From positions 2,894,001 through 2,958,000 of the forward strand of contig NZ_CP115465.1 of assembly GCF_027912535.1 (NCBI RefSeq): a stretch of DNA of 64,000 bases, given 5' to 3'. The notes under the pieces were generated by a model. That model worked only from the letters and a program-made list of their open reading frames with translations. It had not been told where the DNA came from and ran no database searches. Of this stretch, positions 1 through 64,000 are shown one piece after another; position 1 is the stretch's first letter, and each line of letters begins with the position of its first letter. This DNA is from Brevundimonas sp. NIBR11. Lineage in GTDB: Bacteria; Pseudomonadota; Alphaproteobacteria; Caulobacterales; Caulobacteraceae. The translations under genes and the position numbers were made by a program.

Positions 1-154
1 CGGGGCGTTTGCCGCTTTCGTAGAGGCCCCAGCCCTGGCTGGTCATGCCAATGCGGACGCCTGCCTCGGCCTGGCTCAGGCCGGCGTGGCGGCGGAGGGT
101 CGCCAGACCCTCGCCGAGGGCGGCAGCGTCCGGATCGGGTGCGAAGCGGGCCAT
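1..154 (-). CDS. XRE-family HTH regulator, N-terminal fragment
   Basis: About 51 residues are visible from an ATG at 154; the 3' part lies outside the window. The visible part reads as a Cro/CI-type helix-turn-helix: LRRHAGLSQAEAGVRIG, followed by a recognition helix and the typical YESGKR segment. This fold binds DNA as a transcription regulator. The effector domain, if there is one, is not visible, so its target cannot be given. It lies 72 bp downstream of the Nfu gene on the same strand and may be co-transcribed with it. Confidence 0.7.
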   Translation of the reverse strand, partial: MARFAPDPDAAALGEGLATLRRHAGLSQAEAGVRIGMTSQGWGLYESGKRP

Positions 155-226
155 GGGGGATTGTGCCTTGTCCCGGGGCAGGAGGCGAGACGAAAAAGTT
201 TCACCCACGCTCAAGCGGTAGCGCCC

Positions 227-784
227 TTAGATCACCTGTTCGACGCTGGTGACCTCGGGCACGTAGTGTTTCATCATCTGCTCGACACCGGCCTTGAGCG
301 TCATGGCGGAGGACGGACAGCCGGCGCAGGCGCCGCGCATGCGGAGCTTCAGCACGCCGCTCTCCTCATCGAAGGCGTCGAACAGGATGTCGCCGCCGTC
401 CTGGGCGACGGCCGGTCGGATGCGGCTGTCGAGCAGAGCCTTGATCTCGGCGACGATCTCTGAGTCCTCGGCGCCGTCATCCCCCGAGACGTCCCCGTCG
501 CGCAACAGGGGCGCGCCGGAGACGAAATGATCCATGATGACCGACAGGATCTCGGGCTTCATCTCCGACCAGTCGCGGCCGTGCTCCACCTTGGTGACCG
601 AGACGTAGTCGGCGCCGAAGAAGACGCCGGAGACGTCCTCGAGCGTGAACAGGGCCTCGGCCAGGGGAGAGGCCGTCGCCTGGTCGATGGTTAGGAACTC
701 ACGCGAACCGGCCGGAGCTACATCGCGACCGGGCAGGAACTTCAGCGCGTTCGGGTTCGGGGTCGGTTCTGTCTGGATGAACAT
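227..784 (-). CDS. NifU-like (Nfu) iron-sulfur cluster carrier
   Basis: The 185-residue protein has an Nfu_N-type domain (starts MFIQTEPTPNPNALKF, to about residue 90) and a C-terminal NifU domain with the cluster-binding pair in GACAGCPSS (CxxC). Nfu proteins accept [4Fe-4S] clusters and pass them to apo-enzymes in the cytoplasm. The reading frame stays open upstream to 916, but the start at 784 begins exactly at the conserved N-terminus; the upstream residues are basic and unlike the family. The 5' region carries a strong hairpin (836-861) and repeated CCGGACT units, so regulation at the leader is possible. Confidence 0.9.
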   Translation of the reverse strand: MFIQTEPTPNPNALKFLPGRDVAPAGSREFLTIDQATASPLAEALFTLEDVSGVFFGADYVSVTKVEHGRDWSEMKPEILSVIMDHFVSGAPLLRDGDVSGDDGAEDSEIVAEIKALLDSRIRPAVAQDGGDILFDAFDEESGVLKLRMRGACAGCPSSAMTLKAGVEQMMKHYVPEVTSVEQVI

Positions 785-1091
785 GGGCGGGAGATGCGCC
801 TGGGGCGGAAGGTTCGCAAGTCCGGCCCCGACCCGTCCGGACTCGAAAAATAGAGTCCGGAGAGTCCGGATAGTCCGCTTGGTGAGCTCAAAGCATCGTC
901 TGACCCGTGAGGTCATGACGGCCCTCCGCTCAAACAGACCCAGTATGGGGCGTTTCAGCGGTGATGGGTAAAAGGGCTCTCAATGGAGCCGGACGTTCAA
1001 ATCGCTGGAGAATTCTGACGATCGGTTGATTGGTGTACGACTTCCTTCTCCCCTCGCGGGTCGACAAAGGACCGCAAGGGGAGAAGGGAGG
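785..1091. other. Intergenic gap between Nfu and universal stress genes
   Basis: I see no gene or tRNA in this 307-bp gap. It holds the Nfu leader hairpin (836-861) and, near the stress-protein stop codon, a perfect 11-bp inverted repeat (arms 1044-1054 and 1077-1087, CCTTCTCCCCT and its complement). That repeat lies just downstream of the leftward stress-protein gene and could stabilise its mRNA 3' end, but it has no T-run on that strand. Confidence 0.5.
836..861 (-). promoter_or_regulatory. Hairpin with CCGGACT repeats in the Nfu leader
   Basis: A perfect 9-bp stem (836-844 and 853-861, TCCGGACTC with GAGTCCGGA) encloses an A-rich 8-base loop. On the coding strand two more CCGGACT-like units lie just upstream (860-877). 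It sits 50-95 bp before the Nfu start codon. It could be an operator or an mRNA structure. No known regulator consensus was recognised. Confidence 0.4.
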
Positions 1092-1559
1092 TCAGGCCAA
1101 ATCCTCGATCTCGGCGTCCGTCAGTTCTCCCGGCACGATAGTCACCGGCAGCTTCCGCCCGCCGAAGGCCGCGCCCTGTTTGAGGACGGCGGAGACCAGG
1201 GGGCCCGGGCCGCGACCGCCCGCGCCGGCGGCGAGGACCAGGATCTTGATCTCCGGATCGTCGCCGCAGACCTTGCGGATGGCGGACTGGGGTTCGCCCT
1301 CCTCGATCAGGAAGACGGGCTGGGCGCCCGAGCGTTCCTGGGCCTCCTCGCCGAGACGGTTCAGAAGCTGTTCGGCCTCGGCCCGCTGCTGACGCTGGAT
1401 TTCCTCGCGGACGCCCGCCCAATGTTCGTCCGATCCGCCGGGAATGATCCGCAGAAGCGCCACGCGGCCGCCGGTCGACCGCGCCCGGCGCGAGGCGTAG
1501 CGCAGCGCCGCCTCGAACTCGGGGCTGTCGTCGACGACGACGAGGAACTTCCGGGGCAT
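1092..1559 (-). CDS. Universal stress protein (UspA family)
   Basis: The single 155-residue Usp domain opens with MPRKFLVVVDDSPEFEAAL and ends with a nucleotide-binding region, GAGGRGPGPLVSAVL followed by PVTIVPG. Usp proteins bind ATP or AMP and modulate stress survival; no specific partner can be named. Its ATG (1557-1559) overlaps the stop codon of the glutamate dehydrogenase gene by one base (TGATG), so the two are almost certainly translated from one mRNA. Confidence 0.85.
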   Translation of the reverse strand: MPRKFLVVVDDSPEFEAALRYASRRARSTGGRVALLRIIPGGSDEHWAGVREEIQRQQRAEAEQLLNRLGEEAQERSGAQPVFLIEEGEPQSAIRKVCGDDPEIKILVLAAGAGGRGPGPLVSAVLKQGAAFGGRKLPVTIVPGELTDAEIEDLA

Positions 1560-4500
1560 CAGAGTGCGCCCGCGACCTGACGGATCTGACCGTTGGCGAT
1601 GGTCAGTTTGGCGAAGGTCCAGCCCGTGCCCGAGGCCTCGATCTCGTCCACCGCGGCGCGGACGCCCTCTACGATGTCCAGACGCGGTCCGATCCAGGCG
1701 TCGACAGCGGCCTCGGCGGTCGCCTCACTGTCGCCCACGGCCGGGTCGGAGGCCTTGGCCACCGCGCGGGTCAGGGCGACCTGTTCGGCCATGAGGTCCT
1801 CGATCAGTCGACGCACGGCCAGCCGGTCGAAATGATCGCCCGACGGCACGGCGCCGGCGGCGGCGCGCAGGCGATCGAAGTCGAAGGCGGCCCCGACCTG
1901 GTGATAGAGGCGCGCCATCCGGGGCTCCGACCAGCCAGCCTCTTGCGCCAGATCGCCGATGTCGGCGGTGGCGACGAGGGGCCGCAGCATGGCGATGGTC
2001 TGAGCCAGTGCCTCGCCGACGCCCATGTCGCCGAACCGCTTCAGCCGATCGGCCAGACGGCCCTGTTCGAACTGGGACAGGACGTCGCCGCCGGCCGCGC
2101 GCAACGCGTCGGCGGCGGGACGATAGGCCTCTATGAGACCCTGCACCGTCGCCCCCGCCTTGCCGGCGCGACGCGCCAGCCAGAAGGTCTGACGTCGCAG
2201 GACAGTGGAGATCTCGGTGTAGAGGGCCGTCTGGGTCTCGGCAGGAACCTTGAGGTCCAGCGCGCTGACCGCGTCCCACGCCTCGTCGAGGCGGAAGACA
2301 CGACGCGCAGCCTCGAAGGCGATGACCAAAGCAGTCGTGTCGCAACCCGCCGCCGCGCGCAGACGGTCGGGGAAGGTCGGACCCGTCATGTTGACGATCT
2401 CGTTGCAGAGGACGGTTGCGACGATTTCGCGGCGCAGACGGTGGCCCTGCATCTGCTTCTCAAACCGGGCGAGCGGCTCGGGGAAGTAGCGGACAAGAGT
2501 CTCTTCGAAGAAGGGGTCCTCCGGCGCCCTGGACGCCACGATTTCGTCGGCCAGCTCCAGCTTGGAATAGGCCATCAGGACGGCCAGTTCCGGCCGGGTC
2601 AGGGCCAGAGCGGCGGTCTTCATCTCCTGGATGCGGATGTCGCCGGGCAGGCCCTCGACCTTGCGGTCCAGTTTGCCGCGCGCGGTCAGCGACTGCATGA
2701 ACCGCTGCTGGGTGTCGAGCGCACCGGTCCCTTCGGCCTGCTGCAGGGTCAGGGCCAGGGTCTGGTCGTAGTTATGGGCCAGGACCTTGTGACCGACCTC
2801 TTCCGTCATCGAGGCCAGCAGCGGCACGCGTTCGGCGAGCGGCAGCGCGCCTTGAGCGACCGCCGCACCGATCAGGATCTTGATGTTCACCTCATGGTCG
2901 GAAGTGTCCACACCGGCGGAGTTGTCGATGGCGTCGGTGTTGATGCGGCCGCCGTTGGCCGCGAAGGCGATGCGGCCCGCCTGGGTAAGGCCCAGGTTGG
3001 CCCCCTCCCCCACGACCTTCACACGCAGTTCGTCGGCGTTGATCCGGAGCGCATCGGTGCCCTTGTCGCCGACCTGGGCGTCGGTCTCGGCCGCCGACTT
3101 CACATAGGTGCCGATGCCGCCAAGGTAGAGCAGCTCGGTCGGCGCCTTGAGGATGGCGCGGATCAGGCTGACAGGATCCAGGGCCTGGTCGGTGATGTCC
3201 AGCGCCGCGCGAATTTCCGGCGTCAGTTCGATCGACTTGGCCGAGCGCGAGAAGACGCCCCCGCCGGCCGAGATCTTCGACTTGTCGTAGTCCTGCCAGG
3301 ACGAACGCGGCAGCTGGAACATGCGGTTCCGCTCTTCCCACGACGAGGCCGGGTCAGGCGTCGGGTCGATGAAGATGTCGCGGTGGTCGAAGGCGGCGAC
3401 CAGTTTCGTGGCCTTGGACAGCAGCATGCCGTTGCCGAACACGTCGCCCGACATATCGCCCACGCCGACGGCGGTGAAGGGCTCGGTCTGGATGTCCTTG
3501 CCGATCTCGCGGAAGTGGCGCTTGACCGCCTCCCAGGCGCCGCGGGCCGTGATGCCCATGGCCTTGTGGTCGTAGCCGACCGAACCGCCGGACGCGAAGG
3601 CGTCGTCCAGCCAGAAACCGTAGTCGGCCGAGACGCCGTTGGCGATGTCGGAGAAGGTCGCCGTGCCTTTGTCCGCCGCCACGACCAGATAAGGGTCGTC
3701 GCCCTCGAACGGCACGACATTGGCCGGGCGCATGACCTTGCCGTCGGCGGCGATGTTGTCGGTGATGTCCAGAAGGCCGGACAGGAAGGTCTTGTAGGCG
3801 CGGATGGCCTCGGCCTGCTGGGCGTCGCGATCGGCGCCCGCGCGGACCATGTTGGCCAGGTATTTGGGGAAAAAGCCGCCCTTGGAGCCGACGGGCACGA
3901 TGACGGCGTTCTTGACCTGCTGGGCCTTCACCAGACCCAGGACCTCGGTGCGGAAGTCGTCGCGGCGATCCGACCAGCGCAGGCCGCCGCGCGCGACGGG
4001 GCCGAAGCGCAGGTGGACGCCCTCGATGTGCGGCGCCCAGACGAAGATCTCGCGATAGGGCTTGGGCAGGGGCAGGTCCTCGAGCTCGCGCGAGGCGATC
4101 TTGATCGAGATGTGGGGCTTGAAACTGCCGTCGGCCGCCGTCTGGTAGTAGTTGGTGCGCTTGATGGCGCCGATCAGCGCCGCCATGCGGCGCAGAGCCC
4201 GGTCGTGGTCCAGCGACTTCACGTCCATCAGGAGGGCGGTGATCTTGTCGGTCAGCTCCGCGACCTGGGCCGCGCGGTCCTCGGCCGAACCACCGTGGGC
4301 CGGGTCGAATTTGCAGGCGAACAGGCTGAGTAGGGCGCGGGCGATGGCCGGATAGTCGCGCAGCGCCTCTTCCTGCACGGCCTGGGAGGGGTCAAGGCCT
4401 GTCTGCTGGCGATAGCGAGCCAGGGTGCGGATCAGCGCGGCCTCGCGCCAGCCGACGCCGAGTTCCAGCACCAGACGGTTGAAGCCGTCGCTTTCGGTCT

Positions 4501-6460
4501 GGCCGTTCCAGACGGCGGAGTAGGCGGCCTCGAACGGGCCCTTGATGTCGCCGAAGGCCAGGCTTGCGCCGCGCGGGTCCTCGAGCAGGAACTCGTGGAC
4601 GTGGAACTCCTGGGCCGTGCCCGTGTGCGCGCCCGGACGGATGGTGTGGTTGAACTCCTCCAACGTCGTCAGCCCCATGTCGGCCAGGATCGGCAGGACG
4701 TTCGACAGGGGTACGGCCCCGCCGCGGTGGTAGAGCTTGAAGCGGAACTGCAGCGGGGTGTCGCCGGGCGTCCGGAAGGCGCGGACCGCCACGGGTTCGC
4801 CCGCGCCGACCTCGCCGGTCGCGTTCAGGCGGTCGATCTCCTGCAGGTCGGTGACGGCCTCGCCCGCGTCATAGCGGTCGCGATAGCCGGGACCGAAAGC
4901 CTCGGCCCAGCGGGCGCTCATGGCGCCGATCTGGCTGTCGTCGACCTCGGCGATGCGCAGGGCGGTCTCGAAGCGATCGACCCAGCTGCGGCCCGTCTCG
5001 ATGATCTCGGCGTCCAGGACATAGGGGTCCGGCGTCGGGTGATCGCCCGGGGTCACGCCGATGATGTAGTGGATCCGCACCAGCGGCGCGTCCGACAGCT
5101 GGGGATACCAGGCCGAGAGACGGCCGCCCCAGGCGCGGGCCAGGATGGCGCCGATCCGCTCGCGCACCCCGGCGTCGAACCGCTCGCGCGGCACGAAGGC
5201 CAGGACCGAGACGAAGCGGTCGAACGGGTCCTGGCGGGTGAAGGTCTTGATCCGCGGCCGGTCATAGAGGTGCAGGATGCCCAGGGCCGTTTCCAGCAGC
5301 TCGTCCTCGGTGATCTGGAAGAGCTCGTCCCGGGGATAGTTCTCCAGGATGTTCTTCAGACGCTTCTCGTTGTGAGAGCCGGGGGCCTTGCCCGCGCGGG
5401 TCAGGGCGTTGGCGACCTTGCGTCGGATCAGGGGCACGTCGGAGGCGGCGCTGTCGTAGGCCTCGGCTGTGAACAGGCCGACGAAGCGGGTCTCGCCCGA
5501 CGGGCGGCCGTCGTCGCCGTACCGTTTGACGCCGACGTAGTCCATGTAGGCCCGACGGTGGACGCGGCTGCGCAGATTGGCCTTGGCCACGGTGACCGGC
5601 TCGGACAGGTCCATCTGCCGCTTCATCTGGGCGGTCAGGACGGCGGGCTCCGACGTGCGGCGCAGGACCGTGCGTTCCGGATCGCGCAGGACGCCGACGC
5701 CCTCGGCCGACTGGTCCAGCGGGGCCTCGGCCGCATAGCCGCCGTCCGAGGTGCGCGGATAGTCGTAGTCCCGCGCGCCCAGGAAGACGAAATGGTCGGC
5801 GTTGAGATAGCGAAGGAAGTCCAGGTTCTCCGCCACGATCGCCGGGTCGATGCCGCCGGGGCAGGCTTCCAGATGGGCGATCGAGCGCGCCATCAGGGCG
5901 TTCATGGCCGGATAGTCGGCCACGGCCGTGTGCACGTCGGCCAGGGTCTGTTCGACGCCGGCCTTAAGCGCCTCGCGGCGCTCGGGCGGCAGGGGATCGA
6001 TGACCAGGACGATCAGGGATTCACGGGCGCCGTCGCCGGCCCGGCGCGATCCGTCCAACTGGCGCTCCAGCTTCAGGACCGGGTGGAACAGGGCGCGGAC
6101 CGAGACGCCGGTGTCGGCCAGCTCGCCCATCACGCTGTCGACCAGGAAGGGGCCGTCGTTCTGGACGATGCGGACGACGTCATAAGGCGTGGCGCGTCCA
6201 CCGGCGGACAGGGGCTCCACCGCCACGCGGGTCTCGCCCGGCGTGCGGCGCTCGGCCCATCGCCACGTATCGGCCAGGACCGCCCCGACGTCTTCCAGCG
6301 CCAGTTCGGGGGTCTCGTCCTCGGCATAGTCCTCGAAGGCCTGGGCGACGAAGGACTGTGCGAGTGCGTCCGGGCCGCCGCCCCCCCGAGCCTCCGCGAA
6401 AGCCCGTTGCAGCGCCTCCGGGCTGGCGGGCTGGGAGGAGGTGCGAAGGTCGCCGGACAT
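1559..6460 (-). CDS. gdhZ: NAD-specific glutamate dehydrogenase, large (about 180 kDa) type
   Basis: This gene encodes about 1633 residues, the length expected of the large bacterial NAD-GDH family. The enzyme converts glutamate to 2-oxoglutarate and ammonium with NAD+. The catalytic core starts near residue 800 with GGLRWSDRRDDFRTEVLGL and the lysine-bearing VKNAVIVPVGSKGGFFPK. The long N-terminal half is the regulatory part typical of the family. The frame is open to 6820, but MSGDLRTSS at 6460 gives the family length, while the extension is arginine-rich and low-complexity. In C. crescentus the orthologue GdhZ also promotes FtsZ-ring disassembly; whether that holds here is inference. Confidence 0.92.
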   Translation of the reverse strand: MSGDLRTSSQPASPEALQRAFAEARGGGGPDALAQSFVAQAFEDYAEDETPELALEDVGAVLADTWRWAERRTPGETRVAVEPLSAGGRATPYDVVRIVQNDGPFLVDSVMGELADTGVSVRALFHPVLKLERQLDGSRRAGDGARESLIVLVIDPLPPERREALKAGVEQTLADVHTAVADYPAMNALMARSIAHLEACPGGIDPAIVAENLDFLRYLNADHFVFLGARDYDYPRTSDGGYAAEAPLDQSAEGVGVLRDPERTVLRRTSEPAVLTAQMKRQMDLSEPVTVAKANLRSRVHRRAYMDYVGVKRYGDDGRPSGETRFVGLFTAEAYDSAASDVPLIRRKVANALTRAGKAPGSHNEKRLKNILENYPRDELFQITEDELLETALGILHLYDRPRIKTFTRQDPFDRFVSVLAFVPRERFDAGVRERIGAILARAWGGRLSAWYPQLSDAPLVRIHYIIGVTPGDHPTPDPYVLDAEIIETGRSWVDRFETALRIAEVDDSQIGAMSARWAEAFGPGYRDRYDAGEAVTDLQEIDRLNATGEVGAGEPVAVRAFRTPGDTPLQFRFKLYHRGGAVPLSNVLPILADMGLTTLEEFNHTIRPGAHTGTAQEFHVHEFLLEDPRGASLAFGDIKGPFEAAYSAVWNGQTESDGFNRLVLELGVGWREAALIRTLARYRQQTGLDPSQAVQEEALRDYPAIARALLSLFACKFDPAHGGSAEDRAAQVAELTDKITALLMDVKSLDHDRALRRMAALIGAIKRTNYYQTAADGSFKPHISIKIASRELEDLPLPKPYREIFVWAPHIEGVHLRFGPVARGGLRWSDRRDDFRTEVLGLVKAQQVKNAVIVPVGSKGGFFPKYLANMVRAGADRDAQQAEAIRAYKTFLSGLLDITDNIAADGKVMRPANVVPFEGDDPYLVVAADKGTATFSDIANGVSADYGFWLDDAFASGGSVGYDHKAMGITARGAWEAVKRHFREIGKDIQTEPFTAVGVGDMSGDVFGNGMLLSKATKLVAAFDHRDIFIDPTPDPASSWEERNRMFQLPRSSWQDYDKSKISAGGGVFSRSAKSIELTPEIRAALDITDQALDPVSLIRAILKAPTELLYLGGIGTYVKSAAETDAQVGDKGTDALRINADELRVKVVGEGANLGLTQAGRIAFAANGGRINTDAIDNSAGVDTSDHEVNIKILIGAAVAQGALPLAERVPLLASMTEEVGHKVLAHNYDQTLALTLQQAEGTGALDTQQRFMQSLTARGKLDRKVEGLPGDIRIQEMKTAALALTRPELAVLMAYSKLELADEIVASRAPEDPFFEETLVRYFPEPLARFEKQMQGHRLRREIVATVLCNEIVNMTGPTFPDRLRAAAGCDTTALVIAFEAARRVFRLDEAWDAVSALDLKVPAETQTALYTEISTVLRRQTFWLARRAGKAGATVQGLIEAYRPAADALRAAGGDVLSQFEQGRLADRLKRFGDMGVGEALAQTIAMLRPLVATADIGDLAQEAGWSEPRMARLYHQVGAAFDFDRLRAAAGAVPSGDHFDRLAVRRLIEDLMAEQVALTRAVAKASDPAVGDSEATAEAAVDAWIGPRLDIVEGVRAAVDEIEASGTGWTFAKLTIANGQIRQVAGAL

Positions 6461-6670
6461 GGGCAGGGTCTCGAAAGGCGCGGCAGGGCCGCCGGGGTCT
6501 GGACCGGATACCATCGCTCGGCGGCGACGCTCCGGTCCCTGACCGCTGGATAGGCCGGACCGCGCGCCTCGGGAAGGCCGGAAACGACAAACCCCGCCGG
6601 AACCTGTTTCCGGGTCGAGATTATCGGCGATCAGTCTCGCAACAGCAAAAATCTCTTCGCGGGTGCGAAA

Positions 6671-6703
6671 AGAAAAAGGCCGTCGGACGGGGGTCCGACG
6701 GCC
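6671..6703 (-). terminator. Rho-independent terminator of the AI-2E permease gene
   Basis: An 11-bp perfect stem (6678-6688 and 6693-6703, GGCCGTCGGAC with its complement) with a 4-base loop is followed on the minus strand by TTTTTCTTTT. It separates the permease transcript from gdhZ. Confidence 0.85.
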
Positions 6704-6711
6704 TCGCTTGA

Positions 6712-6781
6712 ACCGGCGCTGGAGGGGGAATGGGCGCCGGTCGATGCCGTCGCGGCCTTGGGGAGGGGAGGGGGCCGCGAC
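6712..6781 (-). other. Two consecutive hairpins in the permease 3' UTR
   Basis: Stem one pairs 6712-6719 with 6734-6741 (ACCGGCGC). Stem two pairs 6749-6757 with 6773-6781 (GTCGCGGCC) around a loop that reads GGGGAGGGGAGGG on the plus strand, i.e. a C-tract in the leftward mRNA. They lie between the permease stop and its terminator. Confidence 0.4.
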
Positions 6782-6830
6782 GTCTGGATGACAGATGGGA
6801 GAGCGCTTCCTGACCCGCAAGGGTCGGATG

Positions 6831-7982
6831 TCAGGGTTTTACGGGCGCAGCGCGCGGCGGTTTGCCGCGGGCGGCGCGTCTCGCCGGCGGCCTCTGCGCG
6901 GCGTGGTCGTCCTCGTCCTCCTCGGCATAGGGGCGGCCATCGCCGGACAGGAGGATGGCGATCCACATCGAGCCCTTGAACTCGGCCAGGATGGCCATGG
7001 CCATGACCGCCAGCGGCGTCGACAGGAACATGCCGACCACGCCCCACATCTTGCCCCACAGCGCCAGGGCCAGAAGCACGGCGACCGGGTCGATGTTCTG
7101 GTTGTCGCCCTGCATGCGCGGCTGGATGGCGTTGCCGACCACGAACAGGATGACCTGCAGCCCGACCAGCAGGATCAGGGCCGGCCAGTAGGTTGGGAAC
7201 TGGACCAGGGCGAACAAGGGCGGGGCCAGGCCCGCGATGGCGCCGCCCAGCACCGGGATGAAGCCGACGACGAAGATGACGAAGGTCCAGAACTCCGCGT
7301 TCTGGAGCCCCACCAGCCGCATCAGGATCCAGGCGGCGACGCAGATGATCGCGCCGGTGACCGTCTGGACCCACAGATAGCCCTCGACACCGCCGCGCAC
7401 GCGCTGGAAGACCTCGGAGGCCTCCTGACGCGTGTCGCGATGGGGGAAGAGGTTGACGAGTTTGCGCCGGAAGCCGTTCTGCGCCGCCAGCAGAAAGGCC
7501 AGATAGACCATCACGAAGAAGGCGCCGGACACCACCCCCTGAACCTGGAAGGCCAGCGTGGTGAGATAGCCGCGCAGATCGATCCCCCGGATGAGGTCCT
7601 GGGCCGTCGGCGGGGTTTCCATGCCGAACAGTCGCGCGCCATCGGCGATGATGGCGTCGATCCTGGGACCGATGCCGCTGGAGACGCCGGACGCATCCGT
7701 GAAGAAGCCCGCCGCGCCGTTGACGATGAAGGCGATGGCTCCGAGGAAGGCGATCACCACCAAGGCCAGGGCCGCCGTGCCGGCCCAGTGGCGCGGCAGC
7801 CGGGTCCGTTCCTCGATGAACCGCTTCACCCCGTCGATCATGATCAACAGGAAGATGGCCATGGCCAGGGGCGTCAGGATGTCCCGCAGCCAGTAGAGGG
7901 CCGCCCCTCCGGCCACGACGGCCAGGGTGACGAGAGCGTTGCGGGCGACTGTCGATGTCGGAACGGCGATCGGCGGTTTCAT
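6831..7982 (-). CDS. AI-2E family transporter / PerM-type permease
   Basis: The 383-residue polytopic inner-membrane protein has two N-terminal hydrophobic segments ([32 protein letters not shown]), a soluble-looking middle and about five C-terminal membrane segments with the family-typical [14 protein letters not shown] and [15 protein letters not shown]. The tail after about residue 350 is charged and proline/arginine-rich. Family members export small molecules or act in Na+/H+ antiport; the substrate here is unknown. The frame is open to 8567, but the MKPPIAVP start at 7982 fits the divergent promoter arrangement with the HerA-like gene at 8074. Confidence 0.8.
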
Positions 7983-8073
7983 GCCTCGACTTGTCGGGGG
8001 CGTCGCCCCGCCGGTCAATCGCCGATTGGCGACGGACGTCGCCACGGCTAAGTCTCGGGCAAGGAGATCCCGC

Positions 8074-9588
8074 ATGACCGACGTCACCGCCAACCCCGGC
8101 CTGTTTCTGGGCCAGTCCAACGATGGAGCCGCGCCGCAGCGCGAAATCCTGTTGTGGAACCGCGCCAACCGGCACGGGGTGATCGCTGGCGCGACCGGCA
8201 CCGGCAAGACCGTGACCCTGCAGATCATGGCCCAGGGTTTCTCGGAGATGGGCGTGCCCGTCTTCTGCGCCGACGTGAAGGGCGACCTCTCGGGCATCAG
8301 CCAGGTCGGCACGCCGAACGAGAAGCTTCTGGCCCGCGCCGAGGGGATGGGTCTGACCCTGACGCCCAAGGCCGCGCCGACGGTGTTCTGGGACCTATAC
8401 GGGCAGAAGGGGCATCCGGTGCGGGCCACAGTGTCCGAGATCGGGCCGTTGCTGATGGCGCGGATGCTGGACCTGAACGAGGTGCAGGAGGGGGTCCTGA
8501 CCGTCGCCTTCCACGTCGCCGACAAGGAGGGCCTCTTGCTGCTCGACCTCGACGATCTGAGGTCCATGCTGGTCTATGTCGCCGAGAACGCCGCCAGCAT
8601 CGGGCGCGAGGTGGGTAATGTCGCCCCGGCCTCCATCGCCTCGATCCAGCGCGCCCTCCTGCAGCTTGAACAGGACGGCGGCGACGCCTTCTTCGGCGAG
8701 CCGGCCCTAAAACTGACCGACATGATGCGGACGTCGCTGGACGGGCGGGGTCAGGTCAATGTGCTCGACTCGACCCGGCTGATGAACAGCCCGCGCCTGT
8801 ATGGCGCCTTTCTGCTGTGGCTCATGTCGGAGCTGTTCGAACAACTGCCCGAGGTCGGCGATCCGGAGAAGCCGAAGCTGGTCTTCTTCTTCGATGAGGC
8901 CCACCTGCTGTTCAAGGACGCGCCCAAGCCCCTGCTGGAAAAGGTCGAGCAGGTCGTGCGCCTGATCCGCTCCAAGGGGGTCGGCGTCTATTTCATCACC
9001 CAGAACCCGGCCGATATTCCCGACAGCGTCCTGGCCCAGCTGGGCAACCGGGTGCAGCACGCCCTGCGCGCCTATACCCCTGCCGATCAGCGCGGGCTGA
9101 GGGCCGCGTCCGAAAGTTTCCGGGTCAATCCGGCCTTCGACACCAAGGACGCCATCCAGGCGCTGGGGACCGGCGAGGCCCTGGTTTCGACCCTGGATGA
9201 GAAGGGCGCGCCGCATGTCGTCGCCCGCACCCTGATCCGTCCGCCGGACAGCCGCCTGGGTCCCGCGACCGACGCCGAGCGCGCGGCCGTCATGGCCGCC
9301 AGCCCGGTCAAGGGGGTCTATGACACGGTGGCGGACCGCGAGTCGGCCGAGGAGATCCTCGCCGCCCGCCATGCCCAGGCATACGCCGCCGCCAAACAGG
9401 CCGCCCAGTCGGCGCCGAAGGCCGGTCGCGCCCCGGCCGCCCCGAAAGCGCCGCCCACGCCCAAGGCACCGCGCAAGTCGAACCGCCAGACGCCGATGGA
9501 AGCCCTGACCAAGTCGGTGCTACGCACGGCGGGATCGACGATAACGCGGGAGCTGTTGCGGGGCATCCTCGGAGGTCTGCGCCGCTAG
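8074..9588 (+). CDS. HerA-like ATPase/helicase (DUF853 type)
   Basis: The 504-residue P-loop protein has Walker [10 protein letters not shown] near residue 40 and Walker [14 protein letters not shown] near residue 270. The pattern [19 protein letters not shown] is usual for the DUF853 branch. HerA/FtsK-superfamily ATPases translocate DNA; the biological role of this branch is not settled. The start at 8074 is preceded by the clear ribosome site AAGGAGATCC (8061-8070); the longer frame from 7927 lacks one. Residues 410-470 are an Ala/Pro/Lys-rich low-complexity linker. Confidence 0.85.
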
Positions 9589-9589
9589 G

Positions 9590-10039
9590 TCAGGCCATCG
9601 ACCCCAGACGCGCGTTGGCCAAGTCGGCGATCACGGTGGTGACCTGGGCGCCGGAGCCCGTCTGGGTGAGAAGCTTCGTCAGGTGCGGCGACAGTTTGCG
9701 CGTGCTCACCGCCACCATCGCCCAGCCGATGAACAACTGGGCCTGGATCGGCCAACGTGCGAGGACGCGGACATTGCGGTGCCGGGCGTCCGCCTCGATG
9801 TCCCCCATCAGGGCCGTCAGCGCCTCGGGATCGCCTTCCAGCACCTGGACGAAAACGCCGTCATGGAGCGCCAGGGCGCCGGTGATCCGCCGCCGGCCGT
9901 TGTTCCTCACCGAGATCGCCATGACCTCCGACAGGTCCATCGGCCCCTCGGAGCCGTCCACCGCATCGCTGCGATAGACAAGGCGTTCGAGGACGCGCTC
10001 CCGCAGGGGCTGGCGCGTCGTCTCGGTCGGGGATGTCAT
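9590..10039 (-). CDS. BLUF-domain blue-light sensor
   Basis: The 149-residue protein is little more than one BLUF domain. The FAD-site residues of the family appear at the expected spacing: Tyr22 (LVYRSDA), Asn46 (VRNNGRRRITG), Gln65 (FVQVLEGD), and Trp106/Met108 (FIGWAMV). BLUF proteins change a flavin hydrogen-bond network on blue light and signal to a partner protein. No output domain is present, so a separate partner is implied. The start at 10039 leaves a short basic lead before the first strand. Its stop is one base from the convergent HerA-like gene. Confidence 0.88.
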   Translation of the reverse strand: MTSPTETTRQPLRERVLERLVYRSDAVDGSEGPMDLSEVMAISVRNNGRRRITGALALHDGVFVQVLEGDPEALTALMGDIEADARHRNVRVLARWPIQAQLFIGWAMVAVSTRKLSPHLTKLLTQTGSGAQVTTVIADLANARLGSMA

Positions 10040-10106
10040 GGGGAGGATAGCCTGGGCGGCGAATCCGCCTCCCATCTAGGCGCTTTTCGCCGGAAACCCT
10101 AATCGC

Positions 10107-11198
10107 TTAGGGTCGCGGGACTAGCCGCCACATGTGCAAGGGGTGCCGGACCGCGCCCGCTTCGGCCCCGGCTGCATCTCCGCGCCCCATGTAGAGGTCC
10201 GCGCGCATCAGCCCCCGGATCGCCGAGCCTGTGTCCAAGGCCATAACCAGACCGGTATAGCCGTGTCGCGCGCCCGTCAGATTGCCGGCGCCGGCCGAGA
10301 TCCACACGAGATCGCCGTAGGACCAGCTGGCCGGATCGACAGCGATGGCCCTGCGCGGAGGCAGGGGGACGCCCGCCGCGCCTGACGGGTCGCCGCCGTC
10401 GTCGGAGTCCATGGCGAAATAGATGTAGCGAGGGTTCAGGGCGGTGATCGCGCGCGCCTCCGGGCCTCGATGGGCGGCCAGCCAGGCGCGGATAGCGTCG
10501 CCGGACGTGCCGTTCGCGGGCAGGAGGCCCCGTTCCGCCATCGGTCGGGCGATGCCGACGAAGGGGCGGCCGTTGTCGGCGGCGTAGGCGGCGCGGGCTT
10601 TCGACCCGTCCTCGAAGGTCAGATAGCCGGAGCCCTGGATCTGGAGGAAGAACAGGTCCTCGGCCCGCATCCAGGCGAGGGGCGCAGACGGCGGGGGCCC
10701 GGCGTCGATCACGGCGCGCTCGGGTAGGAACTGACCACGCGTCCAGCCGGCGGGACGGCCGAGGACCGGGGTGTCGAACTCGCGGTCGGGGACCCGGCGG
10801 GCGGAGTATTCCGGAGCGAAATAGGAGGTCAGCAGACCCGGCCGGCCGTCGGCGGTCTCGGCCTGGACGACCGCGAACCCGTTCTCGAAGAAGGCGCGGG
10901 CCATGGAGGGGGTCACGGGGCGGGAGGTGCGCCGGATCTCCTGGGCCCTTTCGCACTGTCGCACCGAGGCGCCGTCGCGGGCCACGCGGCAGGTGTCGGC
11001 ATAGGCCTGGAAGGCCGCCAGATGATCCTCATCGGCCCAGCCCGGCAGCGTCTGGGGCCCCGGCAGGCTGGAGACCTGGGGCGGACGCGTCGGCGCGTGA
11101 GGCTGGGTTGGAACGACCGGCGTCGTGGGACGCGGGGTCGCACACCCCGCCAGAAGCAGAAGCGTCCCCAGAAGGACAGGCCTCAGGTCAAACCCCAC
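10107..11198 (-). CDS. mltA: Membrane-bound lytic murein transglycosylase A (MltA)
   Basis: The 363-residue lipoprotein has signal and lipobox LLLLAGC (Cys19) and a Thr/Pro-rich tether to about residue 45. The MltA core follows (LLTSYFAPEYSARR; FFLQIQGSGYLTFEDG), then the 3D domain with its aspartates in MALDTGSAIRG and RADLYMG. It cleaves the MurNAc-GlcNAc bond of peptidoglycan to form 1,6-anhydro-MurNAc, acting from the outer membrane into the periplasm. It starts 16 bp after the Tim44-like gene and probably shares its mRNA. Confidence 0.93.
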   Translation of the reverse strand: MGFDLRPVLLGTLLLLAGCATPRPTTPVVPTQPHAPTRPPQVSSLPGPQTLPGWADEDHLAAFQAYADTCRVARDGASVRQCERAQEIRRTSRPVTPSMARAFFENGFAVVQAETADGRPGLLTSYFAPEYSARRVPDREFDTPVLGRPAGWTRGQFLPERAVIDAGPPPSAPLAWMRAEDLFFLQIQGSGYLTFEDGSKARAAYAADNGRPFVGIARPMAERGLLPANGTSGDAIRAWLAAHRGPEARAITALNPRYIYFAMDSDDGGDPSGAAGVPLPPRRAIAVDPASWSYGDLVWISAGAGNLTGARHGYTGLVMALDTGSAIRGLMRADLYMGRGDAAGAEAGAVRHPLHMWRLVPRP

Positions 11199-11214
11199 CG
11201 GGCGGTCGCCCGGC

Positions 11215-11862
11215 TTAGGCGGTGGCGGGTTCGACGCGGGCGAGGACCCAGTTGGGGTCGGCGGCGCCCAGGGTGCGTTCGAAGGTCCAGTGCTCAGCCG
11301 TGCGGCGTTCCTCGATGCGGGGCTCCGAGGCCGGGGCGCCGGGGGTGGCTTCGCCTTCGGGAAGGATGATCTTGGAGCGGATTTCGGCGAGGAATCGGAC
11401 CTTGGCCACGGCGCGGTCGCCCTCGGCGGAGGCCAGTTCCAGGTCGGCGCGGGGCGGATGCAGGAACTCGACCTGTTCGGTCTCGCCGCGCGTTTCGCGG
11501 GCCGCGATGCCGGTTTCGAACGAGTCGAGGACGGCGGGCGTCAAGAGGGGCTTGAGCGCGGCGCGGTCGCCCGAGGCATAGCCGCGTACGATGGTCTCAT
11601 AGGCCTGGCGGGCGCCTTCGATGAATTTGGCGGGGTCGAAGGCGGGGTCGCGGGCGCGCAGCGAGGCGGCCGCGGCCAGGGTCGCGGCGTCCAGCGCCGG
11701 TACGCGGGCCGGGGCGTCGGGACCGGCGGCGGCGGGTAGGGCCGGCGCCTTGGCGTCTTCCTGAGGCTGGCGGCCGACCTTCTTGCCCAGCACATTGTAG
11801 AGCTGGAACAGGACCACCGCGGCGATCACGGCGAAGATGACGAGCGAGAACTGTACCGGCAC
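11215..11862 (-). CDS. Tim44/TimA-family membrane-anchored protein
   Basis: The 215-residue protein has one N-terminal membrane segment ([18 protein letters not shown]), an Ala/Pro-rich linker (about 30-65) and a Tim44-like domain ([18 protein letters not shown] to the C-terminus). The fold is that of the mitochondrial import protein Tim44; bacterial TimA proteins sit in the inner membrane and their client is not well defined. Placement between secB and mltA is suggestive of envelope protein traffic but not proof. Confidence 0.82.
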
Positions 11863-12113
11863 GGGCTATCCCTGAATGGCGTCCTGACCCCCGCCGGAAA
11901 GGCCGGGCGCGTCGGACGGGACGATTACGGGCTCATATGGGCGCGCGCAAGGCGCGTCGCATCCCCGGCGGGTCGCGACATGCCGCCGCGATCTGCGCTC
12001 AGGAAGCGAGCGGCCGCGCCGCGAGCGATAGCGCCCCAAAAAGTTGCGATAGGGTCTACCGGATGCTAGTCGCGGCGCCTCGCTTTTCCGCCCTTTTGAA
12101 CGGCTCCGCTTCC
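11863..12113. other. Divergent promoter region, Tim44-like gene and secB
   Basis: This 251-bp spacer separates the divergent Tim44-like gene and secB. I see no small gene or strong hairpin. A weak promoter-like pair for secB is possible (TTGCGA near 12039 and GCTAG near 12064), but neither element is a good match. Confidence 0.3.
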
Positions 12114-12608
12114 ATGACCGACGTATCGCCCGCCGACCCCAACGGCGCCACCCCCACCGAACAGCCCGCCGGCCCCGGTTTCCGCATCCTGGCCCAGTTC
12201 GTGCGCGACCTGTCGGTGGAGAACCCGCGGGCCCCCGACAGCCTGCGAATCGACGGCAAGCCCCAGATCGACATGGGCGTCGAGCTGAACGCCACGGGTC
12301 GCCCCGATGGCCTGTTCGAAGTGGACCTGAAGCTGTCGGTCAAGGCGTCGCTGGAAAGCGCCTCGGTGTTCCATGTCGAGCTGCTGTACGGTGGCCTGTT
12401 CCAGGTGACGGGCGTGGCCGAGGCGGACATGGAGGCCATGCTGCTGGTCGAATGCCCGCGCTACCTCTTCCCCTATGCGCGCGAGATCATCAGCCGCGCC
12501 ACCGCCGACGCCGGCTTCTACCCGCCGTTCATGGTCGACCCGATCGACTTCGCCGGCATCTATATCGCGCGCCAGCAGCAGCAGGCGCAGCAGGGCGGCG
12601 CGGCCTAA
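12114..12608 (+). CDS. secB: Protein-export chaperone SecB
   Basis: The 164-residue protein has the SecB core [34 protein letters not shown] and [17 protein letters not shown], with a Gln/Ala-rich tail. SecB is a tetrameric cytosolic chaperone that keeps preproteins unfolded and hands them to SecA. The frame is open from 11937, but the family N-terminus matches the ATG at 12114. It is convergent with dnaQ (3-bp gap). Its position near the origin matches C. crescentus. Confidence 0.95.
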
Positions 12609-12611
12609 GGC

Positions 12612-13337
12612 CTATTGAGCAGCGGGCTCGACGACCTCGAGCCCGTAGCCGGCCCACAGCGACCGGTCCTTCAGAGTGGCCAAGAGGAAGGCGCGATGCG
12701 CCTCCGCCTCCTCCGCATGGATGCGCGGCGTAAGCGGCCGTGGGCGCGGCCCGTAGCCGCCGGCCGCCGCATGGGCTGCCGCGGCCTGGGTCTGGCGCGC
12801 ACTGGACAGGTCCAGCCTCCGCTCCTTGCCGCCCTTGAGTTCCAGATAGACCTCGGCCAGCAGGCGGGCGTCGATCAGGGCGCCGTGGAACGAGCGGTCG
12901 GCCAGCGAGACCTTGTAGCGTTTGCACAGGGCGTCCAGCGAATTGGGCATGCCCGGCCACACCTTCTGGGCCAGCTGCAGGGTGTCGATCCAGCGGTTCT
13001 CGTGCAGCAGCGGATGGCCGCAGCGGCCATACTCATGGTCGATGAAGTTGCGGTCGAATTGGGCGTTGTGGGCGATGACGGGAGCGTCGCCGATGAAGTC
13101 CGCCAGGTCGATGACGATCTCCGCGAACTTGGGCGCGTCCTTGACCTTCTCGTCGGTGATGCCGTGTACCCGCGTCGCATCCGGCGGGATCGGCCGCTCG
13201 GGATTGACGAAACGGTGGAAGGTCCGGCCCGTCGGCAACAGGTCGAGAATCTCGATACAGCCGACCTCAATCAGCCGGTCGCCCGTGCGGGGATCGAAGC
13301 CGGTAGTTTCCGTATCGAGGACGATTTCGCGGGTCAT
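12612..13337 (-). CDS. dnaQ: DNA polymerase III epsilon subunit (3'-5' proofreading exonuclease)
   Basis: The 241-residue protein has all three exonuclease motifs: ExoI LDTETTGFD, ExoII IAHNAQFDRNF and ExoIII HGALIDARLLAEVYL. It removes misincorporated bases during replication and binds the alpha and beta subunits. The C-terminal 60 residues are the expected polymerase-binding tail. It is the last gene of the ppsR-maf-aroE-coaE-dnaQ operon, starting 6 bp after coaE. Confidence 0.95.
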   Translation of the reverse strand: MTREIVLDTETTGFDPRTGDRLIEVGCIEILDLLPTGRTFHRFVNPERPIPPDATRVHGITDEKVKDAPKFAEIVIDLADFIGDAPVIAHNAQFDRNFIDHEYGRCGHPLLHENRWIDTLQLAQKVWPGMPNSLDALCKRYKVSLADRSFHGALIDARLLAEVYLELKGGKERRLDLSSARQTQAAAAHAAAGGYGPRPRPLTPRIHAEEAEAHRAFLLATLKDRSLWAGYGLEVVEPAAQ

Positions 13338-13343
13338 GCCCTT

Positions 13344-13985
13344 CTAATGGGGGCGTTTGTCGGCGGGCGAAAGAGTTCGGACCGGGCGTTTCCAGCCTGG
13401 AGCCAGAACGATCCCCACGATTTCCGCGACCCGGGCGCGGGCGGCGTCCAGACCCCGGCCGGTGTCGATGACGAAGTCGGCGCGGCGACGCTTTTCGTCG
13501 TCGGGGGTCTGGCGGGCGAGGATCGCCTCGAACCGCTCGACGGTCATGCCGGGGCGGGCGAGGACGCGGCTGCGCTGGGTTTCATGGTCGGCGGACACGA
13601 CGACCACCGCGTCGACGGCCTTGTCTCCCCCGGTCTCGAACAGCAGGGGAATGTCCAGGACGGCCAGCTTCGCGCCGTTCGTTCGCGCGACGTCCAGATC
13701 GGCGGCGCGTCCCGAGGCGACCAGCGGATGGACGATGGCTTCCAGCTGTTTGAACGCCGTGTCATCGCGGCCCAGGGCCTCGGCCAGTCGCGTGCGGTCG
13801 ACGGCGCCGTCCACGACTACGCCAGGGAAGGCCTTGCGGATCGGTTCGACCGCCGCGCCACCCTCGGCATAGAGGGCGTGGACCGCGTCGTCGGCGTTCC
13901 AGACCACGGCGCCGAGTTCCGCAAACATGGCCGTCGTCGTGGACTTGCCCATACCGATCGAGCCGGTCAGGCCCAGAAGGATCAC
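13344..13985 (-). CDS. coaE: Dephospho-CoA kinase
   Basis: The 213-residue kinase has the P-loop [12 protein letters not shown] at the N-terminus, [11 protein letters not shown] and [22 protein letters not shown]. It phosphorylates the ribose 3'-hydroxyl of dephospho-CoA with ATP, the last step of coenzyme A synthesis. Its ATG overlaps the aroE stop by 4 bp (ATGA), which indicates translational coupling. Confidence 0.95.
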
Positions 13986-14812
13986 GCCGTCTCTCCAAGA
14001 TGGGCCAGAAGGATCGGGCGGGGATCTAGATCGGGCGGGGCGACGCCGAAGATGGCCTCGAACGACGGTCCGGCCTGGCCGATCAGCATGGCCAGACCGT
14101 CCACCGTCCCCAGACCGGCGTCGCGTCCGGCTTGGAGGAAGGGGGTGACGACCGGCTTGTAGGTCATGTCCATGATCGTGGTCGCCGGATCGAGCGTCGC
14201 CAGGTCGATCTCGGGCCGGACGCTCAGGGCGTTGACGATCAGGGCCGCACCGTCGAAGGCCGCCGGACCATCGGCGACCGTGACCGATCCACCGAGATCG
14301 GCGGCCAGGGCCTCGGCCCGGTCGCGAGTGCGGTTGACGATGCGGACCAGAGCGCCGGCGCCGGCCAGGGTCGCGGCGGCGGCGCGGGCGGCCCCGCCGG
14401 CCCCCAGCATGACCACCGGCGATCCGGCCAGCGACAGGTTCGGAGCCTGTTGCTGCAAGGCGCGCAGCAGACCGAGGCCGTCGGCGCTGTCTGCCCGGAC
14501 CTGACCGTCCCGGAAGGCGAGGATATTGGCCGAGCCGCTGTCCCGCGCCGTCTCCGAGGCCGTATCGGCCAGGCGATAAGCCTGTTCCTTGAACGGGGCG
14601 GTGACGTTGACCCCGGCAAGCAGACCCGCTCGCCCGGCGGCGACCAAGGCCTCGAATCCCGCCGGGTCGCTGGGCGCAAAGGCGACATAGGCGGCGTCCA
14701 GGCCGGCAGCCTCGATCCAGGCGTTGTGGATGACGGGGCTCAGCGAATGGGCGACCGGATGGCCGACGATGCCGCCGACCTTCACGGCGCCGGTGATGCG
14801 CGCGCGGCTCAT
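13982..14812 (-). CDS. aroE: Shikimate dehydrogenase (NADP+)
   Basis: The 276-residue enzyme reduces 3-dehydroshikimate to shikimate in aromatic amino acid synthesis. Visible motifs are the substrate pocket [10 protein letters not shown] and NVTAPFKE (catalytic Lys), the nucleotide-binding [10 protein letters not shown] with NRTRDRA (NADPH-type Arg), and [10 protein letters not shown]. The start at 14812 overlaps the maf stop by 4 bp; the 15-residue extension to 14857 runs into maf and is not family-like. Confidence 0.93.
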
Positions 14813-15405
14813 GTTCTGATCACGCCGACCCGGCGCAACTCGTTCAGCACAGGCCACAGAGGCATGCCGAGGACGGTGAAATAGTCGCCCTCGACCCGGT
14901 CGAAGAGCTGAGATCCCATGCCTTCCAGCCGGTAGCAGCCGACCGAGCCCAACAGGCCTTCGCCCTCGACCTCCAAATAGGCGTCGAGGAAGTCGTCGGA
15001 GAAGCGTCGCATCGTCATCCGCGCCGTATCGACGCCCGACCAGACCACCGCGCCATTGATGGCGAGCGCGGCGCCCGAGTTCAGATGGTGGGTGTGGCCG
15101 CTCATCCCGCGCAGACGATGGCGGGCCTCGGTCAGGTCGCGGGCCTTGGAGATCATGCCGCCCTGGGAATCCAGGGTCTGGTCCGAGCCCAGCACCCAGG
15201 CCTCCGGATCGTGACGGGAGACCGCCAGCGCCTTGGCCCGCGCCAGCTCCAGCGCCAGTTCAGCCGGGTCGATGCCGGCGAGCGAGGTCTTGATGGCGTC
15301 CTCGTCCACCCCGGCGTCGAGCGCGGTGAAGGGGACGCCCGCCCCGGTCAGCATGGCGCGACGGGCGGCGCTGCGGGACGCGAGGATTAGCCTTTGGTCG
15401 GTCAC
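14809..15405 (-). CDS. Maf-family nucleotide pyrophosphatase, YceF-like subtype
   Basis: The 198-residue Maf protein opens [14 protein letters not shown] and carries VLGSDQTL. The GSDQ form is that of the YceF subgroup, which hydrolyses m7GTP, while the YhdE subgroup has a DTVV form; this assignment rests on that motif. Maf proteins release pyrophosphate from modified nucleotides. It overlaps both neighbours by 4 bp. The tail [16 protein letters not shown] is typical. Confidence 0.88.
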
Positions 15406-16262
15406 CAGGAGGCCCCCATCCTGTGGGTCCGCCGCTCGTTGAGCAGGTTCAGGATCGCCGCCGCCGTCTCCTCGACCGAGCGCCGGGTGACGTCGATGGT
15501 CGGCCAGCCGCGTCGCTCGAAGGCCCGCCGCGCCTTGATCGTCTCCTCGCGCACGGCGTCCGGCTCCACATAGTTGGAGGCGTGGGTGGCGTTCAATCCA
15601 TCCAGCCGGTTGCGGCGAATCTGGACCAGCCTGTCCGGTGAAACGGTCAGGCCGATGATCAGCGGGTTCTTCAGCCCGACCAGCCGTTCTCCATCCTCCT
15701 GACCGGGCACCAGCGGCACGTTGGCGGCGCGAACACCCCGGTGCGCCAGATAGATGCAGGTCGGGGTCTTGGACGTGCGCGACACCCCGACCAGGACGAC
15801 ATCGGCCCCCTCCAGCTGTTCGGCCGTCCCCTGACCGTCGTCGTGGGCCATGGCGTAGTCCAGGGCTCCGATGCGGTTGAAATAGTCGTGGTCCAGGGCG
15901 TGCTGGGCCCCCACCCGGGTCGACAGGGCCGCGCCCAGATAGCGTGACAGGGCCCCGACCAGAGGATCCAGCGCCCCGATGTGCGGCATGTCCAGCGTCC
16001 GGCAGCCCTCTTCCAGTTGGGCCCTCAGGTCACGATCGACGATGGTGTGCAAAACGACGCCCGGCGCGGCCGCCACCTCGGCCAGCACCCGCTCCATCTG
16101 CTTGTCCGACCGGACCAGGGCGTAGATGTGCTCGATCGGGATGACGCCGTCGAAACGGGCCGTCACCGCCTTGGCCATGGCGTTCAGGGTCTCGCCGGTC
16201 GAGTCCGAGACCAGATGGACATGGAAATAGGTCGCCAGCCGCGACGCCCCCGCCGGCCTCAC
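15402..16262 (-). CDS. ppsR: Pyruvate,phosphate dikinase regulatory protein (DUF299)
   Basis: The 286-residue protein is of the PSRP family, bifunctional ADP-dependent kinases and phosphorylases that switch PPDK or PEP synthetase off and on. Motifs are FHVHLVSDSTGETLNAMAKA, the P-loop-like VLVGVSRTSKTPTCIYLA, and YVEPDAVREE near the end. The start is a GTG at 16262, next to the origin; the family usually begins a few residues later, so an internal start is possible. It heads the leftward operon. In C. crescentus the orthologous gene flanks the origin on the side opposite hemE. Confidence 0.9.
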   Translation of the reverse strand: MRPAGASRLATYFHVHLVSDSTGETLNAMAKAVTARFDGVIPIEHIYALVRSDKQMERVLAEVAAAPGVVLHTIVDRDLRAQLEEGCRTLDMPHIGALDPLVGALSRYLGAALSTRVGAQHALDHDYFNRIGALDYAMAHDDGQGTAEQLEGADVVLVGVSRTSKTPTCIYLAHRGVRAANVPLVPGQEDGERLVGLKNPLIIGLTVSPDRLVQIRRNRLDGLNATHASNYVEPDAVREETIKARRAFERRGWPTIDVTRRSVEETAAAILNLLNERRTHRMGASW

Positions 16263-16318
16263 GCCGGGACCCCGCCGAGGGAAACCATGATCTGCGACGT
16301 GCGAATGGTGATGAATCC

Positions 16319-16327
16319 TGTGGATCG
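16319..16327 (-). promoter_or_regulatory. DnaA-box-like nonamer (G-box type)
   Basis: The minus strand reads CGATCCACA, matching 8 of 9 bases of the Caulobacter G-box TGATCCACA and 7 of 9 of the E. coli box TTATCCACA. It lies close to the ppsR end of the origin gap. Confidence 0.5.
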
Positions 16328-16433
16328 GGGTGGGCGCCGACCGGCTTGGGCCGGGCGCCGAAACCTATAGCGCGCGCCTCGCCGCCCGGCGAGCGGGGAC
16401 GATGGTGGAGGACGCCGACGATCCGGCCCCGGA

Positions 16434-16442
16434 TTATCCAGC
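16434..16442 (+). promoter_or_regulatory. DnaA-box-like nonamer
   Basis: TTATCCAGC matches TTATCCACA at the first seven positions. It lies in the middle of the origin gap. Confidence 0.45.
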
Positions 16443-16478
16443 CGACCCAGACCTTCACCGGAACCACTGGGGAAATGC

Positions 16479-16493
16479 TTAATGAAAGGTAAA
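16479..16493 (+). promoter_or_regulatory. CtrA-like site (TTAA-N7-TAAA)
   Basis: TTAATGAAAGGTAAA keeps the first half of the CtrA consensus and has one mismatch in the second half. It lies 50 bp from the exact site, as expected of the multiple CtrA sites known in Cori. Confidence 0.5.
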
Positions 16494-16542
16494 CGACCCC
16501 CAAGCCAACCTCAGGTCAAACGCCTGGCCGGGCGCCCGGCCG

Positions 16543-16557
16543 TTAAGGGTTTGTTAA
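16543..16557 (+). promoter_or_regulatory. CtrA binding site, exact TTAA-N7-TTAA
   Basis: TTAAGGGTTTGTTAA is a perfect match to the CtrA recognition sequence, in DNA where TTAA is otherwise rare. At Cori, phosphorylated CtrA binds such sites and blocks initiation in swarmer cells. Confidence 0.75.
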
Positions 16558-16569
16558 GGGTTTTGCCCG

Positions 16570-16578
16570 GTTTCCACA
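16570..16578 (+). promoter_or_regulatory. DnaA-box-like nonamer next to the CtrA site
   Basis: GTTTCCACA matches TTATCCACA at 7 of 9 positions. It begins 12 bp after the exact CtrA site, so the two proteins could compete. Confidence 0.45.
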
Positions 16579-16768
16579 GGCTGTCATCCGGCCGTCGCAC
16601 GATCCGGGGCGGCTTCGGGACAAGGGGTTTCGGCGTGGGGATCGGCGTCGATTCATCCCCGCCGTCCCGGCCCCTGCCTGCTTCCTCAAACCTTTCTAAG
16701 ATTCTGATCAGGATAAGAGGTAGGGCGTGGGGTTGAGGGGATGCGCCCATCCTCGTAGAGCCGGGGTC

Positions 16769-17806
16769 ATGAGCATCACGCCTTCGTTGATCCGGGTCCT
16801 TCAGGGCGAGACCCTGGACCGCCCGCCCATCTGGTTCATGCGTCAGGCGGGTCGATACCTGCCCGAGTATCGCGCCCTGCGGGCCCAGGCGCCGGACTTC
16901 ATCGCCTTTTGCCTGAACCCGGAGATGGCGGCCGAGGCGACGATGCAGCCGATGCGCCGGTTCGGCTTCGACGCGGCCATCGTCTTCGCCGACATCCTGC
17001 TGATCCCCCAGGCGCTGGGACAGGATGTGTGGTTCGAGACGGGGGAGGGGCCGAAGCTGGGCCTCATGCCGTCGCCGGGCGCGATGCTGGAAAAGGCCGA
17101 GGCCGCCGGGTCGCATCTGTACCACGTCGGCGAGACGCTCAGCCGGGTTCGCGCCGAGCTGGAGCCGGAGCGGGCGCTGATCGGGTTCGCCGGGGCGCCC
17201 TGGACCGTGGCGACCTATATGCTGGACGGCCACCACAACACGATCGGCAAGGGCGAGCGGGCGACGGCCCGGTCCTATGCCTATGCGGACCCCGAGAAGG
17301 TCGATGCGGTTCTGGACGCCTTGGTCGAGGCGACGGCTCGGTATCTGAAGATGCAGGCCGACGCCGGCGCCGACGCCCTGAAGATTTTCGAAAGCTGGGC
17401 GGAAGGGTTGCCCGACGACCTGTTCGAGCGGCTGGTCATGAAGCCGCACCAGAAGCTGGTCGCCCGCGTGCGTGAGCTGGGCGTCACCGTCCCCTTGATC
17501 GGTTTCCCGCGCGGCTCGGCCCTGCATGCCGAACGCTATGCCCGCGAGGTCGATGTCCAGGGCGTGGCGCTGGATACCGCCTGTTCGCTGGAGCGGGGCC
17601 GTGAGGTGCAGAAGATCAAGCCGATCCAGGGCGCGCTCGATCCCCTGCTGTTGCGCGCCGGCGGCAAGGCTCTGGATGCCCGCGTCGATCGGTTGATGGA
17701 GGCCTGGGGTGAGGGGCCGTGGATCTTCAACCTCGGTCACGGCATCCTGCCCGACGTGCCGATCGACCATGTCGAGAGGGTGCTGAAGCGGTTGGGAGCG
17801 CAGTAG
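16769..17806 (+). CDS. hemE: Uroporphyrinogen decarboxylase
   Basis: The 345-residue enzyme carries the signature PPIWFMRQAGRYLPEYR, with the substrate-binding arginines, and FADILLIPQALGQDVWF. It decarboxylates the four acetate arms of uroporphyrinogen III to give coproporphyrinogen III in the cytoplasm. The frame extends upstream to 16727, but the family N-terminus matches MSITPSLIRVLQGE at 16769. It is the first gene right of the origin; in C. crescentus transcription from the hemE side overlaps Cori. hemH follows after one base. Confidence 0.95.
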   Translation: MSITPSLIRVLQGETLDRPPIWFMRQAGRYLPEYRALRAQAPDFIAFCLNPEMAAEATMQPMRRFGFDAAIVFADILLIPQALGQDVWFETGEGPKLGLMPSPGAMLEKAEAAGSHLYHVGETLSRVRAELEPERALIGFAGAPWTVATYMLDGHHNTIGKGERATARSYAYADPEKVDAVLDALVEATARYLKMQADAGADALKIFESWAEGLPDDLFERLVMKPHQKLVARVRELGVTVPLIGFPRGSALHAERYAREVDVQGVALDTACSLERGREVQKIKPIQGALDPLLLRAGGKALDARVDRLMEAWGEGPWIFNLGHGILPDVPIDHVERVLKRLGAQ

Positions 17807-17807
17807 G

Positions 17808-18854
17808 ATGAGCGGTCGGCGTATCGCGGTGGTGTTGTTCAATCTCGGCGGCCCGGACGACGCGGCTTCCGTGCGACCCTTTCTGTTCAACCTGTTCAAC
17901 GACCCGGCCATCATCGGACTGCCCGGTTTCGCACGGACACCGCTGGCCAAGCTGATCTCTTCGCGCCGCGAGAAGAGCGCCCAGGCCAACTACGCGATGA
18001 TGGACGCCGGCGGCGGTTCGCCCCTGAAGGCCGAAACGAAGAAGCAGATGGCGGCGCTGGACGCCCGTCTGGCGGCCGTTTTGCCGGGCGACGCGGTGAA
18101 GAGCTTCATCGCCATGCGCTACTGGCATCCGCTGACGGACGAGACGGCCAGCGACGTCGCCGCCTTCGTACCGGACGAGGTGGTGCTCCTGCCGCTGTAT
18201 CCTCAGTTCTCGACGACGACGACCCAGTCGTCGCTCAAGGCCTGGAAGAGCGCCTATTCAGGTCCGGGCCGCTCGCGGACGGTCTGCTGCTATCCCCGGG
18301 CCGCCGGCTGGATCGAGGCGCAGGCCGAGGGAGTTCGGGCCAAACTGATGGAAGCCGAACGCGATCATCCAGGCCGTCCGATGCGCGTTCTGTTCTCCGC
18401 CCACGGCATTCCCGAGAAGCTGGTCGCGAAAGGCGATCCCTATCAGGAGCAGATCGAGGGCACCGTCGCGGCCGTCGCCGAAACCATCGGTCTCACGGAC
18501 TGGACCCTCTGCTACCAGAGCCGGGTCGGGCCATTGAAATGGCTGGGCCCCTCCACGCCCGATACGATCCGGCAGGCCGCCGCCGACGGGGTCGGGGTAG
18601 TGGTCACCCCGATCGCCTTCGTCTCAGAACACATCGAGACCCTGGTCGAGCTGGACATCGAATACGGCGAACTGGCTCACGAAGCGGGCCTTCACCCCTA
18701 TCTGCGCGCGCCCGCGGTCGGCGTGGCCGAGCCGTTTATCGAGGCCCTGGCGGGGGCGGTCGTCGACGCGCTGGGCCGGACGGGCTCGGCGCCCTATGGT
18801 CCAGGTTGTCAGGCCCGTCACAAGGCCTGCCCCTTCCAGGCTGAGGCGGCGTGA
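17808..18854 (+). CDS. hemH: Ferrochelatase
   Basis: The 348-residue enzyme inserts Fe2+ into protoporphyrin IX. Visible signatures are AVVLFNLGGPDD, the catalytic-His segment VLFSAHGIPEKLV, and the acidic VTPIAFVSEHIETLVELDIEY. The C-terminus carries two cysteines (GPGCQARHKACPF), with others at VCCYP and TLCYQ. C. crescentus ferrochelatase binds a [2Fe-2S] cluster through four cysteines, so a cluster here is plausible. It starts one base after hemE and ends in overlap with the region of the hemJ start. Confidence 0.95.
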   Translation: MSGRRIAVVLFNLGGPDDAASVRPFLFNLFNDPAIIGLPGFARTPLAKLISSRREKSAQANYAMMDAGGGSPLKAETKKQMAALDARLAAVLPGDAVKSFIAMRYWHPLTDETASDVAAFVPDEVVLLPLYPQFSTTTTQSSLKAWKSAYSGPGRSRTVCCYPRAAGWIEAQAEGVRAKLMEAERDHPGRPMRVLFSAHGIPEKLVAKGDPYQEQIEGTVAAVAETIGLTDWTLCYQSRVGPLKWLGPSTPDTIRQAAADGVGVVVTPIAFVSEHIETLVELDIEYGELAHEAGLHPYLRAPAVGVAEPFIEALAGAVVDALGRTGSAPYGPGCQARHKACPFQAEAA

Positions 18855-18856
18855 CC

Positions 18857-19315
18857 ATGTACGATCTGGCCCGAGGCCTTCACATTCTCGCCGTCATCGC
18901 CTGGATGGCCGGCATGCTCTTCCTGCCCCGGCTCTATGCCTACGACGCCGAGCAGAACGGCAAGGCCGAACCGCTGAAGTCGGAGATGCAGACTCTTTTG
19001 CGCCTGTGGCAGGCCCGGCTTCTGCGCATTATCGTCAACCCGGCCATGATCCTGGCCTTCGTCTTCGGGCTCTGGCTGATCCATCTGGACGTCCAGATGC
19101 GGGGCGCCGCCTTCCTCGCCGAACCGTGGATGGTGACAAAGCTGGTGGGCGTCTTCCTGCTGGCCGGCTGGCACGGCTTCCTCGCCGCCGAGCGCAAGAA
19201 GATCGCCGCCGGGACGTCGACCAAGACCGGCCGCTTCTGGCGCATGACCAACGAAGTTCCCTTCCTCTTGGCGATCATCATGGTGCTGTCCGTCACGACC
19301 GAGTGGACCTTCTGA
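18857..19315 (+). CDS. hemJ: Protoporphyrinogen IX oxidase HemJ-like
   Basis: The 152-residue protein has four membrane segments. HemJ features are the N-terminal histidine in RGLHILAVIAWMAGMLFLPRLYAY, NPAMILAFVFGLWL, the KLVGVFLLAGWHGFLA segment and the closing MTNEVPFLLAIIMVL. HemJ oxidises protoporphyrinogen IX to protoporphyrin IX, the substrate of the HemH encoded next door. The ATG at 18857 is chosen; a GTG at 18851 overlapping the hemH stop (GTGA) is an equally possible start. Confidence 0.88.
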   Translation: MYDLARGLHILAVIAWMAGMLFLPRLYAYDAEQNGKAEPLKSEMQTLLRLWQARLLRIIVNPAMILAFVFGLWLIHLDVQMRGAAFLAEPWMVTKLVGVFLLAGWHGFLAAERKKIAAGTSTKTGRFWRMTNEVPFLLAIIMVLSVTTEWTF

Positions 19316-19380
19316 TCCGCGACGCTTGACCGAACCGGGCGGAATGTGGTTCCGCTGACCCGAGGCGTCGTTCGCGGCGC

Positions 19381-19500
19381 TGCCCTTCTCTTTGCGCCGA
19401 CCGATCGCCGAGCTCTTCAGCCGCCTTCGGACCCGACGCCCTCCCTTCGGCCGAAAGGCCAAACCTTCCCGACGACCGCGCCTGACGTCCCTCGACGCCG
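19381..19500 (+). promoter_or_regulatory. C-rich, G-poor rho leader, possible rut site
   Basis: A hand count of this 120-base stretch gives 55 C and 28 G, a strong C-over-G bias in DNA where the two are normally similar. Rho loads on unstructured C-rich, G-poor RNA, and rho genes of other bacteria are autoregulated by early termination in their leader. The stretch lies 31-151 bp before the rho start codon. Confidence 0.5.
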
Positions 19501-19531
19501 GGCGACGAGCGCATGAGACCCGAGTTCCGAC

Positions 19532-20977
19532 ATGACCGACGTCACCGACACCCCCGAAGACAACACCAAGATCGACGCCGTGGACGGCGACGCCTCAGAC
19601 GTCGCTGACACCTCCCAGTCCGATGGTGCGAACGACGCCGACGTGGCCGCCGACATCGGCGACATCGCCGAGGAAGAGGGGGCCGAAGAAGAGGGCGAAC
19701 CCGTCGTCCCGTCGGGCCGCATCACCCTGCAGGAACTGAACGACAAGACCCCGGTGGAGCTGGTCGCCTTCGCCGAACAGCTTGAGATCGAGAACGCCTC
19801 GAACCTGCGCAAACAGGATCTGCTGTTCGCCATCCTCAAGACCCTGGCCGACGAGGAGGTCGAGATCATCGCCTCCGGCACCCTCGAGATGCTGCCGGAC
19901 GGCTTCGGCTTCCTGCGCTCGCCGGATGCCAACTACCTTCCGGGTCCGGACGATATCTACGTGTCGCCGTCCCAGATCCGCCGCTTCGGCCTGCGCTCGG
20001 GCGACACGGTCCACGGCGCGGTGCGCGGCCCGCGCGAGGGCGAGCGCTACTTCGCCCTGCTCAAGGTCGACACGATCAACTTCGAGGACCCTGAGACGGT
20101 CCGAACCAAGGTCAATTTCGACAACCTGACCCCGCTCTATCCGAACGAGCGGCTGACCATGGAGATCCAGGACCCGACCCTGCGCGATCGTTCGGGCCGG
20201 GTCATCGACATCGTCGCCCCGCTCGGCAAGGGCCAGCGCTGCCTGATCGTCGCCCCGCCGCGCGTCGGCAAGACGGTCATGCTTCAGAACATCGCCAAGT
20301 CGATCGAGGCCAACCACCCCGAGGTTTCGCTGATCGTCCTGCTGATCGATGAACGCCCGGAAGAAGTCACCGACATGCAGCGCACCGTGAAGGGCGAGGT
20401 CGTGGCTTCCACCTTCGACGAGCCCGCTACCCGCCACGTCGCCGTCGCCGAGATGGTGATCGAAAAGGCCAAGCGCCTGGTCGAGCACAAGAAGGACGTC
20501 GTGATCCTGCTGGACTCGGTCACCCGTCTCGGCCGCGCCTACAACGCCACCGTCCCATCGTCGGGCAAGGTCCTCACCGGTGGCGTCGACGCCAACGCCT
20601 TGCAGCGACCCAAGCGGTTCTTCGGGGCGGCGCGCAACGTGGAGGAGGGCGGTTCGCTGACGATCATCGCCACGGCCCTGATCGACACGGGCTCGCGCAT
20701 GGACGAGGTGATCTTCGAAGAGTTCAAGGGCACCGGCAACTCGGAAATCGTCTTGGACCGCAAGGTCGCCGATAAGCGCATCTTCCCGGCCATCGACGTG
20801 CTGAAGTCCGGCACCCGCAAGGAGGAGCTGATCACGCCGAAGGACCAGTTGACCAAGACCTACGTCCTGCGTCGCATTCTGAACCCGATGGGCCCGCAGG
20901 ATGCCATTGAGTTCCTGCTCGACAAGCTGCGCCAGTCCAAGAACAACAGCGACTTCTTCCAGTCGATGAATACCTAA
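19532..20977 (+). CDS. rho: Transcription termination factor Rho
   Basis: The 481-residue hexameric RNA-dependent ATPase has an acidic, low-complexity extension over its first 55 or so residues (runs of Asp/Glu/Ala). The Rho N-terminal domain follows ([20 protein letters not shown]), then the RNA-binding cold-shock-like domain ([13 protein letters not shown]) and the motor with Walker [12 protein letters not shown] and the [14 protein letters not shown] segment. It terminates transcription at C-rich transcripts. Rho lies right after the heme genes here, but a 216-bp leader separates them and suggests its own promoter. Confidence 0.96.
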
Positions 20978-20998
20978 CGGTACGGCCGGATCGGCCGA

Positions 20999-21014
20999 TG
21001 TTTCACGTGAAACA
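20999..21014. promoter_or_regulatory. parS: parS centromere site 1
   Basis: TGTTTCACGTGAAACA is a perfect palindrome and matches the near-universal bacterial parS consensus. ParB loads here as a CTP-dependent clamp and ParA moves the region to the pole. It lies about 4.5 kb from the origin gap, just before the DUF6489-like gene. Confidence 0.93.
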
Positions 21015-21025
21015 GGGAGAGCGAA

Positions 21026-21259
21026 ATGAAGGTCAACGTCGAAGTGGAGTGCACCCCGGCGGAAGCTCGGGCCTTCCTGGGCCTACCGGATGTCGCGCCG
21101 TTGAACGACCATCTCGTCGCCGAGATGCAAAGGCGGATGGACGCGAATATGTCCGCCATGCAGCCTGAAGAGCTGATGAAGAACTGGGCCAGCTTCGGCA
21201 TGGCCGCCCAGGATCAGTTCCGCCAGCTCATGCAGGCGGCGGTCACGACGCAGAAGTGA
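21026..21259 (+). CDS. Small conserved protein, DUF6489-like
   Basis: The 77-residue cytoplasmic protein starts MKVNVEVECTPAEARAFLGLPDV and is mostly amphipathic helix afterwards (PEELMKNWASFGMAAQDQFRQL). It resembles the small DUF6489 proteins of Caulobacterales, as I remember them; no function is known to me. A ribosome site AGGGAGAG precedes the ATG. Its 5' leader overlaps parS site 1, so ParB spreading could affect its expression. Its conserved position beside parS hints at no more than linkage. Confidence 0.75.
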   Translation: MKVNVEVECTPAEARAFLGLPDVAPLNDHLVAEMQRRMDANMSAMQPEELMKNWASFGMAAQDQFRQLMQAAVTTQK

Positions 21260-21270
21260 CCCTCACGTCG

Positions 21271-21386
21271 CCTCCCCACGCGGTGGGGAGGGGGACCACG
21301 AGGTGGTGGAGGGCTTCTGGGTGCACGAAGAGCCCCTCCTTCTCTTCGCTTCGCCGCAAGCCACCTCCCCATATCATGGAGGGGAG
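21271..21386. repeat. Intergenic repeat-like element with paired inverted repeats
   Basis: The DUF6489-mnmE spacer contains an 8-bp inverted repeat (21271-21278 with 21284-21291, CCTCCCCA), an imperfect stem around GAGGGCTTC near 21307-21333, and a second CTCCCC/GGGGAG pair (21365-21370 with 21381-21386). Such CTCCCC-bounded elements look like the dispersed intergenic repeats of Caulobacterales, but copy number cannot be judged from one window. The last arm also supplies the mnmE ribosome site. Confidence 0.45.
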
Positions 21387-21395
21387 ACAGACCCC

Positions 21396-22691
21396 ATGAC
21401 CGACACAGTCTTCGCCCTCGCCACCCCTCCGGGTCGCGGGGCCATCGCCATCCTCCGTCTTTCCGGCCCGAAGACGGACACCGCGCTTACCGCCCTCGGC
21501 GCGCCAAACCTGAAGCCGCGCCTCGCTTCGCTTCGCACCTTGCGTCACGACGACGCTATCCTCGACCAGGCCCTCGTTCTCCGCTTTCCCGGCCCTAATT
21601 CCTACACGGGGGAGGATTGCGCCGAGCTCCACCTGCACGGCGGTCGGGCTGTGATCGACGCCGTTTCCTCCGCGCTGATCGCCCTCGGTCTCCGCCCCGC
21701 CGACCCAGGCGAGTTTACTCGCCGGGCTTTCGAGAACGGACGCATGGACCTAACCCAGGCCGAGGCCGTCGCCGACCTGATCGACGCCGAAACCTCGGCC
21801 CAGGCCTCCCAGGCTCTGGGCCAGCTCGACGGCGCCCTTAGCCAGACCTTCGCCGGGTTCCGCCGCGATCTGCTGAAGGCGCTCTCCCTTGTCGAGGCAG
21901 AGATCGATTTCCCGGACGAGGAGTTGCCCGGCCATCTGGCCCAGACGGCGGGTCCCGTTTTGGACGCCCTGACCGCCGACCTCAGCGCCGCGCTCGCCGA
22001 CGCCGAGCGCGGCCGTCGGGTGCGGGAGGGCTATCGCATCGTCCTGATTGGCGAGACCAACGCCGGCAAGTCCGCGCTGTTCAACGCGCTGGTCGCGCGC
22101 GAGGCCGCCATCGTCACCCCCATCGCCGGGACCACGCGCGACGTACTCGACGCTGATCTGATCATCGGCGGTTACGCCGTCACCCTGTCGGACACGGCGG
22201 GCCTGCGCGAGAGCGACGACGTAGTCGAGGCCGAGGGGATCCGCCGGGCGCGCGCCCGTGCCGAGGCGGCTGACCTGCGTCTCTGGGTCCGTGCGCCCGG
22301 CGATCCGAAAGGCGCCGCGGCCGACTTTTTCCGACCCGGGGATTTCGTCGTCTGGACGAAGGCCGATCTCGGCGTATCGGCGGACGGCGGCCATCGCGTC
22401 AGTTCGGTTTCCGGCGAGGGGCTGAAGACGCTGCAGGATGCCTTGGCGGACCGCCTTGCGCGCGATCTTTCCGGCGCAGACTTTCCGGCCGTGACCCGCG
22501 AGCGTCACCGCCGCCGTCTTGTGGAGGCTGTCCAAGCGGTGCGGCTTGCTCGCAGCCATCTGACAGGCGCGCCGGAGCTGGCAGGTGACGATCTCCGCCG
22601 GGCAGCCGATGCGCTTGCTCGAGTGACCGGCGCGATCGGTGTGGAGGATATTCTGGGCGAGGTCTTCTCCACCTTCTGCATCGGCAAGTAG
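21396..22691 (+). CDS. mnmE: tRNA modification GTPase MnmE
   Basis: The 431-residue protein has the N-terminal folate-binding domain ([40 protein letters not shown]) and a GTPase domain inserted in the helical domain (G1 [12 protein letters not shown]3 DTAGLRE, G4 TKAD). It ends with the conserved CIGK cysteine motif. With MnmG it makes 5-carboxymethylaminomethyl-uridine at the tRNA wobble position. The ATG at 21396 follows GGAGGGGAGACAG; the longer frame from 21303 starts inside the repeat element. Confidence 0.95.
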
Positions 22692-22713
22692 TCCGGCCCG
22701 CCGACCCATTTCT

Positions 22714-22729
22714 TGTTTCACGTGAAACA
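22714..22729. promoter_or_regulatory. parS: parS centromere site 2
   Basis: TGTTTCACGTGAAACA, identical to site 1, lies in the 83-bp mnmE-mnmG spacer, about 6.2 kb from the origin gap. Confidence 0.93.
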
Positions 22730-22774
22730 GTCCGTTGGTGGTGTTTCGACGTATTTTCCCTTAAGTCCCCGCCC

Positions 22775-24643
22775 ATGCCTTCGACCCCGTTCTCTTTCGA
22801 TGTCATCGTGATCGGCGGTGGCCATGCCGGGTGCGAGGCCGCGGCCGCCGCGGCGCGCGCCGGCGCCCGCACCCTCCTGCTCACTCAAAAACTCGAAACC
22901 ATCGGCGAGATGAGCTGTAACCCGGCCATCGGCGGCTTGGGCAAGGGTCATCTGGTGCGCGAGATTGACGCCCTGGACGGCCTGATGGGCCGGCTCGGCG
23001 ACAAGGCCGGGATCCAGTTCCGTCTGCTGAACCGCTCCAAGGGCGCCGCCGTGCGCGGACCCCGCAGCCAGATCGACCGCCGCCTGTATCGTGAGGCCAT
23101 GCAGGCCGAACTAACGAACTATCCCAACTTGGCCCTGATGGCTGGGACGGCCGACGGCCTGATATCGAGCGGCGACCGCGTCGTCGGGGTCACAACAGGC
23201 GATGGCGTCGAACTGCGCGCCGGGGCCGTGGTCCTGACGACCGGCACCTTCCTAAACGGCGTCATCCATCGCGGCGACGAGCGGATTCCCGCCGGCCGTC
23301 ACGGCGAGGCGCCCTCGACCGGCCTCGCCGCCGACCTCTATGGCTCCGGCCTGCAGATGGGTCGCCTCAAGACCGGCACCCCCGCCCGTCTCGACGGCCG
23401 CACCATAGCCTGGGACCGGCTGGAAATGCAGGAGGCCGACGCCGAGGCCGTGCCGTTCAGCTTCCTGACTGACCGGATGAACGTGCCCCAGATCGCCTGC
23501 GGCATCACCCAGACGACGGAAGAGACCCACGCCATCATCGCCGCCAATCTCGGCGAGAGCGCCGTCTATGGGGGCAAGGCGACCGGCGTCGGCCCGCGCT
23601 ACTGCCCCTCGATCGAGGACAAGGTGGTCCGCTTCGCCGACAAGACCTCGCACCAGGTCTTCCTGGAGCCCGAGGGTCTGGACGATCCGACCGTCTATCC
23701 GAACGGTATCTCGACCTCAGTCTCGCCGGAGACCCAGCTCGCCTTCCTCCGCACCATGCCGGGCTTGGAATCGGTCGAGGTGTTCCGCTTCGGCTATGCG
23801 ATCGAATACGATTACGTCGATCCGCGCGAGCTGAGCCCCGCCCTGGAGGTCAAGCGCCGGCCGGGCCTCTATCTTGCAGGTCAGATCAACGGGACGACCG
23901 GGTATGAGGAGGCGGGCGCTCAAGGATTGATCGCCGGCCTGAACGCCGCTCGCGCCGCCGCCGGATCGGCTGAAATCGTTCTGAGGCGGGACCAAGCCTA
24001 TATCGGCGTCATGATCGACGATCTGGTCACACGCGGTGTGACCGAGCCCTACCGCATGTTCACGAGCCGGGCCGAGTACAGACTGACTCTCCGCGCCGAC
24101 AACGCAGATCAACGGTTGACACCGCTCGGGATCGAGGCTGGGATCGTTTCGTCGGAACGCCGCGCCGCCTTTGAGGCCAAGGCGGCGTCTTTGGCTGAGG
24201 CCACGACTTTGGCGCGCGATACCCGCTACACCCCGAACGAGGCCCAGGCCCTCGGCATCGCCGTCAACGCCGACGGTCAGCGCCGGTCGATGCGCGATCT
24301 GCTGGCCTATCCGGGCGTGACCCTGACCGCCTTCGAGACCGCCCATCCCGAGATCCGCGACTGGACCCCGGCCGTGCGCGAACAGGTCGAGATCGACGCG
24401 GGCTACGCCGGCTATCTGGATCGCCAGACCGCCGACGCCGAGGCCCTGCGCCGCGAGGAGGCCCTGACCCTTCCGGCCAATCTCGACTACGCGGAGATCG
24501 GCGGCCTGTCGCACGAGGTGCGGGAGAAGCTGTCTCTGGTTCGGCCGCGCACCTTGGGCCAGGCCGGGCGGATCGAGGGGGTGACCCCCGGCGCCCTGAC
24601 GGCCCTGCTGTCTCACGTGAAGAAGTCTGCGGTCGCCGCCTGA
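22775..24643 (+). CDS. mnmG: tRNA modification enzyme MnmG (GidA)
   Basis: The 622-residue FAD protein starts [20 protein letters not shown] (dinucleotide-binding) and contains [34 protein letters not shown] and [16 protein letters not shown]. The C-terminal helical domain (after about residue 540) binds MnmE. It is the partner of MnmE in wobble-uridine modification. The first half of the C-terminal MnmE-binding region is intact. Its stop overlaps the rsmG start by one base. Confidence 0.96.
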
Positions 24644-25272
24644 TGACCGCTGACGAATTCCAGGCCCTGACCGGCGCCGCGCCGGAGCGGATGGGCGAGC
24701 TCGAACGCTTCCTCGAGATGCTGACCGAGGGCAATGACGTCATGAACCTGGTCGGGCCAGACACCATTCCCGACTTCTGGAACCGTCACGCGTGGGACTC
24801 GGCTCAGCTGCTGGACAAGGCCGGGTTCGCCCGGACCTGGGCCGATCTTGGCGCCGGCGCCGGCTTCCCCGGTCTGGTTCTCGCCAGTCTGTCGAAGGGG
24901 AAACCGGACGCCCATGTCTGGCTGATCGACTCCCTGCAGAAGCGCTGCCGATTCCTCCAGACCGTTGTCGATGAGCTGGCTTTGCCAGCGACCGTCGTCT
25001 GGGGCCGAGCCGAGGAGCAGGCGATCAAGGTCGATGTCGTGACTGCACGCGCCGTCGCGCCGATGGAGAAGCTGTTCGGTTATGCACAGCCCTATCTCCT
25101 GCGCGGTGCACAAGGTCTGTTTCTCAAGGGAGAGAAGGCCGCGGCGGAGTTGAAAGAGGCGTCCAAAACTTGGCATGTCGAAGCCGAGCTATCGGTCTCG
25201 CGCAGCGACCCGCGGGGTCGAATCGTGACAGTCCGGAGCCTGAGATCCCGTGGCCAGCAGCAACGTGCTTAG
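24643..25272 (+). CDS. rsmG: 16S rRNA m7G527 methyltransferase RsmG (GidB)
   Basis: The 209-residue SAM-dependent methyltransferase has motif WADLGAGAGFPGLVLA, acidic LIDSLQKRCRFLQ and catalytic-region VDVVTARAVAPMEKLF. It methylates N7 of G527 in 16S rRNA. Loss of this activity gives low-level streptomycin resistance in other bacteria. It overlaps mnmG by one base and is followed by parA after one base. Confidence 0.94.
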   Translation: MTADEFQALTGAAPERMGELERFLEMLTEGNDVMNLVGPDTIPDFWNRHAWDSAQLLDKAGFARTWADLGAGAGFPGLVLASLSKGKPDAHVWLIDSLQKRCRFLQTVVDELALPATVVWGRAEEQAIKVDVVTARAVAPMEKLFGYAQPYLLRGAQGLFLKGEKAAAELKEASKTWHVEAELSVSRSDPRGRIVTVRSLRSRGQQQRA

Positions 25273-25273
25273 T

Positions 25274-26089
25274 ATGACAAAGCCATACCTGAAGAAGACA
25301 CCGCGCGTGCTGGCGGTCTCCAATCAGAAGGGCGGTGTGGGGAAAACCACGACCGCGATCAACCTCGGCACGGCCCTGGCGGCCATCGGCGAGAAGGTCC
25401 TGATTGTGGATATGGACCCACAGGGCAATGCCAGCACCGGCCTGGGTGTTCCACGTGAAACACGCCGTATCACCATCTATGACGTGATCGTTGACGGCCG
25501 GTCCGTGCATGACGCTGCGGTCAGGACGGCCGTACCCGGATTGGAAATCATCCCGGCCGATGCCGACATGTCGGGGGTCGAGATCGAGCTGTCGCAAGCT
25601 GATCGGCGCTCCTATCGCCTGCGGGACGCCCTCTCGAATCAGACGGCGGACGGTCGGCCCGGGTATGACTATGTGCTGATCGACTGCCCGCCGTCGCTGA
25701 ACCTGTTGACGCTGAACGCCATGGCCGCGGCCGACGGCGTTCTGGTCCCGCTGCAGTGCGAGTTCTTCGCCCTAGAAGGGTTGACGCAGTTGATGAAGAC
25801 CATCGACATGGTGCGTCAATCATTGAATCCGACTCTCGAAATCCAGGGTCTGGTTCTGACCATGTACGACCGTCGCAACGCCCTGTCGGGACAGGTGGCC
25901 GCCGACGTCCGCGCCCACTTCGGGGACAAGGTCTATGAGGCCGTGATCCCCCGGAACGTCCGGGTGTCGGAGGCGCCGTCCTTCGGCAAGCCTGTGCTCA
26001 TCTATGACCTGAAATGTACGGGCAGCCAGGCCTACCTGCGCCTCGCCAAGGAGGTGGTGGGGCGTGAGCGCCGCCGTCTCGCCGCCTGA
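25274..26089 (+). CDS. parA: Chromosome-partitioning ATPase ParA
   Basis: The 271-residue deviant-Walker ATPase has VSNQKGGVGKTTTAINLG (both lysines present), DMDPQGNASTGLG and the switch VLIDCPPSLNLL. ParA dimers on the nucleoid pull ParB-parS complexes toward the pole. The ATG at 25274 starts one base after the rsmG stop and gives the normal family length. A GTG at 25250 in the same frame would overlap rsmG and add 8 unlike residues. The gene carries an exact parS site in its coding sequence. Confidence 0.94.
   Translation: MTKPYLKKTPRVLAVSNQKGGVGKTTTAINLGTALAAIGEKVLIVDMDPQGNASTGLGVPRETRRITIYDVIVDGRSVHDAAVRTAVPGLEIIPADADMSGVEIELSQADRRSYRLRDALSNQTADGRPGYDYVLIDCPPSLNLLTLNAMAAADGVLVPLQCEFFALEGLTQLMKTIDMVRQSLNPTLEIQGLVLTMYDRRNALSGQVAADVRAHFGDKVYEAVIPRNVRVSEAPSFGKPVLIYDLKCTGSQAYLRLAKEVVGRERRRLAA
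25447..25462. promoter_or_regulatory. parS: parS centromere site 3, inside parA
   Basis: TGTTCCACGTGAAACA differs from sites 1 and 2 by one base and is the B. subtilis parS consensus. It is translated as the peptide VPRET after the ParA GLG turn. It lies about 8.9 kb from the origin gap. Confidence 0.9.
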
Positions 26090-26110
26090 TAATCATACGG
26101 AATCAAGAGT

Positions 26111-26995
26111 TTGTCTGAACGTCAAAGAGGTCTGGGACGCGGCCTGTCCGCCCTGATGGGTGAGCCGGTCGTCGAGGCCGTGTCGGTCGCTCCGGGCGCC
26201 CCGCTGCCGACGGGCGTCATGTCCGTGCCGATCGAGAGCCTGAAGCCCAATCCGGATCAGCCGCGCAAGCTGTTCACCAAAGAAGACCACGAGGAACTGA
26301 CCCAGTCGATCCGCGACAAGGGGGTTCTGCAGCCGATCCTGGTGCGGCAGCAGCCGGGCGAAGACGGGCTTTGGCAGATCATCGCCGGCGAACGCCGCTG
26401 GCGCGCGTCCCAAGCCGCCCGCCTGACCCAGGTGCCGATCATCGTCCGAGAGATGGACGACCTGGAAGTGCTGGAAGTCGCCATCATCGAGAACGTCCAA
26501 CGGGCCGATCTGAACCCGCTGGAAGAGGCCGCCGCTTACGGCGTCCTGATGGAGCGGTTCGGCCGGACGCAGGACGCGGTGGCCGGCATCGTCGGCAAAT
26601 CGCGCAGCCATGTGGCCAACACCCTACGCCTGACCCAGCTGACGCCCGGGGCTCGAAGCCATGTGCTGGAGGGCCGGCTTTCGGCCGGTCACGCGCGGGC
26701 CCTGCTGACGGCGAAGGACCCGGATGCGCTGGCCGAACTGATCGTGGATCAGGGGCTGAACGTCCGCCAGACCGAGGCTTTGGCCCGCAAGTCGCAGGGG
26801 GAGGACAAGCCTAAAGCCGCCAAGGCCGCGCCTGTCGCCCCGTCGCCGGACATCGCGGCGCTGGAGCAGGACCTGACGGATGCTCTTGGGCTGAAGGTTT
26901 CGCTGGCCGACAGGGGCGGGAAAGGCGAGCTGACGCTCTCCTACGCCGATCTGGAGCAGCTTGACGACCTCTGCCGTCGGTTGATGCGCGCCTGA
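26111..26995 (+). CDS. parB: Chromosome-partitioning protein ParB
   Basis: The 294-residue protein has an N-terminal ParA-contact peptide (SERQRGLGRGLSALMGEP), the CTP-binding ParB/Srx domain (IESLKPNPDQPRKLF; IIAGERRWRASQAA), a helix-turn-helix (GRTQDAVAGIVGKSRSHVANTLRL) and a C-terminal dimer domain after an Ala/Pro linker. It binds parS and slides on DNA. The start is TTG at 26111, with only a weak ribosome site; no ATG exists near the conserved N-terminus. It lies 21 bp after parA. Confidence 0.94.
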   Translation: MSERQRGLGRGLSALMGEPVVEAVSVAPGAPLPTGVMSVPIESLKPNPDQPRKLFTKEDHEELTQSIRDKGVLQPILVRQQPGEDGLWQIIAGERRWRASQAARLTQVPIIVREMDDLEVLEVAIIENVQRADLNPLEEAAAYGVLMERFGRTQDAVAGIVGKSRSHVANTLRLTQLTPGARSHVLEGRLSAGHARALLTAKDPDALAELIVDQGLNVRQTEALARKSQGEDKPKAAKAAPVAPSPDIAALEQDLTDALGLKVSLADRGGKGELTLSYADLEQLDDLCRRLMRA

Positions 26996-27019
26996 TCACG
27001 GACTGTGGTACTGTCGGGC

Positions 27020-27199
27020 ATGACCGATACGCCTGAGACCGCCGCCGAAGCCCTGAAACGCGTCCTCGCGGCGAAGAAGGCGGGCGGAAAGCCCGGCGGA
27101 CCGGCGTTCAAGCCCGGTCAGCACCCGGAAAAGGCCGCCGCTCACAAGAGCGCGGCCATGGCCAAGCCTGCGTTCAGGAAGGCCTCGAAGCGGGGCTGA
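27020..27199 (+). CDS. Small basic Lys/Ala-rich protein
   Basis: The 59-residue protein starts MTDTPETAAEALKRVLAAKK and is then low-complexity Lys/Gly/Pro/Ala (GGKPGGPAFKPGQHPEKAA). No family was recognised. It follows parB by 24 bp on the same strand and could be read from the same mRNA. The composition suggests a disordered, possibly nucleic-acid-binding protein. A chance frame cannot be excluded, but the codon choice looks coding-like. Confidence 0.55.
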   Translation: MTDTPETAAEALKRVLAAKKAGGKPGGPAFKPGQHPEKAAAHKSAAMAKPAFRKASKRG

Positions 27200-27301
27200 T
27201 CGGCGGTGAATGCCGGTCGATCTGCACACCGACTAGTTCGTGGTGATTTCGCAATGACTGCGGAAAGCTGGTGATTTCGATCAATCCGGCTATGCCAATC
27301 T

Positions 27302-27317
27302 GTGCAGAAAACTGCAC
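27302..27317. terminator. Hairpin between convergent genes
   Basis: A perfect 6-bp stem (GTGCAG with CTGCAC) with an AAAA loop lies between the small basic gene and the convergent holA. There is no T-run on either strand, so termination here would be inefficient or Rho-assisted. Two 11-bp direct repeats TGGTGATTTCG (27241-27251 and 27269-27279) lie just upstream. Confidence 0.35.
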
Positions 27318-27336
27318 TTGGTCGAGTTCGGCTAGT

Positions 27337-28389
27337 TTACAGCCCTAACCGTCGGGCGCGAGCCGCGATCTCGAGCAGAAGGCGCTCCGCGATCAGGTGT
27401 TCGGGCATGCCCGTGGTCTTGGTCGCGACATCGGCCATGTTGACGCTGTCCTGGACGACGTCGAGCTCTTCGAGACGCCAGGCGCGGGCCTGACGAAGCA
27501 TCTCGTTCTCCTGTTTCCAGAAGACGCCAGCGGCCTTGGCGGCCTCCTTGGCCCCCGCGCCATTAGCCTGCAGCACATTGATGCGGCGGAGCTTGCCGAG
27601 GTGGATGGAGGCGGAGCGGACGGCCATGACGGCGCTCTCGCCCTCCGCCAAGGCGCGGCGCAGGCCGCCTTGCGCCGGGGCGGCCCGGCCGCCGAAGGCT
27701 TGCAAGGCAGCGTCCGACAGGGAGGCGTCGGCCTCGACCCCGAGGTGGGCCTCCAGCTCCTCGACATCGATGGTTCGGCCCGAGCCGGGGCCGACGTAGA
27801 GAGCGAGGCGCTCGATCTCCTGACGCATCAGGCCGCGTTCGCGGGGCAGGCGGGCGACGAAGGCCTGAAGGGCATCGGTGGTCAGGCCCACCTTGTCCTC
27901 CGCCAGGGCCTCGCGGGTCATGCGCGCGATGTCGCCGGCCTCGTCCTCGTAGCAGGCGATGCCGACGGAGCCCCTGCCGGCCTCGGCGGCCTTTCTGAGG
28001 GCGGAGTCGCGGCCCAGCGCTCCGGCCTCGACCACCAGCATGCAGTCGGGGTTGAACAGGCCCTCGGCGTGGGTCTTCAACGCCCCGGCCAGCATCTTGT
28101 CGACGGAGGCCTTGTCGCCGCCCAGACGGACGCGGACCAGGCGCCGGCCGCCGATCATGGACAGCGCCGTCAGGGCCTCTTCCAGCCTGGCTTCGTCGCC
28201 GTCGATGTCGGAGTCGGTCAGGAGGGTGACGTTGAACGGGTCATTCAGGTCGGGAGTGATGGCCTTGCACAGGATCTCGGCGCGCTCGGCGACGCCGGAG
28301 CGGTCCTTGCCGTGGATGACGGCGGCGCGGATTCCGGCGTCGGGCTTCGCCAGGAAGCGGTCCACCTCGGGCCGCTTGGCGAGAATCAT
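27337..28389 (-). CDS. holA: DNA polymerase III delta subunit
   Basis: The 350-residue clamp-loader subunit begins MILAKRPEVDRFLAKP. It has RAAVIHGKDRSGVAERAEIL (degenerate P-loop of the delta family), LVRVRLGGDK, and a C-terminal helical domain (IHLGKLRRINVLQANG). Delta opens the beta sliding clamp. The start at 28389 overlaps the lptE stop by 4 bp; the frame continues upstream through lptE but is not protein-like there. Confidence 0.9.
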   Translation of the reverse strand: MILAKRPEVDRFLAKPDAGIRAAVIHGKDRSGVAERAEILCKAITPDLNDPFNVTLLTDSDIDGDEARLEEALTALSMIGGRRLVRVRLGGDKASVDKMLAGALKTHAEGLFNPDCMLVVEAGALGRDSALRKAAEAGRGSVGIACYEDEAGDIARMTREALAEDKVGLTTDALQAFVARLPRERGLMRQEIERLALYVGPGSGRTIDVEELEAHLGVEADASLSDAALQAFGGRAAPAQGGLRRALAEGESAVMAVRSASIHLGKLRRINVLQANGAGAKEAAKAAGVFWKQENEMLRQARAWRLEELDVVQDSVNMADVATKTTGMPEHLIAERLLLEIAARARRLGL

Positions 28390-28868
28390 TGGGTGGACAG
28401 GGCCCGCATCAGATCCATCCGGATCAGCCGGGCCAGTTCGGCGGCGGCGCGGTCCTCGCCGTCCTGCTGGGCCGCGATGGCGGCATAGGGCTGGTCGGCG
28501 GCGGCGTAGGTGGTGGTGACGGCTTCCCGGCCGGTCAGGGGCGCGCCGCCAGACACCGGCGTCAGGGTCCATTCGCCGCGCACGGTCAGCTCATAGCGGG
28601 TAGCCGTGTCGTCGATCCGGCGGCCCAGCGGGCGGCGGTTCTGCTCCACGGTCGTTTCGAGCCGGTAGAGAGGCGCGGCCGAACGATCCCAGCCCAGGGC
28701 GTCCTCCAGCTGCTCGCGCAGCCGGTAGCCGAGGCGGTCGTCCTGGGTCGTTACGGAAATCCGCGTCAGGGCCGGAGACCCGCCCGCATCGCCATACAGC
28801 GGCGTGAACCCGCACCCCGCGAGAAGCAGGGAGGCGGCCGCAAGGGCTGACAGCGCGCGGGCCGACAT
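28386..28868 (-). CDS. lptE: LPS-assembly lipoprotein LptE
   Basis: The 160-residue lipoprotein has lipobox LLLAGC (Cys19) followed by GFTPLYGDAG, which is the usual LptE N-terminus. LptE plugs the LptD barrel and helps insert LPS in the outer leaflet. It lies between leuS and holA, the order usual for lptE-holA in proteobacteria, with 4-bp overlap to holA and no gap after leuS. Confidence 0.88.
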   Translation of the reverse strand: MSARALSALAAASLLLAGCGFTPLYGDAGGSPALTRISVTTQDDRLGYRLREQLEDALGWDRSAAPLYRLETTVEQNRRPLGRRIDDTATRYELTVRGEWTLTPVSGGAPLTGREAVTTTYAAADQPYAAIAAQQDGEDRAAAELARLIRMDLMRALSTQ

Positions 28869-31499
28869 TTAGCCGGCCACCAGGTTGACGATGCGGTCGG
28901 GCACGACGATCACCTTGCGGATCGATTGCGAGTTGGCGTCCAGATAGGCCACAACGGCGGGGTTGGCGAGCGCCTCGGCCTCAACGGCCTTGGCGTCCGC
29001 CCCGCGCGGCATCGTGATCTCGCCGCGGCGCTTGCCGTTGATCTGTATGGGCAGGACGACCTCGTCGTCGGCAGCCAGGGACGGGTCGTAGACGGGCCAG
29101 GGGGCGTCGAGCACCATTCCAGCCTCGCCGATCCGGCTCCAGCCTTCCTCGGCGACGTGGGGAGTGAACGGCGCGACCAGACGGGCCAGGGCCGAGAGGG
29201 CTTCCTTGCGCGCCGCACCGGACGCGCCCCCGAAATCGCGCAGGGTCGCGACGAAGGCGTAGAGCTTGGCGATGGCGGAGTTGAAGCGGAAGCCTTCGAC
29301 GCCCTCGGACACGGCCTTGATGGCCTTGTGCGTCTCCTTCAGCAGGGCGGCGTCGCGCGCCGGATCGCCGGCGGCGGCGGCGTCATGGCTGTCGAACAGG
29401 GTCCAGACCCGCTGGACGAAGCGGCTGGCGCCCTCGACCCCGCCGGGGGTCCACTGGACGTCGCGCTCGGGCGGTGAGTCGGACAGGACGAACAGGCGGC
29501 CGGCGTCCACGCCATGCGTCTCCAGGATTTCCTGAGGGGCGACGACGTTTTTCTTGGACTTCGACATCTTCTCGACGTCGCCGACGATGACGGGCTGGCC
29601 CAGTTCGATGTCGACCCATTTCCCGTCGCGCTTCTCCACCTGATCGGGGGCCAGCCAGTTTCCGTTCTGGGACTTGTAGGTCTCGTGGACGACCATCCCT
29701 TGCGTGAACAGGCCGGCGAAGGGCTCCTTCACCGACAGCATGCCGGCGTCGGACAGGGCGCGCGTGATGAAACGGGCGTAGAGCAGGTGAAGCACCGCGT
29801 GCTCGACCCCGCCGATATACTGATCGACCGCCAGCCAGCGGTCGGCCGCGTCCTTGTTGATCGGGGCGTCGGCGTTGGGATCGGTGAAGCGGGCGAAGTA
29901 CCAGCTGGAATCGACGAAGGTGTCCAGGGTGTCGGTCTCACGCACCGCATCCGCGCCGCAGGACGGGCATTTGACGTGCTTCCACGTCGGGTGCCGGTCT
30001 AGAGGATTGCCGGGCACGTCGAAGGTCACGTCGTCGGGCAGGATGACCGGCAGCTGATCGGCCGGGACCTCGACGACGCCGCAGGACGCGCAGTGGACGA
30101 TGGGGATGGGGCAGCCCCAGTAACGCTGGCGCGACACGCCCCAGTCGCGCAGGCGGTAGATGGTCGCGCCCTTGCCCTGGCCCAGGGCCTCGATCTTCGC
30201 GATGGCGGCAGCCTTGGCGGCCTCGACGTCCATGCCGTCCAGGAAGCGGGAGTTGAAGATCCGGCCAGGACCCGTATAGGCCTCGTTACCGACCTCGATG
30301 GTGTCGGCGTCGTCCGGTTTCACCACCGGGGTGACCGGCAGATCGTATTTGCGGGCGAAATCCAGATCGCGCTGGTCGTGTGCAGGGCAGCCGAAGATGG
30401 CGCCGGAGCCATAGGTCGAGAGCACGAAGTTCGCCGACCAGACCGGCAGGGTCTGGGCCGGGTCGAACGGATGCTGGACGCGGACGCCCAGATCGACGCC
30501 GAGTTTCTCGGCCTTCTCGATGTCGGCTTCGCTGGTGCCCGTCTGGGCGCAGATCTTGATGAAGTCGGCGACGTCCGGGCGGTGCTCGGCGATGGCCTTG
30601 GTCAGGGGATGGTCGGGGGCTAGGGCGATGAAGCTGGCGCCGAACAGGGTGTCCGGGCGGGTGGTGTAGACCTCAATCGGATCGTGGGCGTGGTTCGGCC
30701 CGTCGGCGGGACCTCCCGCCAGAGCCTCCGGAACCTCGACGACGTCCCACCACAGGGTCGCGCCCTTGGACTTGCCGATCCAGTTCTCCTGCATCAGCCG
30801 GACCTTGTCGGGCCAGCGGCCTTCCAGCGTCTGCAGCCCATCGATCAGGTCGTCGGCATAGTCGGTGATGCGCAGGAACCACTGGTTCAGCTTGCGTTTC
30901 TCGACCAGGGCCCCCGAGCGCCAGCCGCGGCCGTCGATGACCTGTTCGTTGGCCAGGACGGTGTTGTCGACCGGGTCCCAGTTCACGACGCCGTCCCTGC
31001 GATAGACCAGGCCGCGCCGATACAGCTCCAGGAACCAGGCCTGTTGCTTGCCGTAGTATTCGGGGTCGCAGGTGGCGAACTCTCGCGACCAGTCCAGCGA
31101 CAGGCCCAAGAGCTTCAGCTGGGCGCGCATGTTCGCGATGTTGTCGTAGGTCCAGCCCTTGGGGTGGATGCCCCGCTCCATGGCGGCGTTCTCGGCGGGC
31201 ATGCCGAAGGCGTCCCAGCCCATGGGGTGCAGGACGTCATAGCCCTGGGCCCGCTTGTGACGCGCGACCACGTCGCCCATCACATAGTTGCGGGCGTGAC
31301 CCATGTGGATGTTCCCCGACGGATAGGGAAACATTTCAAGGACATAGTATTTCTTGCGGCCCGTATCCTTCGTCACGAAGGCGTTCGCGTCGGCCCAGCG
31401 CGCTTGCTGGCGCGGTTCGGCGGTCTTGGGATCGTAGCGGGTCGGAGAGGCGGACACGGGAATCTCTGAGGGCGAGGGGGCGAAGTCCCCCGCGCTCAA
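28869..31499 (-). CDS. leuS: Leucyl-tRNA synthetase
   Basis: The 876-residue class I synthetase has the HIGH motif as HMGH ([14 protein letters not shown]), KMSKS in [10 protein letters not shown], a CP1 editing domain in the middle and a C-terminal anticodon-arm region ([13 protein letters not shown]). It charges tRNA-Leu and edits mischarged product. The start at 31499 adds about 15 residues before the conserved [16 protein letters not shown] segment; an internal GTG or ATG is possible. The stop directly abuts the lptE start. Confidence 0.95.
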
Positions 31500-31539
31500 C
31501 TAGCCCGAAGGGCGATAGCGCCCAAAAGAAAAGTCGGTT

Positions 31540-31995
31540 TTAGCCGGCGTTCGAAAGGTTGAGCTGGCGCGCCTTGGTCAGGATCGCGTTTTCCAGATCG
31601 GCTTCCGTCTGGGCGGCGACCGGGGAGGCGGTCCACTCGCCGCCGGCGTTCTTGACTTCCTTGGTCACAGTGACGTTCAGGGCGTCGGCGCGCAGGCGCG
31701 TGTCGAGGATGAAGACGGTCGCCTTGAAACGCTCGTTCGGCGTCTGTGGGTTGACATACCAGTCGTAGTTCACGACGCCGCCCCACGGATCGGCGGTCAG
31801 AAGCGGCATGAAGGAGAGGGTGTCGAGGGTAGCGCGCCACAGATAGGCGTTCACGCCGATGCCCGTCTGGGCCGCCGTGGCGCGCGGGGTCGAGCTTCCG
31901 CCCACGAAGGGCAGGCCGCCGCAGGCGGAGAGGAGCAGACCGCCGGAAGCCACCAGCGCGGTCGCCAGGACCGCCTTGCCGCGTACAAAACCCAT
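31540..31995 (-). CDS. DUF3576-type lipoprotein
   Basis: The 151-residue lipoprotein has a signal peptide with lipobox LLLSAC (Cys25), then GIGVNAYLWRATLDTLSFMP and a second part with alternating hydrophobic strands. It resembles the alphaproteobacterial DUF3576 family, whose function is not known; its partnership with leuS-lptE-holA points to the envelope. The start at 31995 is chosen because GGGAGAC lies upstream and the signal peptide then has normal length; the frame runs on to 32034. Confidence 0.82.
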   Translation of the reverse strand: MGFVRGKAVLATALVASGGLLLSACGGLPFVGGSSTPRATAAQTGIGVNAYLWRATLDTLSFMPLLTADPWGGVVNYDWYVNPQTPNERFKATVFILDTRLRADALNVTVTKEVKNAGGEWTASPVAAQTEADLENAILTKARQLNLSNAG

Positions 31996-32374
31996 CGAAC
32001 GTCGTCTCCCTCGGGTGCCGACCCGCCGTATCAATGACGACGGGCGCGCTGGCCCACGCGGTCCTCGACCGCTTCACCAAGCGCGGCTCTATAACACGCC
32101 CAAAAGGGGCGATGACAAGGCAATCCACGGCTGGGGCCGTCCGTATGCGGCGGGTCTGCGTCCAGCGGGTGAATCTCCTGCCCCGAGAACACCTTCCGGC
32201 CGCCTTCCCGTGACGCTTGCGCCACAGGCGTGCGCCAGAGTCGGCGGAACCGGGTTCGATCGGCCTCGTTGCGTTGACCGGGCGGTCCACCGGTGTCTAA
32301 TCGGCGGGTCCTTGGTCGAAAGACCGGGTTCAGAATGAAGGGCCGGCGAGAAACGTCGGGTCAAAGGGTTGGAA
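31996..32374. other. Divergent intergenic region, DUF3576 gene and NtrZ-like gene
   Basis: I see no gene in this 379-bp gap. It must carry the leftward promoter of the DUF3576-leuS-lptE-holA operon and a rightward promoter for the NtrZ-like gene, for which a candidate is given at 32274-32301. Confidence 0.4.
32274..32301 (+). promoter_or_regulatory. Promoter candidate for the NtrZ-like gene
   Basis: TTGACC (32274-32279), a 16-bp spacer and TCTAAT (32296-32301) resemble a housekeeping promoter, with 5 of 6 matches in each element. The predicted leader is about 65-70 nt. Confidence 0.5.
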
Positions 32375-32767
32375 ATGCGTCTGTCGGCGATCATCGCTGG
32401 GTCTCTCGGTCTCGTCGCCCTGGTGGGCGTCGCGGGCGAAGCGTCCGCGCAATCCCGCTCGCGCGCCCCGGCCGTCACCCTGGCCGAAGCCTCGAACGCC
32501 CAGCGTTCCGCCGCCCCCGCGCCCCGTCGCGGCCTACGTTGGAACGAGAATGGGCGCTGGGGTCTGGATTTCAACCTGAACCAGCCTGTGGGCCGCGAAG
32601 CCGAATGGGGCGACGTGGAAGCCGGCGCCTACTATCGCCTGTCGCCGCGCCTGCGCGTCGGCGCCGCCGCCGGCCTGGCCACGCCCGAACAGGATCCGGC
32701 CCGCGCCCCGGAAACCGACCGCCGCGCCCAGCCGCGCGTCCGTCTGGAAACCCTCTTCCGATTCTAG
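32375..32767 (+). CDS. Exported NtrZ-like periplasmic protein
   Basis: The 130-residue protein has a Sec signal peptide (MRLSAIIAGSLGLVALVGVAGEASAQ). The mature part is a short beta-rich domain: GRWGLDFNLNQPVGREAEWG, then DVEAGAYYRLSPRLRVGAAAGLA, ending RVRLETLFRF like an outer-membrane-type beta-signal. It resembles the NtrZ family of Caulobacterales, periplasmic proteins that restrain the sensor kinase NtrY; I give this from memory of the family pattern. An in-frame TTG at 32369 is an alternative start. Confidence 0.65.
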   Translation: MRLSAIIAGSLGLVALVGVAGEASAQSRSRAPAVTLAEASNAQRSAAPAPRRGLRWNENGRWGLDFNLNQPVGREAEWGDVEAGAYYRLSPRLRVGAAAGLATPEQDPARAPETDRRAQPRVRLETLFRF

Positions 32768-33411
32768 GCTCCGAACGCCCCGGCGATCCCGCCGATGGCC
32801 GCCAGCCCGTACGCGCCCGAACCCTGCAGCGCGCGTGTGTTGGCGGCCGTGATCCCGCCGAGGGCGATGATACGCGCGTGTGCTGACGCTTCGGCCAGGG
32901 CCTTGATCCCGAGAGCCGCCTTGGACGCGGAGGCCCCGCCCGCCGGGAAGATCGGCGACAGCACCACTGCATCCAGATCGCGTACGGCTTTTGCGGCCTC
33001 CACCGAATGCACCGCTCCCGTCAGGATCCAGTCCGGCCGCCGTCCCGACAGGGCGTAAGCCGCCGACAGCGCCCGCTCCGGCAGATGCAGGCCGTCGGCG
33101 CCGACCCGGTCGGCCAGCTCCGCGTCCAACCCGATCAGCAGGGCCATGCCGCGCTCGCGCGTCACGGCCCTGAGCCGTTCGGCGGTTTCGAGGGCGTCTC
33201 CGGCGCCGAAGTGGCGATAGACCACGCCAGACCCCGCCGGCATCCGCGCCGCGATCTTCCACGGCCGGGGCGTCCGCTCCGGGTCGGTGAATAGCAGCAT
33301 CGGCGGCACGCGCGGCCGGTCGCCCGCGCTGACATTCGCCGCGCCGCGCGCTAGAGCCTGAGCTGTAGCCCACAGCCGGGCGCCGTCTTCCGCCGTTTCC
33401 GGAAACTCCAT
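32764..33411 (-). CDS. ThiE/TenI-fold protein, degenerate thiamine phosphate synthase
   Basis: The 215-residue TIM-barrel protein has ADGLHLPERAL, VVLSPIFPAGGASASKAALG and IIALGGITAANTRALQGSG, which match the ThiE/TenI superfamily. The canonical QLRxK substrate-binding strand reads VVYRHFGAG instead, and the HLGQ-D motif reads HLPER. So it may not make thiamine phosphate; TenI-like or unknown activity is possible. Its ATG (33409-33411) overlaps that of the divergent yggS gene inside one CCATGG. Its end overlaps the NtrZ-like gene by 4 bp. Confidence 0.7.
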   Translation of the reverse strand: MEFPETAEDGARLWATAQALARGAANVSAGDRPRVPPMLLFTDPERTPRPWKIAARMPAGSGVVYRHFGAGDALETAERLRAVTRERGMALLIGLDAELADRVGADGLHLPERALSAAYALSGRRPDWILTGAVHSVEAAKAVRDLDAVVLSPIFPAGGASASKAALGIKALAEASAHARIIALGGITAANTRALQGSGAYGLAAIGGIAGAFGA

Positions 33412-34129
33412 GGTCGCCTCTTCCCCCGCTTCGCCGCCGCCGTCCACCGATCAGGCCTTCGCCGAGCGGCTGGCCGCGATCCGTGCGCGGATGACTAAAG
33501 CCGCCCGGGCGGCCGGGCGCGACCCGGCGGCGGTCACCCTGACGGCCGTGTCCAAGACCCAGCCGCCCGAGCTGATCGACGCGGCCCTGGCCTCGGGCCT
33601 CAGGGTCTTCGGCGAGAACCGGGTGCAGGAGGCGCAAGGTCGCTGGGTCGACCGCCGGGCGGCGTCGCCCGATCTGGAGCTGCGCCTGATCGGCCCGCTC
33701 CAGTCCAACAAGGCCGAGGACGCCGTCGCCCTGTTTGACGTGATCGAGACCCTCGACCGGCCGAAGCTAATCGGCGCCTTGGCCTCCGCATCGCAGAAAA
33801 TCGGCCGCTCGCCCCGTCTGCTGGTGCAGGTCAACACCGGCGAGGAGGAGCAGAAGGCCGGAGTCGCTCCACGCGACGCCGACGCCCTGATCGCCGAGGC
33901 TCGGACGGCGGGGCTTGTCGTCGAGGGACTCATGGCCATTCCGCCGGCCGAAGAGGAGCCGATCCTGCATTTCGCCCTGCTGGCCCGGATCGCCGAACGC
34001 AATGACCTGAGCGTCCTCTCGATGGGGATGAGCGCCGATTACGAGCGGGCGACCCGGCTCGGCGCGACTCATGTCCGGATCGGATCGGCGTTGTTCGGGG
34101 AACGAAACCCCCCTCTCGCGGCCTCTTAG
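33410..34129 (+). CDS. yggS: YggS-type PLP homeostasis protein
   Basis: The 239-residue PLP-binding barrel protein has TAVSKTQP (the lysine binds PLP), FGENRVQEAQGRW, LRLIGPLQSNKAEDAV, LLVQVNTGEEEQKAG and LSMGMSADYERATRLGATHVRIGSALFG. YggS/PLPHP proteins buffer cellular PLP; no enzymatic reaction is known. The ATG at 33410 shares CCATGG with the start of the ThiE-like gene. If both are right there is no room for a normal leader on either side, so one start may lie further in. Confidence 0.9.
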   Translation: MVASSPASPPPSTDQAFAERLAAIRARMTKAARAAGRDPAAVTLTAVSKTQPPELIDAALASGLRVFGENRVQEAQGRWVDRRAASPDLELRLIGPLQSNKAEDAVALFDVIETLDRPKLIGALASASQKIGRSPRLLVQVNTGEEEQKAGVAPRDADALIAEARTAGLVVEGLMAIPPAEEEPILHFALLARIAERNDLSVLSMGMSADYERATRLGATHVRIGSALFGERNPPLAAS

Positions 34130-34195
34130 GGCGGATTCCGCGTCAATTTCGCCTGCCGCCTTGGCGTTCGGGCCAAGCCTCGCCATTCTAGGACC

Positions 34196-34882
34196 ATGCC
34201 GACAGCCAAGACCCTTCTGATCATCGACGACGACGACGACCTGCGCGAAGCGCTGGCCGAGCAACTGGCGCTGCACGAGGAGTTCAAAACCGTCCAGGCC
34301 TCGACGGCGACCGAGGGCGTGCGTCTGGGTCGCGAAATTCGCGCCGACCTGATCCTTCTGGACGTCGATCTGCCCGACATGGACGGTCGCGAGGCCTGCC
34401 GGCTGCTGCGAAAGGATGGGGTCTCGACCCCCGTGATCATGCTGACGGCCCAGGATTCGGACGCCGACACGGTGCTGGGCCTCGACGCGGGCGCCAACGA
34501 CTACGTCACCAAGCCCTTCCGCTTTGCCGTCCTTCTGGCCCGCATCCGCGCCCACCTGCGCAGCCACGAACAGTCCGAGGACGCCGTCTTCCAGATCGGC
34601 CCCTATTCCTTCCGCCCCGCCGGCAAGGTCCTGATCGACCCGAAGGGCAAGAAGGTCCGGCTGACGGAGAAGGAAACCAACATCCTCAAATACCTCTATC
34701 GCGCCGGGGCCAAGCCGGTGTCGCGCGAGGAGCTGCTGACCGAGGTCTGGGGCTACAACGCGGGGGTCACGACCCATACGCTGGAGACCCACATCTATCG
34801 CCTGCGCCAGAAGATCGAGCCAGAACCCGGCCAGGCGCGGCTGCTGCTAACGGACGCGGGCGGGTACCGGCTGCAGCCGTAG
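34196..34882 (+). CDS. cenR: OmpR-family response regulator, CenR-like
   Basis: The 228-residue protein has a receiver with acidic pocket IIDDDDD, phospho-acceptor Asp56 (LLDVDLPDMDG), switch Thr in MLTAQDSDAD and Lys in DYVTKPF. A winged-helix DNA-binding domain follows (VRLTEKETNILKYLYR; THTLETHIYRLRQKIEPEPG). The close fit to CenR of C. crescentus, the essential envelope regulator of the CenK-CenR pair, is from memory of that protein. No kinase gene is adjacent, as in C. crescentus. Confidence 0.82.
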   Translation: MPTAKTLLIIDDDDDLREALAEQLALHEEFKTVQASTATEGVRLGREIRADLILLDVDLPDMDGREACRLLRKDGVSTPVIMLTAQDSDADTVLGLDAGANDYVTKPFRFAVLLARIRAHLRSHEQSEDAVFQIGPYSFRPAGKVLIDPKGKKVRLTEKETNILKYLYRAGAKPVSREELLTEVWGYNAGVTTHTLETHIYRLRQKIEPEPGQARLLLTDAGGYRLQP

Positions 34883-34885
34883 GCC

Positions 34886-35680
34886 TCAGACGTCCAGATC
34901 GACCGTGATTGGGCAATGGTCGCTGGGCTGCTCCCAGGCGCGGACCGGTTCGTGGATGGTCGCCGTGCCGGGAATCACCGACGGCGTCAGGCCTTCGGAG
35001 GTCCAGATGTGGTCGAGACGCAGGCCCCGGGCGGACTTGCGGAAGTCCTGGGCGCGGTAGCTCCACCAGGAGGCCAGCTTCTGGGGCTCGGGATAGGCCT
35101 CGCGGACCACGTCGTGGAAGCCGCCGGCGGCCTGCATCCCGTTCAGGGTCTCGACCTCCAGCGGGGTGTGGCTGACGATCTTGGACATATATCGGTGGTT
35201 CCAGACGTCGAACTCAGACGGGGCGATGTTGAAGTCGCCGCACATCAACAGCTTCTCCGACCGGTCGAGCTCACCGACGATGCGCGTCAGCTGTTCGTAG
35301 AAATCCATCTTGTGATCGAATTTCGGGTTGAGTTCACGGTCCGGAACGTCGCCCCCGGCCGGGATGTAGAAATTCTGGATGTCGATCCCGGCGATCCGCG
35401 CCGAAACGCAGCGGGCGTGACCCAGCTTGCAGGCGTTGAAGGTGTCGGACGGTTCGATCGGCAGGCGAGACGCGATCGCCACCCCGTGCCAGCCTTTCTG
35501 GCCCGCGATCTTCATGTGCGGCAGGCCCATGTCGATGAAGGCGTTCCTGGGGAACTGGTCCTCCAGGCATTTGATCTCCTGCAGGCAGAGGACGTCGACC
35601 TTCGCCTCCGAGACGAAGCGTGCGACCTGTTCGATGCGCAGGCGCACTGAGTTGATGTTCCAGGTGGCCACGCGAAGCAT
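34886..35680 (-). CDS. xthA: Exodeoxyribonuclease III / AP endonuclease
   Basis: The 264-residue member of the ExoIII family has VATWNINSVRLR, CLQEIKC (metal-binding Glu), KGWHGVAIASR, LMCGDFNIAPSEFDVWN and the catalytic PSDHCPITVDLD. It cuts DNA at abasic sites and removes 3' blocking groups. It faces cenR with a 3-bp gap between stops. A terminator stands just upstream, so it has its own promoter or read-through control. Confidence 0.94.
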   Translation of the reverse strand: MLRVATWNINSVRLRIEQVARFVSEAKVDVLCLQEIKCLEDQFPRNAFIDMGLPHMKIAGQKGWHGVAIASRLPIEPSDTFNACKLGHARCVSARIAGIDIQNFYIPAGGDVPDRELNPKFDHKMDFYEQLTRIVGELDRSEKLLMCGDFNIAPSEFDVWNHRYMSKIVSHTPLEVETLNGMQAAGGFHDVVREAYPEPQKLASWWSYRAQDFRKSARGLRLDHIWTSEGLTPSVIPGTATIHEPVRAWEQPSDHCPITVDLDV

Positions 35681-35708
35681 GAGTGCTCGTCTAGCCTATC
35701 TCCACCCA

Positions 35709-35740
35709 CAAAAAACCCCCGGCGCGGGCGCGCCGGGGGT
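35709..35740 (-). terminator. Strong intrinsic terminator upstream of xthA
   Basis: A 10-bp perfect stem (35715-35724 and 35731-35740, ACCCCCGGCG with its complement) is followed on the minus strand by TTTTTTGTGGG. It ends 28 bp before the xthA ATG, so it terminates a transcript that comes from the lolA side. Confidence 0.85.
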
Positions 35741-35814
35741 AAGGCTTGGTTTCTCTCTCGCCGCCATCGGGAGGGGATGAGGTCCGAAGGCGATCGGACG
35801 GCCGCCGCCGTCCT
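35709..35814 (-). ncRNA. Candidate small RNA between lolA and xthA
   Basis: A transcript of about 105 nt ending at the strong terminator is possible. A TTGACT element (35849-35844, minus strand) lies 17 bp before a weak -10-like CACTTT. The body would have a GC-rich hairpin (GGACGGCGGCGGCCGTCC) and an open pyrimidine-rich CCUCAUCCCCUCCC stretch that could pair with ribosome-binding sites. It may instead be just the lolA 3' UTR. Confidence 0.3.
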
Positions 35815-35909
35815 GTGCCCAAAGTGTCACGCCGATTGGAAATAGTCAAACCAGCGATTGGCGTGATTGCCTGTGTTGTTCCGAACACGGTTGATGAAAT
35901 GTGAACCCG

Positions 35910-36542
35910 TCAGTTGCGGCCCGGCCGGCGGGTGGGGTCGCGCAGTTGGAAGAGGCTGGCGGCCAGGCCCGATGCCGGCTGAAGCGTGGTCAACTGGGTT
36001 CGGGTGCGGACGCCTTGCGCATCCGTGATGGTCCACTCCTGCAGCCGCAGGGGCGAGCCGGCGAAGGCCAGGATGACCGAGCCCTCGTTGGGACGGCGCT
36101 GGTCGCGGGCGGTGATGGCGAAGGCGCCCGACTGCATCCGGGTGACCCGGTCGATCTGGACGCCCTGATCCAGGCGGACGTTGCGGGCGAGGAAGGTCGA
36201 CAGGGGCGTCATGCCCAGCGGCACCTGGCGGAAGACGTTCAAGCGCGGGTCGTAGCGTTTGACGTTCGACCCGTCCGAGACGACTAGCAGGCCGGCGGGA
36301 TTGGTGTATTCGAACCGCATCTTGCCGGGACGCTGCAGATAGAAGCGGCCTTCGCGGCGCTGGGCGCCCGAGGTCTCAACGAAGGTTCCCTGGGCCGAGG
36401 TCAGGCCCTGCAGATAGGTCTGGGCCGTGGCCAGGGTCGCGCGATCCTCCGCCGACAGGCCGGACTGGGCCGAGGCGGGCAGGGCGGCGAGAGCGCCCAT
36501 GGCGGCGAGGCCGAAGCCGAGGTCTCTGCGGGACAGGGTCAT
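35910..36542 (-). CDS. lolA: LolA-type outer-membrane lipoprotein carrier
   Basis: The 210-residue periplasmic protein has LolA-fold segments AQTYLQGLTSAQGTFVE, GRFYLQRPGKMRFEY, VVSDGSNVKRYDPR and LAFAGSPLRLQEWTI. LolA carries lipoproteins from LolCDE to LolB. The signal peptide begins MTLSRRDLGFGLAAMGAL and ends PASA, so it has an RR pair in a Tat-like setting. The ATG at 36542 is chosen since it starts this signal; the frame continues to 36611. It lies downstream of ftsK on the same strand. Confidence 0.86.
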   Translation of the reverse strand: MTLSRRDLGFGLAAMGALAALPASAQSGLSAEDRATLATAQTYLQGLTSAQGTFVETSGAQRREGRFYLQRPGKMRFEYTNPAGLLVVSDGSNVKRYDPRLNVFRQVPLGMTPLSTFLARNVRLDQGVQIDRVTRMQSGAFAITARDQRRPNEGSVILAFAGSPLRLQEWTITDAQGVRTRTQLTTLQPASGLAASLFQLRDPTRRPGRN

Positions 36543-36753
36543 GGTCGTCTTTCTCCCGTTCGGGATGATTGTCGATTGCGCCGTTCTGACAGACCCCAAC
36601 GGCGTCGGCATGACGACAGCTGGACCATATTCCGGCGGCTGGATGAAGCCCTGTTCAGCCCCGATGGTTCCCGAGAGGGTGGGACTCGGGATTAGGGCAT
36701 AGATCGCGAGCGTGAGAGCCGGCTAGTCCCCAATCCCTGGTCGCTTACTCGGA

Positions 36754-39186
36754 TCAAACCATCGGCGGCGGACCGGCGAGGATGTCCCGCTTGCCGGCGT
36801 GGTTGGCCGGGCTGACCACCCCTTCTTGCTCCATCCGCTCGATCAGGGAGGCGGCGCGATTGTAGCCGATCTGCAGGCGGCGCTGGACGTAGGAGGTCGA
36901 GGCCTTGCGGTCGCGGGTGACCACCGCCACGGCGCGGTCATAGAGGTCGTCGCCGGATCCGCCATTGCCACCCTCGTCGAAGGCGTTGTCGCCGTCGCCG
37001 TCCGGATCGTCGGTGATCAGGTCGAGGTAGTCAGGCTCGGCCTGCGAACGCAGGTGTTTGCAGACCTCCTCGACCTCCTGGTCCGTCACGAACGGGCCGT
37101 GCAGGCGGGTGATGCGGCCGCCGCCGGCCATGTAGAGCATATCGCCCTGACCCAGCAGCTGCTCGCCGCCCTGTTCGCCCAGGATGGTGCGGCTGTCGAT
37201 CTTGGACGTGACCTGGAAGCTGATCCGGGTCGGGAAGTTCGCCTTGATGGTGCCGGTGATGACATCGACCGAGGGGCGCTGGGTCGCCATGATCAGGTGG
37301 ATGCCGGCGGCGCGGGCCATCTGGGCCAGACGCTGGACCGCGCCCTCCACGTCCTTGCCGGCGACCAGCATCAGGTCGGCCATCTCGTCCATGACCACGA
37401 CCAGATAGGGCATGGGTTCGGGGCGGATCTTCTCCGACTCGAAGACTGGGCGGCCCTGTTCGTCGAAGCCGGTCTGGACCGTGCGTTCGAAATGCTCGCC
37501 CTTCTTCTGGGCCTCGACCGCGCGCTCGTTGTAGCTGGCGACGTTGCGGACCCCCAGCTTGGACATGCGGCGATAGCGGTCCTCCATTTCGCGCACGGTC
37601 CATTTGAGGGCGACGACGGCCTTCTTCGGATCGGTGACGACGGGCGCCAGCAGGTGCGGGATGCCGTCATAGACCGACAGCTCCAGCATCTTGGGGTCGA
37701 TCATGATGAAGCGGCATTCGGCGGGCGAGAGCCGGTACAGGATCGACAGGATCATGGCGTTGACCCCGACCGACTTGCCCGAGCCGGTGGTGCCCGCGAT
37801 CAACAGGTGGGGCATGCGCGCCAGATCGGCCACGTAAGGGTCGCCGCCGATGGTCTCGCCGAGCGCCAGCGGCAGGATATGGGCCGGCTTGCCGTATTCG
37901 GTCGAGGCCAGGAGATCGCGCAGATAGACGGTCTCGCGCTTCAGGTTCGGCAGTTCGATGCCGATGGCGTTGCGGTTCGGCACGACCGAGATCCGGCAGG
38001 CGCGCGCGCTCATCGAGCGGGCGATGTCGTCCGACAGGGCGACCACGCGGCCGTGCTTCACGCCGGGGGCGGGGACCAGTTCGTACAGGGTGACCACCGG
38101 GCCGGGGCGGATCTGGTCGATCACGCCCTTGACCCCGAACTCGGCCAGGACGCCTTCCAGCATCTTGGCGTTCTGTTTCAGCGCGTCCTCGTCGACCATG
38201 CCGGCGCGTTGCTGCGGCTTGGCCAGCATGCCCAGCGGAGGCAGGTCGAAATCACCTTCGGGACGGGCGAAGTCGAAGGCGGTCTGGTCGTCGTCGACGG
38301 ATTTCTTCGAGGGCTTGGCGGGCTTGGGCGCGGCGACCTTGATCTCGGTGGCGGCGGCGAGGGGTGTCGGCGCGGCATAGGCCGGCACGGGGACCGGGTC
38401 GTCCCAGGGCAGCGGCTCGTCGGCATCGACGTCCGACGCGGGTTCGTCCTGGGGCATCTCCAGTCGGGCCGGACGGCGGGGCGCGCGGGCGGGCGCGGCT
38501 TCGACCTCCGGATCCGGACGGGTCGGGCGACGGCGGGCGGGTCGAGAAGCGGCGGGGGCGGCTTGGCGGCGCAGGCCCGAGGCCCAGGCGACGCCTTCTG
38601 AAAAATCGCTCAGGCGCAGACCCACGGCATAGCCGCAGGCCCACAGGCCGAAGCCGAGGAAGACGATCCCGCCGATGATGCTTCCGCCCGGCGCGTGAAG
38701 GGCGCGGAAAGCCGCATCGACCAGACCGATCACCGCGTCGCCCCACAGACCGCCGAGGCCCGCCGCCAGGGGCCAGGCGGTCGGGGCGGCGAGGGCCGAG
38801 AGGGCGGCGGACAGGCTGAGCACCCCGCTGGACGCCGCCAGGGCCTTCAGCGGGGTAGGCTTGAGGCGCTGCTGGATCGCATCGCCGATGGCGGCCGCGA
38901 GGCCGAAGGCGACGGTCAGGGCCGCGGCCGGCCAGGCGGCGAGGCCAAGCGACTGCATGAAAATGTCGGCGAACAGGGCGCCGTTCAGGCCCAGCCAGTT
39001 GGTCGGGGCGGAGGACGAGGCGGCGTTCAGGCTGGGATCGGCCGGATTCCACGACACCAGGGCCACGACCAGAAGCGTCGCCAGCAGGGCCTGCAACACG
39101 CCCCGGAACCGCACCATGAAGGGCGCGTCCCAGATCATGAGGGCGCTGGCGAGTGCGCGCTGGCTGACAGCGAGGGCTGCGGACAT
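36754..39186 (-). CDS. ftsK: DNA translocase FtsK
   Basis: The 810-residue protein has four membrane segments in the first 190 residues, an Ala/Pro/Arg-rich linker (about 200-320) and the RecA-like motor with Walker [19 protein letters not shown] near residue 465 and [14 protein letters not shown]. The C-terminal gamma winged helix ([32 protein letters not shown]) reads KOPS. It pumps chromosome ends through the septum and activates XerCD at dif. A CtrA-like site lies 46-60 bp before its start codon. Confidence 0.95.
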
Positions 39187-39231
39187 CGAAGGCTCCGGAC
39201 GAAGATCGGACCCAGTGTCGCAGATGCAGGG

Positions 39232-39246
39232 TTAAGGGGCTGTTTA
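39232..39246 (-). promoter_or_regulatory. CtrA-like site upstream of ftsK
   Basis: TTAAGGGGCTGTTTA is TTAA-N7-TTTA, one mismatch from the CtrA consensus, in the 144-bp ftsK/ubiH-type divergent spacer. TTAA is rare in this DNA, which raises its weight. Confidence 0.45.
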
Positions 39247-39250
39247 CCCT

Positions 39251-39330
39251 GGGAGGGTCGAGAGAAAAGCGTCGAGGGTCGAGAAGGCGAACCCCTCGAC
39301 CCTCGACCCTCGACCCTCTACTCTCGACCC
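39251..39330. repeat. CCCTCGA heptamer repeat and inverted repeat before the ubiquinone gene
   Basis: The right part (39291-39330) is made of about five CCCTCGA-type 7-mers, two of them varied. The left part (39251-39284) carries the complementary GGGTCGAG unit twice, so the whole can fold in a long hairpin. It runs right up to the ATG at 39331, leaving no ordinary ribosome site. Confidence 0.7.
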
Positions 39331-40584
39331 ATGTCTTCCCCCCACACCCACGACGTCATCGTCGCCGGCGCCGGCATGGCGGGGGCGACGTTCGCCCTGG
39401 CGGCGGCGAAGGGCGGGTTGAGGGTCGCGATGATTGATCCGCAGCCGTTCTCGGCCCAGCTGGCGCCGACGTTCGACGGAAGGTCGACCGCGATCGCCTG
39501 GTCGACGTTCCGGATGCTGGATGCGCTGGGATTGGGCGAAGGCTTGCGGCCGCACGCCTGCCGGATGGACCGGATCCTGGTGACCGACGGGACGCGGCCG
39601 GGCGCGGCGTCGAAATCCGCCTCGCCCGCCTTCCTGCGTTTCGACGCCGACGAAATCGGCGACGTCAACGGCGGGGAGCCGCTGGGATACATGGTCGAGA
39701 ACCGGCGTATCCGCTCAGCCCTGGCTGAGGCGGTGGCGACGACCGACATCGATCTGCGCACGCCCGGCTCGGTGGTCGGGGTGGAACAGACGCCGGCCGC
39801 GGCGCGTGTGACCCTGGCCGACGGATCGGTGCTCAGCGCTCCGGTCGTGGTCGGCGCCGAGGGGCGCGGCTCCAAGGTCCGAAAGGCCGCCGGGATCGAG
39901 ACGGTCGGCTGGGGCTATGGCCAGTCGGGCGTGGTGGCCACGGTCCGGCTGGGCCGCGACCACGGCAATGTCGCCCACGAATATTTCCTGCCCGGCGGCC
40001 CGTTCGCCATCCTGCCCCTGACCGAACAGCGGGCCAGCCTCGTCTGGACTGAGACGACCAGGGCGGCCGAGGCGCTGAAGACCTGTTCGGACGCCGCCTT
40101 CCAGTCGCACCTGATGCGGCGGTTCGGAGAGTTCCTGGACGGCGCGACGCCCGAGGGGCCGAGGTTCGTCTATCCCCTGGCGCTGGAACTGGCGACGACC
40201 CTGACCGCGCCGCGCACGGCCATCATCGGCGATGCGGCCCACGGCGTGCACCCGGTCGCGGGGCAAGGCCTCAACATGGGGCTTAAGGACGCCGCGGCTC
40301 TGGCCGAAGTGCTGATCGAAGCCATGCGGCTGGGCGAGGACATCGGTTCGGAGGTCGTCCTGGACCGCTACGCCCGCTGGCGCCGGTTCGACAATGTGGC
40401 GCTGGCCGCCGGGTTCGACGGCTTCGTGCGGCTGTTCTCCAACGATCTGCCGCCGGTGCGTCTGGCCCGCGATCTGGGTATGGCGGCGGTGAACCGTATC
40501 GGGCCGCTGCGCCGCGCCTTCATGCGCGAGGCCGGCGGGGCGACCGGGGATTTGCCGAAACTGCTTCGCGGTGAGTTGGTCTAG
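39331..40584 (+). CDS. UbiH/UbiF/COQ6-family FAD hydroxylase
   Basis: The 417-residue flavoprotein has the dinucleotide fold [18 protein letters not shown], the arginine of [15 protein letters not shown], and the family motif [19 protein letters not shown]. These enzymes hydroxylate the ubiquinone ring at C5, C6 or C1; which position cannot be told here. The ATG at 39331 directly follows the heptamer repeat; the frame continues far upstream only as non-coding sequence antisense to ftsK. It ends tail to tail with the Trm112-like gene, sharing CTAG. Confidence 0.88.
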
Positions 40585-40775
40585 TCCAGCTGCCGCGCCT
40601 CTTCCGGCAGCATGATCGGCACGCCTTCGCGGATCGGAAAGGCCAGTTTCGCGCCCTTGGAGATCAGCTCGTTGGCCTCGCGGTCGTAGGTCAGTACGCC
40701 GCGCGTGATCGGGCAGACGAGCACCTCCAGAAGGCGCGGATCAACGGATGACGGAGTGTGGAACGCGTCGGACAT
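40581..40775 (-). CDS. Trm112-like protein (UPF0434)
   Basis: The 64-residue protein has [25 protein letters not shown] then [19 protein letters not shown], the usual pattern of the bacterial YcaR/Trm112 family. Trm112 proteins in eukaryotes activate methyltransferases; the bacterial role is unclear. Only one of the usual zinc-site cysteines is present, which is common in this branch. Its stop codon overlaps that of the convergent hydroxylase in CTAG (40581-40584). Confidence 0.85.
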
Positions 40776-40852
40776 TTTTCTGAGGGCTATCGCTCGCGAC
40801 GCGGTCGCTCGCTGCTTGAGCCCGTTCCTCCGTTAGATCGAGATCGTTCTTG

Positions 40853-41512
40853 TTACTGCATCGAGCTCGGCGTGTCGCCGTCGCCGACGTCGGCGGCGTC
40901 GATCCGCATCAAGGCCGTCAGCACGTCGACGCGGTCGTCGAGCGCGGGGCTTTCCAAGAGGGCCTGTTTCTCCGCCGGTTCAAACGGCAGGGCCATGGAC
41001 AGGCTGTTGATGAGGGCCTCCTGAGGCGCCGCCTCGGCCGTCTCCCAGTCGATTTCGAGCTGTCGGCGTTCAAGATACTGTTTGAGCGCGGCCAGGAAGG
41101 CGGGGCGGTCGAAGGCCTCGCCTTCGTGCGGCGCGCTCAGGTCGCTCTCGAACGGAGTGAAGGCGGCGCGGACCTGGCGATAGGGCGTCTGGCTCGGAAG
41201 TTCGGTGGTGATGCGGAAGCGCGCGATCCCGGTCAGGGTGATCAGGTAGCGGCCGTCCGAGGTCTCGGCGAAACTGGTGATCCGACCGGCGCAGCCGACC
41301 GCCGACAGGCTCGGCAGTTGCGCCGTGCCCCCCGAGGGCTGGATCATGCCGATCATCCGCTCGCCGGCCATGGCGTCGTCGATCATGTTCAGATAGCGCG
41401 GCTCGAAGATATTCAGCGGCAACTGACCGCGCGGCAACAGGATGGCCCCGGGCAGCGGAAAGACCGGGATCACCTGCGGCAGGTCGACGGCCTTCACATA
41501 GCCCTGGGGCAT
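40853..41512 (-). CDS. Stand-alone Lon N-terminal domain protein
   Basis: The 219-residue protein is a Lon substrate-binding (LAN) domain without ATPase or protease: VIPVFPLPGAILLPRGQLPLNIFEPRY, GMIQPSGG, GCAGRITSFAETSDGRYLITLTGIARF. The C-terminal half is helical. Such proteins are widespread and their function is not established; adaptor or substrate recognition roles are guesses. It lies 10 bp after the CnoX gene, so the two probably share an mRNA. Confidence 0.88.
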   Translation of the reverse strand: MPQGYVKAVDLPQVIPVFPLPGAILLPRGQLPLNIFEPRYLNMIDDAMAGERMIGMIQPSGGTAQLPSLSAVGCAGRITSFAETSDGRYLITLTGIARFRITTELPSQTPYRQVRAAFTPFESDLSAPHEGEAFDRPAFLAALKQYLERRQLEIDWETAEAAPQEALINSLSMALPFEPAEKQALLESPALDDRVDVLTALMRIDAADVGDGDTPSSMQ

Positions 41513-41522
41513 CCGGACGCCT

Positions 41523-42419
41523 TTACGAAAACAGGATGGAGGACAGGCGGCGACGCCCGTCTTTCGCCACGTCGGACGACAGGCCGGCGGCCTCGAACAC
41601 GACCAGCAGGTGTTTCCGCGCCGCGCTGTCGTTCCAGTCGCGATCGGCCTGGACGATGGTCAGCAGGCTGTCGACCGAGCCCTTCAGATCGCCTTCGGCC
41701 GCCTGGGCCAGCGCCAGATCGTAGCGGGCCTGATGGTCGTTCGGATCGGCCTTCACCTTCGCTTCCAGGGCGGTGGTCTCGTCGGTCGGGGCGCCCGACG
41801 CGAGGGCCAGCTGGGCGCGGACGCTGACGACCGAGGGCTCGGTTGAATCCTGCGGGGCCATGGCGATGGTCTGGCGCGCCTGATCGACGTCGCCCCCGGC
41901 CAGGTAGACGCGCGCCATGCCGGCGATAGCCTTCTGGTTCTCCGGCTCGATGGTCAGAACGTGGGCGAAGGCCTGGGCCGCGCCGCCGAAGTCCGACAGC
42001 CCCAGCGATTCCTCGCCCAGCGCCAGCAACTGCTCGACGTCGGAATTGACGCCTTCGCCGCCCGAAAGCTTCTCGATGAAGGCCTTGATCTGGCTTTCGG
42101 GCACCGCGCCCTGGAAGCCGTCGACCGGCTGGCCGTTGACGAAGGCGTAGACGGTCGGGATCGACTGGACCCGCAGCTGGCCGGCGTAGGCGGGGTTCTT
42201 GTCGACGTCGATCTTGACCAGTTTCACGGCCCCGCCGGCCGCGCGGACCTGTTTCTCCAGCGCAGGGGTCAGGGTTCGGCACGGACCGCACCAGGTGGCC
42301 CAGAAGTCGACGAGCACCGGCTGGATCTTCGACTGGGCGATCACGTCGTCCATGAAGCCGGCGTCGGAGCCCTCCTTGATCAGGTCGTCGGCGGAGGCGG
42401 TGGGATCAGCAAAGGTCAT
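41523..42419 (-). CDS. cnoX: Chaperedoxin CnoX-like (thioredoxin-TPR)
   Basis: The 298-residue protein joins a thioredoxin domain (VLVDFWATWCGPCRTLTPAL, QSIPTVYAFVNGQPVDGF; residues 1-120) to TPR-like repeats (LLALGEESLGLSDFGGAAQAFAHVL; ARYDLALAQAAEGDLKGSV). The intact WCGPC makes it redox-competent, unlike E. coli CnoX but like the C. crescentus protein, which both holds unfolded clients and reduces them. It is followed by the Lon-N protein, a pairing that fits protein quality control. Confidence 0.88.
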   Translation of the reverse strand: MTFADPTASADDLIKEGSDAGFMDDVIAQSKIQPVLVDFWATWCGPCRTLTPALEKQVRAAGGAVKLVKIDVDKNPAYAGQLRVQSIPTVYAFVNGQPVDGFQGAVPESQIKAFIEKLSGGEGVNSDVEQLLALGEESLGLSDFGGAAQAFAHVLTIEPENQKAIAGMARVYLAGGDVDQARQTIAMAPQDSTEPSVVSVRAQLALASGAPTDETTALEAKVKADPNDHQARYDLALAQAAEGDLKGSVDSLLTIVQADRDWNDSAARKHLLVVFEAAGLSSDVAKDGRRRLSSILFS

Positions 42420-42458
42420 CGGGTCTCTTTGAAGCTCGGGGCTGTAACGCGTCAGGGG

Positions 42459-42995
42459 TCAGATGGTCGCGGCGGCCTCGTCCGGCAAGGCGGCGCCAAA
42501 GTCGATCACCAGCGGCTCGCGCTCGATCTCCGAAAGGAAGCGCCGAAAGGCCGCCTGGGTCAGGGCCGTCGTGGCCGTGTTGGCCAGCGGGTGGAAGTTG
42601 ACGATGTCGGCGTCCCAGAGAACCTTGTCGATCACGAAGGTCACGCGTCGGTCCACGTCGTTGATCAGGGCCAGCGCCGTGACTGAGCCGGGTCGCACGC
42701 CGAGCGTCTCGTACATCAGGGTTTCATTGCCGAACGACACCCGGTCCGACCCGATGGTCTTCGGTGCGGCCTTCAGGTCGATGACGGTCTTCTGCTCGGC
42801 CGAGATCAGCCACAGTCGGCCCTTCTTGTCCTTGAGGAACAGGTTCTTGGTGTGGGCGCCGGGCAGGGCGGCCTTGATGTCGTGACCTTCATCCACGGTG
42901 AAGACGGCCGGATGGTCGTGGGTCGTCTGGTCGATGCCGTGCTCGGCCATCCAGGCGATCAGAGTGTCGCGATCATAGGCAGGTTGAGCGGTCAT
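42459..42995 (-). CDS. Aminoacyl-tRNA deacylase, ProX/YbaK family
   Basis: The 178-residue protein has the YbaK-fold landmarks [39 protein letters not shown] and [25 protein letters not shown]. This PrdX/ProXp-ala type hydrolyses mischarged alanyl-tRNA-Pro in trans. The frame is open to 43748 but is antisense to the next gene there; ATG at 42995 begins the family N-terminus. The divergent DUF6065-like gene starts 28 bp away. Confidence 0.88.
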
Positions 42996-43022
42996 GGCGG
43001 GCCGGGCTAGGAAGGATGACGA

Positions 43023-43787
43023 TTGGATACCTGCCGGAGCGTCGCCTTGGAACTCGAATGCTACCCCATGTCGGCGCGGCCGCCGGATCTGGTGCCCGGC
43101 CGCCAGTCGCGGAACTGGATGGATGCCTTCGTCAGCCGGCATCCTTATCGGTGCCTGCCCCTGACCATGGCCAATACGACGGGGTGGGAGATCCTCTGTC
43201 CCTTCACCTTCACGGCGGAGTGGAACGGCGGGCCGCAGCAGTCCGACATCACAATCACGCCCGAACGGCCCCAGCCCGAGCTGGACCATTTCGTCACCTC
43301 GCACTTCTCGCGCGGCGTCCTGACCATGCACCCCCAATATCTGTTCCGCACGCCGCCGGGCTGGGGGATGATCTGCTCGGGATCGCCCAACCATATGAAG
43401 GACGGGATCCAGCCCCTGGTCGGGCTGATCGAGACCGATTGGCTGCCCTTCCCCTTCACCATGAACTGGCTGTTCACCCGGCCAGGGCGGATCAAGTTCG
43501 AACGCGGCGAGCCCTTCTGCTTCATCAACATGGTCGAGCACCGGAAGATGGAGGCGGTCCAGCCGGTGATCCGGACGCTGGAAAGCAATCCCGTGATGAA
43601 AGGCCAGTTCGAGGCCTGGAACCGCCAGCGGACGGATTTCAACACCCGCCTGGCCTCGGGTGACCCGGACGCGGCCAAGGAGGCGTGGCAGCGGTTCTAC
43701 TTCAAGGGCGAACTTCCCGAGGATCTGGGCGCGGCGCCGGACAGCCATGCTAACAAGCGGCGTCTGAAAAACCCACGGGTGGGGTGA
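43023..43787 (+). CDS. DUF6065-like protein of unknown function
   Basis: The 254-residue soluble protein has several tryptophan- and proline-rich blocks: [50 protein letters not shown], and [16 protein letters not shown]. It resembles the DUF6065 family, in which no reaction is known to me. The start is TTG at 43023 or TTG at 43047; the first ATG (43068) would cut the conserved LECYP segment. Its stop abuts the stop of the next gene. Confidence 0.72.
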
Positions 43788-44654
43788 TCAGCTGGCGGCC
43801 AGGATCGCCTCCAGCCCCTCGCGCCATGTCGGGTGTTTCGGCCGCCAGCCGAGCTCGGCCTTGGCGCGGGCGTTCGAGATGCGTTTGCAGTCCAGATAGA
43901 AGCGCCGCATCCCCTCCGACACCGAGGGGTCGGTCCAGTCGACCTCGGGCGGCTGGGGCAGGCCCATCCGGCGGGCCGCATCGGCCATGACGACATCGAC
44001 GCCGGACGGGGCGTCGTCCACGAGACTGTAGGCGGCGCCCGGCCTCGGCCGCTGCATCGAGGCGAACAGGCCGTCCACGGCGTCGTCGACATAGATGCGG
44101 TTGAAGACCTGGCCAGTCTTTCTCACCAGCCGGGCCGAGCCGTCCCGCAGACGCTCCACCACCGACCGGGCGGGGCCGTAGATGGCCGGCAGGCGGAAGA
44201 CCTGGACCGTCAGCCCCATGCCGCGTCCGGCGTCGAACCAGTCGGCCTCCGCGCGAACCCGGCGGGCCCCCTCCAGAGACGCGGCGTTCAGGGCGTCGTC
44301 CTCGAACACCCAGCCGCCGTTACGGTCGCCGTAGACGGCGGTGGAGGAGACGTAGCCGATCCAGTCCGGATAGGCCTGCGCCTCGGTCAGGGCGGGCAGA
44401 AGGACGCGCGCGGCCGGGCAGCCGCGGCCTTCGGGCGGGGCGGTGACGAGGATGGCGGAGGCCTTGGCGACGGCCGCATTCAGCGCCGCCGCGTCCGCCG
44501 GATCGACGGCCGCGATCCCGTCGGCTTCGAGCACCGCCCGACGCTCCGGGCTCCGCGAGGTGGCCGCGACGCTCAGACCACGCCGCTTCGCCTCGGCCAG
44601 AACCGCGCGGCCGAGATAGCCGGCGCCGAAGACGAGCAGGGAGCCTTGCGCCAT
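43788..44654 (-). CDS. SDR-type NAD(P)-binding epimerase-like protein
   Basis: The 288-residue atypical SDR has VFGAGYLGRAVLAEAKRRG at the N-terminus and YVSSTAVYGDRNGGWV, with YVDDAVDGLFASMQ further on. The catalytic YxxxK is not obvious, as in YeeZ-type atypical SDRs. The substrate is unknown. It lies 8 bp after the SqdB-like gene on the same strand and may act in the same nucleotide-sugar or lipid pathway; this is inference from context. Confidence 0.75.
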   Translation of the reverse strand: MAQGSLLVFGAGYLGRAVLAEAKRRGLSVAATSRSPERRAVLEADGIAAVDPADAAALNAAVAKASAILVTAPPEGRGCPAARVLLPALTEAQAYPDWIGYVSSTAVYGDRNGGWVFEDDALNAASLEGARRVRAEADWFDAGRGMGLTVQVFRLPAIYGPARSVVERLRDGSARLVRKTGQVFNRIYVDDAVDGLFASMQRPRPGAAYSLVDDAPSGVDVVMADAARRMGLPQPPEVDWTDPSVSEGMRRFYLDCKRISNARAKAELGWRPKHPTWREGLEAILAAS

Positions 44655-44662
44655 TGCGAGGA

Positions 44663-45895
44663 TCAGCCGACCCGCGCCTGGGCGGGAGCGGCCTTCGACG
44701 CAGCGGCGGGCGCGTCCCGCAGGGCCTCGGCCCGTTTGCCGTTCCAGGCGGAGACGCAGGGAATCTTCGAGCGATCGGCTCGGTCGGCATAGCGGCGGGC
44801 GATGTCGGTCACGTCGGCCATCAGCCCCTCGGCCAGGGTGATCGGCTTCAGGCCCAGATCCTTGAACTGGTCGTTGGCGACGACCAGTTCGTTCTCATCG
44901 GCCTCCAGACGCGGGTTGGCGACATTGTGGACCTCGGCGCCCGTCATGCCGGCGACCATGGCGGCCAGGTCGCGGACGCGGCGGCTCTCGGTCATCTGGT
45001 TGAGGATCTTGACCCGTTCGCCCTTCTTCGGCGGGTTCTTCAGCGCCAGCTCGACGCAGCGCACCGTGTCCTGGATGTGGATGAAGGCTCGCGTCTGGCC
45101 GCCCGTGCCGTGGACCGTCAGGGGGTATCCGACCGCCGCCTGCATCAGGAAGCGGTTCAGGACCGTGCCGTAGTCGCCGTCGTAGTCGAAGCGGTTGATC
45201 AGACGCTCGTCCTTGCGCGTCTCCTCGGTCTGGGCGCCCCAGACGATGCCCTGGTGCAGGTCGGTGATCCGGACGCCGTCGTTCTTGGCGTAGAACTGGA
45301 ACAGCAGGGCGTCCTGGGTCTTGGTCATGTGGTAGATCGAGCCCGGGTTCGGCGGGAACAGGATCTCCTGCTCGGTCGGGCCGAAATCGGTATCCACCGT
45401 GACCTTCAGATAGCCTTCCGGAATCCGCAGCCCTGCGGTGGTGTAGCCATAGACCCCCATGGTCCCGAGGTGGGCCAGATGGACGTCCCGCCCGCTCTCC
45501 ACGATGGCGGCCAAGAGGTGGTTGGTGGCGTTCAGGTTGTTGTCGACGGTGTAGAGCTTGTGCCGCGCCGACTTCATCGAATAGGGAGCGGCCCGCTGTT
45601 CGGCGAAATGGACGACGCTGTCGGGCTTCTCGTCCTTTATCAGGGCGACCAGGCGGTCGAACTCCTTGCCGACGGTCAGGTTGACGAAGCCGATGTCGCG
45701 GCCCGACGCCTCCTTCCACGCGGCGATCCGCTCGCCCATGGTCCGGATGGGGGTCAGGGACTGGACCTCCAGCTCGTTGTCGATGTTCCGGCGGCTCAGG
45801 TTGTCGACGATCACGACCTCCCAGCCCTGGGCCGACAGATGCAGCGCGGTGGGCCAGCCGCAGAAGCCGTCCCCGCCCAGAACCAGTACTTTCAT
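44663..45895 (-). CDS. sqdB: UDP-sulfoquinovose synthase (SqdB/SQD1-like)
   Basis: The 410-residue SDR has the NAD-binding GGDGFCGWPTALHLS and the SQD1-type block SVVHFAEQRAAPYSMKSARH. Catalytic Thr145 (LGTMGVYG), Tyr188 and Lys192 (IYHMTK) are present, and NRFDYDGDYGTVLNRFLMQA and HGTGGQTRAFIHIQDTV follow. The enzyme makes UDP-sulfoquinovose from UDP-glucose and sulfite for the sulfolipid SQDG. galU upstream would provide its substrate. The C-terminal Ala-rich tail is extra. A related archaeal-type Agl3 activity is the main alternative. Confidence 0.82.
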   Translation of the reverse strand: MKVLVLGGDGFCGWPTALHLSAQGWEVVIVDNLSRRNIDNELEVQSLTPIRTMGERIAAWKEASGRDIGFVNLTVGKEFDRLVALIKDEKPDSVVHFAEQRAAPYSMKSARHKLYTVDNNLNATNHLLAAIVESGRDVHLAHLGTMGVYGYTTAGLRIPEGYLKVTVDTDFGPTEQEILFPPNPGSIYHMTKTQDALLFQFYAKNDGVRITDLHQGIVWGAQTEETRKDERLINRFDYDGDYGTVLNRFLMQAAVGYPLTVHGTGGQTRAFIHIQDTVRCVELALKNPPKKGERVKILNQMTESRRVRDLAAMVAGMTGAEVHNVANPRLEADENELVVANDQFKDLGLKPITLAEGLMADVTDIARRYADRADRSKIPCVSAWNGKRAEALRDAPAAASKAAPAQARVG

Positions 45896-45964
45896 CGTCG
45901 TCTTTCCCTCTGCGCCAGCCCTGCCTAGCGGAAGCCGGGGGGCGGAGCAAAGCGGGGCCGTGGC

Positions 45965-46843
45965 CTAGAGCAGAGGCGTTATCGCCGCACGCGCCGCGTC
46001 GCCGAGGCCGGCATGCTTCAGCCCGTAGGCCACATTGGCACGCAGCAGACCCACCGGATCGCCGCAGTCGAAGGTGGTCCCTTCGTATTCCAGGGCGTGG
46101 AAATCCCGGACCTTCATCAGCCGCGCCATGGCGTCGGTCAGCTGGATCTCTCCGCCCGCCCCCGTCTGCTGGTCGGCCAGCAGGGGGAAGATGTCGGGCG
46201 TCAGGACATAACGGCCAGAGATGAACAGGTTCGACGGCTCGGTCCCCAGCGGCGGCTTCTCGACCATGCCGGTCATGCGGTTAAGGCGACCCTCGCGGCC
46301 GTCGAGAGCGACGATGCCGTATTTGTGGGTCTCTCCTTCGGGCGCCGGTTCGACGACGACGACATTGCCGCCGGTCTGCTCATGGGCCTCGATGGCCTGT
46401 TTCAGGGCGGGGGTGTCCGCCATCATCAGCATGTCGGCCAAGATCACCGCGAACGGTTCGTCGCCGATCAGGTCGCGGGCGCAGAAGACGGCGTGACCGA
46501 GGCCCAGCGGCGCCATCTGGCGCACGAAGCTCATCTCGCCCGGCTTCGGCAAATCCATCACCACCGACGTCAGGATGTCGTCCTTGCCCTTGGCCTTCAG
46601 GATCGCCTCGACCTCATAGGCGTGGTCGAAATAGTCCTCGATCGAGGTCTGGCCGCGCCCGACCACGAAGATCATGTGTTCGATGCCCGAGGTCCGGGCC
46701 TCCTCGACGATGTGCGACAGGATCGGCCGGTCGAACACGTTGAGCATGTTCTTCGGCGTCGTCTTGGCGGCGGGCAGGACGCGGGTGCCCAGACCCGCGA
46801 CGGGCAGGACGGCCTTGCGAACGCGGCGAGATGCGGTCGTCAT
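45965..46843 (-). CDS. galU: UTP-glucose-1-phosphate uridylyltransferase
   Basis: The 292-residue nucleotidyltransferase has KAVLPVAGLGTRVLPAAKTTPKNML, FAVILADMLMM and MTGMVEKPPLGTEPSNLFISGRYVL. It forms UDP-glucose from UTP and glucose-1-phosphate. The segment after GLGTR reads TTPKNM where most GalU have a PKEML form, a small variation. The ATG at 46843 matches the family N-terminus; the frame beyond runs antisense to the lipoprotein gene. The sqdB gene follows after 69 bp. Confidence 0.9.
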   Translation of the reverse strand: MTTASRRVRKAVLPVAGLGTRVLPAAKTTPKNMLNVFDRPILSHIVEEARTSGIEHMIFVVGRGQTSIEDYFDHAYEVEAILKAKGKDDILTSVVMDLPKPGEMSFVRQMAPLGLGHAVFCARDLIGDEPFAVILADMLMMADTPALKQAIEAHEQTGGNVVVVEPAPEGETHKYGIVALDGREGRLNRMTGMVEKPPLGTEPSNLFISGRYVLTPDIFPLLADQQTGAGGEIQLTDAMARLMKVRDFHALEYEGTTFDCGDPVGLLRANVAYGLKHAGLGDAARAAITPLL

Positions 46844-46979
46844 GGAAGAACTCTCTCGGGTCTGAACAGCGGCCCCCGTTGTAGGCGGCGTCGATGCGGA
46901 ACGCCAATGGCCGGATCGGGATGCGGCGGAACTTCGGTCGGTGAGACGCGCTGATCCGTCAGCGGAAAGAGGAAAACCC

Positions 46980-47348
46980 ATGAAGAAGACCCTGATGATC
47001 ACGGCCTGCGTCGCCGCCGGCCTGGCGCTGGCCGCCTGCGGCAAGCACGAGGAGACGCCCGCCGCCACGGATGCGGCGACCGACGCCTCGGCGACGACGG
47101 AGATGAACTCCGGTTCGGTGGCCGCCCCGGCCGACAGCGGAGCCATGGCCGGCGCGAACGGCGCGGCCCCGGCCGCCTCCGACACGATGGGATCCGGCGC
47201 CCCGACTTCGGGCGCGATGTCGTCGTCCACCGGGGCTCCCGCCAATCCGACGGGCAACACCCAGGTGCCGGGCGGGGTGGTGAACTCAAGCGACCCGGTC
47301 CCCCCGGCGCCGGGCGACTATTCGAGCAACAATCCGCGTCCGAACTGA
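46980..47348 (+). CDS. Low-complexity lipoprotein
   Basis: The 122-residue protein has a signal peptide with lipobox ALAAC (Cys20), followed by an Ala/Ser/Thr/Gly/Pro-rich, probably unstructured chain without a recognisable domain. It is presumably attached to the outer membrane. The ATG at 46980 gives a classical MKK start with an AAGAGGAAAA-type ribosome site; the frame from 46941 has no signal peptide. A strong terminator follows 22 bp after the stop. Confidence 0.78.
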   Translation: MKKTLMITACVAAGLALAACGKHEETPAATDAATDASATTEMNSGSVAAPADSGAMAGANGAAPAASDTMGSGAPTSGAMSSSTGAPANPTGNTQVPGGVVNSSDPVPPAPGDYSSNNPRPN

Positions 47349-47370
47349 CGCTGGATGAGGTCCTGAAGCC

Positions 47371-47400
47371 AAACGGCCCGGGATCGATCCCGGGCCGTTT
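47371..47400. terminator. Bidirectional terminator, perfect 30-bp palindrome
   Basis: AAACGGCCCGGGATC and its exact complement form a stem with A/T ends on both sides, so it ends transcripts from the lipoprotein gene (plus) and from glmS (minus). The glmS stop codon is one base away. Confidence 0.88.
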
Positions 47401-47401
47401 C

Positions 47402-49219
<1,818 letters not shown>

Positions 49220-49342
49220 GGGGGAAGGCTCCTGCCGCAGGGTCACGGCCAAGGATGACGGCCGGGGAAGTCTGCTCTAGGGAATCCGTAAGACCCCGGC
49301 ACCTAATAAGCGGTTTCGGAAGATTTCGGCGGAGGGCCGTCC

Positions 49343-50692
49343 ATGGGCGAGCGCAAATATTTCGGCACCGACGGCATTCGCGGCAAGGCGAACGTCAGTC
49401 CGATGACGGCCGAGATCGCGCTGCGCGTCGGTCTGGCGGCCGGAAAGCTGTTCATGTCGGGCGACGACCGGCGGCATCTGGTGGTCATCGGCAAGGACAC
49501 CCGCCTGTCCGGCTACATGATCGAGCCGGCGCTGGTGGCCGGTTTCGCCTCGGTCGGGATGGACGTGCGCACCTTCGGTCCCATCCCTACGCCGGGTGTG
49601 GCCATGATGACCCGGTCGATGCGCGCCGATCTCGGCGTCATGATCTCGGCCTCGCACAACGACTACGCCGACAACGGCATCAAGCTGTTCGGCCCCGACG
49701 GCTACAAGCTGTCGGACGAGATCGAGCTGAAGATCGAGGCCATGATGGACGCCGAGCTGGATGCCGGTCTGGCGCCGTCGAACCAGCTGGGCCGGGTCAA
49801 GCGCATCGACGACGCCCCGCCCCGCTATATCGAGATCGCCAAGGCCGCCTTCCCGCGCCATCTGTCGCTGGCGGGCCTGAGGATCGCCGTCGATTGCGCC
49901 AACGGGGCAGGCTACCGCGTCGCGCCCACCACCCTGTTCGAGCTGGGCGCCGAGGTCTGCGCCGTCGGCGTCTCCCCGAATGGGACCAACATCAACGCTG
50001 AGTGCGGCTCGACCCACCCGGAAACCCTGTCAGCGGCGGTCAAACAGTACCGCGCCGACATCGGCATCGCCCTGGACGGCGACGCCGACCGGCTGATCAT
50101 CTGCGATGAGAACGGCAAGGTCGTCGATGGCGACCAGATCATGGCCCTGATCGGCCGCGACTGGGCCCGACGCGGCGTGCTGAAGGGCGGCGGCGTGGTC
50201 GCCACCGTCATGTCCAACCTCGGGCTCGAACGCGTCTTGACCGGCGACGGCCTGACGCTGGAGCGGACCAGGGTCGGCGACCGGTACGTCATGGAGCGGA
50301 TGCGCGAGGGCGGCTTCAACCTGGGCGGCGAACAGTCGGGCCACCTGATCCTGCACGATCACGCCACGACGGGCGACGGTCTGATGGCGGCGCTGCAGGT
50401 GCTCGCCGTGCTGGTCGAGAGCGGCAAGCCGATGAGCGAACTGGCCCGCCAGTTCGACCCCGTGCCCCAGCTGCTCCAAAACGTCCGCTTCAACGCCGGC
50501 AAGCCGCTGGAGGACGCCAAGGTCAAGGCCGCCATGGCCGAGGCCGATGCGGCGCTCGCCGGTCAGGGCCGGCTCCTGGTCCGCCCCTCCGGCACCGAGA
50601 AACTGATCCGGGTCATGGCCGAGGGCGACGACGAGGCCCTGGTCAAACGCGTCGTCGCCGACGTCGTCGCGGCGGTGAAGGCGGCGGGTTAG
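49343..50692 (+). CDS. glmM: Phosphoglucosamine mutase
   Basis: The 449-residue phosphohexomutase has [19 protein letters not shown], the phosphoserine loop [18 protein letters not shown], the metal loop [10 protein letters not shown] and the phosphate-binding [15 protein letters not shown]. It converts glucosamine-6-P to glucosamine-1-P, the step after GlmS. Placed divergently from glmS, so both steps could respond to one regulator. The stop overlaps that of the ClpP-like gene by 4 bp. Confidence 0.96.
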
Positions 50693-51252
50693 ATGACGCC
50701 TTGAACGAGGCCGAGCTCAAGCGCCTCGTTCGCCTCGATGTACCAGTTCGACGGCGCACGTTTCAGCAGTTCGTCCATCGTCACCGACGATCCTGCAATC
50801 AGGTTCTCGAAGCCTTCGTTCTGGATCAGGATCGAATGCTCGATCTCGTGGAGCAGGGCCTTCACGGGGGCCAGCGTCGAGGTCAGCGGGCCGCTGACGG
50901 TCAGGCATTTGTCCATCTTCCGCTCATGGATCATCAGCCGCGTGCCGCGCGTCAGGTAGCGGTTCTCGCGCGCGAAGAAACTCATCAGCGTGGCCCCGGC
51001 CGAATAGACCGCCGCCTTGCCCAGGAAGACGAAACGGCGCTCGGGCTCCACCTCGGAGTGGAACACCACATCCTCGCCGATCATCCGCGCCACCTCCGGG
51101 TCGCCGCCCAGGGTGGTCAGTTCGACGACGACCAGACCGCTCTTCGGCGCGGCGTCCAGCTTTTCGCGGAACTGGTCGTAGAGACTGTAATCGACGTCTC
51201 CACACAGCAGGATGGCCGGGTCCTTGAAGGCGATGGCGGGGAGGGTGCTCAT
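50689..51252 (-). CDS. ClpP-like serine peptidase
   Basis: The 187-residue ClpP/crotonase-fold protein has Ser84 in [13 protein letters not shown] and His109 in RLMIHE. The 25-residue distance equals that of Ser97-His122 of E. coli Clp[22 protein letters not shown] corresponds to the ClpP INSPGG-type strand, but with LGGD. No Clp ATPase gene is near, so substrate access and partner are unknown. The ATG at 51252 is chosen; the frame runs on without similarity. Confidence 0.78.
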
Positions 51253-51384
51253 GATCAGTCCGGAATGGGCGCGCGGCCGCAAACAGCGCGGGCGGACCGC
51301 ACTTTGTTCCGCTTCGTCGGCTATCGGACACCGCAAAGGCCACGCTTGATCTTGCAGCGTGGGCGGCGCTACCCACCGGCTTCC

Positions 51385-51552
51385 ATGATCGATAACGAGC
51401 GCAAGAAATCCATCCTCAAGGCCGAACACGAGTTCGAGCGAAAGGAAAATCTGTCACGCGCCCTGGCCGACAAGGGGATCACCCTGATCGGCAAGATCAC
51501 AAGCCCCGAGCCGCCGGACGCGCCGCCGCCGTCGGACGAAGACCCGTCCTAG
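51385..51552 (+). CDS. Small charged protein of unknown function
   Basis: The 55-residue protein starts MIDNERKKSILKAEHEFERKE, a charged helix, and ends in a Pro/Asp tail. No family was recognised. Its own ATG lies 132 bp after the divergent ClpP-like start. Its stop is shared in CTAG with the convergent ArsR gene. The helix and the coding-like codon use favour a real gene. Confidence 0.55.
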   Translation: MIDNERKKSILKAEHEFERKENLSRALADKGITLIGKITSPEPPDAPPPSDEDPS

Positions 51553-51872
51553 CCTTCCAGCCGCGCCGTCAGTTCCGCCAGCTTCGACACCGCGCCCCGC
51601 GTATAGGGTGACAGCCAGCGGTCGTGGACGGCCTTGATGGGCTCGGCATTCAGGTGGTTCCAGCGCTCGCGCCCCTCGCGCCGGACGAGGATCAGATCCG
51701 CCGCCTCCAGCGCCTTCAGATGCTGCATTACGGTGCAGCGATCCAGCGTCGGCTCGGCCTCGCACAGCTGGCCCGTCGTCTTCGGCCCATCCTTCATCGC
51801 ATCCAGCAGACGCCTTCGCGCGGGGTTGGCCAAGGCCTTGAACACGGCGTCCAGATCGTCGGCGTTTGACAT
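51549..51872 (-). CDS. ArsR-family transcriptional repressor
   Basis: The 107-residue winged helix protein has LDAVFKALANPARRRLLDAMKDG, the recognition helix in VMQHLKALEAADLI and the wing VRREGRERWNHLNAEPI. The ELCVCDL-type metal site is absent, so it is not a classical arsenic sensor; this type commonly pairs with AHSA1 genes. The operator palindrome at 51871-51890 overlaps its start codon. The ATG at 51872 is used, since an upstream in-frame ATG at 51890 lies in that operator. Confidence 0.87.
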   Translation of the reverse strand: MSNADDLDAVFKALANPARRRLLDAMKDGPKTTGQLCEAEPTLDRCTVMQHLKALEAADLILVRREGRERWNHLNAEPIKAVHDRWLSPYTRGAVSKLAELTARLEG

Positions 51873-51890
51873 GTTATAAGAATATAACAT
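51871..51890. promoter_or_regulatory. ArsR operator, perfect inverted repeat
   Basis: ATGTTATA-AGAA-TATAACAT is a perfect 8-bp inverted repeat in an A/T-rich island. It covers the ArsR start codon and lies 33 bp before the AHSA1 start codon, so one repressor dimer could silence both genes. Confidence 0.8.
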
Positions 51891-51922
51891 AGGGGAGTCT
51901 TCAGCAACTCCGGAGCAAGACC

Positions 51923-52402
51923 ATGTCGCTGAAATTCGAGGTGTCGATGCGGCTTTCCCGACCCGTCCACGAGGTGTTCGAGGCGGTGGCCGATCCGACG
52001 AAACTGTCCGGCTATTTCACCACCGGCGGCGCGGTCGGGCGGCTGGAGACCGGCCAGACGGTCCAGTGGGATTTCGCCGACTTTCCCGGCGCCTTCCCGG
52101 TCGAGGTGGTCGAGGTCGTGCAGGACGAAAAGATCGTCTTGAGGTGGGAGGCGAACGAGGGTCCGCCCGAGAGCGGGGAGGGCGCGGCGGGCGCGAAATA
52201 CATGACCACGGTGACCATGCGCTTCTCACCGCTGGACGGCGACACCCGCACCCTGGTCTGCATCGCCGAGGAGGGCTGGCGCGACACCCCGATGGGGCTC
52301 AAGGCTTCCTACGGCAACTGCATGGGCTGGTCCCAGATGCTTGCGGCCATGAAGGCGTTCGTCGAATACGGCGTCAACCTGCGCGAGGGCGCCTACCGCT
52401 GA
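51923..52402 (+). CDS. AHSA1/SRPBCC-family protein
   Basis: The 159-residue START-like domain has SMRLSRPVHEVFEAVADPTKLSGYF, VQWDFADFPGAFPVEVVEV and a last helix GWSQMLAAMKAFVEYGVNL. The fold makes a deep ligand pocket; the ligand is unknown. It is divergent from ArsR across the operator. The pair ArsR-AHSA1 is common in soil bacteria and the AHSA1 gene is normally the regulated target. Its 3' end overlaps the convergent FAD protein gene by 29 bp. Confidence 0.83.
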   Translation: MSLKFEVSMRLSRPVHEVFEAVADPTKLSGYFTTGGAVGRLETGQTVQWDFADFPGAFPVEVVEVVQDEKIVLRWEANEGPPESGEGAAGAKYMTTVTMRFSPLDGDTRTLVCIAEEGWRDTPMGLKASYGNCMGWSQMLAAMKAFVEYGVNLREGAYR

Positions 52403-53693
52403 TCGCCTTGACCACGTCCTCGATCCGCTTGCGGACATCCGGCACGGCGATGGTTTCCCAGAAGGCGGCGCGCGCCGGAGGGCCGAGGACGAACAGGCTC
52501 AGGTCGGCTTTGCCGTCGGCATGCAGCACGCGGCCGGACCCGTCCAGCTCCAGCCCCAACCGAAGCGAATCCAGCCGCGCCCGACCCGAGGCCAGCAGCG
52601 GTCCCGTCACCGGGTCAGCCTCCGGCGCATGGCCCGGTCCCGTGCAGTCGATCAGCCAGGCGCCTGTCAGCGGCGGCTGGGCCTGACCCCGCCGCGTCCA
52701 ATCGAGCCGCACCCCGGCGTCGTCAACCTCGATCCCCCTGACCCGTCCCGCGACGACGCTCAGCCGCCCCTCGAACAGCAGCCGGTCGATGAAGACCCCG
52801 ATACGGGGCGCGATCCGGTGGCGGTGCACGTCCCACCACGGCCTCAGGTGCCGCACGATGGCGCGCCGGGTCGGCAGGTCCGCCTTCGCCCAGAGGTCGG
52901 CGGTGACGGGCCGCAGACCCTCCATCATCTCGCGCCAGCCCGCCTGACGCGCCACGGCCCGCGCCGCCTTCGTCCGTTCGGACAGCCGACCTTCCAGCAT
53001 GGCCGGAGTCGGCGTTTCGGGCGGGTCGTGCCGCTCGCCGTGCGCGCGGGGCAAGAGCCCCCGCCGTGACAGGGCCTGGGCCCGACCGCGCCAGCCCTGG
53101 CCGTCCAGCGCCTGCAGCATATCGACCATGGTCAGGCCCGTGCCGACGATCAGCACGTCGTCGTCGGCGCCCACCTGTTCCAGCGCGCCGGGCGCCCAGG
53201 GGTCGGCCAGCACCCGCGCCGATCCGCCGGAGGCGGTCTTCGGCGCCGGATTGCCGGTGGTCAGGACGACGGCGTCGGCGGTGATTTTTCGCCCATCCGA
53301 CAGGGCCACGCCGTCCGCGTCGACGCCGACGACCTCGCCGACGACCCGTCGGATCAATCCTCGATGAGCGGCCTCGGCCCCGGCCAGACGCCACTGGACG
53401 TAGCGGCCGAACACCTTGCGCGGCGCGAACCCCTCGGGATCGGCCAGTTCGGGCGCATTCGCTTCCAGCCAGCGGACGAAATGATCTGGCTGATCCGCCA
53501 GAGCGCTCATCCGCGACGAGCGCACGTTCAGAAGATGCCCCTCGAACGGGGTCGAATAGGCGACGCCCAGGCCGAAATCGGCCGTCCGGTTGATCAGGAT
53601 GGAGCCAACGTCCGCCTCGGCCAACCGCGCCGCCAGCATGGCGCCGGAGAAGCCGCCGCCGACGACGGCCACGTTTCTGATCGATCCCGTCAC
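52374..53693 (-). CDS. FAD/NAD(P)-binding oxidoreductase (PF13454-like)
   Basis: The 439-residue protein has VAVVGGGFSGAMLAARLAEADV, FGLGVAYSTPFEGHLLNVRSS, DAVVLTTGNPAP and the second nucleotide site VLIVGTGLTMVDMLQAL. It belongs to the group of hydroxyacylglutathione-like/HpnW FAD-NAD(P) proteins with no assigned substrate. The C-terminus overlaps the AHSA1 gene tail to tail. No operon partner is evident. Confidence 0.8.
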   Translation of the reverse strand: MTGSIRNVAVVGGGFSGAMLAARLAEADVGSILINRTADFGLGVAYSTPFEGHLLNVRSSRMSALADQPDHFVRWLEANAPELADPEGFAPRKVFGRYVQWRLAGAEAAHRGLIRRVVGEVVGVDADGVALSDGRKITADAVVLTTGNPAPKTASGGSARVLADPWAPGALEQVGADDDVLIVGTGLTMVDMLQALDGQGWRGRAQALSRRGLLPRAHGERHDPPETPTPAMLEGRLSERTKAARAVARQAGWREMMEGLRPVTADLWAKADLPTRRAIVRHLRPWWDVHRHRIAPRIGVFIDRLLFEGRLSVVAGRVRGIEVDDAGVRLDWTRRGQAQPPLTGAWLIDCTGPGHAPEADPVTGPLLASGRARLDSLRLGLELDGSGRVLHADGKADLSLFVLGPPARAAFWETIAVPDVRKRIEDVVKAISGRRPRAG

Positions 53694-53753
53694 GCGGTCT
53701 CCCCGTTCGCTGGCCCGGTTCTGAACCGCGTCGGGCGAGGGGTCAAACGCGCC

Positions 53754-55253
53754 TCAGATTTCCTGATTGTACGCGCCGACCTCGGGGTGGGCGGCCAGAC
53801 GCGGCTTCACCTCGTCGCGGAACAGGGCGCGCATGTCGTCCTCGGACCGCATCGATTCCACCACCACGACCAGTTCCGGCTTGTTCGAGGAGGCCCGCAC
53901 CAGGACCCACGACCCGTCCTCCAGATGGACCCGCGCGCCGTTGACCGTGATGACCTCGACGATCTTGCGGCCCAGGATCGAGCCGCCCTCGGCGCCGAGC
54001 TTCTCGTACTCGGCGACGATCTTCGCCAGGACCTCGTATTTGATCTCGTCGTCGCAATGGGGCGACATGGTCAAGGATGTCCACGCGTCCGGCAGGGCCG
54101 TCTTCAGCTGGCTCAGCGTCTTGCCCGGGTTGCGGTCCAGCATCTGCAGAACCGCCGCCGCGGCAACCAGGCCGTCGTCGTAGCCCCGGCCGATCGGGTT
54201 CGCGAGGAAGAAGTGGCCCGACTTCTCGAACCCGGCCAGGGCTCCCAGTTCAGCGGTCTTGCGCTTGATGTAGGAGTGGCCCGTCTTCCAGTAGACGGTC
54301 GTCGCGCCGTTGGCCTTCAGCACCTCGTCGGTCTTGTAGAGGCCCGTCGATTTCACATCGACGACGAAGGTCGCGTTCTCGTGCAGGGCCGACAGATCGC
54401 GCGCCAGGAGAAGGCCGATCTTGTCGGCGAAGATTTCCTCGCCCGTCTCGTCCACCACGCCGCAGCGATCGCCGTCGCCGTCGAAGCCGAGCGCCAGGTC
54501 GGCGCCCGTCTCCTTCACCCGCGCCGCCATCTGCATCAGCATGGCGTGGTCCTCGGGGTTCGGATTGTATTTCGGGAAGGTGTAGTCGAGCTCGGCGTCC
54601 ATCTCGATAACCTCGCAGCCCATGCGGCGCAGGGCCTCGGGGGCGAAGGCGCCGGCCGTGCCGTTGCCGGTGGCGCAGACGACCTTGAGCTTGCGGCTCA
54701 GCCTGATGTCGCCGACCACCTCCTGGAGGTAGGTCTCGCGGAAGTTATCGACCCGCTCCAGACGGCCGCCGGGACGCGCCACGCCGGTTCCCGACAGGAC
54801 GATCTCCTTCAGTCGGCCGATCTCTTCCGGGCCGAAGGTGACGGGCGGATTGGTGCCCATCTTCACGCCCGTCCAGCCGTTCTCGTTGTGCGAGGCGGTA
54901 ACCATGGCGACGCAAGGGGCCTCCAGCGCGAACTGGCCGAAATAGGCCATGGGCGACAGGGCCAGACCGACGTCCAGGACCTCCATTCCCCCTTCCATCA
55001 GGCCGATGATCAGGGCGTGCTTCACCGTCGAGGAATAGGAGCGGAAGTCGTGGCCCACGACGATGCGCGGCTGGATGCCGTTCTCGTGGACATAGGTGGC
55101 GAGCGCCAGACCCAGGGCCTGGATGCCCAAAAGGTTGATCTCCTTCTCCAGGATCCAGCGGGCGTCGTATTCCCGGAAGCCGGTGGGCTTCACCAACGGA
55201 ATGGTCTCGAATTCGAAAGTGTTCGGGACCAGGTCCTGGCGGGGCTTCAACAT
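53754..55253 (-). CDS. Phosphomannomutase/phosphoglucomutase
   Basis: The 499-residue enzyme has PTGFREYDARWILEKEINLLG, phosphoserine loop MVTASHNENGWTGVKMG, metal loop GFDGDGDRCGVVD, and RASSNKPELVVVVES at the C-terminus. It interconverts the 1- and 6-phosphates of glucose and/or mannose. It provides hexose-1-phosphate for GalU and for GDP-mannose-type precursors. The first 24 residues before TGFREYD are slightly longer than in AlgC. Confidence 0.9.
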   Translation of the reverse strand: MLKPRQDLVPNTFEFETIPLVKPTGFREYDARWILEKEINLLGIQALGLALATYVHENGIQPRIVVGHDFRSYSSTVKHALIIGLMEGGMEVLDVGLALSPMAYFGQFALEAPCVAMVTASHNENGWTGVKMGTNPPVTFGPEEIGRLKEIVLSGTGVARPGGRLERVDNFRETYLQEVVGDIRLSRKLKVVCATGNGTAGAFAPEALRRMGCEVIEMDAELDYTFPKYNPNPEDHAMLMQMAARVKETGADLALGFDGDGDRCGVVDETGEEIFADKIGLLLARDLSALHENATFVVDVKSTGLYKTDEVLKANGATTVYWKTGHSYIKRKTAELGALAGFEKSGHFFLANPIGRGYDDGLVAAAAVLQMLDRNPGKTLSQLKTALPDAWTSLTMSPHCDDEIKYEVLAKIVAEYEKLGAEGGSILGRKIVEVITVNGARVHLEDGSWVLVRASSNKPELVVVVESMRSEDDMRALFRDEVKPRLAAHPEVGAYNQEI

Positions 55254-55380
55254 GCGATGTCCTTGAAGGAAGTGGGCTTCCGATGGTCGGGCGGTATAGC
55301 CGCAGGGTTGCAGGCGGACAACAACGCGCGATCAATGGTATCGCTGCTGCGGGAAGCGGCGATGAAGGCGGGGGTGGATC

Positions 55381-56436
55381 ATGGGTCGAGGGTGGGGTGT
55401 CGCCCTGTCGCTGGTGCTGATGATCGGAGGGTCGGCCGTCGCCCACGGGCAGACCGCAGAGGACGGACTTGACGCCATGCGGGCGCGGCTGGCCGAGGCG
55501 CCGGGCTACACCGGCGTATTCGGTGTCGCGCGGGCGGGCGAAACGGCTGTCGGGACGACCCAGGGGCGTCGGGTCGGCGACGACCTGCGATGGGCTTCGG
55601 TCACCAAGATGGTCACCGCGATTCTGGTCCTGCAACAGGTCGACGCGGGCCGGCTTTCGCTCGACGCGCCCCTGGCGACCTACTGGCCCGAGTTTCCGGT
55701 CAACGCCGATCGGATCACCGTCAGACAACTGCTGACCCACACCTCGGGTCTGGCCAACCCCGACGCTCTGCCCGATGCAGATGCGGACGGCATGGCGGAC
55801 TTCTATCAGCAGGCCGCCGACTGGCGTCCGGTCTGTTCCGCCCCCGCGATCGCCGAGCCGGGCGCCGACTTCGCCTACAACAACTGCGACTATCTGGTCC
55901 TCGGCGAGGTGCTCGAGCGCGTGACGGGTCAGGACTACAATGCCCTGGTCCGGAGCCGCCTGGTCGAGCCGCTGGGGCTGGACAGGGTGGCGGTCCCGTC
56001 TGGTCCCCGGTCCGAAGCGCAGGCCGAGGGAGGACCTGAACCCAGGATTGATCCGGCCAGCTGGGGTCCGGCGGGCGGGCTGTACGGGTCCGCGTCGGAC
56101 CTGCTGAAGATCGATCGGGCGCTGATGGAAGGCTCCCTGATCTCCGAAGCGTCGCGCGAAGAGATGTGGAAGGGCGACCCCGCCGCCGGCTTCGCCGCGC
56201 TCAGCGTCTGGTCTTATTCGCCAGACCTGGGCGGATGCCTCGGCCAGACGCGTCTGGTGGAGCGCTACGGCGAGATCGGCGGGGTCCAGGTGCGGAACTT
56301 CCTGCTGCCGGATGAGGGCGTGGCGCTGACGGTCTACTCAGACGACGGCGAGACGGCCTTTGGAGAGGTCTGGCAAGGCCAGGGACTGTCGGTCGACCTG
56401 ATCCGGGCGGCGGCGTGCGGCGCCCCTGGCGCTTGA
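55381..56436 (+). CDS. Exported serine hydrolase, class C beta-lactamase fold
   Basis: The 351-residue protein has a signal peptide (VALSLVLMIGGSAVAHGQ), active-site Ser73 in SVTK, HTSGLANP, and the YNN motif in FAYNNCDYLVLGEVLERVTG. These are penicillin-binding/esterase-type periplasmic enzymes; true beta-lactamase activity is not implied. The third motif (KTG/HxG) is not clear, as in many esterase-like members. The ATG at 55381 starts the signal peptide directly. Confidence 0.85.
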   Translation: MGRGWGVALSLVLMIGGSAVAHGQTAEDGLDAMRARLAEAPGYTGVFGVARAGETAVGTTQGRRVGDDLRWASVTKMVTAILVLQQVDAGRLSLDAPLATYWPEFPVNADRITVRQLLTHTSGLANPDALPDADADGMADFYQQAADWRPVCSAPAIAEPGADFAYNNCDYLVLGEVLERVTGQDYNALVRSRLVEPLGLDRVAVPSGPRSEAQAEGGPEPRIDPASWGPAGGLYGSASDLLKIDRALMEGSLISEASREEMWKGDPAAGFAALSVWSYSPDLGGCLGQTRLVERYGEIGGVQVRNFLLPDEGVALTVYSDDGETAFGEVWQGQGLSVDLIRAAACGAPGA

Positions 56437-56484
56437 CCCCTTCGGCGGGCCGCCCTACCCCCAAGGGCCGACCTAGGAGAGCCC

Positions 56485-57198
56485 ATGCCCCGCCTGATCC
56501 TGCTGCGCCACGGCCAGAGCCAGTGGAACCTCGAAAACCGCTTCACCGGCTGGGTCGACGTCGACCTGACGGCAGCGGGCGAGGCCCAGGCCCGGCGCGG
56601 CGGCGAGCTGATCGCCGAGGCCGGGTTCAAACCCGCCGTCATGTTCACCTCGGTGCTGACGCGGGCGAAACGGACGGGCGCCCTGGCCCTGGCGTCGGCC
56701 GGGCTCAAGGACGTGCCCGTGATCGAGGACTGGCGTCTGAACGAGCGCCACTACGGCGGCCTGACCGGGCTGGACAAGGCCGAGACGGCGCTCAAGCACG
56801 GCGACGATCAGGTGAAGATCTGGCGTCGCAGCTACGACATCCCGCCGCCGCCGCTGGAGACGGGCTCGGAATGGGATTTCTCCAAGGACGCCCGCTACGC
56901 CGGTCAGGACATCCCGGACACCGAAAGCCTGAAGACCACGCTGGATCGCGTCCTGCCCTACTGGAACGACGCCATCGCCCCGCGTCTGAAGGCGGGCGAG
57001 GACGTCCTGATCGCCGCCCACGGCAACTCGCTGCGCGCCATCGTCAAACACCTGTTCGCCGTGCCGGACGACCAGATCGTCGGCGTCGAGATCCCGACCG
57101 GCAATCCGCTGGAGATCGACCTCGACGCCGATCTGAAGCCGACGGCCGCTCGCTATCTCGATACGGGTCGGGCCACCGAATTGCCGGTCCTCCCATGA
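56485..57198 (+). CDS. gpmA: 2,3-bisphosphoglycerate-dependent phosphoglycerate mutase
   Basis: The 237-residue enzyme has catalytic His in LLRHGQSQWNLENRFTGW, NERHYGGLTGLDK, and AAHGNSLRAIVKHL with the second histidine. It interconverts 3- and 2-phosphoglycerate in glycolysis. GAGAGCCC precedes the ATG. The next gene starts inside its stop codon (ATGA), a tight coupling of glycolysis with a RibD-type deaminase. Confidence 0.95.
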   Translation: MPRLILLRHGQSQWNLENRFTGWVDVDLTAAGEAQARRGGELIAEAGFKPAVMFTSVLTRAKRTGALALASAGLKDVPVIEDWRLNERHYGGLTGLDKAETALKHGDDQVKIWRRSYDIPPPPLETGSEWDFSKDARYAGQDIPDTESLKTTLDRVLPYWNDAIAPRLKAGEDVLIAAHGNSLRAIVKHLFAVPDDQIVGVEIPTGNPLEIDLDADLKPTAARYLDTGRATELPVLP

Positions 57199-57815
57199 GC
57201 GACGACGCGGCGTTCATGCGCCGGGCCATCGATCTGGCCCTGTCGAAGATGGGCGAGACCTGGCCCAACCCGGCGGTGGGCTGCGTCATCGTCAAGGACG
57301 GCAAGGTGCTGGCCGAGGCCGCCACGGCCCCCGGGGGACGCCCCCACGCCGAGGAACAGGCCGTCCCGGCCGCTGGCCCTGAGGTCGAGGGCGCGACCGC
57401 CTATGTGACGCTGGAGCCCTGCGGCGCCCGGTCCTCGGGCCGGGCCTCTTGCGCCCAGTTCCTGGCCGAGGCGAAGATCGCCCGCGTCGTGGTGGCGGCG
57501 CTGGATCCCTCGCCCTTCGCCTCCGGGCGGGGCACCGAACGGCTGCGTCAGGCCGGGCTTCAGGTCGAGACCGGCCTGATGAAGGACGAGGCCGCCGTTC
57601 TGTCCGAAGGCTTCCTGCACAGGCTGGAGACGGGCCGGCCGATGGTCCGCATCAGCGCCGACGGCAAGGGGTTCGACGCCCGCTTCGCCGCCTCCGCCCG
57701 CGCCGACCTGGTCACCGAGCTGAAGCGCCTGGGCGAGGCCGGCTACACCCGACTGTGGACCTCGCCCGGCGAACTGGCCGACGCGCTGGCGGAGCAGGGC
57801 CTGTTGACGGCCTGA
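57195..57815 (+). CDS. RibD-type deaminase without reductase domain
   Basis: The 206-residue protein has the zinc deaminase motif with His51-Ala-Glu53 (RPHAEEQA), PNPAVGCVIVKDG and Cys76/Cys86 in EPCGARSSGRASC, as in the N-terminal half of RibD. RibD has about 360 residues with a C-terminal reductase; here only about 60 residues follow (LETGRPMVRISADGKGFDARF), and that start looks like the first strand of the reductase. It may be a stand-alone pyrimidine deaminase or another cytidine-type enzyme. A complete ribD presumably exists elsewhere. Confidence 0.75.
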   Translation: MSDDAAFMRRAIDLALSKMGETWPNPAVGCVIVKDGKVLAEAATAPGGRPHAEEQAVPAAGPEVEGATAYVTLEPCGARSSGRASCAQFLAEAKIARVVVAALDPSPFASGRGTERLRQAGLQVETGLMKDEAAVLSEGFLHRLETGRPMVRISADGKGFDARFAASARADLVTELKRLGEAGYTRLWTSPGELADALAEQGLLTA

Positions 57816-58134
57816 AGGAATTTATTCTTTCAAAAGTCTTGTGGAACCCTGCTAGCGAACCCATGTGATCGGCTGGGTCTTTGACAGTCCTGTTTCGGCC
57901 GGGCCCGCCCGCCGACCGCTTCGACGCCCGCGTCTTCCCGGCGGGAGCGGTCGCTGCCGTGTGCTCGGGGCCTCGGATTTGTCCGTTCCGTCACCTTTGG
58001 TCACGTTTCGTCACCCTATTTCCGGTCATGACCAAACGGACGACCCGGGGATCCGCCGCCCGCCCCGGTGCTCCGTCCCAGAAAAGACGGTTTCCGAAAA
58101 CCTTCCTTAAGCGACGCCGTTCCATGATCAGATC
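57816..58134. other. Intergenic gap before the pentapeptide genes
   Basis: This 319-bp gap has no supportable gene. The first 45 bp (TTTATTCTTTCAAAAG near 57824) are A/T-rich. Two TTGAC- or GCTAG-type promoter fragments (57884 and 57858) are too weak to call, and GTCAC units recur around 57988-58014. It should carry the promoter of the pentapeptide operon. Confidence 0.35.
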
Positions 58135-59406
58135 ATGTCAGCGGTCCAGGAAGGCGTCCTTCGACGTCGCATCAGCCAGCAGGAGCTCGACGCGATCTGC
58201 GCGCGTCACGACCGCCTGTGGCAGGCGCGCCCCGGCGGCGCCCGGGCCGTCTTCGCCTGGATGGACCTGTCGGGCCTCAGCCTGAAGGGCCGCAACCTCG
58301 CCGACGCCGACTTTGCGGCCGCCTCCCTGATCGGTTGCGACCTGTCGGGCTGCAAGCTCGACAACGCATCCTTCTTCGGCGCGGACATGCAGGACGCCAT
58401 CCTGATCGAGACCTCCCTGCGGCGCGCCGACCTGCGCGGCGCCTGCCTGCGCGGCGCCGACCTCTCGGGGGCCGATCTGTTCGAGGCCGACCTGCGCGAA
58501 GGCACGATCGCCTCGGCCGATCGCAAGGTGGGTTTCCGCGTCATGGAGCCCAAGGGCCGCGAGATCACCCAGGCCCAGGGCGCCAGCCTTGTCGGCGCCA
58601 ATCTTCAGCGGTCGCGCCTGTCGGGCATCGCGGCCCAGTCGGCGGACTTCTCCGACGCCATCATGAAGGACTGCAAGTTGGTCCGGGCCAACCTGAAACA
58701 GGCCTGTTTCAAGGGCGCGGATCTGGCCGGAGCCGATATGTCGGGAGCCGACCTGACCGGAGCCGATCTGCGCGACGCCATCCTGGTCGGGGTCAATGCG
58801 ACCTCCTGGCGGACCGATGGGGCCAACCTCGACGGCGCCCTGACGGATATGGGATCGGTCGGGGAGCCCCTGGCGCAGGTCCCGGCGGCCGACATGCTGC
58901 ACGAGCACGCCCGCTGGTGCGAAAGCGGCGGGGCCGAGGGCCAGCCGTCGGTGTTCGATCACGTCGACCTGCGCGGCCTCGGCTCGATCACCGGCCTGAA
59001 CCTGACGGCCCTGTCGGCGCGGGGCGCGGTCTTCTATGGCCTGAACATGGAGGGGGTGCAGCTGCAGGGCGCGCACCTCGAGGGCGCCGATCTCAGGTCG
59101 GTCAACCTGCGCCGCGCCGACCTGCGCGGCGCCCGCCTGGTGGGCGCGCGCCTGAACGGCGCCGATCTGCGCGAAGCCCAGCTGGGTCCGCTCATGCTGG
59201 GGCCCGAGCGGCTCCTGCCCGCCGACCTGACCGGCGCGGTCCTGCGCTCGGCCGATCTTTCCGGGGCCGATCTGAGGCGCAGCGTCCTCGTCGGCGCGGA
59301 CCTGACCCGGGCCAGTCTACACGGCGCCCAGACGCGCCTCGCCGATTTCACTGACGCGGTTCTCGCGGGGGTCCGAGGACTCCAGCGGGAGGGGGAACCG
59401 ATATGA
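58135..59406 (+). CDS. Pentapeptide-repeat protein A (bipartite)
   Basis: The 423-residue protein is built of two right-handed quadrilateral helices of A(D/N)LxG repeats. Array 1 covers about residues 43-235, broken near 125-150 by a non-repeat stretch. A cap LHEHARWCESGGAEGQ follows near 255, then array 2 (about 285-415) with an insert PLMLGPERLLP. The N-terminal RRRISQQELDAICARHDRLW resembles the same cap. So each half is a cap plus array. Pentapeptide proteins can mimic DNA or act as scaffolds; no specific target is evident. It overlaps its paralog by 4 bp. Confidence 0.85.
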   Translation: MSAVQEGVLRRRISQQELDAICARHDRLWQARPGGARAVFAWMDLSGLSLKGRNLADADFAAASLIGCDLSGCKLDNASFFGADMQDAILIETSLRRADLRGACLRGADLSGADLFEADLREGTIASADRKVGFRVMEPKGREITQAQGASLVGANLQRSRLSGIAAQSADFSDAIMKDCKLVRANLKQACFKGADLAGADMSGADLTGADLRDAILVGVNATSWRTDGANLDGALTDMGSVGEPLAQVPAADMLHEHARWCESGGAEGQPSVFDHVDLRGLGSITGLNLTALSARGAVFYGLNMEGVQLQGAHLEGADLRSVNLRRADLRGARLVGARLNGADLREAQLGPLMLGPERLLPADLTGAVLRSADLSGADLRRSVLVGADLTRASLHGAQTRLADFTDAVLAGVRGLQREGEPI

Positions 59407-60656
59407 CGATGGTACGACGCCGCCTGGGCCAAGGCGATTTCGAGATGTTCGCGGCCGCCCACGAGCGGTTCGTTTCCGGCAAGCCCGGAGGCCGCAAGCT
59501 GTCGCTGAAGTTCATCGACCTGACCGGCGTCTCGATGGCGCATCGCATTCTCGACGACGCCGACTTCTCCGGCTCCATCCTGGAGAACTGCAACATGGCC
59601 GGCGCCCGCCTGGAGCGCGCCGTCCTGTTCGGCTGCGACCTGCGCGGCGCCGACCTGACCCGCGCCTGCCTGAAGCGCGCCGATATTCGCGGGACCTGCC
59701 TGCAGGGCGCCGACCTCTCGGAAGCCGACCTGACCCAGGCCGACTTCCGCGAGGGCGTCATCGCCGTCCCGCATGAGACCAAGGGCCTGGCCTCCGCCCG
59801 CCACGAGACCCGGCTGGGTCAGGCCGACGGCGCGCGCTTCTCCGGCGCGACTCTCGACGGCTCGCGCTTCGACGGTGTCAGCGCCTGCAAGGCCGATTTC
59901 ACCGACTGTTCGATGCGCGGCGCCCGGTTGACCGGGGCGAACCTCAAGGACGCCGACCTGTCGGGCGCCCTGCTCGAAGGCGCCGACGTCGGCGGGGCCA
60001 ACCTGGCCGGCGCGCGCCTGTGCGGCGCCATCCTGACCGGCGTGGCCATGGACCGGGCCCGCCTGGACAAGACCGACACCACCGGCGCCGTTCGCGAACC
60101 CACGGCCGCCGCCATCGCCCGCGCCGAGCAACTGTACGAACTGGCCCTGGACGCCAACGCCTGGGTCGAGAGCGGCGGGGTCCTCGGCGGCCCGGCGATC
60201 CTCGACGGCGAGGACCTGCGTCCGCTCGGCGATCGCCTGAAGGGCCTGAAGCTGTCGGCGATGAGCGCCAAGGGCGCCTGCTTGGCCGGGCTGGACCTGC
60301 GCGGCGCCCAGCTCCAGGGCGCGAATTTCGAGAAGGCTGACCTGCGCGGCGCCCTTCTCGGCAAGGCCGATCTGCGCGGCGCCCGCTTCGGCGAGGCCTT
60401 GATGACCAAGGTCGACCTGACCGCGGCCGACATCAGCCCCCTGCCGCTCGGCCCGTCCCGCAATGTTCCGGCCAGCCTCGGCGGGGCCCGGATGCGCTAC
60501 GCCGTCCTGCACCGCACGGTCCTGTCGAAGGCCAACATGGCCGGAACGGACCTTCTGGGCGCCGACGTCACCGGGGCGATGATGGATGAGGTGAACCTCG
60601 CTGACGCCTGCCTCGACCGGGTCACCGGAATGGCCATCCCGGCGGTCGCCGCCTGA
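59403..60656 (+). CDS. Pentapeptide-repeat protein B (paralog of A)
   Basis: The 417-residue protein has the same order as its upstream neighbour: an N-terminal cap RRRLGQGDFEMFAAAHERFV, array 1 with a break at the same place, a second cap ELALDANAWVESGGVLGGP near residue 245, array 2 and the equivalent insert PLPLGPSRNVPASLGG. The two genes arose by tandem duplication. The ATG lies within the stop codon of gene A (ATGA), so the products are made together and may form a heteromer. No membrane or catalytic segment is visible. Confidence 0.85.
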   Translation: MTMVRRRLGQGDFEMFAAAHERFVSGKPGGRKLSLKFIDLTGVSMAHRILDDADFSGSILENCNMAGARLERAVLFGCDLRGADLTRACLKRADIRGTCLQGADLSEADLTQADFREGVIAVPHETKGLASARHETRLGQADGARFSGATLDGSRFDGVSACKADFTDCSMRGARLTGANLKDADLSGALLEGADVGGANLAGARLCGAILTGVAMDRARLDKTDTTGAVREPTAAAIARAEQLYELALDANAWVESGGVLGGPAILDGEDLRPLGDRLKGLKLSAMSAKGACLAGLDLRGAQLQGANFEKADLRGALLGKADLRGARFGEALMTKVDLTAADISPLPLGPSRNVPASLGGARMRYAVLHRTVLSKANMAGTDLLGADVTGAMMDEVNLADACLDRVTGMAIPAVAA

Positions 60657-60662
60657 CGCGAA

Positions 60663-60689
60663 AAAGGGCGGCCCAATGGACCGCCCTTT
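60663..60689. terminator. Bidirectional terminator between pentapeptide and hsp20 genes
   Basis: A 9-bp stem AAAGGGCGG with CCGCCCTTT (60663-60671 and 60681-60689) has five A on the left, giving TTTTT for the leftward hsp20 mRNA, and TTT on the right for the pentapeptide mRNA. Confidence 0.8.
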
Positions 60690-60713
60690 CCCGTTCTGCC
60701 GAATTGATGTCGC

Positions 60714-61175
60714 CTAGGCGGCTTCGCCTTCGATCAAGGCCGAGGTCGACGCGCCCGTCGCGATCTCGATGCGCCGGGGCTTCAGCGCCTCGGGCAGTTC
60801 GCGCTTCAGGCTGATGGCCAGCAGGCCGTTGTCGAGCGAGGCCGTGGTGACCACGACATAATCGGCCAGTTGGAAGCGACGCTCGAAGTCGCGTTCGGCC
60901 AGACCACGATGCAGATAGGTCTTGGCGGCGTCGTCATTGGCGGTCTTCCTGCCCGTGACGGTCAGCTGGTTCTCCTTGGCCTCGATGGTCAGCTCATCGG
61001 GCTTGAAGCCGGCGACGGCGATCTCGATCCGGTACTCGTTCTCACCGGTGGTTTCGATGTTGTAGGGCGGCCAGCCGTTTTCCTGGCTGGTGCGCGCGGC
61101 GCTTTCCAGCTGCCGGGCCAGGCGGTCGAAGCCCACGGCGGAACGATAGAGAGGGGTGAAGTCGATGGTACGCAT
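60714..61175 (-). CDS. Small heat-shock protein (Hsp20, IbpA type)
   Basis: The 153-residue protein has the N-terminal IDFTPLYRSAVGFDRL of class A rhizobial/IbpA proteins, an alpha-crystallin domain (PPYNIETTGENEYRIEIAVAGF; LAERDFERRFQLADYV) and a short tail with PRRIEI (the IxI motif). It holds unfolding proteins during heat stress. The leader has a ROSE-like RNA thermometer that hides the ribosome site at low temperature. Confidence 0.92.
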   Translation of the reverse strand: MRTIDFTPLYRSAVGFDRLARQLESAARTSQENGWPPYNIETTGENEYRIEIAVAGFKPDELTIEAKENQLTVTGRKTANDDAAKTYLHRGLAERDFERRFQLADYVVVTTASLDNGLLAISLKRELPEALKPRRIEIATGASTSALIEGEAA

Positions 61176-61232
61176 GTCGATCTCCTGATCATCAGCAAGA
61201 TTGAGCCGCCCCGCGTTTTAGCCCGGGTCGGC
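61176..61232 (-). promoter_or_regulatory. ROSE-like RNA thermometer in the hsp20 leader
   Basis: In the mRNA UUGCUGA (61198-61192) pairs with UCAGGAG (61188-61182) round a three-base loop, leaving one G-G opposition against the AGGAG ribosome site, six bases before the AUG. The UYGCU core with a G-G pair is the hallmark of ROSE elements. A second hairpin (61205-61232) stands 5' of it, as in known ROSE RNAs. Confidence 0.78.
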
Positions 61233-61419
61233 GGTGGGGATCAGCCCGAACGGTCCCTTCTGGGCCCCGCCTGGTCTGCAAGAGCCCGGGATCGGCGCTC
61301 TCGGAATGCAAGGTGGGAAGCCGATGTGCGGCGTCAAGACCCCCTTCGTTGCGGGATCGTCACTTGCTCGCGCGCAACCGGCGCCTAAGGTGCCGCCACC
61401 TTGATTTCCGGAGTTGCCC

Positions 61420-62250
61420 ATGCGCGCGTCAAGACTTGTCCTCGCCACCGCTCTCGGCCTGCTGACCGCCGGCGTCGCCGCCGCCCAGACCGCGCCGACC
61501 CTCGGCGAAACCCAGGCCCAGCGCGTCGCCCGCCGCGAGGCCATGCCGCCGCCCGTGCTGCAGGAGGATGAAGCTCTCCAGGCCGCGATCGGCTCTGATA
61601 CGCGTCCGGCCGCCGATATCGCCCGCGACGTTTATCGCCACCCGTTCGAGACCCTGACATTCTGGGGCCTGATGCCGGGCTCGACGATCGTTGAGATCGA
61701 GCCGGGCCGCGGCGGCTGGTGGAGCGCCATCCTGCAACCCTATGCGGCGGCGACGGGCGGGACCTATGTCGCCGTCAACCGCCCGCTCGAAGGCATGGGC
61801 GTGGCCGACGGCACGGCCGATATGATCGTGGTGGCTCGCGCCTTCCATAACTGGCACCGCTCCAACCCGCAGCGCACCGGCCTCTATCTGGAGGCCTTCT
61901 TCAAGGCCCTGAAACCCGGCGGCATCCTGGCGGTGGAACAGCACCGCGCCAACGAGGGCCTGAACCCCGACCTCACCGCCCCAACCGGCTATGTGTCGGA
62001 GAGCTATGTGATCCGCGCCGCCCAGGCCGCCGGCTTCGTGCTTGAGGCCCGCAGCGAGCTGAACGCCAATCCGAAGGACGACCACGACCATCCGTTCGGC
62101 GTCTGGACCCTGCCGCCGGTGCGGACCTCGGCCCCGCGTGACGGCGTCGCCACCGACCGCCCCACGCCCCTGACCGACGCCGAACGCGCGGAGTATGACG
62201 CCATCGGCGAGAGCGATCGCATGACGCTGCGGTTCCGCAAGCCAGGCTGA
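61420..62250 (+). CDS. Exported methyltransferase-fold protein A
   Basis: The 276-residue protein has a Sec signal peptide (SRLVLATALGLLTAGVAAAQ), then DVYRHPFETLTFWGLMPGSTIVEIEP and GGWWSAILQPY, like SAM motif I of the COG4798-type family, and ALKPGGILAVEQHRA near the second half. It ends IGESDRMTLRFRKPG. The region after motif I is about 35 residues shorter than in the next gene. As an exported protein it would lack SAM in the periplasm, so methylation is doubtful. TTG at 61414 is an alternative start. Confidence 0.78.
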   Translation: MRASRLVLATALGLLTAGVAAAQTAPTLGETQAQRVARREAMPPPVLQEDEALQAAIGSDTRPAADIARDVYRHPFETLTFWGLMPGSTIVEIEPGRGGWWSAILQPYAAATGGTYVAVNRPLEGMGVADGTADMIVVARAFHNWHRSNPQRTGLYLEAFFKALKPGGILAVEQHRANEGLNPDLTAPTGYVSESYVIRAAQAAGFVLEARSELNANPKDDHDHPFGVWTLPPVRTSAPRDGVATDRPTPLTDAERAEYDAIGESDRMTLRFRKPG

Positions 62251-62342
62251 GGCTTCAAGGCTTTGACGGCATTGGCGAAGCTCTCTATCCCAGAGCGTCC
62301 CGGGGCGGCGTCGCTCCCCGGACCACGGCCGGCTGGGGAGAA

Positions 62343-63257
62343 ATGATGCGGGATCAGGCGCGGATCGGGCGGACGGGACCATCGCGTCGGGCCATGTTGG
62401 TCGGCGTCAGCTCCGTGGTGGTCTGCGGTCTCGCCGCCTGTGGGAACAAGAAAGAAAAGCCCGCCGCGCCCGAAGGCCCCGCCGGCCCGCCCGAAGGCTC
62501 GCTGGAATGGGCCATCCAGGGACCCTGGCGCGCCGCGGACCGACCTCGAGACATCTACCGCCACCCGCTGGAGACCCTCAGGTTCTTTGGCCTTCAACCT
62601 GCGATGCATGTGGTGGAGTTCTGGCCGGGCAGCGGCTGGTACACTGAAATTCTGGCCCCCTATCTGAACAAGGGCGGCGGCGAGTACTATGGCGCGGGTT
62701 TCGTGACCGGCGAGGGGGCGAACCCCGCCCAGGCCGCGCTGGTGGCGAATTTCGAACGCCGCTTCGGCGAGGACCGGCGGCTGTACGGCGATGTGAAGTT
62801 CAGCGCCTTCGGTCCCACCACGGGGCCCGTCGCGCCGGCGGGCACGGTCGACATGGCGCTGTTCATGCGCAACATCCACGCCTGGATGGCCGCGGGCATC
62901 GCCGAGAAGGCTTTCGCAGACGCCTATGCAGCGCTGAAGCCAGGCGGGATCCTGGGCGTCGAACAGCACCGGCTGGCGCCCGACGAGGATCAGGATCCGG
63001 CGGCGGCGAACGGGTATGTCCAGGAGGCCTTCGTCAAACAACTGGCGGCCGAGGCGGGCTTCGTCTTCGTCGCGGCCTCCGAGATCAACGCCAATCCCGA
63101 GGACACCAAGGATCATCCGTTCGGGGTCGAGACCCTGCCGCCGCGCCTGTTAACCGCCCCGCAAGGCGAGGCGCCCGATCCCACGTTCGACACCGCCAAA
63201 TATCGCGCGATCGGTGAGAGCGATCGCATGACCCTGAAGTTCAGAAAGCCCGAATGA
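62343..63257 (+). CDS. Exported methyltransferase-fold lipoprotein B
   Basis: The 304-residue paralog of the previous gene has SRRAMLVGVSSVVVCGLAAC, i.e. a twin-arginine pair and a lipobox (Cys33), then DIYRHPLETLRFFGLQPAMHVVEF, PGSGWYTEILAPYL, ALKPGGILGVEQHRLAP and the shared end IGESDRMTLKFRKPE. It keeps the full segment between motif I and the DMALFMRNIHAW strand. It overlaps the hydrolase gene by 4 bp. Function unknown; the cofactor is the open question. Confidence 0.8.
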   Translation: MMRDQARIGRTGPSRRAMLVGVSSVVVCGLAACGNKKEKPAAPEGPAGPPEGSLEWAIQGPWRAADRPRDIYRHPLETLRFFGLQPAMHVVEFWPGSGWYTEILAPYLNKGGGEYYGAGFVTGEGANPAQAALVANFERRFGEDRRLYGDVKFSAFGPTTGPVAPAGTVDMALFMRNIHAWMAAGIAEKAFADAYAALKPGGILGVEQHRLAPDEDQDPAAANGYVQEAFVKQLAAEAGFVFVAASEINANPEDTKDHPFGVETLPPRLLTAPQGEAPDPTFDTAKYRAIGESDRMTLKFRKPE

Positions 63258-64000
63258 ACCGCGCCGCCGCCTTCGCCGCCAATGCGCCCCTGATGGGGGT
63301 TCCCGGCGCCGCCGCGCCTCCGGGAGGCGTCGGCGAATGGTTCCGAGGGGCCGGGGGCCTGCGCCTGCGCGCCGCCTTCTGGACGCCCTCGGCCCTGGTG
63401 GCTCCCAAGCCGCGCGGCACCGTGGTCCTGAGCCCCGGCCGGACCGAGCCGATCGAGAAATATTTCGAGGTCATCGGAAACTTCCTCGCGCGCGGCTGGT
63501 GCGTCCTCGCCCACGACTGGCGCGGACAGGGGCTGTCGGCCCGCCTGCTGCCGGACCGGCTCAAGGGCCACGCCCGGGCGGTGGAGGAGTTTCAGGACGA
63601 CTACGCCCGTCTGCTGGACGCGTTCGAGACCCGCGCGCCCAAGCCGTGGATCATGGTCGGCCACTCCATGGGAGCCGTGCTGAATCTCTTGGCCCTCGAG
63701 GCCGGAGAGAAGCGGTTCGCGGGCGCGATCCTGACCAGCCCCATGCTGCGCATCAAGACCGGCAAGCGGTCCATGTGGTCGGTCAAGCTGGCGGTGCGCT
63801 GGAATGTGCGCCACGGCAAGGCCGGGGACTTCGTGCTGGACGACCCCGACGATCCCTTCGACCACACCTTCGAGAAGGACGCCCTGACGTCCGACGAAAC
63901 CCGCTACGAGCTGTGGCGTCAGCAGCTCTACGCCTGCCCCCACCTGGCGGTCGGCGGCCCGACCTGGGGCTGGCTGGCCTTCGCACTGGACGCGGGCGAG
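63254..64000 (+). CDS. Alpha/beta hydrolase, lysophospholipase-like (partial)
   Basis: The first 249 residues are visible; the end lies outside the window. The pattern is of the monoacylglycerol lipase/PldB group: GTVVLSPGRTEPIEKYFEV, LAHDWRGQGLSAR, and nucleophile GHSMGAV near residue 138, then AGAILTSPMLRIKTG. No signal peptide, so probably cytoplasmic. Its ATG overlaps the lipoprotein stop codon (ATGA), which links it to the methyltransferase-fold pair and suggests a lipid-related job for the operon. Confidence 0.85.
   Translation, partial: MNRAAAFAANAPLMGVPGAAAPPGGVGEWFRGAGGLRLRAAFWTPSALVAPKPRGTVVLSPGRTEPIEKYFEVIGNFLARGWCVLAHDWRGQGLSARLLPDRLKGHARAVEEFQDDYARLLDAFETRAPKPWIMVGHSMGAVLNLLALEAGEKRFAGAILTSPMLRIKTGKRSMWSVKLAVRWNVRHGKAGDFVLDDPDDPFDHTFEKDALTSDETRYELWRQQLYACPHLAVGGPTWGWLAFALDAGE

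Follow-up and report, generated by a model that had tools for sequence, protein, structure and literature searches.

The window that we analysed is a 64,000-nt stretch of the Brevundimonas sp. NIBR11 chromosome, bases 2,894,001–2,958,000 of a 3,166,259-bp genome assembled as one contig. It contains a 506-bp intergenic gap (genome coordinates 2,910,263–2,910,768) between a DUF299/PPPase gene and hemE, with borders taken from the list of open reading frames and the hemE start from the sequence (Table 1). By Pfam and the same list, both border genes read outward from the gap. An earlier note on this DNA had placed a gap between diverging DUF299 and hemE genes, at the position of Cori; its coordinates proved exact, and domain matches to PF03618 and PF01208 identified the DUF299 gene on the minus strand and hemE on the plus strand. 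The HemE protein is 92% identical to a Brevundimonas MAG protein and 91% identical to one from a MAG labelled B. subvibrioides. To the right of hemE follow, in order, ferrochelatase, rho, mnmE, mnmG, rsmG, parA (assigned by Pfam) and a plus-strand reading frame, 26111–26995, which is presumably parB. To the left, the window also holds a small minus-strand reading frame (9590–10075), whose product we presume to resemble a BLUF-type blue-light sensor.

Table 1. Features of the gap and its surroundings, in positions of the window.
Feature	Position	Strand	Remarks
DUF299 / kinase-pyrophosphorylase (PPSR) gene, left border	15402–16262	−	ORF; PF03618, E 2.6e-85
Putative chromosomal replication origin, intergenic	16263–16768	.	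506 bp
GANTC (CcrM-type methylation) site, at G-box-like element	16313–16317	.	
TCCTGTGGA block with G-box-like nonamer CGATCCACA	16316–16327 (nonamer 16319–16327)	−	one base off Caulobacter G-box TGATCCACA
DnaA-like nonamer TTATCCAGC	16434–16442	+	2 mismatches
W-box TCCCCA, immediately left of CtrA site 1	16468–16473	−	
CtrA site 1, TTAATGAAAGGTAAA	16479–16493	+	one mismatch to TTAAN7TTAA; position conserved
CtrA site 2, TTAAGGGTTTGTTAA	16543–16557	+	exact TTAAN7TTAA; position conserved
DnaA-like nonamer GTTTCCACA, shortly behind CtrA site 2	16570–16578	+	2 mismatches
W-box TCCCCA	16636–16641	−	
GANTC site	16650–16654	.	
Most A+T-rich part of gap, candidate unwinding region	16674–16728	.	56% A+T per 50 bp, top 0.18% of window
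GANTC site	16700–16704	.	
DnaA-like nonamer TTATCCTGA	16708–16716	−	2 mismatches
hemE, uroporphyrinogen decarboxylase, right border	16769–17806	+	ATG at 16769; PF01208, E 1.6e-99
parS	20999–21014	.	exact
parS	22714–22729	.	exact
parA	25277–26089	+	ORF listed from 25250; AAA_31 PF13614, E 1.8e-61
parS, inside parA	25447–25462	.	one mismatch
parB-like gene	26111–26995	+	ORF

Two CtrA sites start 64 bp apart in the gap, 290 and 226 bp before hemE; as had been claimed, one is exact and the other CtrA-like. Our CtrA counts took sites with at most one mismatch to TTAAN7TTAA, half-sites and two-mismatch sites being left out. At this threshold the window holds three matches against 0.47 expected, a number reached by 1 of 100 shuffles. 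When the gap was dinucleotide-shuffled (n = 5000), an exact site arose in 4 sequences and two sites with up to one mismatch in 6. The whole 3.17-Mb genome has 8 exact sites, one of them inside the gap, with a backward control giving 1.

The DnaA-box-like nonamers of the earlier note are also present, but number four rather than three. All of them, the G-box-like nonamer included, stand at 2 mismatches from TTATCCACA, and no box with fewer than 2 mismatches occurs in the 506 bp. We rejected a window-wide enrichment of such nonamers: the 65 found in 64 kb are near chance (mean 43.6, sd 6.6), so that only their local clustering is unusual. When 1.23 Mb of the genome, the gap itself included, was scanned with 60,000 overlapping frames of 506 bp, 0.17% of these contained four or more. 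The combination of two CtrA and four DnaA-like sites is found twice in this 1.23 Mb, at the gap and at L123:1401-2100 (genome 2,561,401–2,562,100). The latter cluster, in which the two CtrA sites are accompanied by four or five DnaA-like ones, lies upstream of a minus-strand gene, presumably podJ, and is plausibly a promoter co-regulated by CtrA and DnaA.

At the DUF299 end of the gap, TCCTGTGGA (16316–16324) is invariant across the 10-member nearest clade. No exact match to the Caulobacter G-box occurs in the gap; the best is a single nonamer in this conserved block, one mismatch away. The G-box and W-box (TCCCCA) sequences are as given in PMC4285127. The gap holds two W-boxes, against five in Cori, a 6-mer count that carries no computed chance expectation, and three GANTC sites. 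Its A+T content (35%) slightly exceeds that of the genome (about 32%). For IHF we used three consensus patterns, one of them that of PMC1914354. None of the three has a match in the gap, where a degenerate site could nonetheless be present.

Genome-wide, parS sequences at up to 2 mismatches are confined to the three in Table 1, 4–9 kb to the right of the gap, the side and distance that the earlier note had expected. The nearest parS lies 3–4 kb beyond hemE in 10/10 relatives tested. The single DnaA-domain gene, dnaA, starts at contig base 1 (1–1431), about 256 kb from the gap, and a motif scan of the 2 kb upstream of it found one DnaA-like nonamer and no CtrA site. The assembly is numbered from dnaA and hence does not start at the probable origin. 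Among the genomes listed with both genes on one contig, dnaA and hemE are 177–529 kb apart in nine Brevundimonas-group (g1) genomes, about 6 kb apart in four Caulobacter-like genomes (group g21, so called by motif pattern) and tens of kb apart in others. According to PMC4221894, dnaA is 50 kb nearer the origin in NA1000 than in K31.

Strand polarity gave a coarser view of the same region. In forty 20-kb tiles, 20 per side, GC skew averaged +0.0235 to the right of the gap and −0.0215 to the left. The skew test proposed in the earlier note, run here on sampled tiles, thus bears out arms of opposite sign, but not a switch at the gap itself: the best switch falls at 2.706–2.765 Mb, 145–205 kb to the left. 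Gene-corrected GC3 skew, computed from −360 to +260 kb, is best at −170 kb (bootstrap 95%, −285 to +52 kb). Compared with this optimum, the gap scores 4.6 log units lower, and +250 kb, which is close to dnaA and at the limit of the computed range, 51 log units lower. A set of seven polar 8-mers, derived from 29 training tiles that all lie over 330 kb away, switches best at −22 kb; here the gap is 2.7 units lower, −170 kb 5.6 lower and +250 kb 106 lower, and block bootstrapping gave a range of −280 to +50 kb and a median of −70 kb. By polarity, the gap falls within the region assigned to the origin and dnaA is excluded; the last 200 kb are beyond the resolution of the method.

A near relative, G198, shows a larger offset. 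With five polar words its best switch falls at −207 kb, its own gap being 15.6 units lower, and its tiles at −10, +10 and +38 kb score −5.1, +5.5 and +7.1, so that the sign flips beside the gap. Further out, −127 to −67 kb is positive and +68 to +158 kb negative. This pattern would be expected after an inversion around the origin, and inversions flanking the origin are reported for Caulobacter in PMC4221894. We infer that origin-flanking inversions may likewise explain the polarity offset seen here. Separately, a patch at 2.73–2.79 Mb, 120–180 kb left of the gap, has mostly right-arm polarity on the left arm by both GC3 skew and polar 8-mers, and is possibly a recent inversion. The terminus is bracketed by skew alone, for which the best splits include about 1.05–1.34 Mb; a search with the E. 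coli dif core gave no match at 2 mismatches.

To compare the gap with those of relatives, we searched genome contigs with HemE and kept 80 of 213 confirmed loci, giving 81 gaps with the window's own. A divergent DUF299 gene stands beside hemE in 80/80 relatives. CtrA sites at the one-mismatch threshold are present in 66 of the 81 gaps, against 2.81 expected from shuffles, and exact ones in 44, against 0.13. The recurring positions are about 290 and 226 bp before hemE, and the commonest start-to-start spacing is 64 bp. In the alignment of these gaps, CtrA site 1 is often preceded by a CTGTGGA or CTGGGGA box, while site 2 often has an ATCCCC box and a TTTCNACAGG box after it. Counting TCCCC or TCCACA on either strand, up to 20 bp to the left or 30 bp to the right, 105 of 120 CtrA sites have such an element; for positions drawn at random within these gaps the share is 51%, which makes the enrichment of DnaA-like elements beside CtrA sites a moderate one.

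The arrangement extends to other genera of the family. CtrA sites are present in 39 of 40 stretches from these, and in 33 a DnaA-like element lies next to such a site; by that count L199, L201, L202, L206, L207, L208 and L211 are without a CtrA-adjacent element. In four of the 40 we found no adjacent DUF299 gene, two of these (L190, L198) being cut by a contig end. Several Caulobacter-like g21 genomes have an extra CtrA site at about −484, right after a G-box-like CCTGTGGATCA, and a further one at about −106. The NIBR11 gap keeps a CCTGTGGATC block at its DUF299 end without the CtrA site at about −484.

Fifteen of the 81 gaps have no CtrA site at up to one mismatch. In a quick IQ-TREE phylogeny of the DUF299 and HemE proteins, 14 of these group together in a single clade (SH-aLRT 99), which holds B. 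diminuta, B. naejangsanensis, B. guildfordensis, B. bullata, B. terrae and B. pishanensis; the fifteenth is L113. Loss in three separate lineages was considered and rejected, as the tree gives two changes in all, the clade and L113. The number of changes is by itself directionless, and we read them as losses rather than gains because 39 of the 40 stretches from other genera hold a CtrA site. One member of the B. diminuta clade, L066, is a MAG titled Bordetella sp., a label that its place in the tree suggests is probably wrong.

The site-less gaps differ in other motifs as well. GANTC averages 5.5 per gap in the 15 site-less gaps against 2.3 in the 66 with sites, and TTATCC 2.0 against 0.8, differences that reflect two changes only and carry no statistical test. 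Eleven of the 14 clade gaps have 5–8 GANTC sites and two to four TTATCC motifs; the other three (L108, L114, L116) have only 2–3 GANTC sites. A second search, covering 30 g1 loci with the window's own included and possibly overlapping the first in species, gave 25 with CtrA sites and 5 without. In these five genomes, which are off the tree, CtrA is 95–97% identical to that of NIBR11, with few differences beyond about residue 125 if the C-terminal tail is set aside, and parS still lies beside hemE. An exact CtrA site outside the gap, TTAAGGTCGTATTAA, is common to the site-less G113 and G183 and the site-bearing G147, an indication that the CtrA motif has stayed the same in site-less genomes. 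Weak CtrA binding is possible in the clade, half-sites and two-mismatch sites being uncounted. For B. subvibrioides, on the site-bearing branch, PMC7987155 describes ccrM disruption without a growth defect.

An origin between hemE and COG1806 is established, with divergent borders given for Cori and for R. prowazekii in PMC1914354. Cori of C. crescentus has the same borders, hemE and COG1806/DUF299, as the NIBR11 gap, and is 404 bp long in CB15 (PMC1914354) against 506 bp here. Both have CtrA sites beside weak DnaA boxes and a G-box-like element beside DUF299, and both have parS close by, within 8 kb in the case of Cori (PMC4468827). Unlike Cori, with its five CtrA sites (PMC4468827) and two G-boxes, the NIBR11 gap has two central CtrA sites and a single G-box-like nonamer, one base off. 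The peripheral CtrA positions of several Caulobacter-like genomes (about −484 and −106) and any IHF consensus match are absent from it, and dnaA is about 256 kb away rather than about 6 kb as in the four Caulobacter-like genomes. The likeness to Cori is genuine, though partial. By description, Rickettsia and Wolbachia origins are also hemE-adjacent with predicted DnaA- and CtrA-type sites (PMC1914354), but their genomes are A+T-rich, unlike that of NIBR11, and in Wolbachia the second border gene is COG1253. Hyphomonas neptunium, a stalked budding alphaproteobacterium of a different genus, is comparable by the CtrA ChIP peak described next to its origin (PMC7200025).

Because the flanking genes, CtrA sites, DnaA-like cluster, parS, conservation and coarse polarity all fit, we read the gap, as the earlier note did, as very probably the chromosomal replication origin, of Cori type and in the same place as Caulobacter Cori. 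From these elements of the sequence we infer DnaA and CtrA binding, competition between the two, unwinding and origin activity. DnaA would assemble on weak boxes, namely the G-box-like site beside DUF299 and the W-box and TTATCC-like sites in mid-gap, and would then open the A+T-richer end next to hemE. The two CtrA sites, 64 bp apart, each abut a DnaA-like box, and phosphorylated CtrA would thereby exclude DnaA. In the swarmer cell, replication would be held off until CtrA is removed, and the parS sites and ParAB, 4–9 kb away, would segregate the new origin.

The gap could be the origin while CtrA acts there only on the hemE or DUF299 promoters. The site-less genomes speak for this: the 14-genome clade keeps the gap and the five site-less genomes keep parS, so that an origin located here can do without CtrA sites of up to one mismatch. 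Lowering CtrA affinity at all five sites in Caulobacter, moreover, perturbed the cycle only mildly, as reported in PMC4468827. However, at distances of 226 and 290 bp from hemE the CtrA sites are set against DnaA-like boxes, in positions conserved over most of the 81 gaps, and other genera set them against the same kind of box; we consider a purely promoter-based role unlikely but not negligible.

It is less probable still that the gap is only a divergent DUF299/hemE promoter region under CtrA and DnaA, with the origin elsewhere, such as 150–200 kb to the left. CtrA and DnaA motifs do mark promoters too, as in the gene upstream region at L123:1401-2100, and skew alone prefers −170 kb, with G198 preferring −207 kb. 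Against this, it is only at this gap, within the 1.23 Mb sampled, that the motifs combine with hemE/DUF299 borders and parS; parS stays beside hemE in all ten relatives, and dnaA is excluded as a switch point. We rejected an oriC linked to dnaA, since polarity rules out its neighbourhood and the 2 kb upstream lack these motifs.

With the gap as a Cori-type origin, this work gives Brevundimonas an origin that is well supported; dnaA is no guide in this genus, lying 177–529 kb from hemE in the genomes listed. Our literature search, with subscription papers mostly outside it, found no description of this origin or of the CtrA-site loss, and a prior description is possible; the word Brevundimonas is absent from PMC2877005. 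The Cori-type design with two central CtrA/DnaA modules is common to most of the genus sample. We speculate, with rather less than even confidence, that the ancestor of the B. diminuta, B. bullata and B. terrae branch lost direct control by CtrA over its origin in a single event, with CtrA near-unchanged and the centromere in place as in the five site-less genomes, and that DnaA and CcrM methylation, rather than a CtrA block, may time initiation in this branch. With CtrA sites present in the gap of some sister lineages and missing from that of others, the role of CtrA at the origin becomes testable by comparison. If the loss is real, Brevundimonas would be a natural experiment in which close lineages differ in origin licensing.
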